52,188 bases of DNA. It comes from Bacteroidota bacterium (GTDB taxonomy: Bacteria > Bacteroidota > Bacteroidia > Bacteroidales > B39-G9). The notes beneath the pieces are model-generated. The model did not search any database and was not told the origin of the DNA. It worked only from the letters and a program-made list of their open reading frames with translations. The stretch lies in assembly GCA_015222055.1 (NCBI GenBank), contig JADFUR010000032.1, positions 1 through 52,188 of the forward strand, written 5' to 3'. Every line of letters starts with the position of its first letter. Positions within the stretch are counted from its first letter, which is position 1. Below, in pieces: positions 1 to 52,188 of the stretch. Made by a program: the position numbers and the translations under genes.

Positions 1-130
1 ATCTTATTTTCATTATATATTTAATAGTCAATACCAAAGTTAGCAAAAAAAAGCAAAAAAGATATTAATTGAGATTCTAATTTTTTTTAAGTACTAAAAA
101 AACACGGGCAATATGTCTTTACTAACAGGT

Positions 131-151
131 GTCGTAGTCAGAGACTACGAC
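131..151. repeat. REP-like perfect hairpin
   Basis: Two perfect 9-base arms, GTCGTAGTC (131-139) and GACTACGAC (143-151), are separated by AGA. The hairpin lies in non-coding DNA next to gene fragments and is more GC-rich than its surroundings. Hairpins of this shape in Bacteroidota are often intergenic REP elements moved by Y1 (RAYT) transposases; a broken one lies at the other end of the window. The mobile nature is inference. Confidence 0.5.
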
Positions 152-267
152 AAGCGGGGGTTGTCTTGCTGGTGTTTATTCATTTCACTAAATTTTCAAA
201 CGACTCATCACCGCCCATGAACTTTCGCTTTTGTTATGCATGGGTTCTATCGTTTTTTAATTTAACA

Positions 268-436
268 CCAACACTTCAATAAAACACCCCAGTGCATCTT
301 ATATCCATTATCTATTTAACTATTTCAAACTTAGATTAAAAAAACAGATATCCAAAATATCAAGCAGATTTTGGATTTTAGAAATGTCAGATGTTGAAAC
401 TTTTGTATATAGCTCAGTAGTTTTTGGCTTGGTATA
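268..436. repeat. Direct repeat copy 1, flanking the GH5 gene
   Basis: These 169 bases match 2965-3133 without gaps, with about 20 differences counted by eye, in the same orientation. Read on the minus strand, the repeat contains the last codons of a tyrosine recombinase plus about 50 bases of conserved 3' non-coding sequence. The two copies bracket the GH5 gene. Confidence 0.85.
320..436 (-). pseudogene. Tyrosine recombinase C-terminal fragment (copy 1)
   Basis: The minus strand encodes about 38 residues, beginning YTKPKTTELYTKVSTSD and ending at a TAG at 322-320. In phage-integrase/XerD-type recombinases, TTE(I/L)YTKVST is the segment carrying the nucleophilic tyrosine near the C-terminus. 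No upstream part of the gene is present, so this is a remnant. It closely matches the end of the fragment at 3017-3247. Confidence 0.7.
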
Positions 437-450
437 AAATTGGTATTGCA

Positions 451-597
451 CTATATTTTTTTTGGTAAATTTATCAATTTCTCCACTCGGGGAAAATGAT
501 CAACAGGCTTTTGTTCAGAGTTTTTGCAAGCTTGTTTCGTTTTGTCAATTACATTAAGAAATTTATCCCACTTTATGTACTCTAAAACTTGATAATT
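451..597 (-). pseudogene. DinD-like (DNA-damage-inducible protein D) fragment
   Basis: A 48-codon open stretch on the minus strand reads VLEYIKWDKFLNVIDKTKQA, then CKNSEQKPVDHF, and stops at 451. This resembles the segment of DinD/BRO-type proteins where LEYxKWxNFxxVIxKAKxAC precedes a GQxxxDHF motif. The start and the rest of the roughly 270-residue protein are absent. It ends 14 bases from the recombinase fragment, so both probably belong to the same decayed accessory segment. Identification is by motif only. Confidence 0.5.
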
Positions 598-621
598 TTA
601 GTTTTCGGGGTAGGCTCAACT

Positions 622-657
622 TTATAAACGTTATAACTTTACAACCTCTATAACTCT
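622..657 (+). repeat. Degenerate AACTTTAnAAC-type tandem repeat
   Basis: Imperfect 7-9 base units built on AACTTTATAA and AACTTTACAA lie just downstream of the GH5 stop on the opposite strand. The same unit recurs near 3253, 7661, 15383, 18107 and, inverted, 38180. Confidence 0.5.
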
Positions 658-708
658 TTAGATAGTTAGTTTTGTTAATGTCGATTAGCAAACGTAAGCA
701 CTGAATAA

Positions 709-2919
709 TTATTCTTTTATAATTTTATAAGTATGAGACGATTTATCTCCCACTATATTAAGATAATAAATTCCAAGATTAAAATTACTTATGTCAATTT
801 GTTCTATGCCCAATTGATTTTTTGACTTTTCCAGAATTAATCTTCCATCAGTACTAAATACCCTTATCATTAAATTATCCTCTGCTAAACCAGAAATATA
901 TATTTTATAATCAGTTGGATTAGGGAAGATTTGGATATTATTAGATAATAATTTTTCTACAGCAGTTGTGTTACAAGCTGAGCACGAATTAAAACATACA
1001 GCTTCAAGGCTTGTGTTTGTTTCTGGCACTACAATATATCTGTTATTGTTGATAATACAATCATCGGGAATTGCCTCCTCCCATTGGTCGCCATTTACGA
1101 ATTTATATTCTACTATTTCTCCTGCTGTTAACTCAATAGTTTTTGAATAAATTGATCCGTTTGCTTCAATCGGTTCAGTACTGTTCCAATTGTTAAAACT
1201 TCCACGCAGAAATACACCCTGTTGTGAAACGGTTTCGTTTTGCATATCAACCTGAAAAGTTAGATTTGTAGTTTCTAATTCCTGTCTTTCAGCAATACGA
1301 ATGTCATCAAACCAAAATTTCATTCCTTCAAAACTGTGATATTCAGTAGTAATTTGAAAATTCCAAATCGCCTTCCAATCAAATTTACCTTCAGGATCGT
1401 ACCATTCTCCTTCGTCCCATGCTCCTTGTTCTACAAAATCAGATAGGGGTATTTGTATTAAATGCCAGTTACCATCCCACGATGCCATTGTCTCGTCAAT
1501 GTCGTGTACTATTCTCCATGGATGATCTTCCGGATCATCGGTATCGGTATCTATAAAACGGACATTAAACTTTGCACCAGGAGTATCACCCTTAACTCTG
1601 AATTCGAGAACATAATCATTTGCAATTAAATTAGATAGGTCTCTATAAGGCTCAAACCGAAAGTCAATACAAGCCCAAATTGGCAAGTCTTCAATATTAA
1701 TACAAAATTTTCCCTCGTAAGTATCTTCTTCGCAATAAAAATTATAATTTTTTTCCTCTGTAGATACCCATGTATAAATAAATTGTGTTGCATAATCGTT
1801 GTAAATATCGAATTCTGATGTTTCAGGTTTAACAACAAACTCGCTTTGGGCTTGAGTATTCAACCCCATTGCTTCAACAAGGGGAATATTCAAATCATAG
1901 TCAAAAAGTTTATAGGTTCCGTATTCAAAAAGCCCCCAATAACGTGTATAACCGTGCATCGACCATGAGATACCATTTTCTTCGAGGCTGGTTCTCAAAA
2001 CTTCATACCAATAAACTCTGTCGTCAGGATTACTATATTTATCATCGGCTCCAAATTCTCCACACCAAAGGGGCACATTTCTTTGTTTTTTAAAAGTTGC
2101 TGCCGATTCAACTAAGTCCTGCATTGATTTAGCCGTACCTTCGTTCACATAGTTATTATAATCAATCTCATATTGGCTTCCTATATAACTGCTCGGCATT
2201 TCAGGCATCAGTTCTGGGTCGTAAGGGAAAGGAACTCCTTGAAGTTCATCCAGAGAAACATGATGGGCTCCCTGATGAGTAAATAGGAATGGATGGTAAA
2301 AATGAAATGTGTAAATTAGATTATCATCTTCATAATTTGGCAAATCGTAAAGATGTTTTATACCGCCCCATGCTGGAGTTACTATAATGGTATGAGTTTG
2401 GTCTATCGATCTTATGGTATCAATAAGTTCTCCTTGAAGCACTCCCCAATCTTTCACCACATTATAACCCGGTTCATTTGCTAATTCATAGAATATATTG
2501 CTTGGTCTGTCTTTATAGTGTTGAGCTATTTGTGTCCATATATTAATAAATTTATCCCTGACTGAGGTATCGTTATTATAATCGAAACCTGACATGTTGG
2601 TTATAATCAGATTAATTCCCTCCTCTTCAGCAATATCAACATACTGATCGAGCAGATATAAAAACAAAGGATCCAGTTGATAATTGATTTCATCAACAAA
2701 CATATTAGCCATATTTATTGGAAGCCTCACCTGATTAATCCCCAATTTTTTTACATTAATAAAATCCTGCCTTGTATAATAATTAAAATGAATGTCAGTC
2801 GGAGAATTTGCTTCAAAGGCTTGGGCAAAACCAACGCCTTTACTAAAAGGTGTATTCTGTGCTATTATTGACGTTGCACTTAAGATTATAAATACTAAGA
2901 TTATTTGAAATTTTCGCAT
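709..2919 (-). CDS. Secreted GH5-family glycoside hydrolase with T9SS sorting domain
   Basis: This is a 736-residue secreted glycanase of the GH5 (cellulase/mannanase) type. The start is set at 2919, giving a signal peptide (MRKFQIILVFIILSATSIIAQ); an upstream in-frame start would put a charged extension before it. The catalytic domain spans about residues 25-355. The likely acid/base Glu149 is in YELANEPG and the likely nucleophile Glu288 is in WCGEFGAD. A beta-sandwich carbohydrate-binding-like domain (about 365-545) and a second domain with GVFLRGSFNNW (about 555-645) follow. The last 75 residues begin IQIFPNPTDYKIYISG and end in a short Lys-Glu tail, typical of a type A T9SS sorting domain, so the enzyme is probably exported to the surface or medium. 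The gene stands alone between two recombinase remnants, which hints at acquisition. The substrate (cellulose, mannan or another beta-glucan) cannot be read from sequence. Confidence 0.88.
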   Translation of the reverse strand: MRKFQIILVFIILSATSIIAQNTPFSKGVGFAQAFEANSPTDIHFNYYTRQDFINVKKLGINQVRLPINMANMFVDEINYQLDPLFLYLLDQYVDIAEEEGINLIITNMSGFDYNNDTSVRDKFINIWTQIAQHYKDRPSNIFYELANEPGYNVVKDWGVLQGELIDTIRSIDQTHTIIVTPAWGGIKHLYDLPNYEDDNLIYTFHFYHPFLFTHQGAHHVSLDELQGVPFPYDPELMPEMPSSYIGSQYEIDYNNYVNEGTAKSMQDLVESAATFKKQRNVPLWCGEFGADDKYSNPDDRVYWYEVLRTSLEENGISWSMHGYTRYWGLFEYGTYKLFDYDLNIPLVEAMGLNTQAQSEFVVKPETSEFDIYNDYATQFIYTWVSTEEKNYNFYCEEDTYEGKFCINIEDLPIWACIDFRFEPYRDLSNLIANDYVLEFRVKGDTPGAKFNVRFIDTDTDDPEDHPWRIVHDIDETMASWDGNWHLIQIPLSDFVEQGAWDEGEWYDPEGKFDWKAIWNFQITTEYHSFEGMKFWFDDIRIAERQELETTNLTFQVDMQNETVSQQGVFLRGSFNNWNSTEPIEANGSIYSKTIELTAGEIVEYKFVNGDQWEEAIPDDCIINNNRYIVVPETNTSLEAVCFNSCSACNTTAVEKLLSNNIQIFPNPTDYKIYISGLAEDNLMIRVFSTDGRLILEKSKNQLGIEQIDISNFNLGIYYLNIVGDKSSHTYKIIKE

Positions 2920-2964
2920 TTTTTTTATTTTATTAATAATAAGTAGGTCTCTAAAATATGCTTG

Positions 2965-3133
2965 CCAACACTTCAATAAAACACCACAGCGTGACTTATA
3001 TCCATTATTTGTTTAACTATTTCAAAGTTAGATAAAAAAAATAGATAACCAAAATATCAATCAGATTTTGAATTTTAGAAATGTATGATGTTGAAATTTT
3101 TGTATATAACTCTGTCGTTTTTGGCTTGGCATA
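2965..3133. repeat. Direct repeat copy 2, flanking the GH5 gene
   Basis: This partner of 268-436 has the same length and orientation and is about 88% identical by eye. Similarity stops abruptly after the bases encoding the Y-(T/A)-K-P-K segment of the recombinase, although the recombinase reading frame continues in this copy to 3247. Confidence 0.85.
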
Positions 3134-3247
3134 GTCTAATAAAGATTGTATGTGTTTTAGATAAACGACTTTTTCGAGTAAATGATTTGCAAATGAATGT
3201 CGTGTGTACTTCGCTCTTGCAGATTTGTTATCTGAAAGGCTATTCAA
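3017..3247 (-). pseudogene. Tyrosine recombinase C-terminal fragment (copy 2)
   Basis: This 76-codon open frame encodes the C-terminal catalytic part of a XerD/phage-integrase-type recombinase. It contains TRHSFANHLLEK (box II Arg and His), IQSLLDYAKPKTTELYTK with the tyrosine nucleophile, and the usual tail. The second catalytic His, normally in LLGH, is replaced in LLDY. A full enzyme has about 300 residues, so the N-terminal three quarters are missing. The homologous block begins at CTTTC near 3238, as it does in the fragment at 51793. Confidence 0.75.
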
Positions 3248-3252
3248 ACAAA

Positions 3253-3277
3253 AAGACTTTAAACTTTAAACTTTATA
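3253..3277 (+). repeat. TTTAAAC heptamer repeat
   Basis: Two TTTAAAC units and a TTTATAAC unit occur in tandem. They run into the 3' end of the MATE gene on the opposite strand and supply its stop codon at 3273. Confidence 0.5.
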
Positions 3278-4616
3278 ACTCGTTAGCTTTTACAACAACT
3301 TTCTTTTTCCATTTTCCACTTGAGTAATAAATAAAGTTTCCACACATGCCAATAGCCCAAGCAGCAGGTATAGCCCACCAGATGCCTTCAACACCCATAA
3401 AATTTGAGAAATAATATGCTAAAGGAATTCTAACAATCCACAGGGAAATTAAAGTTACAAACATTGGGATAAGCGTTGCTCCAGCTCCACGTAAAACACC
3501 ATTTATAGTAAACATTGTTGAAAATAATATGTAAAAAGGAGTTACAATAATTAAATATTTAGCTCCAATGTTTATTACATCAATGTCATTAGTAAAGAAT
3601 CCTATTAAATAGTGTCGGAAAGGAATAATGAAAACAGCTAAAATAATACAAATTAAACCAGACATTAATAAAGTTGAATTAAAGCCTTTTTTTACTCGCT
3701 CAATTTTATTTGCACCAAGATTTTGCCCAACAAAAGTTGATAATGCCATAGAATAATTCATGACGGGTATTTTTGTAAAAGCTTCAATGCGACTTGCAAC
3801 AGTGTAAGCTGCAATAACACTAGTGCCAAAACCACTAACAATTCCCATTAATGCCATCATGCCAACGCCAACTAATGTTTGCTGTATTCCTGAAGGTAAA
3901 CCTATTTTTATACTTTTTTTAAAGATGTTTTTATCGAAACTAATTTTTGAGAATGATAAATGTATAATCTGATGAAATTTATTGAGATAGATTATTATTG
4001 AGATAAAAACTAAAGCTTGAGATATAACTGTTGCTAATGCAGCACCTGCAACTCCCATTTTAAAAACAATTATAAACAATAAATCGAGTATAATATTTAG
4101 AATTGTTGAGGCAATAAGAAAATATAAAGGTGTTTTTGAATCTCCCAAACCTCTTAAAATGGAGTTTGTGCCATTAAATCCAAAAAAGAAAACAATGCCT
4201 GATAAAAAAATTTTTAAATAAGTTGATGCTTGTGGTATAACATTTTCAGGTAATTTAATTAATCGAAAAATATCGTCGCTAAAAATAATGCCAAGCGTAG
4301 TTACAATTATTGCTGCAAAGAAAAAGAAAATATACATTGTGTCAATTGCCTTTTTTATGCTTTTATAGTCTTTTGCACCAAAATATTGAGAAATAATTAT
4401 TGTAAAGCCACTGCCTATGCCAAATATTAAAGAGATTAATGCAAAGATAACAGGGAATGATGCTCCGACTGCTGCCAGGGCTGCTTTGCCAATAAATTGT
4501 CCAACAATAATGCTATCAACTACATTATATAGTTGATGAAAAATACTGCCTAAAATCATTGGTGTGGCAAACTGCCTTATCAATTTACTCTCTTTCCCGC
4601 TTGTTAAGTCTTTCAT
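3273..4616 (-). CDS. MATE family efflux transporter
   Basis: This 447-residue integral membrane protein has about twelve transmembrane helices in two homologous halves. It opens with a cytoplasmic stretch followed by FATPMILGSIFHQLYNVVDS, the conserved first helix of the MatE family. MATE proteins export cationic drugs or metabolites in exchange for Na+ or H+. The length is normal for the family. The start lies 5 bases after the stop of the upstream ECF/THEP1 fusion gene, so the two are probably co-transcribed. The substrate cannot be told from sequence. Confidence 0.9.
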   Translation of the reverse strand: MKDLTSGKESKLIRQFATPMILGSIFHQLYNVVDSIIVGQFIGKAALAAVGASFPVIFALISLIFGIGSGFTIIISQYFGAKDYKSIKKAIDTMYIFFFFAAIIVTTLGIIFSDDIFRLIKLPENVIPQASTYLKIFLSGIVFFFGFNGTNSILRGLGDSKTPLYFLIASTILNIILDLLFIIVFKMGVAGAALATVISQALVFISIIIYLNKFHQIIHLSFSKISFDKNIFKKSIKIGLPSGIQQTLVGVGMMALMGIVSGFGTSVIAAYTVASRIEAFTKIPVMNYSMALSTFVGQNLGANKIERVKKGFNSTLLMSGLICIILAVFIIPFRHYLIGFFTNDIDVINIGAKYLIIVTPFYILFSTMFTINGVLRGAGATLIPMFVTLISLWIVRIPLAYYFSNFMGVEGIWWAIPAAWAIGMCGNFIYYSSGKWKKKVVVKANEL

Positions 4617-4621
4617 TAAAA

Positions 4622-6349
4622 TTATGCAGTTTTAACATTTGTTATTTTATTGAACACTTCATTTACATTACATAAATTGATGTTAAATATTTCATAATTT
4701 GACAGATCCCATTTTTTAATCACTTCTGTTATAATCCTTTTTCTTACAACCCAAATCATTGGTGCAGAGTTGCCGGCTAATAAATTATTAATTTCATTAT
4801 ACCAACCTTTTCCTGACAGTTCTAAAGGGCCAATCTCATCAATAACAATTAAGTCAGAGTTTGTAATATTTTTGTTGTTTAGAATATCAGCACCAAAATT
4901 AAATCCTTCGGGATTAAAATAATACGAGCCTAATTTCATCCAATTATCATGCTTTTCCTTGGTTATTATTTGCATGGTTTTATCATTTTGCAAATTTATT
5001 AAATTATAACCTTCTAATTTTTTTTTGTTGATTATAGCTTCGGCAATAAAACCATTAATATTAAAACCCTTATTTATTAATATCGACACAAGATTTTTTA
5101 CGAATGTAGTTTTTCCCTTATGTTCATCTTCAGTTACTATGTATATTTTTTTATTATTTAAACTCTGTGATTGAAATTCTTTAAGTAATTCGTCTGCTTG
5201 AAAAATAATATTGGTGAGAAATTTTAAAGGGTTTTTAAAAATTTTTTTTGAATTTGAGATATTTGATATTATTGATGGTAAAGCTGAAAATGCTAAATTT
5301 AATGATAAGTATAATTGCAAGAATCCTTTTTTTAACATTATTGCTTTTATTATTGGGTTGCGCATTTCAACGCTTATAGCAGAAAATCCAATAATAATAA
5401 TTAAAGCTCGAAGAACCATTTCAAATGCTGCATTTACACCCGCAAGGCTTATTGGAAATTGATTTTGCGTCCCATTCCAGAAAATTACGGTTAGTGCAGA
5501 GATGATAAATAGTTGTACCCATAATCCGGTTTTCTTTATTATTTTTTTTGAAACATCATATTTAAATAAACAAAAACCAATATATAGAATGGCAGGAATA
5601 ACAGAAAAATAATGAATGTTGCTGTTGATAATTAAAATACTACTTGCGATTAGTAATAAATGCAATAAGAGTAAACCTATTGAATATTTTTTTTTTGTAT
5701 TATTATTGATAATTTTTTTATGAAGAGAAAATTGAACTTTATTAAACGGAATTGTTGGCTTTTTTGATGTAAAACATTTATTACCAATAAAATAACCAAT
5801 TAATGCAGCTGCTAAACCAAGTATATTATATAATATAACGATTAACAAGACTAAATAAATGGGGCTTAAATTTTTAATGTTTAACAAATTCAACGAATAA
5901 TAATAAAAGTTTGATGCAACAGTAACAATATCAAATCCATATTTAACAAGAAGGGTAATTAATTTGTGAATTAATATACTTGATATTGCAAACATGCCAC
6001 CTATGGCATAAGCAAAAATATTTTTGCCGAAAAAAAGAATAAATAGCTCCAATAAAATTGCTTCGTACATAATACCAATCATTGGGCCTAAAATAATCAA
6101 GCTGGGAGATATTGATTTCATCAAAGCACAAATTATTCCCGAACGCCAAAACAAACCTTTTTCATGCCAAATTTGTGAAAATGCTACGAGTAAACTAACT
6201 CCAAGAATTGCAAGAAGTGTTCCTGCAAATGGAATGCGTAAGTTGTGTAAAAAACTCCCCAAAATAATTTCAATAGATGCCCAAAGGCTACCAATAACTG
6301 AGGCCTTCAACCAGGTGTAATTTATTTTGAGAGAATTTTCTATTAACAT
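4622..6349 (-). CDS. Membrane protein: ECF-transporter-like domains fused to a THEP1-type NTPase
   Basis: This 575-residue protein appears to have three parts. Residues 1-190 hold about six membrane helices, starting LWASIEIILGSFLHNLRIPF, resembling the substrate-binding S subunit of ECF importers. Residues 220-395 hold further helices, including FEMVLRALIIIIGFSAISVE, which resemble the EcfT/CbiQ coupling subunit. Residues 401-575 are a soluble P-loop domain of the THEP1 (NTPase_1) type, with a Walker-A-like TEDEHKGKTT near 406-415 and a Walker B LIVIDEIGPLEL near 500-511. The first glycine of the classical P-loop is missing, but the GKTT core is intact. The N-terminal assignments rest on helix pattern and a few motifs. 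The transported compound is unknown. The downstream MATE gene is 5 bases away, and the thioredoxin-like gene is divergent. Confidence 0.65.
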   Translation of the reverse strand: MLIENSLKINYTWLKASVIGSLWASIEIILGSFLHNLRIPFAGTLLAILGVSLLVAFSQIWHEKGLFWRSGIICALMKSISPSLIILGPMIGIMYEAILLELFILFFGKNIFAYAIGGMFAISSILIHKLITLLVKYGFDIVTVASNFYYYSLNLLNIKNLSPIYLVLLIVILYNILGLAAALIGYFIGNKCFTSKKPTIPFNKVQFSLHKKIINNNTKKKYSIGLLLLHLLLIASSILIINSNIHYFSVIPAILYIGFCLFKYDVSKKIIKKTGLWVQLFIISALTVIFWNGTQNQFPISLAGVNAAFEMVLRALIIIIGFSAISVEMRNPIIKAIMLKKGFLQLYLSLNLAFSALPSIISNISNSKKIFKNPLKFLTNIIFQADELLKEFQSQSLNNKKIYIVTEDEHKGKTTFVKNLVSILINKGFNINGFIAEAIINKKKLEGYNLINLQNDKTMQIITKEKHDNWMKLGSYYFNPEGFNFGADILNNKNITNSDLIVIDEIGPLELSGKGWYNEINNLLAGNSAPMIWVVRKRIITEVIKKWDLSNYEIFNINLCNVNEVFNKITNVKTA

Positions 6350-6420
6350 GCAATGTTTTAAAGTAATATTTTTTACTTTTACAGATTAAATCTACAAAAG
6401 TATTAATTTAAAATTTCCTA

Positions 6421-7527
6421 ATGATGAAAAAAATATTTTTTATTGCAATTATTGGATTGCTATTGTTCTCTTGTACAAATAATAAAGATAATTTTACAAT
6501 TAATGGGGTTGTTAATGGTGTTGATACAGGCAAAGTTTTTTTGCAGGCAGTTGTTGATAATAAGCTCCAAACAATTGATACCGTAGAAATTAATAAAGGC
6601 AATTTTACTTTTACAGGAACTGTAACTGATCCTGAATTATATTTAATTAAAATTACCAATAAGACAGATTTGTTACCTTTTTTTGTTGAAAATTCTGAAA
6701 TTTCAGTAAGAATAAACCCAGATAGTATTGGTGATGCAATTATTGAAGGTTCTCAATCACAAGAAGTCTTCCATTCATTTTCAAAAGGAGTTGAGGGGTA
6801 TCAGAAAAAAGAAAATAATATTTATGCTCAATATGAAAATATTAAGGAAACAGCAAGTAAAGAAATGCTTGATAATCTTGAAAAACTTTATGATACAATA
6901 TATCAAGAGCAACAAGTTTTTGTGAAAGACTTTGTTTTGGAAAATAATACTTCAGCTGTTTCTGCATACATAGTTTTACGTCATCTTATCTACCAATTAG
7001 ATATTGATTCTTTACAAAAAATGACAAATAGCCTTGCTCCATCATTATCAGAATCAAAGTATGTTAAAAAATTATATGAAAGAATTGAGTTGCTTAGATC
7101 AGTTGCAATTGGTCAGTCTGCTCCTGAGATTACTTTGAACGACGTTGACGGCAATCCTTTTTCATTATCTTCATTAAAAGGCAAATACGTTTTGATAGAT
7201 TTTTGGGCTTCATGGTGTAGCCCTTGTCGTGATGAGAATCCTAATGTTGTGAAAGCATATAAAATGTTTAATAGCAAAGGGTTTGAGGTTTTTGGTGTTT
7301 CTTTAGATAATAAAAAAGAAAATTGGGAAAAAGCAATTAAAGATGATCGTTTAACCTGGACGCAAGTATCTGATTTGTTAGGATGGAAATGTGCAGCTGC
7401 AAAAGTTTATGCTGTAAATTCAATTCCTCATTCTGTATTAATTGACAAAGAAGGAAAGATTATTGCGAAAGACCTTAGAGGTGATGATTTAACCAAGAAA
7501 TTAACTGAAATATTTGAAGAAAAGTAA
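6421..7527 (+). CDS. Thioredoxin-like lipoprotein (TlpA/ResA type with DUF4369-like N-terminus)
   Basis: This 368-residue protein opens with a lipoprotein signal ending LLLFSC (Cys18), so it is expected to be membrane-anchored in the periplasm. Residues 25-115 form a small beta-rich domain of the DUF4369 type common in Bacteroidota. A helical linker follows, then a thioredoxin fold from about 228 with FWASWCSPCRDENP (redox pair Cys266/Cys269) and the later cis-proline segment SIPHSVLIDKEG. The likely role is thiol-disulfide reduction of exported proteins. It is divergent from the ECF/THEP1 gene across 71 bases. ATGATG gives two start choices one codon apart. Confidence 0.88.
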   Translation: MMKKIFFIAIIGLLLFSCTNNKDNFTINGVVNGVDTGKVFLQAVVDNKLQTIDTVEINKGNFTFTGTVTDPELYLIKITNKTDLLPFFVENSEISVRINPDSIGDAIIEGSQSQEVFHSFSKGVEGYQKKENNIYAQYENIKETASKEMLDNLEKLYDTIYQEQQVFVKDFVLENNTSAVSAYIVLRHLIYQLDIDSLQKMTNSLAPSLSESKYVKKLYERIELLRSVAIGQSAPEITLNDVDGNPFSLSSLKGKYVLIDFWASWCSPCRDENPNVVKAYKMFNSKGFEVFGVSLDNKKENWEKAIKDDRLTWTQVSDLLGWKCAAAKVYAVNSIPHSVLIDKEGKIIAKDLRGDDLTKKLTEIFEEK

Positions 7528-7580
7528 AAAAATAATTGAAGAGTTTCTGAATTAAATTTTATAGGCTATAAATACAGATA

Positions 7581-7648
7581 GCGCAAGCGTCCTCGCTTGT
7601 GCTTTTATAAAAGGAATAAGTAATCAAAGGTACAAGCGAAGACGCTTG
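7581..7648. repeat. Pair of inverted REP-like hairpins
   Basis: Hairpin 1 (7581-7602) has 9-base arms GCGCAAGCG and CGCTTGTGC, with one G-U pair, around TCCT. Hairpin 2 (7633-7648) has arms CAAGCG and CGCTTG around AAGA. The second is close to the reverse complement of the first, as in bipartite REP (BIME) units. They lie between the thioredoxin-like and HD genes. Confidence 0.6.
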
Positions 7649-7660
7649 CCCCATTTTAAG

Positions 7661-7691
7661 AACTTTGAACTTTAAACTTTTACCTATTATG
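7661..7691 (+). repeat. Heptamer array ending in the HD gene start codon
   Basis: After AAC come TTTGAAC, TTTAAAC, TTTTACC and TATTATG in register, and the last three bases are the ATG at 7689. The arrangement is the same as at nqrC. Confidence 0.6.
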
Positions 7692-8252
7692 ATTCCAACT
7701 CGTGAAGATGCTTTTGCACTTCTAACTAAATACACAAAAAACAAAAGTCTAATAAAACATGCTTTATCTGTTGAAGCTACAATGCGATATTTTGCAAAAA
7801 AGAATAATGAAGACGAAGAAAAATGGGGAATAATTGGTTTAATTCATGATCTTGATTATGATATGTATCCCGAAGAACATTGTAAAAAAACGAAGGAAAT
7901 ATTAATTGAAAATAATTGGCCTGAAGATTATATTAGAGCAGTTATGAGCCATGGTTGGGGAACAGCAACCGATGTTGAACCCAAAACAATGCTTGAGAAA
8001 ACCATTTATGCTATTGACGAACTTACCGGTTTAATTACAACAACAGCCCTTGTACGACCATCGAAAAGCTTAATGGATCTTACCGCAAGATCTGTAAAAA
8101 AGAAATGGAAAGTTAAAAAATTTGCCGCCGGAGTTGATAGGTCAATAATTGAAAATGGTGCAAAAATGCTCGGTGTTGAAATAACTGATTTAATTACTGA
8201 CACAATTATGGGAATGCGTGTAATTGCAGATGAGATTGAATTAAACGGTTAA
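7689..8252 (+). CDS. HD-domain hydrolase
   Basis: This 187-residue soluble protein is of the HD superfamily. It has an early His in IKHALSVEATMRYFA, the metal-binding HD pair in GLIHDLDYD, and further conserved His and Asp residues in VMSHGW and YAIDELTGLI. These proteins are metal-dependent phosphohydrolases acting on nucleotides or phospho-compounds; the substrate is unknown. ATG 7689 (MIPTREDAF) is chosen over a TTG at 7665 because the extra residues would be encoded entirely by the repeat array. Confidence 0.85.
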   Translation: MIPTREDAFALLTKYTKNKSLIKHALSVEATMRYFAKKNNEDEEKWGIIGLIHDLDYDMYPEEHCKKTKEILIENNWPEDYIRAVMSHGWGTATDVEPKTMLEKTIYAIDELTGLITTTALVRPSKSLMDLTARSVKKKWKVKKFAAGVDRSIIENGAKMLGVEITDLITDTIMGMRVIADEIELNG

Positions 8253-8289
8253 TTGCGATTGAAATTAATTGTGAAATTTATTTCATTAT

Positions 8290-8372
8290 TGATTTTTAAA
8301 AAAACGGTTAAATTGTTTATTCCATTAGATAATTGAAGAATAACAATTTAACCATTTAACAATAATATGTAT
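8290..8372. repeat. AT-rich AACAATTTAAC-type repeat tract
   Basis: Degenerate units of TTAAATTGTTTATT and AACAATTTAACCATTTAAC lie between the HD gene and the convergent T9SS plug gene. Similar units occur at 17810, 18041 and 36243. No terminator hairpin is obvious. Confidence 0.4.
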
Positions 8373-8380
8373 TACAATAT

Positions 8381-9658
8381 TTATCTAACAACCGAATTAA
8401 CAATTGAATATCCTATTAATTCGTCGTAGTTTGAACTAAAGTCGCGATAATAAACAGATATTGAATAATCATTTTCAGTTTCAAAATGACTGCCTTCAAT
8501 AAAAGTATCGTCAATTTCATTGCTATTATTTTTTACAAATGCATATTCATAGTCATAATATCCTTGTTTCAAAAGCATTTTTAATTCATACATTTTTCTT
8601 TCATAATTGTATATCATTTTATTTTGCTTTGTGCAATTCCAATTTGATAGTTGACCAAAAACATACAAGTTCCCATCAATAAAAGGTTGCTCAAAAGGTA
8701 ATGTGAAATATACATACACATAATCTGCATCTAACTCATCGCCGTGCCCGTCAACATTTTTTATTATATATCTGCCGTTTAAATCTTTATTAAAAAAATA
8801 TCGCAGAAAAGTTCGTTTCCTATCAGTCGCCAATTCAATATGATAATAAGGTTCAATATATTGGATTGTATTTATATATTCTGTTTTATATTTTAATGTT
8901 TTTATATCAAAACTTCTATATTCGTTACCTCCAGAAAACACGTTGTTTTCATCATAATCATAAATCAGAATATTGTCTTTAATAAATAATGGTTTAAGAG
9001 TTTTAATTGCATTATCATCTCTATTGTTTTGCTTAATAATAATTTTTAAGCTGTTAAAAGGATCTTCAATTGGAAAATCGTTGTGGATTATTGAAAAATC
9101 AATTTCATGGCTTGTGTCGTAATATTCAACTAAGCTAGGTTTTTTTACAACAGCATTAATATTTACCTGTTGCTCTAAAATGGAAAAACGTCTCATGAAA
9201 ACTATACTTTCTTTATTGTAATCCTCATAAACCTTTAGAATATAATTGCCAGATAGTTTTAAACGAATGTCGTTATTCGGTATTGTTAAAGAATAATGGG
9301 TGTATTTAAATGTTGTATTAATTGAAAAGTCATAATCATTAATTGGATTGTCGTTAAACCCTTCAATATAATCGAAAGGCATAATATTTGATTCTGTCCA
9401 GTCTGAATTACAATGTATTATTGTGTACGAATAATTATTTGTTGTGCTGTCTAAATCATCAAAACTTAATTTTAAAATATCGTTGCTGTTGAGATTAATT
9501 AATGGATAAGATAATTCCCAACCTTGTTTATAAAGCAACACCGTTTTAATATTTTTTTTATTAATTTCGTTTTTGTAAACAAAATTAATACTGTCGTCTG
9601 ATTTGCAGTTTAGTGCAGAAAGAATAATTAAAAAAAAGAATATTAAATTTTTTTGCAT
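8381..9658 (-). CDS. Type IX secretion system plug protein (DUF5103 family)
   Basis: This 425-residue exported protein matches the DUF5103 / T9SS plug family in length and layout. An N-terminal signal sequence ends in SALNC, possibly an atypical lipobox. The characteristic segments GWELSYPLINLNSNDILKLSFDDL and YSYTIIHCNSDWTES follow, then beta-sandwich domains, and a C-terminal starch-binding-like fold (about 325-400) contains NLYVFGQLSNWNC. The family protein is thought to close the SprA translocon channel at the outer membrane during T9SS export. This fits the GH5 protein with a T9SS tail at 709-2919. It is a single gene on the minus strand. Confidence 0.85.
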   Translation of the reverse strand: MQKNLIFFFLIILSALNCKSDDSINFVYKNEINKKNIKTVLLYKQGWELSYPLINLNSNDILKLSFDDLDSTTNNYSYTIIHCNSDWTESNIMPFDYIEGFNDNPINDYDFSINTTFKYTHYSLTIPNNDIRLKLSGNYILKVYEDYNKESIVFMRRFSILEQQVNINAVVKKPSLVEYYDTSHEIDFSIIHNDFPIEDPFNSLKIIIKQNNRDDNAIKTLKPLFIKDNILIYDYDENNVFSGGNEYRSFDIKTLKYKTEYINTIQYIEPYYHIELATDRKRTFLRYFFNKDLNGRYIIKNVDGHGDELDADYVYVYFTLPFEQPFIDGNLYVFGQLSNWNCTKQNKMIYNYERKMYELKMLLKQGYYDYEYAFVKNNSNEIDDTFIEGSHFETENDYSISVYYRDFSSNYDELIGYSIVNSVVR

Positions 9659-9895
9659 TTTTTTATAGCTTATAAAATATGTGTTAAATTAATAAATTAC
9701 TATTGATTAAACATAATAATTCTAACATTTTTTATATTCTTGATATTGTTTTCTTACACAAAGATATATTTATATATTTTTAGTTTCACCTTTTGAAATG
9801 TTCGAATTTTTTATAATTTTAAAAAATTATAATTGATTTTTTTAATTAATGAATATGTCGTTGCATGAAATTATTTTATAATTAATAAGAAAAAC

Positions 9896-9901
9896 AGGGA
9901 G
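9896..9901 (+). promoter_or_regulatory. Shine-Dalgarno sequence of the hybrid histidine kinase
   Basis: AGGGAG lies 6 bases before ATG 9908. It is notable because most genes here lack such a sequence, and it supports this start. Confidence 0.6.
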
Positions 9902-9907
9902 ACACAT

Positions 9908-12658
9908 ATGGAATTGGCCATTAACTTAAAAGGAAAGGTGATTTTTTCATTCCTTTTTTTAATAATTTTTTCACAATCATTGATGGCTGATAAGTTTGTC
10001 TATAAAGATGGTCAAATATTAAGTACAGAAGAAAGAGAATGGCTTAAACAAAACAAAATAATACGAGTAGCACCCGATCCGAGTTACCCGCCAATTGAAT
10101 TTTTTGACAAAAATGGAAAATATTCAGGTATTTCTGCTGATTTTTTTAAAATTATTGAAGAGAAATTAAATATAAAGTTCAAATATATTCAGTGTGAAAA
10201 TTGGAACGAGATTATTAATAAGGCTAAAAGAAGAGAAGTTGATATTCTTTCTGCTGCAACTCAAACGAAAGAACGTTCAGAGTATATGTTGTTCTCAATA
10301 CCATATTTGAAGTTCCCCGGAGTAATTATTACAAGAAAGAATTCAACAAAATATAATTCATTATCAAAACTAAAGAATAAAAAGCTTGCAATTGTTTCAG
10401 GATATTGTTGGCAGGAATTTGTGTCAAATGATTACCCCGAAATTCAAATTTTAACGGTTAATAATGCAGTAAATGGTCTCGAACAAGTTTCTCTCGGTTC
10501 TGTAGATGCTATGATTTCTAGTTTGCCAATCGCTATTCATTATATAGAAAAAGAGGGCATCACAAACTTATCTGTTGCCGGGAAAACAGAATATTCAATT
10601 AATTTGTCGGTTTTAAGTAGAAAAGACCAGCCAATTTTAAATTCAATAATAGAAAAAACTCTTTCAAGCATATCAGAAAAAGAGAAAAATGAAATATTAA
10701 ATGATTGGATTGCTTTAAATACAAAGATTATTTTAAATAGTGATTTGTTGAATATTTTGATTGCCTTATTATTGCAAGCTTTTTTTATTATAAGTGTTTT
10801 TTTACTTTGGAGATATCATAATAAAAATTTTCTTATTAAGCATCCCAAAGAAAAAGAAGCAAATTATCGAATTCTATTAATAATAGTTTCTCTGTTTATA
10901 TTTCTTGATTTTTTTATTTTGACAAACGAAATTTTTGATTTACCCCATTTTTTGTTTGGAACAAAAAAAACATCTATAAATTACGGAGAGATTATTTTTG
11001 AATCAATACTTGTGTATGTCGTTGGCACCATAATAATGATATATTTTTATAAAAATATTAGATTTAGAATTAAAATGGAAGCCGAATTGCTTGAAAATGA
11101 GGAGAAATACAGAAGTGTATTTGAAAATACAGGTACTGCAACTATTATTGTTGATAATGACATGATTCTTAATATGGTGAATTCGGAATTCGAAAGATTT
11201 TCAGGCTTTTCAAAAAAAGAAATTGAAGGAATAAAAAAATGGACAGAATTCGTAGCTGAAGAAGATTTGGGGAAAATGAAAACATATTACTTAAAGAGAA
11301 AACAGAAAAAAAATAAGCAGTCCAAAGAATATGAATTTTATTTTGTCGATAAAGAGAAGAACCGTAAAAATATTATAATTCAAGTAGCAGAAATTCCAAA
11401 AAATAATCAAGTTATTGCTTCTTTAATAGATATTACTGATTTGAAATATTGTCAAAATGAAATAAAAAAATATAACAACGAATTAGTTTTATTAAACAAA
11501 GAGTGCTTTTTTCAAAACGAAGAATTAATTGTTTCAAAACGAAAAGCGGAAGAAAGCGACTATCTCAAAACTGCATTTTTAACAAATATGTCGCACGAAA
11601 TACGTACACCAATGAATGCAATATTTGGCTTTGCAGAAATGCTTAAAGATACTAGTATCTCTTCATCAGATAGAAAAATATTTATTGAAACTATTGAGAC
11701 AAGTTGCAAAAATTTACTTTCAATTATTAATGACTTAGTAGAAATTTCTAAAATCGAAACAGGACAAATAAAAGAAAAAAGCAATAATTTTTATATCAAT
11801 GATTTGTTTAGGGAGATTTTTGGACATTTTAATTCGATTGTTAACGAAAATATTGAGCTAAATTATTTTGCCGAATTGCCTTATTATGACAGTTCTATAA
11901 ATATGGATAAAGAAAAATTAAATCAAATATTGTCTAATTTAATTAGCAATGCAATAAAGTTTACTAAAAAAGGGCATGTTAATTTTGGATATACTTTGAA
12001 ATCAAATTTTATTGAGTTCTATGTTGAAGATACAGGGATTGGAATTAAACCACAAGAGAAAGAACTAATATTTGAACGCTTCAGACAAGTCGAGAATTAT
12101 ACTAAAAAAGTATATCAAGGAAACGGTTTGGGATTAGCTATTTCGAAAGGATTGGTGGCGTTTTTAGGAGGACGAATTTGGTTGGAATCGGAAATTAATA
12201 AGGGGTCAAAATTTTATTTTACAATACCAAAAAAACAAGCAGATCAAAATAATTCGCAAGCAAATCAAATTTTGGCAAAAGGAAAAGCCGAAAAAATTAA
12301 TAATAAAAAGATTTTAGTCGTTGAAGATAATGATTTAAATTATATGTATGTTGAGGCTTTATTGTCTGAAACAAATATAACATTTGTTCGTGCAAATGAT
12401 GGAAAAAAAGCTGTTTATATGGTTGAGACATTTCCTGATATTGATTTAGTTTTAATGGATATTAAAATGCCAATAATGAACGGTTTTGAGGCAACTAAAA
12501 TAATAAAGCAGCACAAAAAAGACTTGCCAATAATTGCAGTTACTGCTTATGCATTGAGTGAAGATAGGGATAAAGCAATTAAATTGGGGTTCGATAATTA
12601 TATAGTAAAACCTTTTAGTGGAAAACAATTGATAAATGTAATTAATAAATACTTGTAA
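9908..12658 (+). CDS. Hybrid sensor histidine kinase with periplasmic amino-acid-binding-like domain
   Basis: This 916-residue one-protein signalling system has a signal peptide and then a family-3 solute-binding domain (SBP_bac_3, about 45-270: IIRVAPDPSYPPIEFFDKNGK). Transmembrane helices lie near 278-300, 320-345 and 360-385. A PAS domain (about 395-515) and a HisKA domain follow, with His563 in NMSHEIRTPMNAIFGF. The HATPase domain has N, G1 and G2 boxes (LISNAIKFTKKG, EDTGIGI, GNGLGLAISKG). The C-terminal receiver domain has phospho-acceptor Asp851 in LVLMDIKMPIMNG. It probably senses a small amino acid or similar ligand outside the cytoplasmic membrane. No separate response regulator is adjacent. 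It ends 190 bases before nqrA on the same strand; a functional link is not shown. Confidence 0.93.
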   Translation: MELAINLKGKVIFSFLFLIIFSQSLMADKFVYKDGQILSTEEREWLKQNKIIRVAPDPSYPPIEFFDKNGKYSGISADFFKIIEEKLNIKFKYIQCENWNEIINKAKRREVDILSAATQTKERSEYMLFSIPYLKFPGVIITRKNSTKYNSLSKLKNKKLAIVSGYCWQEFVSNDYPEIQILTVNNAVNGLEQVSLGSVDAMISSLPIAIHYIEKEGITNLSVAGKTEYSINLSVLSRKDQPILNSIIEKTLSSISEKEKNEILNDWIALNTKIILNSDLLNILIALLLQAFFIISVFLLWRYHNKNFLIKHPKEKEANYRILLIIVSLFIFLDFFILTNEIFDLPHFLFGTKKTSINYGEIIFESILVYVVGTIIMIYFYKNIRFRIKMEAELLENEEKYRSVFENTGTATIIVDNDMILNMVNSEFERFSGFSKKEIEGIKKWTEFVAEEDLGKMKTYYLKRKQKKNKQSKEYEFYFVDKEKNRKNIIIQVAEIPKNNQVIASLIDITDLKYCQNEIKKYNNELVLLNKECFFQNEELIVSKRKAEESDYLKTAFLTNMSHEIRTPMNAIFGFAEMLKDTSISSSDRKIFIETIETSCKNLLSIINDLVEISKIETGQIKEKSNNFYINDLFREIFGHFNSIVNENIELNYFAELPYYDSSINMDKEKLNQILSNLISNAIKFTKKGHVNFGYTLKSNFIEFYVEDTGIGIKPQEKELIFERFRQVENYTKKVYQGNGLGLAISKGLVAFLGGRIWLESEINKGSKFYFTIPKKQADQNNSQANQILAKGKAEKINNKKILVVEDNDLNYMYVEALLSETNITFVRANDGKKAVYMVETFPDIDLVLMDIKMPIMNGFEATKIIKQHKKDLPIIAVTAYALSEDRDKAIKLGFDNYIVKPFSGKQLINVINKYL

Positions 12659-12848
12659 GGTTTAATATAGTAGAATTTTTTCGAATTTTTAATTCATGCA
12701 TTGCAAACAATTAGTTAATGTTGTTTTGCTTTTTTTGAAATTTATAATAGTTTGTTTTGTATATATTAAAATTATTTCACAAAATTTTATCTTAAAAGAG
12801 ATGGTAAAATTATAATATTTTATTATTTTGATAATAATTGATTAAAAA

Positions 12849-14207
12849 ATGTCAAAATCGAAAACAATAAAAATAAAAAAAGGTTTAAATATAAAGCTTG
12901 AAGGAGAAGCTGAGAAGATTTTTATTAAAGAAGATCTCTCAGAAAGATATGCTGTTAAACCAAGCGATTTTAAAGATGTGTTCCCTAAATTAGATGTTAA
13001 GGTTAATGATGAGGTATTAGCAGGGACACGATTATTTCACGATAAAAAAAATCCTGAAATAGTCTTTGTTTCACCAGTTAGTGGTATAGTTGAAGCCATA
13101 AACCGTGGAGAAAGAAGACGAATTGTTGAAATAATAATTAAAGCAGACTGCGAAATAAAATATGAGCAATTTGAAAAAATTGAACTAGATGCTATTTCTA
13201 AAACTGATTTAGCCGGCAATTTACTCAAAGCCGGATTGTGGCCTTTTATTCAGCAAAAACCTTTCAACCTTATTGCAAACCCTGAGGATAAACCAAAAGC
13301 GATTTTTATTTCAGGATTTGATACTTCTCCTTTAGCACCCGATTATGATTATATTTTACACGATGAGAAAAAATTTTTTCAAAAAGGTATTGATGTTATG
13401 TCAAAATTTGTTTCTGATAAAATACATTTAGGAGTAAATTCGCAATTTCCTATTTCTAAATTATATACTCAGCTTAAAGGTGTCGAAATTCATGAGTTTA
13501 TTGGACCTCATCCTACTGGAAATGTCGGAATTCAAATTCATCATATTAATCCAATCAATAAAGATGAAAAGGTTTGGTTTGTTAATCCTCAAGATGTTGT
13601 GACAATTGGTAGATTCGCAGAGAAAGGTATTTATGACGCATCAAAAATTGTTGCTTTATGTGGCTCTGAAATACTTAAACCCCGATATTATAAAATCATT
13701 AATGGTACATCTATTAAAAATATGATTAAGCAAAATATTACTGATAACAAATTGCGATTTATTAGCGGAAATGTATTAACAGGAAAAAAAATACAACCCG
13801 ATGGATATCTGGGTTTTTATGATTCACAAGTAACAGTAATACCCGAAGGCGATAAATACAAATTTATGGGATGGGCTGCACCAGGATTTAAGAAATATAG
13901 CAATTCGCGAACGTTTTTATCTTCTTTATTGCCACGCAAAAAATATAAATTAGACACTAACTTAAATGGTGAGGAAAGAGCTTTTGTTTTAACCGGACAA
14001 TACGAAAAAGTATTACCCATGAATATTTTTCCGGTTTTCCTTTTAAAAGCAATACTTGCAAACGATATCGAAAAAATGGAGAAATTAGGTATATATGAAG
14101 TGTGTGAAGAAGATTTCGCTTTGTGTGAGTTTGTATGCTCTTCAAAAATAGAAGTACAATCAATAATTAGCAAAGGTATTGATATGATGATTAAAGAAAA
14201 TAGTTAA
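12849..14207 (+). CDS. nqrA: Na+-translocating NADH:quinone reductase subunit A
   Basis: NqrA is the peripheral subunit of the six-subunit Na+-pumping NADH:ubiquinone/menaquinone oxidoreductase and helps form the quinone site. The 452-residue length is typical. Family features include the opening IKIKKGLNIKLEGEAE, the FVSPVSGIVEAINRGERRR lipoyl-like hammerhead motif, and FIGPHPTGNVGIQIHHINPI in the middle. The gene starts the nqr locus and is followed by nqrB after only 2 bases. The 190-base upstream gap is AT-rich and should hold the operon promoter, although I could not fix it. Confidence 0.96.
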   Translation: MSKSKTIKIKKGLNIKLEGEAEKIFIKEDLSERYAVKPSDFKDVFPKLDVKVNDEVLAGTRLFHDKKNPEIVFVSPVSGIVEAINRGERRRIVEIIIKADCEIKYEQFEKIELDAISKTDLAGNLLKAGLWPFIQQKPFNLIANPEDKPKAIFISGFDTSPLAPDYDYILHDEKKFFQKGIDVMSKFVSDKIHLGVNSQFPISKLYTQLKGVEIHEFIGPHPTGNVGIQIHHINPINKDEKVWFVNPQDVVTIGRFAEKGIYDASKIVALCGSEILKPRYYKIINGTSIKNMIKQNITDNKLRFISGNVLTGKKIQPDGYLGFYDSQVTVIPEGDKYKFMGWAAPGFKKYSNSRTFLSSLLPRKKYKLDTNLNGEERAFVLTGQYEKVLPMNIFPVFLLKAILANDIEKMEKLGIYEVCEEDFALCEFVCSSKIEVQSIISKGIDMMIKENS

Positions 14208-14209
14208 GC

Positions 14210-15349
14210 ATGAAATCGTTAAGAAAATATATTGATAGAATAAAACCGAATTTTCATGAGGGTGGCAAATATGAAAAATTGCAATCTACTTTTGAAGCTT
14301 TTGAAGCTTTCCTTTTTGTGCCAAACAAGACTTCTCAAATAGGAACTCACATTCACGATGCTATAGATATGAAAAGAACTATGGCTATTGTTGTTTTTGC
14401 ATTGTTACCGGCAACGCTTTTTGGTATTTATAATATTGGTTATCAGCATTTTGTTTCTACTAGTGAAATTTATTCTGTTGATTTTTGGCAAATATTTTGG
14501 TTCGGATTTATCGAATTCCTTCCTCTTGTTGTTGTTTCATATGTTGTTGGTTTGACAATTGAATTTGCTTCGGCTCAAATAAAAGGGCACAAAGTAAACG
14601 AAGGTTATCTTGTTACTGGTATGCTCATTCCTTTAATTATGCCTATTGGCGTTCCTTTATGGATGCTTGCTGTTGCAACCGCTTTTGCTGTAATTTTGGG
14701 CAAAGAAGTTTTTGGCGGAACAGGTATGAATATTTTTAATCCGGCTTTACTTGCACGAGCGTTTATATTTTTTTCATACCCATCAAAAATGTCAGGTACA
14801 AATGTATGGATAGCTGATAAACCTGATGCTTTTTCTGGTGCAACACCTTTATCAAATATTGCTTTGGGAAATATAAATATCCCTGATTTTTACGATTTAT
14901 TTTTTGGTTTTATTCCGGGCTCTGTTGGCGAAACATCCACATTTTGCATATTGATTGGTGCATTAATATTATTGATTACAGGCATTGCGAGTTTTAAGAT
15001 TATGTTTTCTGTATTTCTCGGTGGCTATTGTATGTCGCTTATTGTAAATTTGACAAACATAACTTTTTATTCACAAATACCAGCTTTCGAGCAGTTACTT
15101 CTAGGTGGCTTTGCTTTTGGAGCAGTATTTATGGCGACCGACCCTGTTACAGGAAGTCAAACAAAAGTGGGTAAATATATTTACGGATTTTTAATTGGAT
15201 TGCTAGCAATTTTAATTAGAGTTGTTAATCCTGCATATCCTGAAGGAATGATGTTCGCAATATTAATAATGAATTTACTTGCTCCATTAATCGATTACTA
15301 TGTAGTTCACGCTAATATTAACAAAAGACTAAAACGATTGAAAATTTAG
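14210..15349 (+). CDS. nqrB: Na+-translocating NADH:quinone reductase subunit B
   Basis: NqrB is the large membrane subunit (379 residues, about ten helices) that carries riboflavin and a covalently bound FMN. The FMN attachment site is visible as PDAFSGATPLSNIA, with Thr212 as the expected phosphoester-linked residue. Other family motifs include GKEVFGGTGMNIFNPALLARAF and GAVFMATDPVTGSQT. FMN is attached by the ApbE encoded downstream. The N-terminus is somewhat shorter than in Vibrio. It sits directly behind nqrA. Confidence 0.96.
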   Translation: MKSLRKYIDRIKPNFHEGGKYEKLQSTFEAFEAFLFVPNKTSQIGTHIHDAIDMKRTMAIVVFALLPATLFGIYNIGYQHFVSTSEIYSVDFWQIFWFGFIEFLPLVVVSYVVGLTIEFASAQIKGHKVNEGYLVTGMLIPLIMPIGVPLWMLAVATAFAVILGKEVFGGTGMNIFNPALLARAFIFFSYPSKMSGTNVWIADKPDAFSGATPLSNIALGNINIPDFYDLFFGFIPGSVGETSTFCILIGALILLITGIASFKIMFSVFLGGYCMSLIVNLTNITFYSQIPAFEQLLLGGFAFGAVFMATDPVTGSQTKVGKYIYGFLIGLLAILIRVVNPAYPEGMMFAILIMNLLAPLIDYYVVHANINKRLKRLKI

Positions 15350-15382
15350 ATTTATGATTTTATTTAAAAAAATATTAATAAG

Positions 15383-15459
15383 ATTAAACTTTAGCCTTTA
15401 AACTTTAATCTTTAGCCTTTAGTCTTTAATCTTTAGTCTTTAAACTTTATACTATAATG
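15383..15459 (+). repeat. Perfect-period heptamer array (TTTANNC) ending in the nqrC start codon
   Basis: After ATTAAAC (15383) come nine consecutive 7-base units: TTTAGCC, TTTAAAC, TTTAATC, TTTAGCC, TTTAGTC, TTTAATC, TTTAGTC, TTTAAAC and TTTATAC. A tenth unit, TATAATG, contains the nqrC ATG (15457-15459). The register is unbroken. The array fills most of the 107-base nqrB-nqrC gap. Confidence 0.9.
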
Positions 15460-16164
15460 AAAAAACAAAGTAATTTATATATAATAATTTATGCATCAAT
15501 ATTGGTTATTGTTGTTGCTGCTGTTCTTTCAATTATTTCAACTACCTTAAAGCCTGTTCAGAGTAAGAATATAGAGTTAGAAAAGAAACAAAATATTCTT
15601 TATTCAATTAATATTAACAGTAATATGAAAGATGTGGAACAATTATATGAAAAACATATAAGAGCTTCATATATAATAAATTATAAAGGAGAAAGAGTGA
15701 GTGGAAATGCTTTTAATATTGATTTAAGACAAGAAAAATTGAAATCTATTGAGGAACAAAAATTACCTGTTTATGAAAGTAAATTAGATAATGGGGACAA
15801 AAAAATAATTATTCCTCTTTCAGGAAAAGGTTTGTGGGGATCTATTTGGGGATATATTTCTTTTAATGATGATAATAACACCGTCTATGGTGTGAAATTT
15901 AATCATGAAGGAGAAACACCTGGTCTCGGGGCACAAATTGCTACACCAAATTTTCAAAAACAATTTATAGGGAAACAAATTTTCAATTCGAACAAAAAAT
16001 TTGTCTCAATAAAATTAATAAAAGCAAAACATGAAAGTAATAATATTTATCAAGTAGATGCTATTTCTGGTGGTACAATTACAAGCAAAGGACTTGAAAA
16101 AATGCTAAGAAATTGTATTGCTTGCTATGAAATTTTTTTAATTGAAAATAAGAACTTAAAGTAA
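15457..16164 (+). CDS. nqrC: Na+-translocating NADH:quinone reductase subunit C
   Basis: NqrC (235 residues) has one N-terminal membrane helix (about 7-28) and a periplasmic FMN-binding domain. The flavinylation motif reads VDAISGGTITSKGLEKML, with Thr207 as the expected FMN-linked residue; Gly replaces the more common Ala just before it. GEKGxxG-like family features appear as HEGETPGLGAQIATP, followed by the segment containing FIGKQIF. The start codon lies inside a heptamer repeat array, so changes in copy number would alter only the upstream leader. Confidence 0.94.
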   Translation: MKKQSNLYIIIYASILVIVVAAVLSIISTTLKPVQSKNIELEKKQNILYSININSNMKDVEQLYEKHIRASYIINYKGERVSGNAFNIDLRQEKLKSIEEQKLPVYESKLDNGDKKIIIPLSGKGLWGSIWGYISFNDDNNTVYGVKFNHEGETPGLGAQIATPNFQKQFIGKQIFNSNKKFVSIKLIKAKHESNNIYQVDAISGGTITSKGLEKMLRNCIACYEIFLIENKNLK

Positions 16165-16466
16165 AAGTTTCTTTTTATATAGAAAATAATGAAACATACA
16201 GCTGAAACATAAATGACTAAAGAAAATTACGAATTAGGAATTACGAGTTGTAATTTAAACACATAAGGGAATTATTATATAATGAAATTTAAAACTTAAA
16301 ATTAGGAATTAATGTGTAATGACTTAATGATAATGACAAGGCAATATAAAAATCCCAATATTAATAAAATATGAGTAACAAGCATGTAAGAATTTTGTTA
16401 ATCCTGTAAATCCTGTCAAAGAACAATGAAAGAATTATAAGATTATGTAATATTAAGAATAAATAA
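16165..16466. repeat. Intergenic mosaic of dispersed repeats between nqrC and nqrD
   Basis: No gene is visible in these 302 bases. They hold repeats of the AATTACGAATTAGGAATTACG type (about 16225-16250), a 24-base block (16267-16290) found identically at 41124-41147, and the unit AATCCTGTAAATCCTGTCA (16400-16420), a phrase I associate with Bacteroidota intergenic repeats. Such long filler inside an nqr operon is unusual. A terminator or second promoter here cannot be excluded. Confidence 0.6.
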
Positions 16467-17111
16467 ATGAAAAATATAGAGCCGTTATTCTCAAAAAATA
16501 ATTTAAAACTTATAACCAATCCTATAAGTAAAGATAATCCTATTACTGTTCAGGTTATTGGTATTTGTTCAGCTTTGGCTGTTACTGCTCAAATTAAACC
16601 TGCAGTAATTATGACATTTTCTGTTATGTTTGTTTTAGCTCTGTCAAATGTTATTATTTCTTTTTTACGAAAGACTATACCATCTCGAATTAGAATTATT
16701 GTTCAGTTGACAGTAGTTGCAAGCTTAGTTATTATTGTTAACGAGTTGTTAAAAGCATATTTTTTTGATGTAAGTAAACAATTATCGGTTTTTGTTGGTT
16801 TGATTATTACAAACTGCATAATAATGGGTAGACTCGAAGCTTTTGCATTGACAAATAAGCCTTGGCTTGCCTTTCTAGATGGAATAGGAAATTCTTTAGG
16901 TTACGGCGTTCTTTTAATAATTGTATCATTTTTTAGAGAGCTTTTAGGTTCGGGTACAATTTGGGGATTTCAGGTTATACCGGAGTGTTTTTATAATTTG
17001 GGATATGAAAATAACGGTTTAATGATTTTGCCACCAATGGCATTAATCACTATTGGTATTATTATTTGGATTCAACGGAGTAAGAATAAAAATTTAATAG
17101 AGGAGAAATAA
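16467..17111 (+). CDS. nqrD: Na+-translocating NADH:quinone reductase subunit D
   Basis: NqrD is a 214-residue protein with about six membrane helices. It pairs with NqrE in an inverted-topology dimer and shares an iron site through conserved cysteines. The family pattern is clear: [23 protein letters not shown] with its early Cys, then [12 protein letters not shown], and [14 protein letters not shown]. It is one base from nqrE, so the two are translated from the same message. Confidence 0.96.
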
Positions 17112-17112
17112 T

Positions 17113-17730
17113 ATGGAAAATCTATTTAATATTTTTGTTAAATCAATATTTGTTGACAATCTTGTTTTTTCCACATTTTTAGGAATGTGCTCTTATCTGG
17201 CAGTCTCAAAAACAGTTAAAACTTCAACGGGTTTAGGCATTGCTGTTGTTTTTGTTCTTACAATTACTGTTCCTGTCAATTATCTGCTTGAAAATTACAT
17301 ATTAAAGCAAGGTGCTTTGTCGTGGCTCAATAGTAGTTTTGCAGATGTCGATTTAAGCTTCTTAAGTTTTATTATGTTCATCGCAGTAATTGCATCAATG
17401 GTTCAATTAGTTGAGATGATTATTGAAAAATATTCTCCAACATTATACAGCCAGCTAGGAATTTTTTTACCATTAATTGCTGTTAATTGTGCAATTTTGG
17501 GAGGCTCTTTATTTATGCAGCAAAAACAATTTAACACAATAGGCGAAGCAACTGTATATGGTTTTGGCTCAGGCATTGGTTGGCTTTTTGCTATTATTAC
17601 GCTGGCAGCAATACGCGAAAAATTAACGTATTCAAATGTGCCTGCTCCATTAAGAGGACTCGGCATTACTTTTATTGTTACAGGATTAATGGCCATGGCT
17701 TTTATGGGCTTTATGGGCATTAAGTTGTGA
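17113..17730 (+). CDS. nqrE: Na+-translocating NADH:quinone reductase subunit E
   Basis: NqrE is a 205-residue, six-helix membrane protein homologous to NqrD and RnfA. Motifs include [32 protein letters not shown] and the helix [19 protein letters not shown]. Cysteines in the first and later helices are the expected iron ligands shared with NqrD. A GAGGAG sequence just before the start is a better Shine-Dalgarno than most genes here have. It is separated from nqrF by a 417-base gap. Confidence 0.96.
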
Positions 17731-18106
17731 GATTGTTATGTTTAAAAGTGTTGCTGCTTTTTTGTAAATGATTGAAATTTATGAGGAATACTATAAAATG
17801 GATATATTGTTATATTGTTAAATGGTTAATACGTTTCCGACTTTTGACTGATTGTTATAAACGCACCCTGATACGCTCCGTTACAGGATAAATTACTGGG
17901 CAGTCATGGGAATGATTATATAAAGAAATTGGAAATTAGAAACTCACTATAACATTTCTATTTTTTGCATGTTGAATTTAACACGTAAACAACTAAAAAC
18001 GAGCACAATATAAAAACACAAACAGGTGAAATTAATTTAGCAATGTAACAATATAACAATATAACAATTTGACCCAGATTTTAATAAAAATGATGTTTTT
18101 AGTGAG
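17731..18106. repeat. Repeat-rich gap between nqrE and nqrF
   Basis: I see no gene here. Tracts of TATTGTTATATTGTTAAATGG (17810-17832) and tandem TAACAATA units (18041-18071) flank a locally GC-richer, unexplained segment (about 17855-17915) containing ACGCACCCTGATACGCTCCG. The gap passes into the heptamer array that precedes nqrF. Confidence 0.55.
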
Positions 18107-18150
18107 TTTAAACTTTAAATTTTAAACTTTATAACTTTACAAACTTTATG
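18107..18150 (+). repeat. Heptamer-type array ending in the nqrF start codon
   Basis: TTTAAAC, TTTAAAT, TTTAAAC, TTTATAAC, TTTACAAAC and TTTATG follow one another, with the nqrF ATG (18148) in the last unit. The unit length drifts from 7 to 9 bases, unlike the strict array at nqrC. Confidence 0.7.
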
Positions 18151-19407
18151 ATATTTTTAACAAGTAACTCAATTATTACTATTTTTTTAAGCATTGCAAT
18201 TTTTTTGTTGCTAATGTTTATATTAGTATTGATTCTTATAATTGCGAAATCAAAATTAATTCCTTCCGGAGAAGTTAAAATAATTATTAATAATGATGAA
18301 AAAGAAATTATTACCAATGCAGGCTCAAATCTTTTAAATACTTTGCACAATAATGAAGTCTTGCTACCTTCTGCTTGTGGAGGAAAAGGTACTTGTGGTA
18401 TGTGTAAATGTCAAGTGCTGTCGGGAGCAGGAACAATTTTGCCCTTAGAAAAAGATTTTTTTTCACGTAAGCAACAAAAAGAAAACTGGCGCTTAGCATG
18501 CCAAATAAAAGTTAAGCAAGATATTAATATGCTCGTTCCAAAATCAATATTAGGAATTAAAAAGATTGAATGTGAAGTATTATCTAATCATAACGTAGCA
18601 TCTTTTATAAAAGAATTTGTTTTAAAATTGCCTAAGGGAGAGGTTCTTGCATTTAATTCGGGTGAATATATTCAGATAGATGTTCCAGAAGCTAAAATTA
18701 ATTTTGAGAATTTTGTTATTGACGATGAATATGTTGAAGAATGGAAAAAATATAAAATGTTTGATTTAAAGATGATTAACTCAGAGCCAACTTTCCGTGC
18801 ATATTCTTTGGCCAATTATCCCGAAGAAAATAATATCGTGAAATTAAACGTGAGAATAGCTACACCACCTATAAATAAGATGAAAGGTGGCTTTAAAAAT
18901 ATAAAACCCGGAGTTTGTTCTTCTTATATTTTTTCACTTAAAAAAGGCGATAAGGTCAATCTGTCGGGTGCTTATGGCGATTTTTTACTTAAACAGACAG
19001 AAAAAGAAATTGTCTTTATCGGTGGAGGTGCAGGCATGGCACCATTGCATTCTCATATTTTTTATTTGTTTAAGACATTAAAAACAACTCGTAAAGTCTC
19101 TTTCTGGTATGGTGCTCGGTCTAAAAAAGAAATTTTTTATTTCGATGATTTTAAAGAAATTGAAGAACAATTCGATAATTTTTCTTTTCACCTTGCTCTT
19201 TCCGACCCAAAACCCGAAGATGATTGGAAAGGTGAAACAGGCTTTATTCATCAAATTGTTAGCGATAATTATTTGCGAAACCATAACGAACCAGAAGAAA
19301 TCGAATATTATATTTGCGGACCGGATGTAATGACAAAAGTCGTTAATTCAATGCTTTATAATTTTGGTGTGCCTGAAGAAAATATTCTTTATGACGATTT
19401 TCAATAA
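18148..19407 (+). CDS. nqrF: Na+-translocating NADH:quinone reductase subunit F
   Basis: NqrF is the electron-input subunit, oxidising NADH through FAD and a 2Fe-2S centre. The 419-residue protein has one N-terminal helix, then a plant-type ferredoxin domain with the Cys cluster in SACGGKGTCGMCKC and a fourth Cys in WRLACQIKV. The FAD site is RAYSLANYPEE and the NADH-binding segment is FIGGGAGMAPLHSH. The C-terminus reads YYICGPDVMTKVV and ends in the usual DDF segment. apbE begins 13 bases downstream. Confidence 0.97.
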   Translation: MIFLTSNSIITIFLSIAIFLLLMFILVLILIIAKSKLIPSGEVKIIINNDEKEIITNAGSNLLNTLHNNEVLLPSACGGKGTCGMCKCQVLSGAGTILPLEKDFFSRKQQKENWRLACQIKVKQDINMLVPKSILGIKKIECEVLSNHNVASFIKEFVLKLPKGEVLAFNSGEYIQIDVPEAKINFENFVIDDEYVEEWKKYKMFDLKMINSEPTFRAYSLANYPEENNIVKLNVRIATPPINKMKGGFKNIKPGVCSSYIFSLKKGDKVNLSGAYGDFLLKQTEKEIVFIGGGAGMAPLHSHIFYLFKTLKTTRKVSFWYGARSKKEIFYFDDFKEIEEQFDNFSFHLALSDPKPEDDWKGETGFIHQIVSDNYLRNHNEPEEIEYYICGPDVMTKVVNSMLYNFGVPEENILYDDFQ

Positions 19408-19420
19408 TAAAACTGTAACA

Positions 19421-20434
19421 ATGAGAGTAATTAAACAAATTATAATAATTTTAATATTTCATCTCTTAATCTCATGTAATAATAATTCAAGATATGTAAG
19501 CAATACCGGTTTTATTCACGGTACAATTTATCATATTACTTATGAAAGCAATAATGGTATAGATTTAAAATCAGATATTGAAAAGTGTATGCATGATTTT
19601 GATTTATCATTGTCAACTTACAACAAGAATTCAATAATATCCAAAATTAATAAAAACGACACTTCCGTTGTTCTGGATTGTCATTTTAAAACGGTTTTTA
19701 ATAAAGCCGTTGAGGTGTCAGAAAAAACAGAAGGTGCTTTTGATATAACTGTTGCTCCACTTGTGAATGCTTGGGGTTTTGGCTTTGAGAAAATGACTAA
19801 TGTAGACAGTATTTTTATTGATAGTCTTTTACAATTTGTTGGATATCGTAAAATTAAATTAGTAAATAACAAAATAATTAAAAGAAATTTCAATATTATG
19901 CTTGATGCAAATGCCATAGCAAAAGGATATTCGGTCGATTTGGTTTGTGCATTTTTAAATGAGAAAGGAGTTGGTAATTATTTAGTTGAGATTGGAGGAG
20001 AAATAAGGGCAAAAGGAGTTAATAAAAATAACGAAACATGGAAAATTGGTATTGATAAGCCAATTGACGATTCAACTCTTTCATCAAGAGAATTGGAGGA
20101 TGTCGTGTATCTTAAAAATCAGGCTATTGCAACTTCAGGAAATTACCGACAATTTTATATAAAAGACGGTGTTAAATATTCTCACACTATTGACCCCAAA
20201 ACGGGTTTCCCTGTAACACATTCGCTTTTAAGTGCTTCTGTTTTTGCCGATGATTGCATGACTGCTGACGCATATGCAACAGCTTTTATGGTTCTGGGTC
20301 TTGAAAAAAGCATTGCAATTGTTAAAAAGAATACTAAACTTGAAGCATATTTTATCTATTCGGATGAAAAGGGAGAGGTGAAGAATTATTACACCGAAAG
20401 GATTAAAAAGATGATTGTCGATTCTGACGATTGA
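19421..20434 (+). CDS. apbE: FAD:protein FMN transferase (flavin transferase)
   Basis: ApbE (338 residues) attaches FMN covalently to threonines of NqrB and NqrC, using FAD as donor. The start at 19421 yields a lipoprotein signal (IIIILIFHLLISC), consistent with periplasmic action; an in-frame upstream start would overlap nqrF and bury this signal. Family motifs are MLDANAIAKGYSVD, NYLVEIGGEIRAKG, SHTIDPKTGFPV and the metal-binding DDCMTADAYATAFMVLG. The position directly after nqrF supports the substrate assignment. Confidence 0.95.
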   Translation: MRVIKQIIIILIFHLLISCNNNSRYVSNTGFIHGTIYHITYESNNGIDLKSDIEKCMHDFDLSLSTYNKNSIISKINKNDTSVVLDCHFKTVFNKAVEVSEKTEGAFDITVAPLVNAWGFGFEKMTNVDSIFIDSLLQFVGYRKIKLVNNKIIKRNFNIMLDANAIAKGYSVDLVCAFLNEKGVGNYLVEIGGEIRAKGVNKNNETWKIGIDKPIDDSTLSSRELEDVVYLKNQAIATSGNYRQFYIKDGVKYSHTIDPKTGFPVTHSLLSASVFADDCMTADAYATAFMVLGLEKSIAIVKKNTKLEAYFIYSDEKGEVKNYYTERIKKMIVDSDD

Positions 20435-20458
20435 TTTTTTTACAAACTTCTCTAAAAT

Positions 20459-20677
20459 TTAGTTTGCGAAATTATTTTTACAAGCGTCGCATCCTTCACT
20501 GTTCGCAATTTTATCTTGGGTTTTAGCACAGAAAATTTTGCGTTTTTTTAATTCTTTGTTTTTACTTATTGAAGAATTAGGAAATTCTCCATTTTTTTTC
20601 AATAATATTTTTATTGAAAGAGCTACAAATGCAATCCCAATAAAAACAAGAGATATTAAGAATATTTTAACAAACAT
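20459..20677 (-). CDS. Small Cys-containing membrane protein, possible NqrM-like Na+-NQR maturation factor
   Basis: This 72-residue protein has one N-terminal membrane helix (about 4-26) and a cytoplasmic tail with Cys50 and a CDAC pair near the end. NqrM (DUF539), which delivers iron to NqrD/NqrE, is also a very small single-helix protein with conserved C-terminal cysteines, and it usually lies beside apbE. This gene is convergent with apbE across 24 bases. Sequence similarity to classical NqrM is not obvious by eye, so the role is inferred from size, topology, cysteines and position. It could instead be an unrelated membrane protein. Confidence 0.5.
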   Translation of the reverse strand: MFVKIFLISLVFIGIAFVALSIKILLKKNGEFPNSSISKNKELKKRKIFCAKTQDKIANSEGCDACKNNFAN

Positions 20678-20722
20678 TAATTAATAATTAATAATATACA
20701 AATTTATTAATTATTAATTAAT
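20676..20722. repeat. 17-base perfect inverted repeat made only of A and T
   Basis: ATTAATTAATAATTAAT (20676-20692) is the exact reverse complement of 20706-20722. It lies at the start of the small Cys-rich gene and upstream of the divergent DUF4476 gene. It could extrude as a cruciform or bind a regulator, but its simple composition lowers its weight. Confidence 0.4.
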
Positions 20723-20842
20723 TAATTGATTTTTGATCAATATACTTTTGAGAAAAAAAACATAATTTATATATCAAAAAAACAATTATATCGAATGTTT
20801 TTTTATTTTTGTTATATATATTCATCTATAAAAAATATTATT

Positions 20843-22003
20843 ATGAAAAAGTATTTAATTGTTTTAATTAGTATATTAATTTGGTGTTCTGCCAATGCAC
20901 AAAAATCGAATTTGATTTTTTTTACTGAAAAAGGGGAGGCTTTTACTCTTTTTTTAAATGGAGTAAAGCAGAATAAAACACCTCAAACAAATGTTAGGAC
21001 TGTTAATTTAACTCAGCAAAATTATCATGCTAAAGTTGTTTTTAAAAATAGACACTTTGGACAGGTAAGTAAAAATATATTTTTTAACAAAGGCAAAGAA
21101 ACATCTTATGTAATAAAAAGAAACAAAAATGGTACTTATGCTTTTATATTCAGAGGGGAAACTCCTGTTTCAAGAAATTCTGAGTGTGCAACAGCAAGAA
21201 GTAATTCAAAAAGCTCTAATGCATCAGCCAGCAGAGGAAATTCTCGTAATTCTAGAGCATCTGCCAGTGGGCGTAATTCAAGAAATTCAGCCTCTTCTTC
21301 AGCAAGAAGTAGTTCGTCAAGAAATTCTGCATTACCGTCATCAAGTAGCTCAACTATTCATTATGGAGAAACAACAAGGTCTTCTTCAAGCGGTGAAAGA
21401 GGAAATGTAAATTCTGTGAATAATGTGTCTGGCAATGAAGCAAATTGTAATGCCAAAGCCAGAAAAGTTTCAAATGAAAATAGTCCTAGAGCTTCCTCTA
21501 AAGTTTCGCGTGGTAATAATGAAGTTGATTTTAATTTAAAAGTTAACGATGATAATGTAGCAACCAAGGAGGCTCCGTCAGATAAAATTAGTTATACAAC
21601 AACAACAACTACTACTACTACTACAAGCACAAACTCAGGAAACTCAAATACGACTGAAGATTCTAACGAAAGAAAATACGAAACAAATTATAATGATGAG
21701 CCTAAATGCGATTCTCCAATGAAACAGTCTGATTTCATAAGTGCAAAAAAAACAATTTCATCAAAAAGTTTTGAGGAGAGCAAATTAAAGATTGCAAAAC
21801 AAATAACAGCTTCAAATTGCCTGCTTGCTTCGCAAATTAAAGAGATTATGCGAATTTTTGAATTTGAAAATACGAGACTAAAATATGCAAAATATTCTTA
21901 TGAATATACTTATGATGTTGGAAATTATTTTAAAGTTAACGATGCTTTTGAATATGAATCTTCAATAGATAAATTAGATGAATTTATTAATTCTCAAAAA
22001 TAA
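20843..22003 (+). CDS. Secreted Ser/Thr-rich protein with C-terminal DUF4476 domain
   Basis: This 386-residue exported protein of unknown function starts at 20843, giving a signal peptide cleaved after CSANA (residue 19); in-frame upstream starts lie in AT-rich leader DNA. An N-terminal beta-rich region (about 20-105) begins NLIFFTEKGEAFTLFLNG. It is followed by a long low-complexity part rich in Ser, Arg and Asn with degenerate SRNS units. A run of ten Thr is encoded by triplet repeats (21596-21625). The last 85 residues match the DUF4476 pattern, KSFEESKLKIAKQITASNCL with a helical tail. The middle may be a flexible linker or a glycosylation target, which is inference. Confidence 0.75.
   Translation: MKKYLIVLISILIWCSANAQKSNLIFFTEKGEAFTLFLNGVKQNKTPQTNVRTVNLTQQNYHAKVVFKNRHFGQVSKNIFFNKGKETSYVIKRNKNGTYAFIFRGETPVSRNSECATARSNSKSSNASASRGNSRNSRASASGRNSRNSASSSARSSSSRNSALPSSSSSTIHYGETTRSSSSGERGNVNSVNNVSGNEANCNAKARKVSNENSPRASSKVSRGNNEVDFNLKVNDDNVATKEAPSDKISYTTTTTTTTTTSTNSGNSNTTEDSNERKYETNYNDEPKCDSPMKQSDFISAKKTISSKSFEESKLKIAKQITASNCLLASQIKEIMRIFEFENTRLKYAKYSYEYTYDVGNYFKVNDAFEYESSIDKLDEFINSQK
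21596..21625 (+). repeat. In-frame ACA/ACT triplet repeat coding for ten threonines
   Basis: Four ACA codons, five ACT codons and a final ACA run in tandem. Slippage would change linker length without shifting the frame. Confidence 0.8.
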
Positions 22004-22048
22004 ATAAATTTTTTAACCAGACAGAAAAAATGCAAAAAATATTTTTTT

Positions 22049-22363
22049 ATGAAAGATGAAAATAAAAAATTCCCAGAAGGTCATTTTGTGGGATTGTGGA
22101 TGGGAATTGGAATAGCAGTTTTTACAGGTTTAGGGCTTTTTATTGGAAATGCATTTAAAAATTCTAGTTTTGTTAGCATGGGGCCAATAATTGGAGTTGC
22201 TTTTGGCATCCTAGTTGGACAAGCTGTTGAAGCAAAAAATAAACGAGAAGGACGAATTAGAACTTTGTACGAAAAAGAAAAAAAGAGAAAGAAAATTTTA
22301 GTTTTATTGGGACTCGCATTGCTAATTATTGGTTTTACAATGTTTTTTTTTATGTACAATTAA
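22049..22363 (+). CDS. Small membrane protein of unknown function
   Basis: This 104-residue protein has three predicted membrane segments. Two are Gly-rich (GLWMGIGIAVFTGLGLFIG and PIIGVAFGILVGQAV), followed by a strongly basic cytoplasmic loop (EKEKKRKKI) and a last helix ending at the C-terminus. I do not recognise the family. It follows the DUF4476 gene by 45 bases and may share its transcript. Confidence 0.65.
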   Translation: MKDENKKFPEGHFVGLWMGIGIAVFTGLGLFIGNAFKNSSFVSMGPIIGVAFGILVGQAVEAKNKREGRIRTLYEKEKKRKKILVLLGLALLIIGFTMFFFMYN

Positions 22364-22524
22364 ACAAAGGAATATGAAAATATAAGAGTGGTGTTTGTTA
22401 TGATAGGAAAAAATTTGTTTTTTCTGATTTTTTTAGTTTCCCTGTAAAAAAATAATATAAAAAAAATTATTATATCTAAATAAATACTACTACTTTTACA
22501 TTATTAAATATTTAATTTATTAAA

Positions 22525-22716
22525 ATGAAAAAAGGAACAGTAAAATTTTTTAATGAAACTAAAGGTTTTGGTTTTGTTATGGAAGAAGAAACAAAAAGTG
22601 AATATTTCGTACATGTGTCAGGTTTAATTGACAAAATTCAAGAAGGTGACGAAGTAGAATTTGAATTAACAGAAGGTAAAAAAGGATTAAATGCAGTAAA
22701 TGTAAAATTAGTTTAA
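22525..22716 (+). CDS. Cold-shock-domain protein (CspA family)
   Basis: This 63-residue single-domain nucleic-acid-binding protein has RNP1 in GFGFVMEE and RNP2 in YFVHVSGL. Such proteins bind single-stranded RNA or DNA and act as RNA chaperones. Its 161-base upstream region is longer than most here and AT-rich, in keeping with a leader. A perfect terminator follows immediately. Bacteroidota CSPs of this size often use Val rather than Phe at RNP2 positions, as here. Confidence 0.95.
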   Translation: MKKGTVKFFNETKGFGFVMEEETKSEYFVHVSGLIDKIQEGDEVEFELTEGKKGLNAVNVKLV

Positions 22717-22743
22717 GATTTAATTTGTTAATTTTTAACGTGT

Positions 22744-22775
22744 AAAAGCCTATCAATATATTGATAGGCTTTTTT
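22744..22775 (+). terminator. Rho-independent terminator after the cold-shock gene
   Basis: A perfect palindrome with arms AAAAGCCTATCAATA and TATTGATAGGCTTTT is followed by T residues. The stem is shared almost exactly with the terminators at 23882 and 26218. Confidence 0.9.
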
Positions 22776-22948
22776 ATTACTAAAAGCTGTTTTCTTTTGA
22801 AAATGGCTTTTTTTAAATTTTATCTAAAAACATTGACTTGTGAGTATAATAACCTCTATAAATTTTGCCTTTTATTAAATTTATAGGAATTAAATTGCAC
22901 ACACACATTGAAAGTTTTTAATTTTTATTGCAAGGTGTTTTTCTGTAA

Positions 22949-23074
22949 GGGAAATATGTATTTTCATATTTTAGTGTGGAAGATAGTATTCCATTTCCCA
23001 TTTTAGATGCTTATGTTGATGATTTTAATCCTGAAGAATTATGGCAAGAGGCTATTGCTAATAGTGGTGATTAA
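22949..23074 (+). pseudogene. Gene fragment of unknown family
   Basis: An open stretch of 41 codons without a usable start reads YVFSYFSVEDSIPFPILDA, then YVDDFNPEELWQEAIANSGD, and stops at 23072. Its composition is protein-like rather than random. I do not recognise the family. It is followed in another frame by the polyphosphate kinase remnant and may or may not belong to it. Confidence 0.35.
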
Positions 23075-23081
23075 AAATGTT

Positions 23082-23243
23082 TTTTTTTGTTTAGCAGATT
23101 GGATGCAAAGAAAGTTGGATAATAGGATAGAGGTGATAACGCCAATATATGAACAATATATAAAAGATGAAAAGCGGTCAAGAATTGTAGATGAAAAAAG
23201 AACAAATAAAATCTTAAATCCAAAAGATGACTTTCGTTTTTAA
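23082..23243 (+). pseudogene. Polyphosphate kinase 1 C-terminal remnant
   Basis: The open frame contains LADWMQRKLDNRIEVITPIY, which matches the ADWMxRNLxxRIEVxxPIxD segment near the C-terminus of PPK1. It then shows RSRIVDEKRTNKIL, like the PPK1 tail (K-A-R-I-x-D-x-x-x-N-x-Y). The 15-20 residues normally between these parts are missing and no upstream PPK sequence is present, so the remnant is also internally deleted. In-frame start codons upstream at 23007 read through non-homologous sequence. Confidence 0.5.
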
Positions 23244-23323
23244 TAAAAGTTATATAGATATTTTTTTTGAAAAGATGATAAAATGCGTTATTTTTACTAA
23301 AATAATCTAAAAACTAAAAAGTT

Positions 23324-23863
23324 ATGAAAAAAGGATTTTTATCACTGGTAGTATTATGCCTTATGTGTACTCCTATTTTAAATAGTTGTATGGGGTCTTT
23401 TAACTTAACAAAAAAGGTCTATTCTTGGAATCAGTCAATAGGAGATAAATGGGTTAATGAAATTGTGTTTTTCTGTTTTGCTTGTATTATTCCAGTTTAT
23501 AGTATTACATTATTTGCGGATGGTGTAATTTTTAATTTAATAGAATTTTGGACAAGTTCAAATCCTGTAGCTATGAATGAGAATGATGTTAATGAAAAAA
23601 TTATTACAAAAAATGGTAAGGATTATAGATTAACTATTAGTAAGGAAGTTATGACCGCTGAAGAAGTTGGTAATTCTTCAAATAAAGTTGAATTTGCTTA
23701 TAATAAAGCTGATCAATCTTGGTCTATGGCTACTAAAGAAGGAACAAAAAAAGTTATTTCTATGAATGGTGAGAATGTAACAGTTTATGGTGCAAATGAT
23801 GAGGTTATTACATATTCAGCAAATGTGTTGAATAATGTAAATTCTACTTTTGCAATGGAATAA
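23324..23863 (+). CDS. DUF3332 family lipoprotein
   Basis: This 179-residue protein has a lipoprotein signal ending PILNSC, followed by the family signature MGSFNLTKKVYSWNQSIGDKWVNE and a hydrophobic segment ending in FNLIEFWTSSNP. The C-terminal half is a small beta-rich domain. The function of DUF3332 is unknown; proteins of this type are anchored in the envelope. The gene is monocistronic, with a strong terminator directly downstream. Confidence 0.85.
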   Translation: MKKGFLSLVVLCLMCTPILNSCMGSFNLTKKVYSWNQSIGDKWVNEIVFFCFACIIPVYSITLFADGVIFNLIEFWTSSNPVAMNENDVNEKIITKNGKDYRLTISKEVMTAEEVGNSSNKVEFAYNKADQSWSMATKEGTKKVISMNGENVTVYGANDEVITYSANVLNNVNSTFAME

Positions 23864-23881
23864 TTATTTATATAAATATGG

Positions 23882-23914
23882 AAAAAGCCTGTCAATATAT
23901 TGACAGGCTTTTTT
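23882..23914 (+). terminator. Rho-independent terminator after the DUF3332 gene
   Basis: The arms AAAAAGCCTGTCAATA and TATTGACAGGCTTTTT form a perfect hairpin with a T tail. It differs from the cold-shock terminator by one compensated base pair. Confidence 0.9.
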
Positions 23915-24123
23915 ATTAATCGTAATTTTGAGGAGTAGGGAAATAAAGCTATTTTTAAATAGCTGTTGTTTATAAATAAATAATTGTATTTTTGTTTTTG
24001 CAAATTCTATTTTTAATTTTTGCTAAAAGCTGTTTTTTCTATTAATTTTAATGTTTAATAACTTTAAAATATTATGGTATAATAAAGCAGCAAAAAATTA
24101 TATCAAACACAAAAAAAAGACAC

Positions 24124-24963
24124 ATGCTGAAATTTTTAAAAAAAACATATCCTTTTAACGATGATTTAACCCATAATGCTAAGATAATTTTTTTTATTAG
24201 TTTAGGTGTTTTAGCTTTTTTGCTTGTTTTTCAACCCATTGATATTAATCTTTTCTCAAAAAAAGAAATTTTTTATTTAGTAACAGGACTTGCTGTATCT
24301 ACATTTTTGGTTCTTAGTTTTAACTTAATTGTCTTACCGAGTTTATTCCCCAAAATTTTTAATAATAAAGGTTGGAATATAAAAAAAGAAATTATTTGGG
24401 ACATATGGATTTTGCTGGCAATTTCTTCCAGTGACTTTGTGTTTTATTCAAAATTACTCGGTGTGTTTGATATTGATTTTAACTTTATAGTGAAAAATAT
24501 TTTGCTCGCTGTTCTACCTGTTGCAGTTCTTATAATAATAAACCAAGAACGATTATTAAAAGCTCATTTAAAATCGGCACAGCAGCTAAATAAAAAATTA
24601 ATTGAAAGTAAACAACAAAAAGAGAAATTTATTAATTTCGAATCTGACTATAAAAAAGATAAGCTTATTATAAAATTAGATTCATTAATACTTATTAAAT
24701 CGGCAGATAATTACATTGAGGTTTATTACGAAAGTGATGATCTTGTAAAAAAACAAATGATTAGAACTACCCTTCAAAAGGCTGAGCTAGTAATTAATGA
24801 GTATGATTTTGTTGTCAGATGTCATAGAGCTTTTATTGTAAATATTAATCGTATTGCCGAAATACAAGGTAATTCGCAAGGATATAAATTGTTTTTTAAG
24901 AATATTGAATTCCCTGCAATAGTATCTCAAAAATATATTCAGGAATTTTCTAAATTGATATAA
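24124..24963 (+). CDS. Membrane-anchored LytTR-family DNA-binding regulator
   Basis: This 279-residue protein has four predicted membrane helices in residues 20-150, a short coiled segment (QQLNKKLIESKQQKEKF) and a C-terminal LytTR domain (about 180-278). The latter contains LILIKSADNYIEVYYESDD and FVVRCHRAFIVNINRI, the typical DNA-contacting part. It lacks a receiver domain, so it may sense a membrane signal directly. No partner kinase is adjacent. It is a single gene on the plus strand; its targets are unknown. Confidence 0.88.
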   Translation: MLKFLKKTYPFNDDLTHNAKIIFFISLGVLAFLLVFQPIDINLFSKKEIFYLVTGLAVSTFLVLSFNLIVLPSLFPKIFNNKGWNIKKEIIWDIWILLAISSSDFVFYSKLLGVFDIDFNFIVKNILLAVLPVAVLIIINQERLLKAHLKSAQQLNKKLIESKQQKEKFINFESDYKKDKLIIKLDSLILIKSADNYIEVYYESDDLVKKQMIRTTLQKAELVINEYDFVVRCHRAFIVNINRIAEIQGNSQGYKLFFKNIEFPAIVSQKYIQEFSKLI

Positions 24964-25072
24964 TTATTTATTTTTTCACCCCTAAAAAAAGTTTTTCGCA
25001 TATAATTCGTTAACAATCATCCCTAATTAGTTTCAGACATCCCTGTTTTTTTATTAAAGAATTCTAAATGTA

Positions 25073-25080
25073 TAGTTTTG
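25073..25080 (+). promoter_or_regulatory. Candidate -7 promoter element of the NMO-like gene
   Basis: TAGTTTTG fits the Bacteroidota TAnnTTTG consensus and lies 31 bases before the ATG at 25112. No good -33 TTTG is visible. Confidence 0.35.
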
Positions 25081-25111
25081 CTTTTATTATTAATTAAAAA
25101 TTTGAATTTTT

Positions 25112-26200
25112 ATGAAAGCATTGAAAATAGGGAACTTAAATATTCCTCTGCCAATTATTCAAGGAGGTATGGGTGTATGTGTGTCATTATCAGGATTAGC
25201 ATCGGCAGTAGCCAACGAAGGGGGAATTGGAGTTATTTCTGCAGTAGGTATTGGAATGAAAGAACCTGATTATAAAAAAAATTTTAGGGAAGCCAATAAA
25301 ACAGCTTTAAGAAAAGAAATAAGGAAAGCTCGTCAAAAATCTAATGGCATAATTGGAGCTAATATAATGTTGGCCATTTCTGATTTTGATGATTTGTTAA
25401 GAGTAGCTGTCGAAGAGAAGATTGATATTGTTTTTGTAGGAGCAGGCTTACCTCTGAAGAACCCTGATTATTTAAAAGAATCTTCAACGAAGTTTGTCCC
25501 CAAAATATCATCTGCAAGAGCTGCAAAATTAATTTTTCGTCACTGGTCTGAGAAATATAACCGTGTTCCTGATGCTGTTGTTGTTGAAGGTCCCTTGGCA
25601 GGAGGTCATATTGGATTTAGAAAAAAAGATGGTCTTATTCCGGAAATTTCATTGTCGTCAATTGTTAAAGAAACAGTAAATGAGATTGATTTTTTTGAAC
25701 AAAAATATGGAATTGAGATTCCTGTTATTGCGGGCGGTGGTATATATACAGGAAAAGATATGTTTGAGATTATGAGTGCAGGAGCAAGGGCTGTTAAAAT
25801 GGGAACACGATTTGTTACAACCAATGAGTGTGATGTTTCGGATGAGTTTAAGCAAAATTATATTAATTGTTCTCAAGAAGATATCACAATAATTGATAGC
25901 CCTGTTGGCTTGCCAGGCAGAGTTATTACAAATGATTTTGTTAAGCAAATTAAACAAGGAAAACAGAAACCTATTAATTGCTCTTGGAAATGCTTAAAAA
26001 CATGCGATTATAAGAAATCTCAATTTTGTATTGCTGAGGCTTTATTTAATGCTGCTCAGGGTGATTTTGCAAATGGATTTTCTTTTGCAGGAACGAAAGC
26101 TTATTTAGCCGAAAAAATTATTTCAGTAAAAGAAACAATCAATCAAATTAAACAAGAATATTATCAAGAACAACTTCAATTAGAAGCGATTAAAATATAG
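25112..26200 (+). CDS. Nitronate monooxygenase / FabK-like FMN enzyme
   Basis: This 362-residue soluble TIM-barrel flavoprotein is of the nitronate monooxygenase family. Motifs include the opening PLPIIQGGMGVCVSLSGLAS, the His-bearing GPLAGGHIGFR, and the phosphate-binding IPVIAGGGIYTG and GARAVKMGTRFV. Members oxidise alkyl nitronates, or in the related FabK group reduce enoyl-ACP. A C-terminal Cys-containing stretch (NCSWKCLKTCDYKKSQFC) is a feature of a subgroup common in anaerobes. The exact substrate is uncertain. A terminator follows at 26218. Confidence 0.85.
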   Translation: MKALKIGNLNIPLPIIQGGMGVCVSLSGLASAVANEGGIGVISAVGIGMKEPDYKKNFREANKTALRKEIRKARQKSNGIIGANIMLAISDFDDLLRVAVEEKIDIVFVGAGLPLKNPDYLKESSTKFVPKISSARAAKLIFRHWSEKYNRVPDAVVVEGPLAGGHIGFRKKDGLIPEISLSSIVKETVNEIDFFEQKYGIEIPVIAGGGIYTGKDMFEIMSAGARAVKMGTRFVTTNECDVSDEFKQNYINCSQEDITIIDSPVGLPGRVITNDFVKQIKQGKQKPINCSWKCLKTCDYKKSQFCIAEALFNAAQGDFANGFSFAGTKAYLAEKIISVKETINQIKQEYYQEQLQLEAIKI

Positions 26201-26217
26201 AACTTTAATTTAAAGGT

Positions 26218-26250
26218 AAAAAGCCTGTCAATTTTTTGACAGACTTTTTT
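26218..26250 (+). terminator. Rho-independent terminator after the NMO-like gene
   Basis: The arms AAGCCTGTCAA and TTGACAGACTT have one mismatch and are flanked by A and T runs. It may also serve the convergent nhaC-like gene. Confidence 0.8.
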
Positions 26251-26295
26251 TATTTTGTTTTTAAATCTAAAGATTCTTTATATAAAAATGAATGT

Positions 26296-28212
26296 TCATT
26301 CTACTTTTTTCCCCACAAACTTTATAACTAAATAAAGTACTGTTATGCCTAATGGAAATAAAATTAAAGAAGATATGCCATAAGCAGAAGGAAGAGTGCC
26401 AAACACAATTGATACCGCACCAACGGTTAATGCATAAGGTAGTTGGGTGCGAACATGTTCAATGTGGTTACACGAACTTGCAAGCGAACTGAGTATTGTT
26501 GTGTCAGAAATTGGCGAACAATGGTCGCCTAAAACAGAACCTGCTAATATTGACGATACTACATTATAAAAAATCGCAATTGATTCATTATAATCAAATC
26601 CAAAATTTTTGCATATTAACCACGATGCTGGAAGTATTAAAGGATACAAAATTGCCATTGTTCCCCATGATGAACCAGTTGAAAAAGCAATTATTGCAGA
26701 AAGAATAAATGTCATGGTTGGTAAAAAATATGGCGATATTTTGGCATAAACTAAACTTTGTGTAAGAAAATCGGCAGTGTGCAAATCTTTTGTAATCTGA
26801 GCCAAAGACCAGGCTAATATTAAAATCAGTATTGCATTAAACATTGTTTTAAATCCCGTTATTAAGCTCTCAATACACTCTCGCAGATTTAGTATTTTTT
26901 GTCCCATTGATAATGCAATTGCAACAATTACTCCTGATAATGAAGCCCAAAGCAAAGCCAGATATGAATTTGAATGTCCTATAAATGTTGATAATTTTGA
27001 TGAAAATCCAATAGAACCATCACTCCATATATTACTATCCCAACCTGTATATAAAAGTCCAACAAGAGTACCTAAAATAATTATTAGAACAGGTATGGCT
27101 GCATTAAACCATTTACTGTTGTATTTTACGATTTTGTTTTTTTGTTTTTCGTGAGCAATCTGACTTAGATCTATCTTCCTTGCTTTTCTTTCAGCCTTAA
27201 GCATAGGTCCAAAATCCTTTTTCGTTACAATTAAAATAAACATAAAAATAATTGTGTAAATTGGATAAAAACGAGTGTTTAAAGAGCTGATAAAAACACC
27301 GTAAGCACTATCGTTTATCCCTATTGATGATATTCCGTCTTGAATGTAACTTAGTTCAATCCCTATCCAAGTTGTTACAAGAGCCAAGGCTGCAACCGGT
27401 GCTGCAGTGGCATCAACAATATAGCTTAATTTTTCTCTTGAGATTTTCATCCTGTCTGTTATTGGTCGCATTGTATTACCAACAACCAGAGTGTTTGCAT
27501 AATCGTCGAAAAAAATTGCTAGCCCCAAAAACCATGTAATTAATTGTCCCGAACGAGCATTTTTTACATATTTTAATAAAATATTAACAATGCCGTTCAT
27601 CCCTCCGTTTCGGGTAATTATGTTCACAGTAGCACCAATTAGCATTGAAAATACTATTATCGATAAATGACCCTTATCACTCATAGCTTCAATAACATAG
27701 GTGTCAGCTATTGAAAACATTCCTTTAAAAAAAGCAACGACAAAAGATGCATCCTGATATAAATATATTGTTGTTGTACCAACGAGTATTCCTAGAAATA
27801 GAGCTGTTACAACTTCCTTAAATAATAATGCTATAAAAATTGCAATTAATGGTGGTAAGATAGAAAGCCATAAAGGGATTGGACTTATTTGTTTCGAAAA
27901 TGAATAGTTGCTAATAACAATATCAATTTTTTCTTTAGAATGAAATTTGTGTTTTATAATTATTTTATTGTCAATTATTTTTGATTTGTGTAATTTTCCA
28001 TTGACATAAAAATTAATTTTTTGATTTTTATAAAATGAAGCTTTTTCTTTATTGAGAATAATTATTTTTATGTTAGCTTCAATATCTTGAATAATAATTT
28101 TTTGATATTCAATTTTTATATCAGCTTTCGATAATTCATTAAAAAGATTGAGGTTTTCGGCTTGTGTGTATATTGAAAATAAAAGAAATATTAATGTTAT
28201 AAATTTTTTCAT
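26296..28212 (-). CDS. NhaC-family Na+/H+ antiporter with N-terminal periplasmic domain
   Basis: This 638-residue protein has a signal sequence (MKKFITLIFLLFSIYTQA) and about 90 residues of a small beta-type domain (FYVNGKLHKSKIID). A twelve-helix transporter of the NhaC superfamily starts at IPLWLSILPPLIAIFIALLFKEV. Conserved segments are FFDDYANTLVVGNTMRPITD, DATAAPVAALALVTTW and LAGSVLGDHCSPISDTTILS. It probably exchanges Na+ for H+, or an amino acid, across the cytoplasmic membrane. The extracytoplasmic extension is not usual for NhaC. In a cell with Na+-NQR, such an antiporter helps couple the Na+ and H+ gradients; this is inference from gene content. Confidence 0.88.
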   Translation of the reverse strand: MKKFITLIFLLFSIYTQAENLNLFNELSKADIKIEYQKIIIQDIEANIKIIILNKEKASFYKNQKINFYVNGKLHKSKIIDNKIIIKHKFHSKEKIDIVISNYSFSKQISPIPLWLSILPPLIAIFIALLFKEVVTALFLGILVGTTTIYLYQDASFVVAFFKGMFSIADTYVIEAMSDKGHLSIIVFSMLIGATVNIITRNGGMNGIVNILLKYVKNARSGQLITWFLGLAIFFDDYANTLVVGNTMRPITDRMKISREKLSYIVDATAAPVAALALVTTWIGIELSYIQDGISSIGINDSAYGVFISSLNTRFYPIYTIIFMFILIVTKKDFGPMLKAERKARKIDLSQIAHEKQKNKIVKYNSKWFNAAIPVLIIILGTLVGLLYTGWDSNIWSDGSIGFSSKLSTFIGHSNSYLALLWASLSGVIVAIALSMGQKILNLRECIESLITGFKTMFNAILILILAWSLAQITKDLHTADFLTQSLVYAKISPYFLPTMTFILSAIIAFSTGSSWGTMAILYPLILPASWLICKNFGFDYNESIAIFYNVVSSILAGSVLGDHCSPISDTTILSSLASSCNHIEHVRTQLPYALTVGAVSIVFGTLPSAYGISSLILFPLGITVLYLVIKFVGKKVE

Positions 28213-28272
28213 TTATTTTCTTATATTATTTTTTTTAAAAGTTGCTATGCTCAACTTTTAATTTCATAACAA

Positions 28273-29658
28273 TTAAAACCATAGCAACGAGTTTCTTGAT
28301 CTTGAATCTGTATCATCTTTTTTCTTCTTGCATCCAAACAACAAGTTAAATCCAAAACGAAAATTCACATAGCTTAATTCTTGAGGCTTAACAGGTATGT
28401 TGTCACTAACTATATAAAATTGCAAAGGACCGCCTTTAAGCCCCAATCCTAAACCAAAATTATTATATCCTTTATCATTCATAGTGTAAGAGACAGTTGT
28501 GCTTAAAAATTTTAAAAAATGAGTGTTGGCAGAAAAAGTAAATCCCTGAGAATATTTTTTATTGTATATTTCACCTCTGCTTAATACACCAAAAGAAATG
28601 TTTTTGTTTAGGTTAAAAGCACCTCCAAAATATATTTTGGAAGCTAACGACGAAGAATAAGAATCGTGAGTAATTGGGTCTGGTTTAAATGAGTTTTTAA
28701 TAGAATCGACTATTCCGGAAAAGAAATTTGTAGTGTCATTAGCATCTGGACCAGAGTAGGTGAAACTACCTGTTTGAGAAATATTATTTACATCTGATTT
28801 CCAATTAATAAATCCAAGATCAATAACACTTGCCGATAAAGAAACAAAATCATTAATATCGTATACAATACCCGCATCCAGAGCGAAACCCATATTTTCT
28901 CGGTTAAGAAAAATATCAGTAACTGATTTGTTTTCGTCAAATTCAGGAGTGTTTAAAGAGCTATCTGGCTTTTGAGTAATAGCAAATGGACCCGAAGTGT
29001 TAATTTGTATATCTGAGTTTATTGTTAAATCAAAATCCGATGGGTCAGATGTCATCCTAAGTTCTGTTTTTTTTGAAGTTATATTGCCAATACCCAAAAG
29101 AACTTTCCCTTTTGCTCCAACAGTTACTTGCCCAATTTTTTTAGAAACACCTAAAGCTAACTCATGGTAATAATCAAGGTCAACATTAAAATTGTCAAAA
29201 TTGGCTTGTTTTCCTACAAACTGGCTGTTTCCTTGCCAAGCAAATTTTATTAAATCTCTTGGAATTCCTGCTCTAGCAAAAACTTTTTCAGATACATCGA
29301 GAGTAAAACTTAAGTTATTCTTGAATTTAAGTCCTAAAGAAAAAAGATTAATATTTACAGAAGAAGAAAAATAATTTTTTGAATCCAAACGGGTAATTAA
29401 TTTATCAATATCATAATCGTATTTGTTTGTAACATTGTTTTTTGTAAGAAAATCATTATAAGCAATTCCGGTTGAAAAGTCAAAATACATTGACGATAAA
29501 GCCGGCAAGCCGATAAAGACCCTGCAATTTCTTTGTATGGCAGGATTTAATGCGTTTGATTGAGGGATTGACCTCATAAAATACAATGTGTTTATTTCTT
29601 GAGCACTAACACTTGTTGTTATGGTAAATAGTATAAAAAAGTATATAATTCGTTTCAT
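28273..29658 (-). CDS. DUF5723-type outer-membrane beta-barrel protein
   Basis: This 461-residue exported protein has a signal peptide cleaved after VSAQ. The opening LYFMRSIPQSNALNPAIQ is typical of the DUF5723 family of Bacteroidota. Many alternating beta-strands with aromatic ends (FGVLSRGEIYNKKYSQGF, LGLGLKGGPLQFYIVSDNI) suggest a barrel of the PorV/FadL-like kind. The function is unknown. It starts 5 bases after the stop of an upstream lipoprotein gene, and the two are probably an outer-membrane pair. Confidence 0.75.
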   Translation of the reverse strand: MKRIIYFFILFTITTSVSAQEINTLYFMRSIPQSNALNPAIQRNCRVFIGLPALSSMYFDFSTGIAYNDFLTKNNVTNKYDYDIDKLITRLDSKNYFSSSVNINLFSLGLKFKNNLSFTLDVSEKVFARAGIPRDLIKFAWQGNSQFVGKQANFDNFNVDLDYYHELALGVSKKIGQVTVGAKGKVLLGIGNITSKKTELRMTSDPSDFDLTINSDIQINTSGPFAITQKPDSSLNTPEFDENKSVTDIFLNRENMGFALDAGIVYDINDFVSLSASVIDLGFINWKSDVNNISQTGSFTYSGPDANDTTNFFSGIVDSIKNSFKPDPITHDSYSSSLASKIYFGGAFNLNKNISFGVLSRGEIYNKKYSQGFTFSANTHFLKFLSTTVSYTMNDKGYNNFGLGLGLKGGPLQFYIVSDNIPVKPQELSYVNFRFGFNLLFGCKKKKDDTDSRSRNSLLWF

Positions 29659-29663
29659 ATGTA

Positions 29664-30482
29664 TTAATAGTTATTATCTGAATTCGAATTTGGTAAATTT
29701 GAATGGAATGCTATTCTTAATCCGAGCTTTAAATCTATCTCATAAGAAGAAAAGAAACTTACAACTTTTATATCTTTATTTTTAATTGAAAGATTTACAT
29801 TAAATAATAAATTTCTTGCTTTTTTGATATTATCAATTCTTTCACGACTTAAGTCAATATCAAAATTTATATGGGTTGGATTAATTACTTTTTCCTCTTC
29901 GTCAACTTCAGCAGCAGGGAAAAATCTATTTTCAGGTTTTGAAAATAAAGAATCAATAACGTTATCAACAGAATCTATTAAATAAATCTGTACATCAGCA
30001 TCTGTTGGAAAGCCATTTTTTAAATTTATTTTAAAAAGCATGCTGTCAATAATGTCATATTTTTCATCAACATCACTGAAATCAAAATCGAAATTATCAT
30101 TAATAGGAATTTTTTCTTGAACAAAGTATCTTAATTCATTGTTGAAAAATACAGAATCAAAGCCCAGAGTATCTAATATACCAATAGAATCTAAAATATG
30201 GATTATTAAAGAATCGGGAAATCCTGACACCGAATCTGGTAGATATGACAAGGAATCGGGTAAAGTTGATAATGTGTCTAAAATATCGCTAATATTAGGA
30301 ATGGTATCGAAAAAATTATCTACTTCAAATGAAGAGCTTCCTATTGGCAGAGAGAATGAAGGATGCCAGTTTATTGTGTCAGAAATATCAAGAAAATCTT
30401 TATCATAGCATGATGGCAAAACATCCATTATTATGATTGCTATAATGATTATTACAGGAAATTTTTTGAATATATTTTTCAT
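29664..30482 (-). CDS. Lipoprotein of unknown function, partner of the DUF5723 protein
   Basis: This 272-residue protein has a signal sequence ending MDVLPSC. It contains a conspicuous Asp/Ser/Pro repeat region (about residues 55-110) with units such as LPDSLSYLPDSVSGFPDSL, and a beta-rich C-terminal half. I do not recognise a family. It lies 5 bases upstream of the DUF5723 gene on the same transcript, so it is probably outer-membrane associated. Confidence 0.65.
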   Translation of the reverse strand: MKNIFKKFPVIIIIAIIIMDVLPSCYDKDFLDISDTINWHPSFSLPIGSSSFEVDNFFDTIPNISDILDTLSTLPDSLSYLPDSVSGFPDSLIIHILDSIGILDTLGFDSVFFNNELRYFVQEKIPINDNFDFDFSDVDEKYDIIDSMLFKINLKNGFPTDADVQIYLIDSVDNVIDSLFSKPENRFFPAAEVDEEEKVINPTHINFDIDLSRERIDNIKKARNLLFNVNLSIKNKDIKVVSFFSSYEIDLKLGLRIAFHSNLPNSNSDNNY

Positions 30483-30553
30483 GATTGAAAAAAAAATTAT
30501 TTAGCTTTGAAAATACAAAAAAGAAATAAGTAATAAAAATAAAATGTTTGTTT

Positions 30554-31126
30554 TTAGATATTTATTTCAATATATTGGATTAACGAATGAATAATTTTGA
30601 TGTGTATCTCCTGAATTCTGTCTGCATATCCTGTCCAAGGCACCCTAATTTCAATGTCGCAAATTTTTGCAAGCTCACCACCTGTTTTGCCTGTTAATGC
30701 AACAACTTTCATTCCTTTTTTGTGTGCAGAATTTACTGCGTTAATAATATTTTTTGAATTTCCACTTGTGCTTATAGCAAGCAAGACATCGCCTTTTTGT
30801 CCAAGACCGTCAATGTATCTTGAAAAAATTTTGTCGAAGCCATAATCATTTCCTGTGCATGTAATATGTGAGGGGTCTGAAATTGCAATAGCCGGAATAG
30901 AGTTTCTGTCATTTCTGAAACGACCTGTGAGCTCTTCTGCAAAGTGCATGGCGTCGCTCATGGAACCACCGTTGCCGCATGAAAATATTTTTTTATTATT
31001 CTTAACAGCATTAACAAACATATTGCCTGCTTTTTCAATAGTTAAAAAATTATTTTCGTTTGAAATAAAGTCAGTTAATAAATTTTTAGCTTCAATAAAA
31101 TTATTCTTGATTGTTTCTTTTGACAT
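30554..31126 (-). CDS. gmhA: Sedoheptulose-7-phosphate isomerase
   Basis: This 190-residue SIS-domain enzyme converts sedoheptulose 7-phosphate to D-glycero-manno-heptose 7-phosphate for the LPS core. Family motifs are FSCGNGGSMSDAMHFAEELTGRF, AISTSGNSKNI (phosphate binding) and the C-terminal EIHIKIIHSLIQYIE with the catalytic His. The Met pair in SMSDAMHF replaces the more common Ala residues. A strong hairpin lies just upstream of its start. Other heptose genes are not in the window. Confidence 0.93.
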   Translation of the reverse strand: MSKETIKNNFIEAKNLLTDFISNENNFLTIEKAGNMFVNAVKNNKKIFSCGNGGSMSDAMHFAEELTGRFRNDRNSIPAIAISDPSHITCTGNDYGFDKIFSRYIDGLGQKGDVLLAISTSGNSKNIINAVNSAHKKGMKVVALTGKTGGELAKICDIEIRVPWTGYADRIQEIHIKIIHSLIQYIEINI

Positions 31127-31149
31127 TGTATAAAGATTTAAATCTGTAT

Positions 31150-31194
31150 AAAAGTAAAAAAGCCTTTCGATAAATGAAAGGCTTTTTTACTTTT
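31150..31194. terminator. Long bidirectional terminator-like hairpin between hppA and gmhA
   Basis: The 19-base arms AAAAGTAAAAAAGCCTTTC and GAAAGGCTTTTTTACTTTT are perfectly complementary around GATAAAT. It sits 225 bases after the hppA stop and just before the gmhA start, so it either ends the hppA transcript or forms part of the gmhA leader. Confidence 0.8.
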
Positions 31195-31419
31195 TTGTGT
31201 TTTTATTTAATAAATCTGCTCCGAAAAGCCGATACGTTTGTTATACTAAACTCTGTAATTAATTGAGCTTCTATCTGTTAAAATGTCGTTAATAATCTCT
31301 GAACAACGATTGTAAGCGTAATTAAATGACTATAAATGACTTGAACCAAATGACAAATAATTTCTCAAAAAATAAAAGAACAAAATATATTAAACGTATT
31401 GTTAATTTTAATTATTAAA
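31195..31419. other. Intergenic stretch downstream of hppA, nothing recognised
   Basis: These 225 bases show no gene, tRNA or clear hairpin. A short minus-strand open run (EIINDILTDRSSI, about 31290) looks slightly protein-like but is too short to assign. Confidence 0.4.
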
Positions 31420-33618
31420 TTATAATAAGTGCCATGCAACAGTAACTCCTGCCATAACAATCGAAACCATACTCATAAGTTTAATAAGAATGTTTAAGCT
31501 TGGTCCTGAAGTATCTTTAAAAGGATCGCCAACAGTGTCGCCAATAATAGCAGCAGAGTGATTCTCTGAACCTTTTCCACCAAAGTTACCTTCTTCAATA
31601 TATTTTTTAGCGTTATCCCAAGCACCACCTGAGTTAGCCATAAATATTGCCAAAACAAAACCAGAACCTAATCCGCCAACTAATAAGCCCATAACTCCTG
31701 TAACACCTAATAATAATCCAACAGCAACAGGAATAATAATTGCAAGAAGAGAAGGGAAAATCATTTCAACTTGAGCCGCTTTTGTTGATATAGAAACACA
31801 TTTTTCGTAATCAGGCTGACCTGTTCCTTCGAGAATACCTTTAATCTCACGGAATTGACGTCTTACTTCATCGACCATTTTACCGGCAGCTCTACCAACA
31901 GCATTCATGGTTAAGCCAGAAAAAACAAAAGCCATCATTGAGCCAATAAAAATACCAGCTAAAACTTTAGGGTTCATAAGATTTACGTCATAGTAATTCA
32001 TGAAATCTGTAAGATTTGCTTTTACAGTCTCAATCTCAACACCATTGCTAAGTGTAATAACCGTTTGTCCTATTCTCATAAGACCAATTTTTATTTCTTC
32101 AATATAAGAAGCTAAAAGAGCAAGACCTGTAAGTGCGGCAGAACCAATAGCAAAACCTTTTCCTGTTGCAGCTGTAGTGTTTCCAAGAGAATCTAATGCA
32201 TCAGTTCTTTTTCTAACTTCTTCACCTAATCCACTCATTTCTGCATTTCCTCCTGCGTTGTCGGCAATTGGACCATAAGCGTCAGTTGCAAGTGTTATGC
32301 CGAGAGTTGAAAGCATTCCAACTGCAGCAATTCCAATTCCGTAAAGCCCCATTCCAATATTCGCAAAATCGAAACCAGATGCAAATAAGAATGAAAATAA
32401 AATTCCAAGAACTACAGCTATAACAGGAATAGCTGTTGATATCATTCCTGTTCCAATACCTGAAATGATAACAGTAGCAGCACCAGTTTTTGAACTTTCA
32501 GCTATTTTTCTTGTGGGTTTATATGAAGTAGATGTGTAATATTCTGTAGATTTACCTATAATAATACCTGTTAATAAACCTGCAACCATTGAGCCCCAAA
32601 TACCTACTGCGTTTGGAAGATCTAAGTAGCGTAGAATGAAAAAAGAAAATATAACAATTAAAGTAGCACTTATGTTAACTCCTCTTGATAATGAACTTAA
32701 TAATTGTTTTTGAGTAGCATTTTCTTTTGTCTTTACTAAGAAAATTCCTAATAAAGAAAGAATAATACCAACAGCAGCAATTAACATAGGTGCTAAAACA
32801 GCTTTGAATTGAATCTCAGTACCTAAGGTTAAAAAGGCAGAAGCACCAAGTGCAGCAGTAGCAAGAATAGAACCACAATAAGATTCGTAAAGGTCAGCTC
32901 CCATACCGGCAACATCACCAACATTATCACCAACATTATCGGCAATAGTGGCTGGGTTTCTTGGGTCGTCTTCTGGAATACCTGCTTCAACTTTTCCTAC
33001 TAAGTCGGCTCCTACATCAGCAGCTTTGGTAAAAATACCACCACCAACTCTTGCAAATAATGCCTGAGTAGATGCTCCCATACCAAAAGTAAGCATTGTT
33101 GTAGTTATTATAATCATGTTGTGTCCACCTGCAACAGATGCAGGATAAACAGAATTAAGAACGACAAACCATATTGAAATATCGAGTAAGCCTAAACCTA
33201 CTACTACTAATCCCATTACAGCACCACTACGAAAAGCAATTTTTAAAGCACTGTTAAGTGATTTTGTTGCAGCATAAGTTGTTCTGCCCGATGCATAAGT
33301 GGCAGTTTTCATACCAAAAAATCCTGCTAAACCCGAAAAGAATCCGCCTGTTAAGAATGCAAAGGGAACCCATTCATTTTGCAAATGAAATACATAAGCA
33401 AGAATAGCAAAAGCAATAGCCAAAATAATAAAGACGATGCTAACTATTTTATACTGTTGTTTAATGTATGCCATTGCACCTTTTCTAACGTGTAAGGCAA
33501 TTGTCTTGATTGTTTCTGTTCCTTCACTTTCTTTTAGCATTTGTTTGTAAAAGAAATAAGCAAACACCAATGCAATTACTGAAGCAATAGGAATAATCCA
33601 AAATAAATTACTAATCAT
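31420..33618 (-). CDS. hppA: Membrane-bound cation-translocating pyrophosphatase
   Basis: This 732-residue protein with about sixteen helices hydrolyses PPi to pump H+ and/or Na+. The catalytic loop is intact: [39 protein letters not shown] and, near the C-terminus, [36 protein letters not shown] has Ala where K+-independent enzymes have Lys, which points to the K+-dependent class, the class that includes all Na+-pumping forms. Whether Na+, H+ or both move cannot be settled by reading. It is monocistronic, with a good candidate promoter at 33705-33734. Confidence 0.95.
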
Positions 33619-33704
33619 TTTTTTTACTTTTTTAGTTTAATTTATTATTTAATTAATTTTTTATACTAGTTGTTTTAATTATTGATTATCATTTTTTGAA
33701 CACA

Positions 33705-33734
33705 CAAAGTTATTCCGTTAATTAGAAAAACAAA
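33705..33734 (-). promoter_or_regulatory. Candidate promoter of hppA
   Basis: On the minus strand, TTTG (33734-33731), 18 bases, then TAACTTTG (33712-33705) closely fits the Bacteroidota -33 TTTG and -7 TAnnTTTG pattern. It lies about 87 bases upstream of the hppA ATG. Confidence 0.55.
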
Positions 33735-33813
33735 AATATTTCTTAACATATATAAGTATTAATATAAATATATTGTATGTTTGTAACTGGCTCAGAAGTT
33801 TTGGATACTTATA

Positions 33814-34434
33814 TTATTGTGTTTTAGTAATTAATTCATAGTATTTATTTTCATACTTATATTTCACTATCCCTAATTTATGATTATAATAAATTTCGCT
33901 TATAGGAATACTATCAAGTGAAACAAAATAATATACATTTTTTAACATAATGCCATTAACGCTATAGTTTTCATTTAAATTTTCCAATTTGTACATTTTA
34001 TCCATAAAAAAAATAAGGGGTTTATATACTCTGTTTTTTCCATATGAAACTTTGATAGACTTATAGCAATTTGGAGAATCCCTACTCCATGTCATACCTT
34101 CTCCATAATCATATTGTATGCTATCATCAAAATTCAAATTACAGTCTTTAATATCATCTGCATTAAAATAGAAATATAAACATTGAATTTCATAGATTTT
34201 ATAAGGACCTTTAAGAGACGAACCACTCAATGAATGTTGCTGAGTTGCATTTAAAAGAGCTTTAACAAAAATTGTGTCATAATCAGTTTCTGATTGGTAA
34301 ATTAATGTATCATTATTTTTTAACTCTGTATGATATTCCTCGGGTAATGGGTGATACTCATCATTAGATGGCTCACACGAAATTAATGACACTGATACTA
34401 TCAGTACAATAATTATTTTATATTTTGTTTTCAT
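33814..34434 (-). CDS. Lipoprotein of unknown function
   Basis: This 206-residue protein has a clear lipoprotein signal (IIIVLIVSVSLISC). The rest is polar and beta-rich, with scattered Tyr and two Cys (IQCLYFYF, SPNCYKSIKV). I do not recognise the family. The decayed tail-fibre-like gene ends 6 bases upstream, so this gene was probably once downstream of it in an operon. Confidence 0.6.
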   Translation of the reverse strand: MKTKYKIIIVLIVSVSLISCEPSNDEYHPLPEEYHTELKNNDTLIYQSETDYDTIFVKALLNATQQHSLSGSSLKGPYKIYEIQCLYFYFNADDIKDCNLNFDDSIQYDYGEGMTWSRDSPNCYKSIKVSYGKNRVYKPLIFFMDKMYKLENLNENYSVNGIMLKNVYYFVSLDSIPISEIYYNHKLGIVKYKYENKYYELITKTQ

Positions 34435-34440
34435 AATTTA

Positions 34441-34600
34441 TTATTTTTTCAATTGATTTAATTGTGTTTGAAGTGTATCAATTTTTTTATTTTGTTCAAT
34501 AACATAAAGCGTAAGTTCCTCAATTTTTTGTAAAAACATTTGCATTTAAAAAAAAAGTAAATAATAAAGCACTGATTTTAAATAAATTTTTAATTTTCAT
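34441..34600 (-). pseudogene. Collapsed gene: signal peptide joined out of frame to a tail-fibre/peptidase-S74-like C-terminus
   Basis: On the minus strand a signal peptide starts at 34600 (MKIKNLFKISALLFTFFLNA) and runs to a stop within 26 codons. In a second frame, from 34545, a 34-codon stretch reads MQMFLQKIEELTLYVIEQNK and ends in a Leu/Gln coiled coil. KIEELTLYVIE is characteristic of the C-terminal coiled coil of Bacteroidota proteins with an S74 intramolecular-chaperone domain. The two ends overlap in different frames, so the whole body of the gene seems to have been lost by deletion. Confidence 0.5.
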
Positions 34601-34690
34601 TATTTTTAATTTTAAAGTTTAAAGCAAATATAAATTAATTAAAAAATCTAAAAAAATGTTTAACAATAGCTTTGAGTTATATAATTAAAT

Positions 34691-35594
34691 TTAAGTTAAA
34701 CAACGTTTATAATTTTGCATTAATAAGCCAAGTTTGTAAAAATTAAATAGCCTTAGGTTAACAATACCAATAGAAAATAGGAATTTTAAAAGTGGTTTGT
34801 TAAGAATAAAACACATATAAATTAATCCATATAATTTTGAAGAAATAATTTTATTATGAAATTTAAGGATTGTAACATCATTAATAAAGTCTTTATCATT
34901 CTTTAAATATTTAAGAATATAAATTAAATTAATTATTCCGTTTTTAGTTTTTTTTAAGAATTCAATATTGTTCTCAATGTCTCCATTTAGAACTGGGTTT
35001 TGTATATGCTCAATTGTTATACCTCGTTTTTTTAGTTCAAAACCAAATAAAGTATCTTCATGCCCATACTTTACTATTCTCTCATCTAATTTTATTTCAT
35101 TAAAAGTGGATTTTTTGATTAGAAAATTATTTGTCATAAATGATTTATTGGCAGATAAAATTCTTTCCTCTAGGCTTTTGCTTTCTTTTTTTGTTCCATA
35201 CTTCCAACTCAACATTTTTTCTTTCAGGGGAATGTTGGTCATAAATTCTCCCTCCACAAATAATTTTAGGCTTGTTTTTTTGTATATAAGTTATATAATT
35301 AGAAATAAATTTTTTTGAAGTAATTATTGCGTCGCAATCGAGAAAAAGCAGATAGTCATATTTCGCATATTTGAGAAATAGGTTTCTAATTTTTGCTCAT
35401 CCAATATTTTTATTCAAAGATATGTATTTAACCTTTTTACAGACTAGTTCATTAATTTGTCTAAATTTTGTGGAAGAACAATCATCTATTAAAATAATTT
35501 CAGATTCTTTATTTAAGGTTTTTCCTTGTCTGACTAATTCATTCACTAAATTTACAACATTAAAATTGTAAATAGGAATACATATCGATATCAT
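34691..35594 (-). pseudogene. Family 2 glycosyltransferase, broken by a nonsense codon and a frameshift
   Basis: Read through its lesions, this is a normal 300-residue GT2 glycosyltransferase. It has the N-terminal ISICIPIYNFN, IILIDDCSS, the nucleotide-sugar/metal motif YLLFLDCDAII, the GGRIYDQHSPERK segment, and the acceptor-side KSFMTNNFLIKKS and YGHEDTLFGFELKKRG. Two lesions break it. TGA at 35399-35397 stands where the family has Arg in NIGRAKIRNLF, consistent with one CGA-to-TGA change. An A run (35220-35215) has one base too many, and removing it rejoins the frame as PERKMLSWKYG. Its original role was sugar transfer for surface polysaccharide. The 188-residue downstream piece could still be translated but lacks the catalytic domain. 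Confidence 0.85.
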
Positions 35595-35686
35595 AATAAT
35601 ATATTTTTAATTTAACAACAAAAAAGGTTAATGTAAAAGCAGATGAAATAATAAAACAAAGGAAATCTGAAAAAAAACATTAACCA

Positions 35687-36127
35687 TCATTTCATGCTAT
35701 AGCTCCCAACTAATGAAACCATTGCAACAGCACAGCCTTTTTTTGCATCTATAAAATATAATGACACATAATAAACACCTGTTTTACTGCAAAAGAAATC
35801 GAAATATTCGTAGGTTGTTCCATCGTCTTTATCAAATGAGCTGCCGTAAAAGGTGTAGTCATTCCAAAGTTTAATAACTCCTTTACCGGGTTTTGACTTG
35901 TCGTTTTCAACATTAAATCTGTAATGATTGCCTTTGTTTAATAAAATTGAATATTTTTTTTCTTGAGGTTTCTTTTTTCTTCCTTCTTCAAATCTTACTT
36001 TGAAATGTTTAATATATGTGGCTTTTCCAATTTTTTGGCGACAACGGTCGATAAGAGAATTGTCACATTGCGAAAACAAGTGGAGTGAGAAAAATAATAA
36101 AAATATTATTAAAATATTTTTTTTCAT
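35687..36127 (-). CDS. Secreted protein of unknown function
   Basis: This 146-residue protein starts at 36127 (MKKNILIIFLLFFSLHLFSQ), giving a signal peptide; the in-frame TTG two codons earlier is less likely. The mature part has four Cys and a beta-sandwich-like pattern ending YVSLYFIDAKKGCAVAMVSLVG. I do not recognise a named family, although small exported proteins of this shape are common in Bacteroidota. A large inverted repeat lies upstream at 36152-36199. Confidence 0.65.
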   Translation of the reverse strand: MKKNILIIFLLFFSLHLFSQCDNSLIDRCRQKIGKATYIKHFKVRFEEGRKKKPQEKKYSILLNKGNHYRFNVENDKSKPGKGVIKLWNDYTFYGSSFDKDDGTTYEYFDFFCSKTGVYYVSLYFIDAKKGCAVAMVSLVGSYSMK

Positions 36128-36151
36128 TAACAATTTTAATTTTGTAAATAT

Positions 36152-36199
36152 TTATTCGATTGGAATGATTTAAGACAAAAAATTATTCTAATCGAATAA
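36152..36199. promoter_or_regulatory. Inverted repeat upstream of the secreted-protein gene
   Basis: TTATTCGATTGGAATGATT (36152-36170) pairs with AATTATTCTAATCGAATAA (36181-36199), with 17 of 19 positions matching. It starts 25 bases before the ATG. It could be an operator or a transcribed hairpin. Confidence 0.4.
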
Positions 36200-36242
36200 G
36201 TATAAGTAAAGCGATTGTTCATTTGCTAAAATACAAGTAATA

Positions 36243-36289
36243 TGGAATATAACAATAGAACAATTAAACAATTTGACAATGCTAAAGCT
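36243..36289 (+). repeat. AACAATTnAACAATT-type repeat
   Basis: Degenerate tandem units (AATATAACAATAGAACAATT, AAACAATTTGACAATG) are of the same kind as those at 8335, 17810 and 18041. Confidence 0.45.
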
Positions 36290-36331
36290 AAATATATTTT
36301 TTATTGCATCCATGAAATACCATTATAGATA

Positions 36332-37421
36332 CTATTTGCCACCAAATTCCATCAGAAAAGCTTTCATAAAATTATTTAAATCTCCATCTAAAACCGATTG
36401 AACATCTGAAGTTTGATATGAAGTTCTTACATCTTTAATCATTTTATAAGGATGCAAAACATAACTTCTTATTTGCGATCCCCATTCAATTTTCTTTTTT
36501 TCTCCTTCAATTTTATCTTTTTCGTCTTGTTTTTTTCTCAGTTCTAATTCATATAACTGTGATTTTAAAAGCCTTATTGCATTTTCTTTATTTTTAAGTT
36601 GAGAACGTGTTTCTGTATTTTCAACAACAATACCTGTTGGCTTATGATGTACCCTAACACCTGTCTCAACTTTATTTACGTTTTGTCCACCTGCACCTCC
36701 TGAACGAAATGTGTCCCAGCTTATGTCAGCAGGGTTTATAACAATTTTGATTGTTTCGTCAACCACAGGTGAAACAAAAACCGAGGCAAATGTTGTTTGC
36801 CTTTTATTATTTGCATTAAATGGTGATAAGCGAACCAAACGATGAATGCCACTTTCGCTTTTTAGATAACCATAAGCAAAATCGCCAATAAATTCGAGGG
36901 TTACCGATTTTACACCAACTTCATCACCTTGCTGATAATCAATTTGTTTTACTTTGCATTTGTTTCGTTCACCCCAACGAATATACATTCGCATAAGCAT
37001 GTCTGTCCAATCTAAACTTTCTGTTCCGCCTGCTCCTGAATTAATTTTTAACAACGCTCCTAATTTGTCTTCTTTTTTTTGGAGCATATTTTTTAATTCT
37101 AATTCCTCAATAAGCTTAATGGTGATGTTATATTGTTCAGAAACTTCTTCTTCACTGGCTTCTTTTTGGTTAAAAAAATCAATAAGTACAGTTAAATCGT
37201 TAAACTCATTATTGATTTTTTTATAAGCTGTTGTCCAATTTTTGAGACTTGTTATATATTTTAATTTTTCTTCAGCTTTTTTAGGCTTATCCCAGAAGTC
37301 GGGGGCTTGTGTTTTTATTTCTTCTTCTTCTATCTCAACATTTTTACTTTCAATGTCAAAGATACCTCCTCAACGCATCGATGCGTTTTTCAGTTGTCTT
37401 TATTTGTTCTTTATAAATCAT
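36332..37421 (-). CDS. prfB: Peptide chain release factor 2, with programmed +1 frameshift
   Basis: RF2 recognises UGA and UAA stop codons. The gene starts at ATG 37421 and the first 21 codons end in CTT (37361-37359), followed by in-frame TGA (37358-37356). An AGGAGG sits 3 bases before CTT, exactly the arrangement of the classical RF2 frameshift site (SD-like, CUU, UGA, C). Skipping the T at 37358 continues the protein to the TAG at 36332, giving 362 residues. The downstream part has the GGQ motif ([16 protein letters not shown]) and the segment around [18 protein letters not shown]. Frameshifting rises when RF2 is scarce, so the gene is self-regulated. prmC, which methylates the GGQ glutamine, is 840 bases upstream on the same strand. 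Confidence 0.95.
37355..37370 (-). promoter_or_regulatory. prfB programmed frameshift site with internal Shine-Dalgarno
   Basis: On the minus strand the order is AGGAGG (37370-37365), TAT, CTT, TGA, C. The spacing equals that of the E. coli site. Confidence 0.92.
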
Positions 37422-37510
37422 ATGTTTTTGTGTTTTATTTGTATTCAGTTATTTAAATTGCTTTATTATTGTTCCTCATTTGGCTTCGCCGTCATTTTTT
37501 TTTAGACACA

Positions 37511-37580
37511 GATTTACACTAATTTTTTATGTTTTTTTTTAACAAATGTAATTGATAAAGAATAAAAATTTGTGTAAATC
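37511..37580. repeat. Inverted repeat of the GATTTACACTAATTTTT type
   Basis: GATTTACACTAATTTTT (37511-37527) and AAAAATTTGTGTAAATC (37564-37580) are inverted copies with one mismatch. They lie in the 292-base gap between prfB and recX, which holds no gene that I can see. Confidence 0.6.
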
Positions 37581-37713
37581 ATAATAATCATAACAAATCT
37601 AGGTCTAATTCATTCCGAAAATTGAAAGTCACAGACACAACCTCATTGTGTGCTAAAAACTTATCATGAACATTTCATTTATTTTAAGTTCAAATGTATA
37701 AAACAAACATATT

Positions 37714-38172
37714 TTATACAAATTTATCAATTGTTTTAAAAATTAAATCTTTTTCAAATCCTCTGCTTTCTGCAAATCTTAATAATTTATTTTTTAATTC
37801 ATAGTCGTTTTCATATTTAATAAGTTTTTGTTTTTTCTGTATTTCTTTTTCTAATGTTTTTATATATTCTTTATTGTCAATCTCATTTAGTGCTGCGTAA
37901 ATATATTTTTCGGGAATGCTTTTTTGTCGAAGAGTAAAACGTATTTTTATTTTTCCCCATTTGTTAAATCGAAATTTATCTCTAACATAGAATGATGAAT
38001 AGCGTTTTTCATCAATAAATTTATCTTTTTCAAGACTATTAATAATTCTATTGATAGAATCGGATTTTTGTTCCCAGTCAATTAATTTTTTTTTAATATC
38101 AAATTTGCATTTTTCTTGTTTGCTACAAATAAGAGATGCCTTTTTTAACGCTTTTTCTTCTGAAATATACAT
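37714..38172 (-). CDS. recX: Regulatory protein RecX
   Basis: This 152-residue, helix-rich basic protein is of the RecX family, which binds RecA filaments and limits their activity. The pattern is three-helix modules: ALKKASLICSKQEKCKFDIKKKL, then IINSLEKDKFIDEKRYSSFYVRDKFRFNKWG and RFTLRQKSIPEKYIYAAL. recA is not in the window. The start is preceded on the coding strand by degenerate AACTTTA repeats. Confidence 0.88.
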   Translation of the reverse strand: MYISEEKALKKASLICSKQEKCKFDIKKKLIDWEQKSDSINRIINSLEKDKFIDEKRYSSFYVRDKFRFNKWGKIKIRFTLRQKSIPEKYIYAALNEIDNKEYIKTLEKEIQKKQKLIKYENDYELKNKLLRFAESRGFEKDLIFKTIDKFV

Positions 38173-38232
38173 GAGAAGTTCATAAAGTTAGAAAATTAAA
38201 AGTTCATAAAGTTGTAAAGTTGAAAGTTTATA
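38173..38232 (-). repeat. Degenerate AACTTTA repeat ahead of recX
   Basis: Read on the minus strand toward the recX start: TTTCAAC, TTTACAAC, TTTATGAAC, then TTTATGAAC again after an insertion. It is the same repeat family as at nqrC and nqrF and again abuts a start codon. Confidence 0.55.
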
Positions 38233-38259
38233 TATTTATTCCTAATTTTTAATTCGTAA

Positions 38260-39144
38260 TTAATCAAATTCAGCTCTTACCATCCGGTTTTTATCATTAA
38301 TATCTTTCTTTACAATAATATTTTCAAATCCTTTATTATTCAATAAATCTGTAAGATTTTTAGCTAAATATTCATTTATCTCAAAATATAGTTTTCCATT
38401 AGTTTTTAAATTATCAATTGCAAAATCAGCAATAGCATCATAAAAAATTAAAGCATTATTATCGGCAACAAAAAGTGCAGTGTGTGGTTCGTAATCGACA
38501 ACATTTTTGTCCATTACTTTTTTTTCCAATTCTCTAACATAAGGAGGATTACTGACAATAATATCAAATTTATTTGAATATTTTGTTTTATTATAACTCA
38601 AAATATCATCATTAATAAAACTGATATTAGCATTATTTAATTGGGCGTTTTTTTTTGCAATAGCTAAAGCTCCTTCATATTTATCAACAGCATTTATCCG
38701 AGAATTTAATATGTTTTTTGCCAGAGCAATGGCAATGCACCCACTACCTGTCCCAATATCCAGTATATCAATATTTTGCTTTGTAACAGTGTCGTCAATT
38801 ATCCATTTCACAAGCTCTTCGGTTTCAGGTCGCGGAATCAATACTTCGGGAGAAATCCTAAATTTAAGTTCGTAAAATTCCGTCTCTCCTATAATGTATT
38901 GAATAGGTTTGTGCTTTTTTAATTGTTCTACAATCTTTATTATTTGTATTTTTGTGTGATTTGTTAATTCAGTATCTGTTTTAATAATAATGTCAATCTT
39001 TGAAAAATTTATTAAGTGTTGAAAAATAATATTTGTGAAACTCTGTATTTCATGATTGTTATAGATGCTTTTTAATTCTGTTTTAATATAAATTAAAGCA
39101 TCGTTAAGATTTTTTATTTGATTGATATTATATGAATTGCTCAT
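38260..39144 (-). CDS. prmC: Release factor glutamine N5-methyltransferase
   Basis: This 294-residue SAM-dependent enzyme methylates the Gln of the GGQ motif in RF1 and RF2. The catalytic NPPYVRELE and the SAM-binding DIGTGSGCIAIALAK are intact, and the N-terminal helical domain ends at IPRPETEELVKWI. It is located near its substrate gene prfB. It is divergent from ribD with only 25 bases between starts, and a TAATTTTG element (39156-39149) so close to the ATG suggests a nearly leaderless mRNA. Confidence 0.95.
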   Translation of the reverse strand: MSNSYNINQIKNLNDALIYIKTELKSIYNNHEIQSFTNIIFQHLINFSKIDIIIKTDTELTNHTKIQIIKIVEQLKKHKPIQYIIGETEFYELKFRISPEVLIPRPETEELVKWIIDDTVTKQNIDILDIGTGSGCIAIALAKNILNSRINAVDKYEGALAIAKKNAQLNNANISFINDDILSYNKTKYSNKFDIIVSNPPYVRELEKKVMDKNVVDYEPHTALFVADNNALIFYDAIADFAIDNLKTNGKLYFEINEYLAKNLTDLLNNKGFENIIVKKDINDKNRMVRAEFD

Positions 39145-39169
39145 TTTCCAAAATTAAAGATATAGGTTT

Positions 39170-40228
39170 ATGAAACCAAAAAATATAGATAAAATATTTA
39201 TGTCGCGATGTCATGATTTGGCACGATTGGGAATTTCTCAAACAGCACCAAATCCAATGGTTGGATGTGTAATTGTTTGCGAGGGAAAAATTATTGGAGA
39301 GGGTTATCATCGCAAATGCGGAGAAGCTCACGCAGAAGTAAATGCAATAAACTCTGTTTCTAATCACGAATTATTAAAAAAATCGACCTTGTATGTTAGT
39401 TTAGAGCCATGTTCTCATTTTGGGAAAACACCTCCTTGTTCCGATTTAATTATCAGCAAGAAAATTCAAAGAGTCGTTGTTGGTTGTGTCGATAGTTTTT
39501 CGCAAGTAGCGGGGCGAGGAATTAAAAAACTCAAGCAAGCAGGATGTGATGTAACGGTTGGTGTGCTTGAGAAAGAAAGCAGGGAATTAAACAAAAGATT
39601 TTTTACATTTAACGAAAAGAAAAGACCATATATAATTTTAAAATGGGCTCAAACACTAGACGGGTTTATTGATGTAATAAGAACGGAAAAAAATCCTATT
39701 GAACCAACATGGATAACAAACGAGCATTCACGAATGTTAGTACATAAATGGCGTAGCCACGAAGATGCAATAATGGTTGGTACTAACACAGCAAAGAAAG
39801 ATAATCCGTCGTTAAATATAAGAGATTGGACTGGTGTAAATCCAATAAGAATTGTACTCGACAGGCAATTGAGATTAAGTGAAAATTTAAATCTTTTAGA
39901 TAAAAAAATTAAAACAATTGTTTTTACTGAAAAAGATAAAAAGTCAATGAATAATATTGACTACCAAAAAATTGATTTTGATAAAAATATTATCCCACAA
40001 ATATTAGATTATTTATTTCAAATTAATGTTCAATCAGTAATAATTGAAGGTGGAGAAAAATTAATTATGAGTTTCGTAAATCAAAATATATGGGATGAGG
40101 CAAGAGTGTTTGTGGGTAATAAATTTTTTTATAATGGAATAAAAGCACCAAAGGTTAATCGTGACTTTTCGTACGAAGAAGATATGCTTGATAGCAAGCT
40201 CTTTGTATATAGAAATATTGAAAATTAG
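39170..40228 (+). CDS. ribD: Bifunctional riboflavin deaminase/reductase
   Basis: This 352-residue enzyme carries out two early steps of riboflavin synthesis. The N-terminal deaminase domain shows the zinc site HAEVNAI and SLEPCSHFGKTPPCSDLI. The C-terminal reductase starts at KRPYIILKWAQTLDGFIDV and has the NADPH-binding IIEGGEKLIMSFV. The length is normal. No other rib genes or FMN riboswitch are adjacent. The riboflavin product feeds the FMN needed by the Na+-NQR, though this link is only metabolic. Confidence 0.95.
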   Translation: MKPKNIDKIFMSRCHDLARLGISQTAPNPMVGCVIVCEGKIIGEGYHRKCGEAHAEVNAINSVSNHELLKKSTLYVSLEPCSHFGKTPPCSDLIISKKIQRVVVGCVDSFSQVAGRGIKKLKQAGCDVTVGVLEKESRELNKRFFTFNEKKRPYIILKWAQTLDGFIDVIRTEKNPIEPTWITNEHSRMLVHKWRSHEDAIMVGTNTAKKDNPSLNIRDWTGVNPIRIVLDRQLRLSENLNLLDKKIKTIVFTEKDKKSMNNIDYQKIDFDKNIIPQILDYLFQINVQSVIIEGGEKLIMSFVNQNIWDEARVFVGNKFFYNGIKAPKVNRDFSYEEDMLDSKLFVYRNIEN

Positions 40229-40244
40229 TTTGTTATAAGCAACT

Positions 40245-40280
40245 AAAACAGTAAATTTGGATATATAAATTTACTGTTTT
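40245..40280 (+). terminator. Terminator-like hairpin after ribD
   Basis: The arms AAAACAGTAAATTT and AAATTTACTGTTTT form a perfect 14-base stem ending in TTTT, 17 bases after the ribD stop. Confidence 0.65.
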
Positions 40281-40321
40281 AAAACGGCTATATATATTTA
40301 ATTAAATATCAGAAGGTTAAT

Positions 40322-41062
40322 ATGAATGTTCAAATAACAAGAAAATGTCAAATACTGTTTTTTATTGTTTTTAGTTTGTTTATTAATAATAATTTGATTT
40401 CCCAGACGATTAGAGGAAATAATAATGTTGTAAAAAAAGAACGAGAAGTATCACAATTTTCAGGAATAACGATAAGTGGAATTTTTGATGTTTATATCTC
40501 TCAAGGAGACAAAGAGAAATTAATAATTGAAACGGATGACAATATACAAAAATATATTATTACTGATGTGCGAAAAGGAATTCTCAATCTTCAGCTAACA
40601 GACAATGTTAAACGATTAAAAATTTTAAATGTATATATTACAGTAAAAGAATTGGAAAGTTTAATTATTCTTGGAGGTAATAATGTTATTGTAAGTTCAG
40701 CTTTAACGACCGATGAATTAGAGGTTTATTTAGGAGGAGAGTCAAACTTGTCACTAAATGTGTTGGCAAAAAAAATGGAATGTGATATTACTGATGCTGG
40801 CATTGCAAATTTTAATGGAAAAGTTGATTTTTTTGATGTGAGAATATCTGACGACGCTGAGTTAAATGCTTTTGACTTGCAAGTTGATGTGTGTAAACTC
40901 AAAGCTAGTGGCTTTTCTCAAGCCAAAATTAATGTTATCAACAAACTTGACATGATTGTTACAGGAGACTGTAATGTGTATTATAAGGGTAGCCCTGAAA
41001 TTCATAATAGAGTTTTTTCAGGTGGAGGCTTTGTTATTAAAAGAAAACTAGAAGTAGAATAA
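40322..41062 (+). CDS. Head-GIN domain exported protein (DUF2807)
   Basis: This 246-residue protein has a signal peptide (cleavage near LISQT) and a right-handed beta-helix-like putative auto-transporter adhesin domain. It contains the family phrases FSGITISGIFDVYISQGDKEKL and ELESLIILGGNNVIVSSAL, then KASGFSQAKINVI and VTGDCNVYYKGSPEI. The function is unknown; such proteins are periplasmic or surface-located. It opens a run of small envelope genes. Confidence 0.88.
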   Translation: MNVQITRKCQILFFIVFSLFINNNLISQTIRGNNNVVKKEREVSQFSGITISGIFDVYISQGDKEKLIIETDDNIQKYIITDVRKGILNLQLTDNVKRLKILNVYITVKELESLIILGGNNVIVSSALTTDELEVYLGGESNLSLNVLAKKMECDITDAGIANFNGKVDFFDVRISDDAELNAFDLQVDVCKLKASGFSQAKINVINKLDMIVTGDCNVYYKGSPEIHNRVFSGGGFVIKRKLEVE

Positions 41063-41123
41063 ATAGCTAAATTATAGTTATTAACTAACAGCTTAAAAAT
41101 ATTTATTTATTTATTACACCAAG

Positions 41124-41147
41124 GGGAATTATTATATAATGAAATTT
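41124..41147. repeat. 24-base block identical to 16267-16290
   Basis: The block starts GGGAATTATTATATAATG and ends GAAATTT, with an internal ATTATATAAT palindrome. As in the nqrC-nqrD gap, AATTCGTAATTTTTAATT-type sequence lies close by. Confidence 0.7.
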
Positions 41148-41217
41148 GAAAGTATCATTAAAATCGTAAAAAGTTCAAATATCCATAATTCGTAATTTTT
41201 AATTAAATAATAAACAC

Positions 41218-41745
41218 ATGAAAAAAGGATTGTTTTTTATTTTTCTATCTTTATTATTAATTTTTGTAAATTTTTCTATATTTGGGCAAGATTTAAATAA
41301 AATAATTGTTGACCCAAAAACTAAAGCAAATATGTTGATTGGTTACTGCTCAAGAGAAGGTTTAAAGTCTGAGCCATTTAATGAATGGTTTAAAGAGGAA
41401 TATGATAATTATATTGTTGATACATTAAGCCTTGATTCAATTTCAAAAGAAAAATTTAAAAATTTAAGCATATTAATTATAATGGGCACATGGTGTGGCG
41501 ACAGTAGGAGAGAAGTGCCTCGATTTTATAAAATTATTGATGAATTAAATTTTAATGAACAAAATATTACTCTAATTAATGTGGACAGGAAAATGAAAGT
41601 GTGTGATATTGATATTGACAAGTTCGATATATCCCGTGTTCCAACATTTATTTTTTTTAATAAAGGTGAAGAAATTGGAAGAATAATTGAAACCCCAATT
41701 AACACATTAGAAAAAGATTTAATTGGAATTGTTCCGGTTAAATAA
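41218..41745 (+). CDS. Exported thioredoxin-fold protein with single active-site cysteine
   Basis: This 175-residue protein has a signal peptide (ending SIFGQ) and a thioredoxin fold. The active-site loop reads IIMGTWCGDSRREVPRFYKII, so the second Cys of CxxC is replaced by Ser. The cis-Pro segment is RVPTFIFFNKGEEIGRI. The lone Cys rules out a classical dithiol redox cycle, so it may be a monothiol or binding protein. A DUF4190-like gene follows after 35 bases. Confidence 0.8.
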   Translation: MKKGLFFIFLSLLLIFVNFSIFGQDLNKIIVDPKTKANMLIGYCSREGLKSEPFNEWFKEEYDNYIVDTLSLDSISKEKFKNLSILIIMGTWCGDSRREVPRFYKIIDELNFNEQNITLINVDRKMKVCDIDIDKFDISRVPTFIFFNKGEEIGRIIETPINTLEKDLIGIVPVK

Positions 41746-41780
41746 TTTTAGTTTAACCATTAACCTATAAAATTATTACT

Positions 41781-42284
41781 ATGGAAGAAGTAACGAAAAA
41801 GCAATCAAATGCCGGACAAAGTTTAGGTATTGCCGGATTAGTTCTTGGTATTATTGCATTGATAATATCATTTATACCTTGTTTCGGGTGGTTTGCTCTT
41901 GTGCCGGGAGCTATTGCCATCGTATTAAGTGCAATAGGATTTTCTCAGGCATCAAAATCAGATGCTGCAAAAGGTCTTGTTGTAGCTGCTTTAATAATTT
42001 CAATTGTTGCAACAGTAATAGCAAGCGTTCAAATTGTTTTTTTTGCAGGAGTTGCTAATATCGCAAAAGATAATATTGAGCAAATAGATGATTGGTCGAA
42101 TGAATTTAAAGATCATATTGATGATGATGAAGCCGTTGAAAAACTTGAGAAAGCTTTAGATGAGCTTGAAGAGAATATGGATAGTGCTCATGTTAAAGTG
42201 CATAAAGCGGTGAAATCTGCTAAAAAAGAATTGAAAGAAGCCAAAGAAGAAATGGATGATGCTGCTGAAGTCGAGGAAGATTAA
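41781..42284 (+). CDS. DUF4190-like membrane protein with charged helical tail
   Basis: This 167-residue protein has two or three membrane helices (about 14-60 and 64-92), with the Gly/Ala pattern SLGIAGLVLGIIALIISF of DUF4190-type proteins. An acidic/basic amphipathic helix of about 65 residues (EAVEKLEKALDELEENMDSA) probably forms a coiled coil. Its function is unknown. It is probably co-transcribed with the neighbours at 41218 and 42296. Confidence 0.75.
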   Translation: MEEVTKKQSNAGQSLGIAGLVLGIIALIISFIPCFGWFALVPGAIAIVLSAIGFSQASKSDAAKGLVVAALIISIVATVIASVQIVFFAGVANIAKDNIEQIDDWSNEFKDHIDDDEAVEKLEKALDELEENMDSAHVKVHKAVKSAKKELKEAKEEMDDAAEVEED

Positions 42285-42295
42285 AAAATGTTAAA

Positions 42296-42712
42296 ATGAA
42301 TATTCGCCAGATACTTAGCGAATCATACAATAAAATAAATTTTATATTTACCGGAATTATATTACTTGGTTTTATATATTCCGGTATTTTTTCTGCAAAT
42401 GGTATAAAACACCCAATAAAATTTAGATGTGCCGAGATTTATAATAAACCCTGCGTGAGCACTGGCTTGTCAAGAAGCTTCTCGGAAATTGTTAGGCTTA
42501 ATTTTCATAAAGCAAAAGAATATAACAGTAATGGAATTGCCATTTTCCTTTTTTTCTTTATACAATTTTTTTTAAGAATTATTGTTTCCTTTATTTACAT
42601 AAGTAAAATTATTTCTGAAAAAAAATTAATTTTGCTTGATGTTGGAATATCAATAATTTTATTTATTTTCACTTTCCATAATTTAATATTTTGGGGCATC
42701 AATCCACAATAA
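42296..42712 (+). CDS. DUF2752-like membrane protein
   Basis: This 138-residue protein has three predicted helices. Between the first two lies CAEIYNKPCVSTGLSRSFSE, which resembles the DUF2752 signature (CPGCGLTRAF) with only part of the Cys pattern kept. The function is unknown. The gene starts 11 bases after the DUF4190-like gene. Confidence 0.65.
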   Translation: MNIRQILSESYNKINFIFTGIILLGFIYSGIFSANGIKHPIKFRCAEIYNKPCVSTGLSRSFSEIVRLNFHKAKEYNSNGIAIFLFFFIQFFLRIIVSFIYISKIISEKKLILLDVGISIILFIFTFHNLIFWGINPQ

Positions 42713-42762
42713 TATTAAAGAAATAATTAATTATATTAAATAAGTTTTAACACAAAAAGAAT

Positions 42763-43230
42763 ATGAAAAAAACAATAGTGATTCTCTTAATTTTTATAAC
42801 AGCTTGCACTAGCAAAGTAGAAAAAAGAGTTGTTAGTACTTTTAACGATAATAAGCCTAAAAAAATTGAATATTATAAAATAAAATCGAATAGAAAGATT
42901 GTTGTTAAAGAGGAAGAATATTATTCAAATGGACAACTTAAGATGACAGGTGGCTATTATAAGAATAAAAGAGATGGCAAATGGATTGTATGGTATGAAG
43001 ATGGAAAGAAATGGAGTGAAGGATATTTTAAAAATGGCTTGAGAGATAAAGAATCTACTATTTGGTATGAAAATGGAAACAAGCAAATGCACGGTTTTTA
43101 TAAAAATGGGAAAACAGACAAAACATGGATTTTTTGGAATAAACAGGAAGAGAAAGTTAAGGAAGTTGTTTTTAAAGATGGTGTGAAAATAAAAGAAAAA
43201 AAAATTAACAAGAAAATTCCGTTAGAATAA
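42763..43230 (+). CDS. MORN-repeat (YwqK-like) lipoprotein
   Basis: This 155-residue protein has a lipoprotein signal (ILLIFITAC). It has at least three repeats of the form YxxGxxxxxGxYKNGxxDGxWxxW, for example EDGKKWSEGYFKNGLRD and ENGNKQMHGFYKNGKTD. The YwqK-type label of such repeats as an antitoxin is annotation habit; there is no toxin beside it. The role is unknown, and the location is presumably the envelope. Confidence 0.8.
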   Translation: MKKTIVILLIFITACTSKVEKRVVSTFNDNKPKKIEYYKIKSNRKIVVKEEEYYSNGQLKMTGGYYKNKRDGKWIVWYEDGKKWSEGYFKNGLRDKESTIWYENGNKQMHGFYKNGKTDKTWIFWNKQEEKVKEVVFKDGVKIKEKKINKKIPLE

Positions 43231-43231
43231 T

Positions 43232-43239
43232 TAAATTTG
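43232..43239 (+). promoter_or_regulatory. Candidate -7 promoter element of arcA
   Basis: TAAATTTG matches TAnnTTTG and lies about 40 bases before the arcA ATG. Confidence 0.35.
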
Positions 43240-43278
43240 CAAAATTTTTGTCAATATTTATATTAAAAATAAGGGAAA

Positions 43279-44541
43279 ATGACTAAGAAATTTAATGTAG
43301 AAGTAAAATCAGAAATAGGAGAGCTTGAAGCTGTTATTATACATACACCTGGGAGCGAAGTTGAAAACATGACACCAAAAAACGCTGAACGAGCATTATA
43401 TAGTGACATACTAAATCTGGCAGTTGCACAAAAAGAGTATGCACAATTTAAGTCAGTACTTGATAAACACACTAAAACGTTTCAAGTAAAGGATTTATTA
43501 ACAGATATACTTGATAATGACAGTGTAAAAGAGAAGCTTATTGACGAGATTTTTTTAGCTGAGAATGTTGATGAAGATAAAGATTATATGATTTCTCTTT
43601 CAAATAAGGAGCTTACAAGACAACTTATTGAGGGTGTCGAAATGGAGAAATATAATTTAACAAAATATTTATCAAAAGAACGATATTCAATACGTCCTTT
43701 GCACAATTTCTTTTTTACACGTGATGCTTCAATGTCAGTTTTTAACGAGGTGCTTATTGGTAGAATGGCAAGCAAGGTAAGAGTAAGAGAATCGATAATA
43801 ATGCAAGCGATTTTTGATTATCACCCAAATTTTAATACAAAAACAATTAATTCTGAACAAGAACCGAGTTTTAATGAACAAATACATATTGAAGGAGGAG
43901 ATGTTTTAATTGCAAGGGACGATATTCTTGTTATTGGAACAGGTAACCGTACATCTTACCAAGGAATTGATTTTATTCTTGAGCAGTTTAAAAAAGCAAA
44001 AAAACCAATGCATATCATTGTTCAGGAATTGCCTCATACACCTGAATCATTCATTCATCTTGATATGGTTTTTACTTTTATTGATAAGAATATGTGTATG
44101 GTTTACGAACCATTAATATTGACGCCTAATAAGTATCACACAGTACATATCTCTATTGATAATGGTAAAGTAGTTATTAATCAGGAAATAAATATTATTG
44201 AAGCATTAAAGAAACTTGGCATGTCTTTAAAACCGGTTTTGTGTGGAGGAAAAAAAGATATTTGGATTCAAGAAAGAGAACAGTGGCATAGTGGTGCAAA
44301 CTTTTTTGCAATGGCTCCTGGGAAAATTATTGGATATAGTAGAAATGTTAATACAATTGAAGAACTTAATAAGAATGGTTTTGAAGTAATTAGTGCAAAA
44401 AACATTATTAATGATAAGGTTGATATAAGCAAGATTAATAAGTATGTTGTTACAATAGAGGGCTCTGAGCTAGCACGAGGCGGAGGTGGTGCTCGTTGTA
44501 TGACAATGCCTGTTAGAAGAAAACCCGTTATTTGGAAATAG
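43279..44541 (+). CDS. arcA: Arginine deiminase
   Basis: This 420-residue cytoplasmic enzyme hydrolyses arginine to citrulline and ammonia, the first step of the ATP-yielding arginine deiminase pathway. The catalytic residues are visible: FFTRD, HIEGGDVLI, SFIHLDMVF and the nucleophile Cys407 in RGGGGARCMTMPV. The N-terminus GELEAVIIHTPGSEVENMTP is typical. The usual partners (ornithine carbamoyltransferase, carbamate kinase, arginine/ornithine antiporter) are absent from the window. The RNA methyltransferase gene follows after 13 bases. Confidence 0.96.
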   Translation: MTKKFNVEVKSEIGELEAVIIHTPGSEVENMTPKNAERALYSDILNLAVAQKEYAQFKSVLDKHTKTFQVKDLLTDILDNDSVKEKLIDEIFLAENVDEDKDYMISLSNKELTRQLIEGVEMEKYNLTKYLSKERYSIRPLHNFFFTRDASMSVFNEVLIGRMASKVRVRESIIMQAIFDYHPNFNTKTINSEQEPSFNEQIHIEGGDVLIARDDILVIGTGNRTSYQGIDFILEQFKKAKKPMHIIVQELPHTPESFIHLDMVFTFIDKNMCMVYEPLILTPNKYHTVHISIDNGKVVINQEINIIEALKKLGMSLKPVLCGGKKDIWIQEREQWHSGANFFAMAPGKIIGYSRNVNTIEELNKNGFEVISAKNIINDKVDISKINKYVVTIEGSELARGGGGARCMTMPVRRKPVIWK

Positions 44542-44554
44542 TGTTAACTTTAGG

Positions 44555-45085
44555 ATGAGAAAATTAAAAAATTCAGAATTAGATCGAAAAAATGTCGAAG
44601 AGTTCAAAGGAGCAAAAAAGAGTCCTGTTATTATTGTTCTTGATAATATTAGGAGTTTAAATAATATTGGCTCTGTTTTTCGCACATCTGATGCGTTTTT
44701 GGTTGACGAAATATATTTGTGTGGCATTACAGCAAAACCTCCTCATAAAGACATTCAAAAGACTGCATTAGGTGCAACTCTGTCGGTTGATTGGAAATAC
44801 TTTGCTACTACTAAGGAAGCTATCATAAAATTAAAAGAAAATAATTATAAAATTATTTCTATTGAGCAAGTTGAGAATAGTACTTCATTAATAGACTTTA
44901 AGTTCGAAAATGATAAAAAGTATGCTTTTGTATTTGGTCATGAAGTAAAAGGTGTGTCTCAAGATATTGTTGATATGAGCGATGATTGTATTGAAATCCC
45001 TCAATATGGAACAAAACACTCGTTTAATATTTCTGTTAGCACAGGTATAGTGCTTTGGGATTTTTTTTCAAAAATTAATAAATAA
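44555..45085 (+). CDS. TrmH/SpoU-family RNA methyltransferase
   Basis: This 176-residue SPOUT methyltransferase has the three motifs VLDNIRSLNNIGSVFRTSDAF, FVFGHEVKGVSQDIVD and EIPQYGTKHSFNISVSTGIVLWDF. These methylate ribose 2'-OH in tRNA or rRNA. It lacks the N-terminal substrate-binding domain of larger SpoU enzymes, which is normal for this short subgroup. The exact target is unknown. It is co-directional with arcA, ending at a terminator shared with the convergent TPR gene. Confidence 0.9.
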   Translation: MRKLKNSELDRKNVEEFKGAKKSPVIIVLDNIRSLNNIGSVFRTSDAFLVDEIYLCGITAKPPHKDIQKTALGATLSVDWKYFATTKEAIIKLKENNYKIISIEQVENSTSLIDFKFENDKKYAFVFGHEVKGVSQDIVDMSDDCIEIPQYGTKHSFNISVSTGIVLWDFFSKINK

Positions 45086-45140
45086 AAGAGATAATTATTC
45101 TAAATTATTGGAATAATAATTTAGAAATAAAAAAACATAA

Positions 45141-45177
45141 AAAAATGCTGTTCAATTATTGAACAGCATTTTTTTTT
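45141..45177. terminator. Bidirectional terminator between convergent genes
   Basis: ATGCTGTTCAA and TTGAACAGCAT pair perfectly around TTA, with an A run before and a T run after. It serves the methyltransferase gene and the TPR lipoprotein gene. Confidence 0.9.
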
Positions 45178-45191
45178 ATTGGGAATAAATA

Positions 45192-46952
45192 TTATTGAAC
45201 GATTGATTTGAAAGTTTCATCTTCAAAATATTTTGCAAATTCTATATCTTTTTTAGCTTTTCCTGCTATAGAAGCATCTTTTTCAATAGCTGTACGTAAG
45301 TTGTTATAAATAAGATCTGCATTTTGTTGATGTGCACCAATTATAGCTTTTAAATAATAAATTAAAGCATTGTCTTGATTGTCAATTTTTTTAAGAATAC
45401 CCATAGATGCTTCAAAAGCATCAGCATTTTGAGTGTTTTTAAAGTTTAAGAATTTTGCTAAAGCAAAGTTAAAAGTACTGAATTTACTACTAGCAAATAA
45501 ATTTAATGCATCTTCGTAATTACCGTTTTTAACTTTAATAATAGCTTGGTTATAACTAATTTCATTGCCTTGTTTTGCTCCAGCAGCAGCATTATAATAC
45601 TCTTGAGCTGCTTCAATATCATTGTTTAAATAAGCAATAACGCCTAAATTGTTAAGAACCATTGCATTGTTAGCATTAATTTTTTTAGCTTCTTCAAAAG
45701 ATGCTTTTGCTTCATCTAATTTGTTAAGTTTCATATTAACATAACCAACATTGTTATGTCCTCTTAAACATTCAGGATATTTTTTTACAACTGTTTTGTA
45801 AATGTTTAATTGTTCATTAAGGTCTTCTGTTAAAGTAGCAGAATACATTAATTCTTCAAGATTTAATGTGTCAGGATTAGTTTTTGATAATTCTGTTAAA
45901 ATAGAATCTGAATAACCAACAATAGAAATATTAACTTTTAATTGAGACCTTCTTAATTGAGGCATAATTTTGTCAGCAATAATAGTGTAAGCAGCAGAAA
46001 TATTTTTTATTTCTTTTTCACGTACATCAGGGTCAGAATACATTGAAAGAACTCTTAAAATAAGATCTTTATCTTGAATTTCAGAATTTTGCATTAATTT
46101 TTGGAAACCGTCCCAGTCTTCAGGAGTTGATGTAGCTTGAAAGAAATCCCCTTCTTTTGCAGCCTCTATTTTGTTTCTTTTTAATTGTTTTCCAAAATAT
46201 TTTTTAGTGTTTTTTAAACGTTTAGCAGCAAGTTTTGTGTTAAGATCAATTGCTCCATCAGGAGATGCATAAGCTAAAAGATCAATACCTTTAAATTCGT
46301 AGTTGCTTTTTTCACTTGCTTCTTTTACATAATTTTTTAAAGCAGTCATGTCTTCAGCTTTTATTTCTGAATTACGAATGTTTGCTTTGTTAATTATAAA
46401 ATGAATATCTGCTCCTTTTGATTGAGTAGTTACTCTAACAAATTTGTCATCTGCTTTAATTGATTTAGGATCTTTTTCAAGTAAATTTGCAGTTGCAATT
46501 ACACCATCAGCTACTTTTTCAGTAGGAACATCAACAGATTTATCTTTTATTGAAGCTTTCACCCTTAGTTCTAAATCAGATATTTTCATATCTTCTGTAT
46601 AAGGTATTTTGCTGGTTAAGTCAAAACTACCACCACTTACAAAAGAAATAACTTGATTGTTTGCTTGTGCATCTTCACCTTGTAATGTTTTAGATTCGAA
46701 AATTTTCTCACCAGCTTCATATTTAAGTACAGGAGTAATAGATAATATAGCTTTTTTGTTGAAGTATTTTGCAGGAAATGTTCCTTTCAAAGTTATTTCA
46801 ATGCTATCGCCATGCATTGATAATATTTCAGGAGTAACACTATATCTTACTTCTGGAGCCAATTTTACCATTTTGTTTAGTCCACCGCAACTAGTCAAAA
46901 ATACGGCTGTTAATAAAATTGATGCTAAATAACTAACGTTCGTTCGTTTCAT
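45192..46952 (-). CDS. OmpA-like/TPR lipoprotein
   Basis: This 586-residue protein has a lipoprotein signal (AVFLTSC). Two beta-rich regions (about 30-150) are followed by an OmpA-C-like segment (about 195-330) with IDLLAYASPDGAIDLNTKLA and AAKRLKNTKKYF. Several TPR units follow (about 375-530), for example HNNVGYVNMKLNKLDEAKAS. It is probably outer-membrane anchored and peptidoglycan-associated. Its codons are more regular and its G+C higher than its neighbours', suggesting strong expression. An inverted repeat overlaps its candidate promoter. Confidence 0.82.
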   Translation of the reverse strand: MKRTNVSYLASILLTAVFLTSCGGLNKMVKLAPEVRYSVTPEILSMHGDSIEITLKGTFPAKYFNKKAILSITPVLKYEAGEKIFESKTLQGEDAQANNQVISFVSGGSFDLTSKIPYTEDMKISDLELRVKASIKDKSVDVPTEKVADGVIATANLLEKDPKSIKADDKFVRVTTQSKGADIHFIINKANIRNSEIKAEDMTALKNYVKEASEKSNYEFKGIDLLAYASPDGAIDLNTKLAAKRLKNTKKYFGKQLKRNKIEAAKEGDFFQATSTPEDWDGFQKLMQNSEIQDKDLILRVLSMYSDPDVREKEIKNISAAYTIIADKIMPQLRRSQLKVNISIVGYSDSILTELSKTNPDTLNLEELMYSATLTEDLNEQLNIYKTVVKKYPECLRGHNNVGYVNMKLNKLDEAKASFEEAKKINANNAMVLNNLGVIAYLNNDIEAAQEYYNAAAGAKQGNEISYNQAIIKVKNGNYEDALNLFASSKFSTFNFALAKFLNFKNTQNADAFEASMGILKKIDNQDNALIYYLKAIIGAHQQNADLIYNNLRTAIEKDASIAGKAKKDIEFAKYFEDETFKSIVQ

Positions 46953-46980
46953 AATTATTCTTTATTTGTTTCTAAATTTT

Positions 46981-47017
46981 GTTGTTTAATACTAACTGCT
47001 ATTAAACAACAAATGTA
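46981..47017 (-). promoter_or_regulatory. Candidate promoter with overlapping inverted repeat, TPR lipoprotein gene
   Basis: TACATTTG on the minus strand (47017-47010) fits the -7 consensus and ends 57 bases before the ATG. A perfect repeat, GTTGTTTAAT (46981-46990) and ATTAAACAAC (47001-47010), begins at the last base of this element and covers the expected transcription start. It could be an operator or a 5'-end hairpin. Confidence 0.5.
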
Positions 47018-47117
47018 TGAATGTTTTTTTTAAAAAAAAAAGTTTTATTCTAATAAATTTAAAAGATTTCGTATTTTAATCCTTTTACAAATCAAATTTT
47101 TTTTGTTTGTAATAGAG

Positions 47118-47717
47118 CTATTTGCAATCTTTTTTAAGTGAGTTTATGTTTTTTTCAAAATGATTAATAATATCTTGAAAAAAAGAAGAAAATTCATTTT
47201 CAAATAGATCGTAATTTTTATGTAATGATTTTATTGCAAATTCTGTTTTATTTGGTAAGCTTGTGCGTTTAGACATTCCATTAAGAACTCTAGTAACGCC
47301 TTCTATGTTTGAGTAAATGTTAAACCAATCATTGTTTATTAATGAAGGTAATATTTGTTTTGCTTTTAATGGTAATATAGAGTAATTGTTTTTTAACTGA
47401 TCATAAAAATGCAATGAGTATTTGTTAAGAGGTATAACTGAATATGAGTTCCAATTTTTAGCCAGAAAGTGATCGTAAAATATATCAATCACAATTCCGG
47501 AATATTTCCGATATTCAGAATTAAGTCTTTGTTTTGATTTCTTTACAATTTTATGATTGTCTGTGAAGTAGTCAATTTCTCTATGGTAAATAATTCCCTT
47601 TTTTATATTTGTGGAGTATTTATTGTAATTATTCCCTTTTACAAAATCTCCAATAAAATTTCCAATTCTAAGTTCTTCGGAGTTGCCTGATAGATATATA
47701 TGTGCCAAGAAATTCAT
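47118..47717 (-). CDS. acpH: Acyl carrier protein phosphodiesterase
   Basis: This 199-residue AcpH (DUF479) family protein removes the phosphopantetheine arm from acyl carrier protein. Motifs are MNFLAHIYLSG, IGNFIGDFVKG, IYHREIDYFTDNH and the metal-binding IVIDIFYDHFLAKNW. The length is standard (E. coli 193). The catalytic His and Asp residues are in place. It is a single gene on the minus strand, transcribed away from the GTPase gene. Confidence 0.9.
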   Translation of the reverse strand: MNFLAHIYLSGNSEELRIGNFIGDFVKGNNYNKYSTNIKKGIIYHREIDYFTDNHKIVKKSKQRLNSEYRKYSGIVIDIFYDHFLAKNWNSYSVIPLNKYSLHFYDQLKNNYSILPLKAKQILPSLINNDWFNIYSNIEGVTRVLNGMSKRTSLPNKTEFAIKSLHKNYDLFENEFSSFFQDIINHFEKNINSLKKDCK

Positions 47718-47933
47718 TTTGTAAAATTATTTAAAAAATGTTAAAAACATATTGTTAAACATATAAAAATTTTTTGTTTAGTCAAATCTGTCGTAACATC
47801 CTGTAAAACAATAATTTAGATGGTAAATTGTTGCTAATTGTTTGATTATCTGCAATAAAGCAACTTTGATTTGTGACTTAATTTTTTGATATTTGTAAGG
47901 CAATTTTAATTATAAATAATAATTATACATAAA

Positions 47934-47939
47934 AGGAGG
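47934..47939 (+). promoter_or_regulatory. Strong Shine-Dalgarno of the cDPG-synthase-like gene
   Basis: AGGAGG lies 7 bases before ATG 47947. It is the best Shine-Dalgarno at any gene start in the window. Confidence 0.8.
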
Positions 47940-47946
47940 AAAAATT

Positions 47947-49287
47947 ATGACTAAAAAAAATGTTATAATAATCGGTGCTGCGGGAAGAGATTTCCACAAC
48001 TTTAATACTTATTTTAGAGGAAACCAAGATTATAACGTAGTAGCTTTTACAGCTGCTCAAATTCCAGATATTGACGGAAGAAAGTATCCTGCAGTTTTAG
48101 CGGGTAAAGATTTATATCCTGCCGGAATTCCTATTGTTGCAGAAGAAGAGTTACTAACTCTTATTAAAGAAAAAAATATAGACGATTGTGTATTCTCATA
48201 TAGCGATGTGCCTTATAAAAGACTAATGAATATTAGTTCAGTTGTTAATGCTGCTGGTGCTAATTTCATGCTTTTAGGTACAGATGATACAATGATTGAG
48301 AGTAAGAAACCTGTTATTGCGGTTGTTGCAACTCGGACTGGTTGTGGTAAAAGTCAAACTTCTCGAAAAGTTATAGAAGATTTAATGGAACGTGGTTTAA
48401 AAGTTGTTGCTATTCGTCACCCAATGCCTTATGGTGATTTGGCTGCTCAAGCAGTTCAACGTTTTGCTACAGTTGAAGATTTGAAAAAACACAAATGTAC
48501 TGTTGAAGAAATGGAAGAATATGAACCACATGTTGTTCGTGGTAATGTTATTTACGCAGGTGTTGATTATGAAGCTATTGTTAGAGCTGCAGAAAAAGAT
48601 CCTGACGGATGTGATGTTATTCTTTGGGATGGTGGTAATAACGACTTCTCTTTTTATAAACCAGATTTAACAATTACTGTTGCTGACCCTCACCGTCCGG
48701 GAGCTGAGTTAAGTTATTATCCAGGTGAAGTTAACATGAGATTGGCAGATGCTATTGTTATTAACAAAATGGATACTGCTTCACCTGAAGGTATTCAAAC
48801 AGTTAGAGAAAGCATTACTAAGGTTAATCCTAATGCAATTGTTATTGATGCTGCTTCTCCCATTAGCGTTGACGATCCTTCAATTATTAAAGGGAAAAGA
48901 GTTCTTGTTGTTGAAGATGGACCAACTTTAACTCATGGTGAGATGAAACTTGGTGCTGGTACTGTAGCTGCTAAGAAATTTGGTGCTGCTGAGTTAGTTG
49001 ACCCAAGACCTTTCACTGTTGGTAAAATGTCAGAAACTTTTAAAATTTATCCTAATATTGGTGTATTATTACCTGCTATGGGATATTCTGATCAACAATT
49101 AAAAGATCTTGAAACTACTATTAATAATACCGATTGCGATTCTGTTGTTATTGGGACTCCAATTGATCTTAACAGAATTATTAATATTAGTAAGCCTAAC
49201 ACTCGTGTTTATTATGATTTACAAGAAATTGGACAACCTGACTTAAAAGGTATCCTTAATGATTTTGTTAGTAAACACAATTTATAA
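47947..49287 (+). CDS. Cyclic 2,3-diphosphoglycerate synthase-like P-loop GTPase
   Basis: This 446-residue cytoplasmic protein is related to archaeal cyclic 2,3-diphosphoglycerate synthetase. The N-terminal half opens VIIIGAAGRDFHNFNTYFRG. A P-loop follows in VATRTGCGKSQTSRKVIEDL, then HPMPYGDLAAQAVQRF, ILWDGGNNDFSFYKPDL and VINKMDTASPEGI (NKxD, guanine-type specificity). In bacteria the family product is unproven. The gene has a consensus Shine-Dalgarno, more regular codon use (many GCT and GTT) and higher G+C than its neighbours, so it is probably strongly expressed or acquired. It is followed by a terminator at 49305. Confidence 0.8.
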   Translation: MTKKNVIIIGAAGRDFHNFNTYFRGNQDYNVVAFTAAQIPDIDGRKYPAVLAGKDLYPAGIPIVAEEELLTLIKEKNIDDCVFSYSDVPYKRLMNISSVVNAAGANFMLLGTDDTMIESKKPVIAVVATRTGCGKSQTSRKVIEDLMERGLKVVAIRHPMPYGDLAAQAVQRFATVEDLKKHKCTVEEMEEYEPHVVRGNVIYAGVDYEAIVRAAEKDPDGCDVILWDGGNNDFSFYKPDLTITVADPHRPGAELSYYPGEVNMRLADAIVINKMDTASPEGIQTVRESITKVNPNAIVIDAASPISVDDPSIIKGKRVLVVEDGPTLTHGEMKLGAGTVAAKKFGAAELVDPRPFTVGKMSETFKIYPNIGVLLPAMGYSDQQLKDLETTINNTDCDSVVIGTPIDLNRIINISKPNTRVYYDLQEIGQPDLKGILNDFVSKHNL

Positions 49288-49304
49288 TATTCATTTTATA
49301 AATG

Positions 49305-49332
49305 AAACCTCGTTAAATCGGCGGGGTTTTTT
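49305..49332 (+). terminator. Rho-independent terminator after the GTPase gene
   Basis: AAACCTCG and CGGGGTTT pair with one T-G pair around a 9-base loop, followed by a T run. Confidence 0.75.
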
Positions 49333-49355
49333 ATGATAATTAAAATTGCATTTTT

Positions 49356-50267
49356 TTAAAGAGAATCGATTGTTTTTAAAGCAGTATCTATTTTTTCATT
49401 TATTGATAGATTTCCATCTATCCAGTTTATTTGAAATCCGTTTCGTTCCATTCGCCGAAACCAAGTCATTTGCCGTTTCGAGAATTGATGAATTGCGATA
49501 TTTAGTTTAGTAAACATTTCATCGTAAGTTAAGTTTCCTAATAAATAATTTGTAACAAATTTATACTCCAATCCATAATAAATTAGTTGATCGGAAGGAA
49601 TGCCTTTTTTTAATAAAATGTTCACTTCGTCAATCATTCCATGGTCTAAACGGTTTTTAAGTCTCTGTGTTATTCTTTTTTTTACTATTTCTCTTTCATA
49701 TTTAATGCCAAAAATTAAAGTGTTGATTTCTGGATAAAAAGTGTCGATTTCTGAATTTTTTGTGTAATGATATTCAATCTCAATAGCTCTCAAAAGTCTT
49801 TTTTTTGAATTCAAGTCGCTGACATTGTGAGGGGTTTTAAATTTTTTGAATATTGCTTCTAATTCATCATTAGTTTTTAATTCAAGCTCTTGACGTAAGT
49901 TCTCATTAACAGGAACTTTAATTAATTTGTATCCCTTTAAAACAGCTTCAATATACATACCGGTACCACCACAAAGTACAGGAATTTTTTTTCTGTTAGT
50001 GATATCATTGTAAGCTGTCAAAAAATCTTTTTGGTATTCAAAAACATTATAACTTGCCCCGGCGTCAACAATATTTATAAGATGATAAGGTATTTTATAA
50101 TCTTCGAGATCTTTACCAGTGCCAATATCCATACCTCTATAAACTTGTCGGGAATCTGCACTAATAATTTCACCATCAATTTTTGATGCTAAGTTACTTG
50201 CTAAAAGAGTTTTCCCTGTTGCTGTTGATCCTAAAACAGTTATTAAGTTGGGCTTTTTTATTGACAT
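49356..50267 (-). CDS. miaA: tRNA dimethylallyltransferase
   Basis: MiaA (303 residues) adds a dimethylallyl group to A37 of tRNAs that read UNN codons. Motifs are the P-loop GSTATGKTLLASNLA, the following IISADSRQVYRGMDIGTGK, PVLCGGTGMYIEAVLKGY and the C-terminal FSKRQMTWFRRMER. The length is typical. It is convergent with the GTPase gene and divergent from the Yip1 gene. Confidence 0.96.
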   Translation of the reverse strand: MSIKKPNLITVLGSTATGKTLLASNLASKIDGEIISADSRQVYRGMDIGTGKDLEDYKIPYHLINIVDAGASYNVFEYQKDFLTAYNDITNRKKIPVLCGGTGMYIEAVLKGYKLIKVPVNENLRQELELKTNDELEAIFKKFKTPHNVSDLNSKKRLLRAIEIEYHYTKNSEIDTFYPEINTLIFGIKYEREIVKKRITQRLKNRLDHGMIDEVNILLKKGIPSDQLIYYGLEYKFVTNYLLGNLTYDEMFTKLNIAIHQFSKRQMTWFRRMERNGFQINWIDGNLSINEKIDTALKTIDSL

Positions 50268-50381
50268 AATTTTTTTATTGAATTTTCAAGATACACACCT
50301 AAAATAATTTTTTATTTAAATGATTTATAATTAACTGGTTATTTCTTTATGCAAAACTAATTATTTTTTTGTAGATTTTAG

Positions 50382-50389
50382 TATATTTG
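50382..50389 (+). promoter_or_regulatory. Candidate -7 promoter element of the Yip1-family gene
   Basis: TATATTTG matches TAnnTTTG, 28 bases before the ATG at 50418. No TTTG is seen at the usual distance. Confidence 0.4.
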
Positions 50390-50417
50390 TATTGAACCAA
50401 ATTAAAACATATTAATT

Positions 50418-50993
50418 ATGGATTTTAATAAAATATATAATCGTGTAAAGAATATTATTGTTAAACCTGATGACGAATGGCTTATTATTAAAGCGGAGAC
50501 AGAAGATAAAAACGAAGTGCTTTGTAATTATGCATTACCTTTGTTGGGTTTAATTGCCATTTCATCGTTAATAGGAAGTGCAATTACTAAATTGCCTTTA
50601 GGAAATTCGTTTCTTAGCGTTTTAATAACGGCAATAATTATTTTTGTTGTTCAATTTTTAGTAATGTATTTATCTGCATTTATTATTAATGAATTGGCAC
50701 CGAGTTTCGGATCAAAAAAGAATATTAATTCGGCATTCAAATTAGTTATTTATGCCTCAACAGCTTCTTATGTTGCTTCAATATTTAGCGGATTATTTCC
50801 AAAGTTATCTGTTTTGTTGAGCATCTTTGGATTGTATTCAATATATTTGTTTTGGATTGGTTTAACTGCCATGATGGAGACTCCTGAGAATAAAAAAGTT
50901 GCTTATATTATTGTTTCTTTTTTAATTATTGTTGTAATAAATCTTGTTTTATGGGCTATTTTCGGAGCTATTGGTTTGGCAAGTATGCTTTAG
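50418..50993 (+). CDS. Yip1-family membrane protein
   Basis: This 191-residue protein has five predicted membrane helices after a cytoplasmic N-terminus with NRVKNIIVKPDDEWLIIKAE. That phrase is the opening of Bacteroidota Yip1-domain proteins. The function is unknown. It is a single gene ending at a terminator. Confidence 0.85.
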   Translation: MDFNKIYNRVKNIIVKPDDEWLIIKAETEDKNEVLCNYALPLLGLIAISSLIGSAITKLPLGNSFLSVLITAIIIFVVQFLVMYLSAFIINELAPSFGSKKNINSAFKLVIYASTASYVASIFSGLFPKLSVLLSIFGLYSIYLFWIGLTAMMETPENKKVAYIIVSFLIIVVINLVLWAIFGAIGLASML

Positions 50994-51016
50994 TTAATAA
51001 TTAAAATTATTTTATT

Positions 51017-51050
51017 AGCAATCTGATACTTTATTAGATTGCTTTTTTTT
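51017..51050 (+). terminator. Rho-independent terminator after the Yip1-family gene
   Basis: AGCAATCT and AGATTGCT form an 8-base stem followed by eight T. Confidence 0.85.
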
Positions 51051-51051
51051 G

Positions 51052-51059
51052 TAAATTTG
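51052..51059 (+). promoter_or_regulatory. Candidate -7 promoter element of smpB
   Basis: TAAATTTG fits TAnnTTTG and lies directly after the preceding terminator, 27 bases before the smpB ATG. Confidence 0.45.
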
Positions 51060-51086
51060 TCACTTGTAAATTTTACAATTTTAAAA

Positions 51087-51536
51087 ATGGCTTCATCAAT
51101 AAATATAAAAAATAAAAAAGCTACTTTTCAATATGAGCTAATAGATAAATATACTGCTGGCATACAACTGACAGGTACTGAAATAAAATCTATTAGAGCA
51201 GGAAGAGCAAGCCTTGTTGATTCGTATTGTTCGTTTTATAATAATGAACTTTGGGTTAAAGCAATGCATATTTCAGAATATACTTTTGGTAGTTACAATA
51301 ATCATGATCCAATCCGGGAAAGAAAATTATTGCTTAACAGAAAGGAACTAAAAAAATTAAATAAAAAAATAAAGGAAAAAGGCCTTTCAATTATACCAAT
51401 TAGGCTGTTTATTGATAATAGAGGTTATGCAAAATTAAAGATTGCTCTTGCGAGAGGTAAAAATAGTTATGATAAGAGACAAAGCCTAAAGCAGAAAGAT
51501 ATGAAAAGAGAAATTGATAGAATAAAAAGGTTTTAA
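51087..51536 (+). CDS. smpB: SsrA-binding protein
   Basis: SmpB (149 residues) binds tmRNA and is required for trans-translation at stalled ribosomes. ATG 51087 ([18 protein letters not shown]) fits the family start; an upstream in-frame start would read through promoter and terminator DNA. Motifs are [40 protein letters not shown] and the basic C-terminal tail [15 protein letters not shown]. The ssrA RNA gene is not seen in the window. Confidence 0.96.
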
Positions 51537-51792
51537 AATAATTTAGTGTGCATTCATAAAGTCAGATTCAAACAATTTTAGATTTAATCCCTACGTTTCA
51601 ATTTTTTTTATTGACTATTTATTATTTTGCTTTTTCGGAATGCAATTTTAAATAGTGTTTGTCTATAAAGTTAACTATTTGTCATTTCAATCCGCCAACT
51701 GACGGAGAATAAATCTCATTCCCTTACTATTAATGAAATAAATTTTCATCAGCTCTTTCGGATTTTTAATTCGAAAGTTTTTTTTGTATAGA
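51537..51792. other. Intergenic stretch after smpB
   Basis: No gene is visible. About 51680-51720 resembles the TTTCAATCCGCCAACTGACG-type phrase of dispersed Bacteroidota repeats, and CTTTCGGATTTTTAATTCGAAAG-like arms near 51755-51779 form a hairpin. The recombinase fragment follows. Confidence 0.4.
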
Positions 51793-51897
51793 CTTTCTGA
51801 TAACAAATTTGCAAGAATGAAGTGCACACGACATTCATTTGCAACTCATTTATTCCAAAAGAGGATCACTTTAAAAAGTTGTGGAGAATCATTATAA
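51793..51897 (+). pseudogene. Tyrosine recombinase fragment (copy 3)
   Basis: The plus strand encodes LSDNKFARMKCTRHSFATHLFQKR and then loses similarity before a stop at 51895. RHSFATHL is the box II motif of tyrosine recombinases. The first 68 bases closely match 3238 downward on the minus strand, with about nine differences by eye, and begin at the same CTTTC point. This copy lacks the tyrosine-bearing end. Confidence 0.7.
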
Positions 51898-51943
51898 TTC
51901 GGGCTGAACCGAGCCTGAGAGCTCACGTAAGTAAAGCCTAATT

Positions 51944-51979
51944 TAATTTAGCCCGATGGCAACGCCTCGGGTTAAATTA
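51944..51979. repeat. REP-like hairpin beside the Y1 transposase remnant
   Basis: TAATTTAGCCCGA (51944-51956) pairs with TCGGGTTAAATTA (51967-51979), with one G-U. The loop TGGCAACGCC can add GGC/GCC pairs. It is GC-richer than the surroundings. Confidence 0.65.
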
Positions 51980-51993
51980 CAGATCATTTTGAC

Positions 51994-52006
51994 GTCCTGA
52001 AAGGAC
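51994..52006. repeat. Second small hairpin beside the transposase remnant
   Basis: GTCCT and AGGAC flank GAA. It lies between the larger hairpin and the end of the transposase remnant. Confidence 0.5.
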
Positions 52007-52015
52007 AAGTTAATA

Positions 52016-52188
52016 TTAGTCACTACAAAGATATTTTTCTTTATAACTAATTTTTTGATGATGTTTTTCCTGAAACTGAATGTATTGTTTTGTTTTGTTT
52101 TATCTTGTAACGAAGGACTTACCGAGAAACCTCCATATCCACCTTGCCATGCAAATTTAGTATAATAACTCCCTTTGTTTTTAATCCA
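52016..52188 (-). pseudogene. REP-associated (IS200-like, Y1) transposase fragment, frameshifted, running off the window
   Basis: From the window edge the minus strand reads FAWQGGYGGFSVSPSLQDKT. After a one-base shift it continues QYIQFQEKHHQKISYKE and then stops at 52016. These two segments, WQxGYGxFSVSxS and YIxxQEEHHxKxSFxEE, are the C-terminal signature of REP-associated tyrosine transposases. The last residues (KYLCSD) look like a joined C-terminus after loss of about a dozen residues. The part upstream of 52188 is not visible. Confidence 0.7.

Follow-up and report, generated by a model that had tools for sequence, protein, structure and literature searches.

Energy-coupling factor (ECF) transporters use two ABC-type ATPases, and their S components have a six-helix fold, represented by PDB 5edl. 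The protein described here, which is encoded in a stretch of 52,188 nucleotides from a Bacteroidota genome (the window), shares this fold in its N-terminal ~200 residues. Unlike the ECF S components, with which it has no match at the sequence level, its S-like domain is fused to THEP1 and is found in a molybdenum cofactor (Moco) context, and the NTPase of the chain is THEP1 instead of an ABC-type ATPase. THEP1 (PF03266; Aquifex aeolicus 1ye8) has the same fold and motifs as the C-terminal domain, but the version in the window sits on a membrane protein and has Moco genes beside its homologues. The 2005 paper on the THEP1 structure, in its accessible text, left the function open (PMC1079890). 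The molybdate/tungstate ABC importers ModABC and WtpABC are also linked to molybdenum use, but they are unrelated proteins: the window protein has no ModB-family ABC permease match, and full-score ModB co-occurs with only one of the 46 genomes that carry the protein (carriers). MobB is likewise a P-loop NTPase found beside MobA, but the THEP1 domain of the window protein scores below the MobB cut-off (PF03205; 13.3 bits, cut-off 26.6).

How Moco crosses membranes has been described, in the available text of one paper, as an open question for C. elegans and animals obtaining Moco from dietary bacteria (PMC9793310). According to the accessible portions of two other papers, molybdopterin uptake may be among the pathways served by some outer-membrane proteins of type 11 secretion (PMC12282271), and "molybdenum cofactor transporters" are mentioned for a fungal genome in a review (PMC13315312). 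Searches of the full-text literature, in which subscription journals are thinly covered, turned up neither this protein nor any bacterial importer of Moco at the inner membrane, and a description elsewhere is possible. We consider that the protein is probably an inner-membrane uptake protein for Moco (Mo-molybdopterin) or bare molybdopterin, for the reasons given below.

Architecture of the fused membrane protein

The gene is a single open frame from an ATG at 6349 to a stop at 4622, and the 118 contigs of its own genome contain a single match to it. The first-pass annotation had divided the chain into an S-like, a CbiQ-like and a THEP1 block, and this division was borne out by an S-component fold, a second membrane block and THEP1. 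An AlphaFold2 model of the full chain, which was built with 68 aligned homologue rows (mean pLDDT 85.4, pTM 0.75), has helices at residues 11-194, a low-confidence joint at ~211-217, further helices at 224-397 and an alpha/beta domain from residue 402.

Table 1. Features of the S-T-THEP1 gene and its downstream neighbour, in window coordinates
Feature	Position	Strand	Basis
Whole gene, 575 aa, S-like, T-like and THEP1 parts on a single chain	4622..6349	minus	ORF, Pfam, homologue alignment, AlphaFold2 model
S-component-like membrane domain, residues 1-198, six long helices	5756..6349	minus	model, structure match, conservation, stand-alone S homologues
Second membrane block, residues 218-395, weakly EcfT/CbiQ-like	5165..5698	minus	model, hhalign, conservation
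THEP1 / NTPase_1 domain, residues 400-575	4625..5152	minus	Pfam, structure match
Walker A, TEDEHKGKTT at residues 406-415, with Glu for the first Gly in the window's genus	5105..5134	minus	homologue alignment
Walker B region, residues 499-507, D504 and E505 invariant	4829..4855	minus	homologue alignment, conservation
MATE-family exporter directly downstream, 5-base gap	3273..4616	minus	ORF list, Pfam, neighbour comparison

Residues 1-395 matched no Pfam family at E <= 0.5-1, and searches of PDB sequences with the two membrane halves gave no useful E-value. In the structure comparison proposed earlier, residues ~1-190 matched an S component and the C-terminal block matched THEP1. The membrane model matched the ECF S component 5edl better than any other entry (VIA-align Z 12.8, 169 residues aligned, rmsd 4.6), and with the full-chain model this entry had a Z of 12.5. 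With Foldseek, the same entry had a probability of 0.99-1.00 and weak E-values of 0.11 (full model) and 0.31 (membrane model), and the next unrelated match, an ammonia monooxygenase subunit, reached Z 10.7; therefore, the evidence for an S component is at the level of the fold. The Foldseek lists for the whole and membrane models consisted mostly of unrelated helical transporters, and EcfT was not listed, which excludes nothing. Across 68 rows of the S-like block, R69 and S83 were conserved in 68, W13, W23, E27, H35 and N36 in 67 each, K78 in 66, and E96 and K129 in 64. Judged from the alignment, these near-invariant polar residues would suit an anionic ring ligand.

The second membrane block and EcfT/CbiQ are alike in their position after the S domain and in a short local profile similarity. 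When residues 218-395 were compared by hhalign with CbiQ/EcfT of the same order, the E-value was 0.018 and the probability 2.6%. The score of 21.9 was the best in a comparison that included 12 other families, 2 reversals and 8 column shuffles, of which the next best scored 18.9. No match to CbiQ/EcfT (PF02361) was obtained for this block in Pfam or among PDB sequences. Thus, the earlier "CbiQ-like" assignment rests on a weak likeness, and the profile comparison does not prove homology. Within the block, R314 is invariant, and E328 and N331 are near-invariant.

In the C-terminal domain, Pfam NTPase_1 was matched at residues 404-570 (E 2.3e-25, 89.8 bits, cut-off 23.9), and the fold is that of THEP1 (1ye8, Z 16.8; 2i3b, Z 16.6). 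The Walker A loop had been called atypical, which is right in a narrow sense. Glu stands where 72 of the 77 rows with this stretch have the first Gly, and the canonical GxxxxGK[ST] is absent from the window protein, but GKTT is intact and the Glu is confined to the window and its two closest relatives (L051 and L052); Ser is found at this position in L112 and L119.

Distribution and fusion state

When a single sequence was used as the query, no relatives were found, whereas an alignment as the query did find them. A scan of GTDB contigs yielded 429 relatives, and the best 80 of these 429, which were kept as named loci, are mostly from Bacteroidota, with single records titled KSB1, Neomarinimicrobiota, Elusimicrobia, Ignavibacteriales and Chlorobiota. 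Of 60 relatives, 26 matched, G024 and G050 by the THEP1 part only. The membrane protein is carried by 46 of 149 sampled genomes of the order, and the counts in this work rest either on the 80 named loci or on this sample, because seven of 20 further loci proved, by length, to lie on contigs already represented among the named ones. The carriers comprise 30 with frames of fused length (558-629 aa), 13 with frames of 400-468 aa that are without THEP1, and three with incomplete copies, and 17 of the 21 first aligned relatives are full S-T-THEP1 chains. Therefore, an assembly artefact and a chance fusion of the halves were both rejected. An S-component match is present in the membrane part, and many genomes have the two halves either on one chain or as neighbouring genes. 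A separate THEP1 gene was identified in six of the 13 non-fused carriers (G012, G019, G043, G058, G072 and G118), and in G043 and G058 the THEP1 gene overlaps or adjoins the membrane gene; in the other seven, no separate THEP1 gene was found in the stretches around the gene. One of the three incomplete copies (G053:C80:49370-50438) is a membrane-protein gene broken by seven stops, in a genome that has no PF00384 match at E <= 1e-20, yet MoaC and MoeA remain.

The S domain also occurs alone. G024 and G125 encode membrane proteins of 208 and 213 residues (stand-alone S) directly before MobA, and the pair precedes an operon with a molybdoenzyme of 1241-1244 aa, which we read from the gene order as nitrate-reductase-like, with a THEP1 gene near by. 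In a third form, found in G019 and G135, the gene order is THEP1, S-only, XdhC-MobA, FeS protein and MoCoBD enzyme. A profile of three S-only proteins, when searched against the 149 whole genomes (E <= 0.001), retrieved only its own three members, the protein of G135 and seven proteins of carriers, and the motif G[SA][LV]W[AG]xxExxxGxxxH is common to the stand-alone S proteins and the window protein. These loci indicate that the S domain accompanies molybdoenzymes, together with THEP1 and MobA, even where the second membrane block is missing. In locus L136 (5110-16521; G024, MoaC-less), genes for the stand-alone S, MobA, an MFS protein, the nitrate-reductase-like operon, a TonB receptor and THEP1 lie in the same direction.

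Molybdenum cofactor genes and riboswitches beside homologues

The gene neighbours link the gene strongly to the molybdenum cofactor. Among 855 neighbour ORFs of the 80 named loci, 16 of the 17 hits of a MobA profile were at the +/-1 positions (p 4e-12), which make up 147 of the 855, and genes for DUF364/DUF4213 and for Nitro_FeMo-Co were immediate neighbours in 8 of 8 hits each; these counts describe position rather than an unbiased rate, since the profiles were partly or wholly built from such neighbours (for MobA, 8 of 15 profile members). The family names were borne out by Pfam. Among 69 adjacent same-strand genes (69 of the 70 in the 80 loci were scanned, with the 2034-aa L108 left out), 11 were MobA-like, eight Nitro_FeMo-Co and six DUF364. 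Some of the MobA-like genes appeared by eye to be closer to MocA (L109, L121, L129 and L139). The available text of PMC2954201 proposes a derivative of flavin or pterin as the substrate of DUF364. At several loci, a 746-aa molybdopterin oxidoreductase lies downstream, with FeS, NrfD-like, YedE-like and rhodanese-like proteins, where the names other than Pfam hits were assigned by eye. In locus L042 (3592-10198; G025, MoaC-less), genes for a TonB receptor, DUF364/DUF4213, the S-T-THEP1 protein, MoeA and a MogA-like protein lie in the same direction. MobA, the molybdoenzymes and the Moco riboswitch point to the molybdenum cofactor, which the first-pass annotation had missed, rather than to an unknown vitamin or metal.

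No Moco gene adjoins the window's own copy. The first-pass annotation had taken the closeness of the MATE exporter as a hint that the two proteins handle a shared class of compound. The closeness is real, but the neighbour was seen only in the window's genus (the window, G001 and G002), and thus a shared substrate was rejected, and the exporter is probably not part of the system. Elsewhere in the window, a protein of the GH5 cellulase type, which also has carbohydrate-binding domains and a Por secretion tail, is encoded at 709-2976 on the minus strand.

The Moco riboswitch (Rfam RF01055) was found in two of the 49 named loci scanned, L072 and L124, in both cases directly upstream of the gene and on the same strand. 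In L072 it lies at 8709-8839 (69.7 bits, E 2e-14), the MobA frame ends at 8735, the gene starts at 8974, and downstream of the aptamer there is a terminator-like hairpin with a T run. The hit in L124, at 8790-8914, is near the threshold (38.0 bits, gathering 36) and ends 86 bases upstream of the first residue matched, in a gene whose start codon is uncertain. The two hits align poorly with each other in sequence. The Rfam scan covered these 49 of the 80 named loci, five further loci and the window; no further RF01055 was found in these stretches, and the window gave no Rfam hit at all. The small number of loci with the riboswitch, and its absence together with that of a Moco gene at the window's own copy, count against uptake.

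Carriers without MoaC

MoaC was found in 67 of the 149 genomes. Fifteen of the 46 carriers are without MoaC, of which 13 are at least 90% complete and 11 are also without MoeA, and the best ModB/WtpB-type hits among the 15 do not surpass E 1e-17; the WtpB-like hits tracking MoaC have E-values of 4e-28 or better. With a cut-off of E <= 1e-35, 14 of the 15 have a match to PF00384, and among all MoaC-less genomes carriers account for 14 of the 20 with such a match versus one of the 62 without (p 2.4e-10). At a looser E <= 1e-20, the corresponding numbers are 15 of 27 versus none of 55 (p 1.7e-9). The looser level was rejected as proof of a molybdoenzyme, and the cut-off was set at 1e-35, after the only match of one carrier (G017) proved to be NuoG-like. 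This MoaC-less carrier, whose sole PF00384 match is NuoG-like, counts against uptake. Locus L150 (1818-5516) encodes a protein of 1232 aa that combines 2Fe-2S, pyridine-nucleotide oxidoreductase and NuoG-like domains and is nevertheless scored as a molybdopterin oxidoreductase. Ten of the 14 matches were inspected as genes, and nine were of the 746-aa oxidoreductase type, while that of G058 was of a different type with a Molydop_binding domain; the match in G118 is a 531-aa fragment at a contig end.

The membrane protein is missing from six MoaC-less genomes in which a molybdoenzyme match is present. Two of them, G024 and G125 (both 99% complete), have the stand-alone S beside MobA, the molybdoenzyme operon and THEP1 described above. 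The other four, G014, G016, G022 and G050, are less complete (88, 61, 70 and 89%) and gave no hit, which counts against uptake. The same is true of G081, G102 and G108, which are carriers with MoaC and have no PF00384 match at E <= 1e-35, a search that covers PF00384 enzymes and not those of the xanthine-oxidase type. On a tree of 29 carriers, which took in 13 of the 15 without and 16 of the 31 with MoaC, the presence of MoaC switches at least 5 times (the best tree has 10 such changes) and shows no clustering, so that either the combination arose repeatedly or MoaC was repeatedly lost. The gene is not restricted to salvagers, as MoaC is present in 31 of the 46 carriers, and a WtpB-like permease accompanies it in 27 of the 31.

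Searches for MoaA (PF06463) and MoaE (PF02391) did not separate the groups. MoaE was recognisable in only 10 of the 67 genomes with MoaC, and these bacteria may use a divergent molybdopterin synthase or another enzyme in its place. A supply of molybdenum for nitrogenase was dropped as an explanation, as none of the 12 genomes with a nifD-profile match is a carrier.

Proposed function and alternatives

In the proposed uptake of Moco or molybdopterin, the N-terminal S-like domain would bind an anionic pterin at the outer face, and the second membrane block would couple this domain to the cytoplasmic THEP1, which could use NTP to drive release or to hold the arriving cofactor. The adjoining MobA, or a MocA-like relative, would then attach the nucleotide, and the molybdoenzyme would receive the cofactor. 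In some genomes, a TonB-dependent receptor encoded next to the gene may serve the outer membrane. Carriers without MoeA would need Mo-molybdopterin itself, while the MoaC-less carriers in which MoeA is present (G025, G036, G118 and G138) could use bare molybdopterin. We infer the direction of import, the exact substrate (Moco, molybdopterin or a nucleotide form), the energy source and the role of the second block from this combination of features. In such uptake the protein would most likely work like an ECF S component, yet by the features compared here it is not a strict ECF transporter.

A non-transporting protein, that is, a membrane-anchored factor for Moco handling or insertion in which a MobB-like NTPase on a membrane scaffold works with MobA, would fit the adjacency of MobA, the weak MobB match of the THEP1 domain and the retention of the gene in genomes with MoaC. 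However, it would leave unexplained the source of Moco in the MoaC-less carriers as well as the S-component fold and the near-invariant polar residues within its helices, and we regard it as unlikely.

Import of molybdate or tungstate with an unusual NTPase, after which MoeA would insert the metal, is likewise improbable, although several observations are in its favor. Moco riboswitches are known upstream of molybdate transporters, ModE-like HTH genes and TonB receptors are found near some homologues, and MoeA and a MogA-like gene adjoin in G025. In addition, homologues of DUF364 have been linked elsewhere to molybdate/tungstate transport, according to the accessible text of PMC2954201. However, most carriers with MoaC already own the WtpB-like permease, and the 15 carriers without MoaC cannot make molybdopterin by the known route and mostly are without MoeA, so that an imported metal would be useless to them. 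Furthermore, the ligands of S-component folds are organic vitamins.

A conventional ECF-type importer of another vitamin or metal, which would borrow ABC ATPases, agrees with the S-component fold and the weak T-like signal. We consider it very unlikely, because the window's genome and 43 of the 46 carriers have no CbiQ/EcfT, the 25 families listed for the 69 adjacent genes of homologues do not include an ABC ATPase, and the neighbours point to Moco. Export of Moco or molybdopterin, for envelope enzymes or partners, is hardly credible even though many of the linked enzymes look periplasmic (twin-arginine-like N-termini, by eye), since the MoaC-less carriers have nothing to export and the riboswitch, if attenuating, would lower expression when Moco is abundant.

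The preferred reading of the protein as an uptake protein for Moco or molybdopterin would let bacteria that are unable to build Moco still run Moco-dependent enzymes. If it is correct, it explains genomes that encode molybdoenzymes without MoaC, it predicts cofactor sharing in communities, and it makes the passage of the oxygen-sensitive Moco through membranes testable on a bacterial protein. It would also offer a role for THEP1, an NTPase family that is also found in humans, and it suggests that S-component folds can work with a non-ABC NTPase. A broader proposal is made only tentatively: the protein may be a bacterial inner-membrane Moco importer in which the S-like domain captures Moco and THEP1, instead of ABC ATPases, drives transport, in which case entire lineages that lack Moco synthesis would depend on this salvage route and the THEP1 family would gain a first physiological role.

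In the window's genome, the route would be a supplementary salvage, since a moeA-moaC cluster and a region with a WtpB-like permease are present. In this region (L152; G000:C57:14000-30000), genes for a ModE-like HTH protein, a solute-binding protein, a 767-aa TonB receptor, two further proteins, the WtpB-like permease and a 352-aa protein at the position of the ATPase lie in a row at 1168-9642; this is probably an operon for molybdate/tungstate uptake that includes an outer-membrane receptor of its own.
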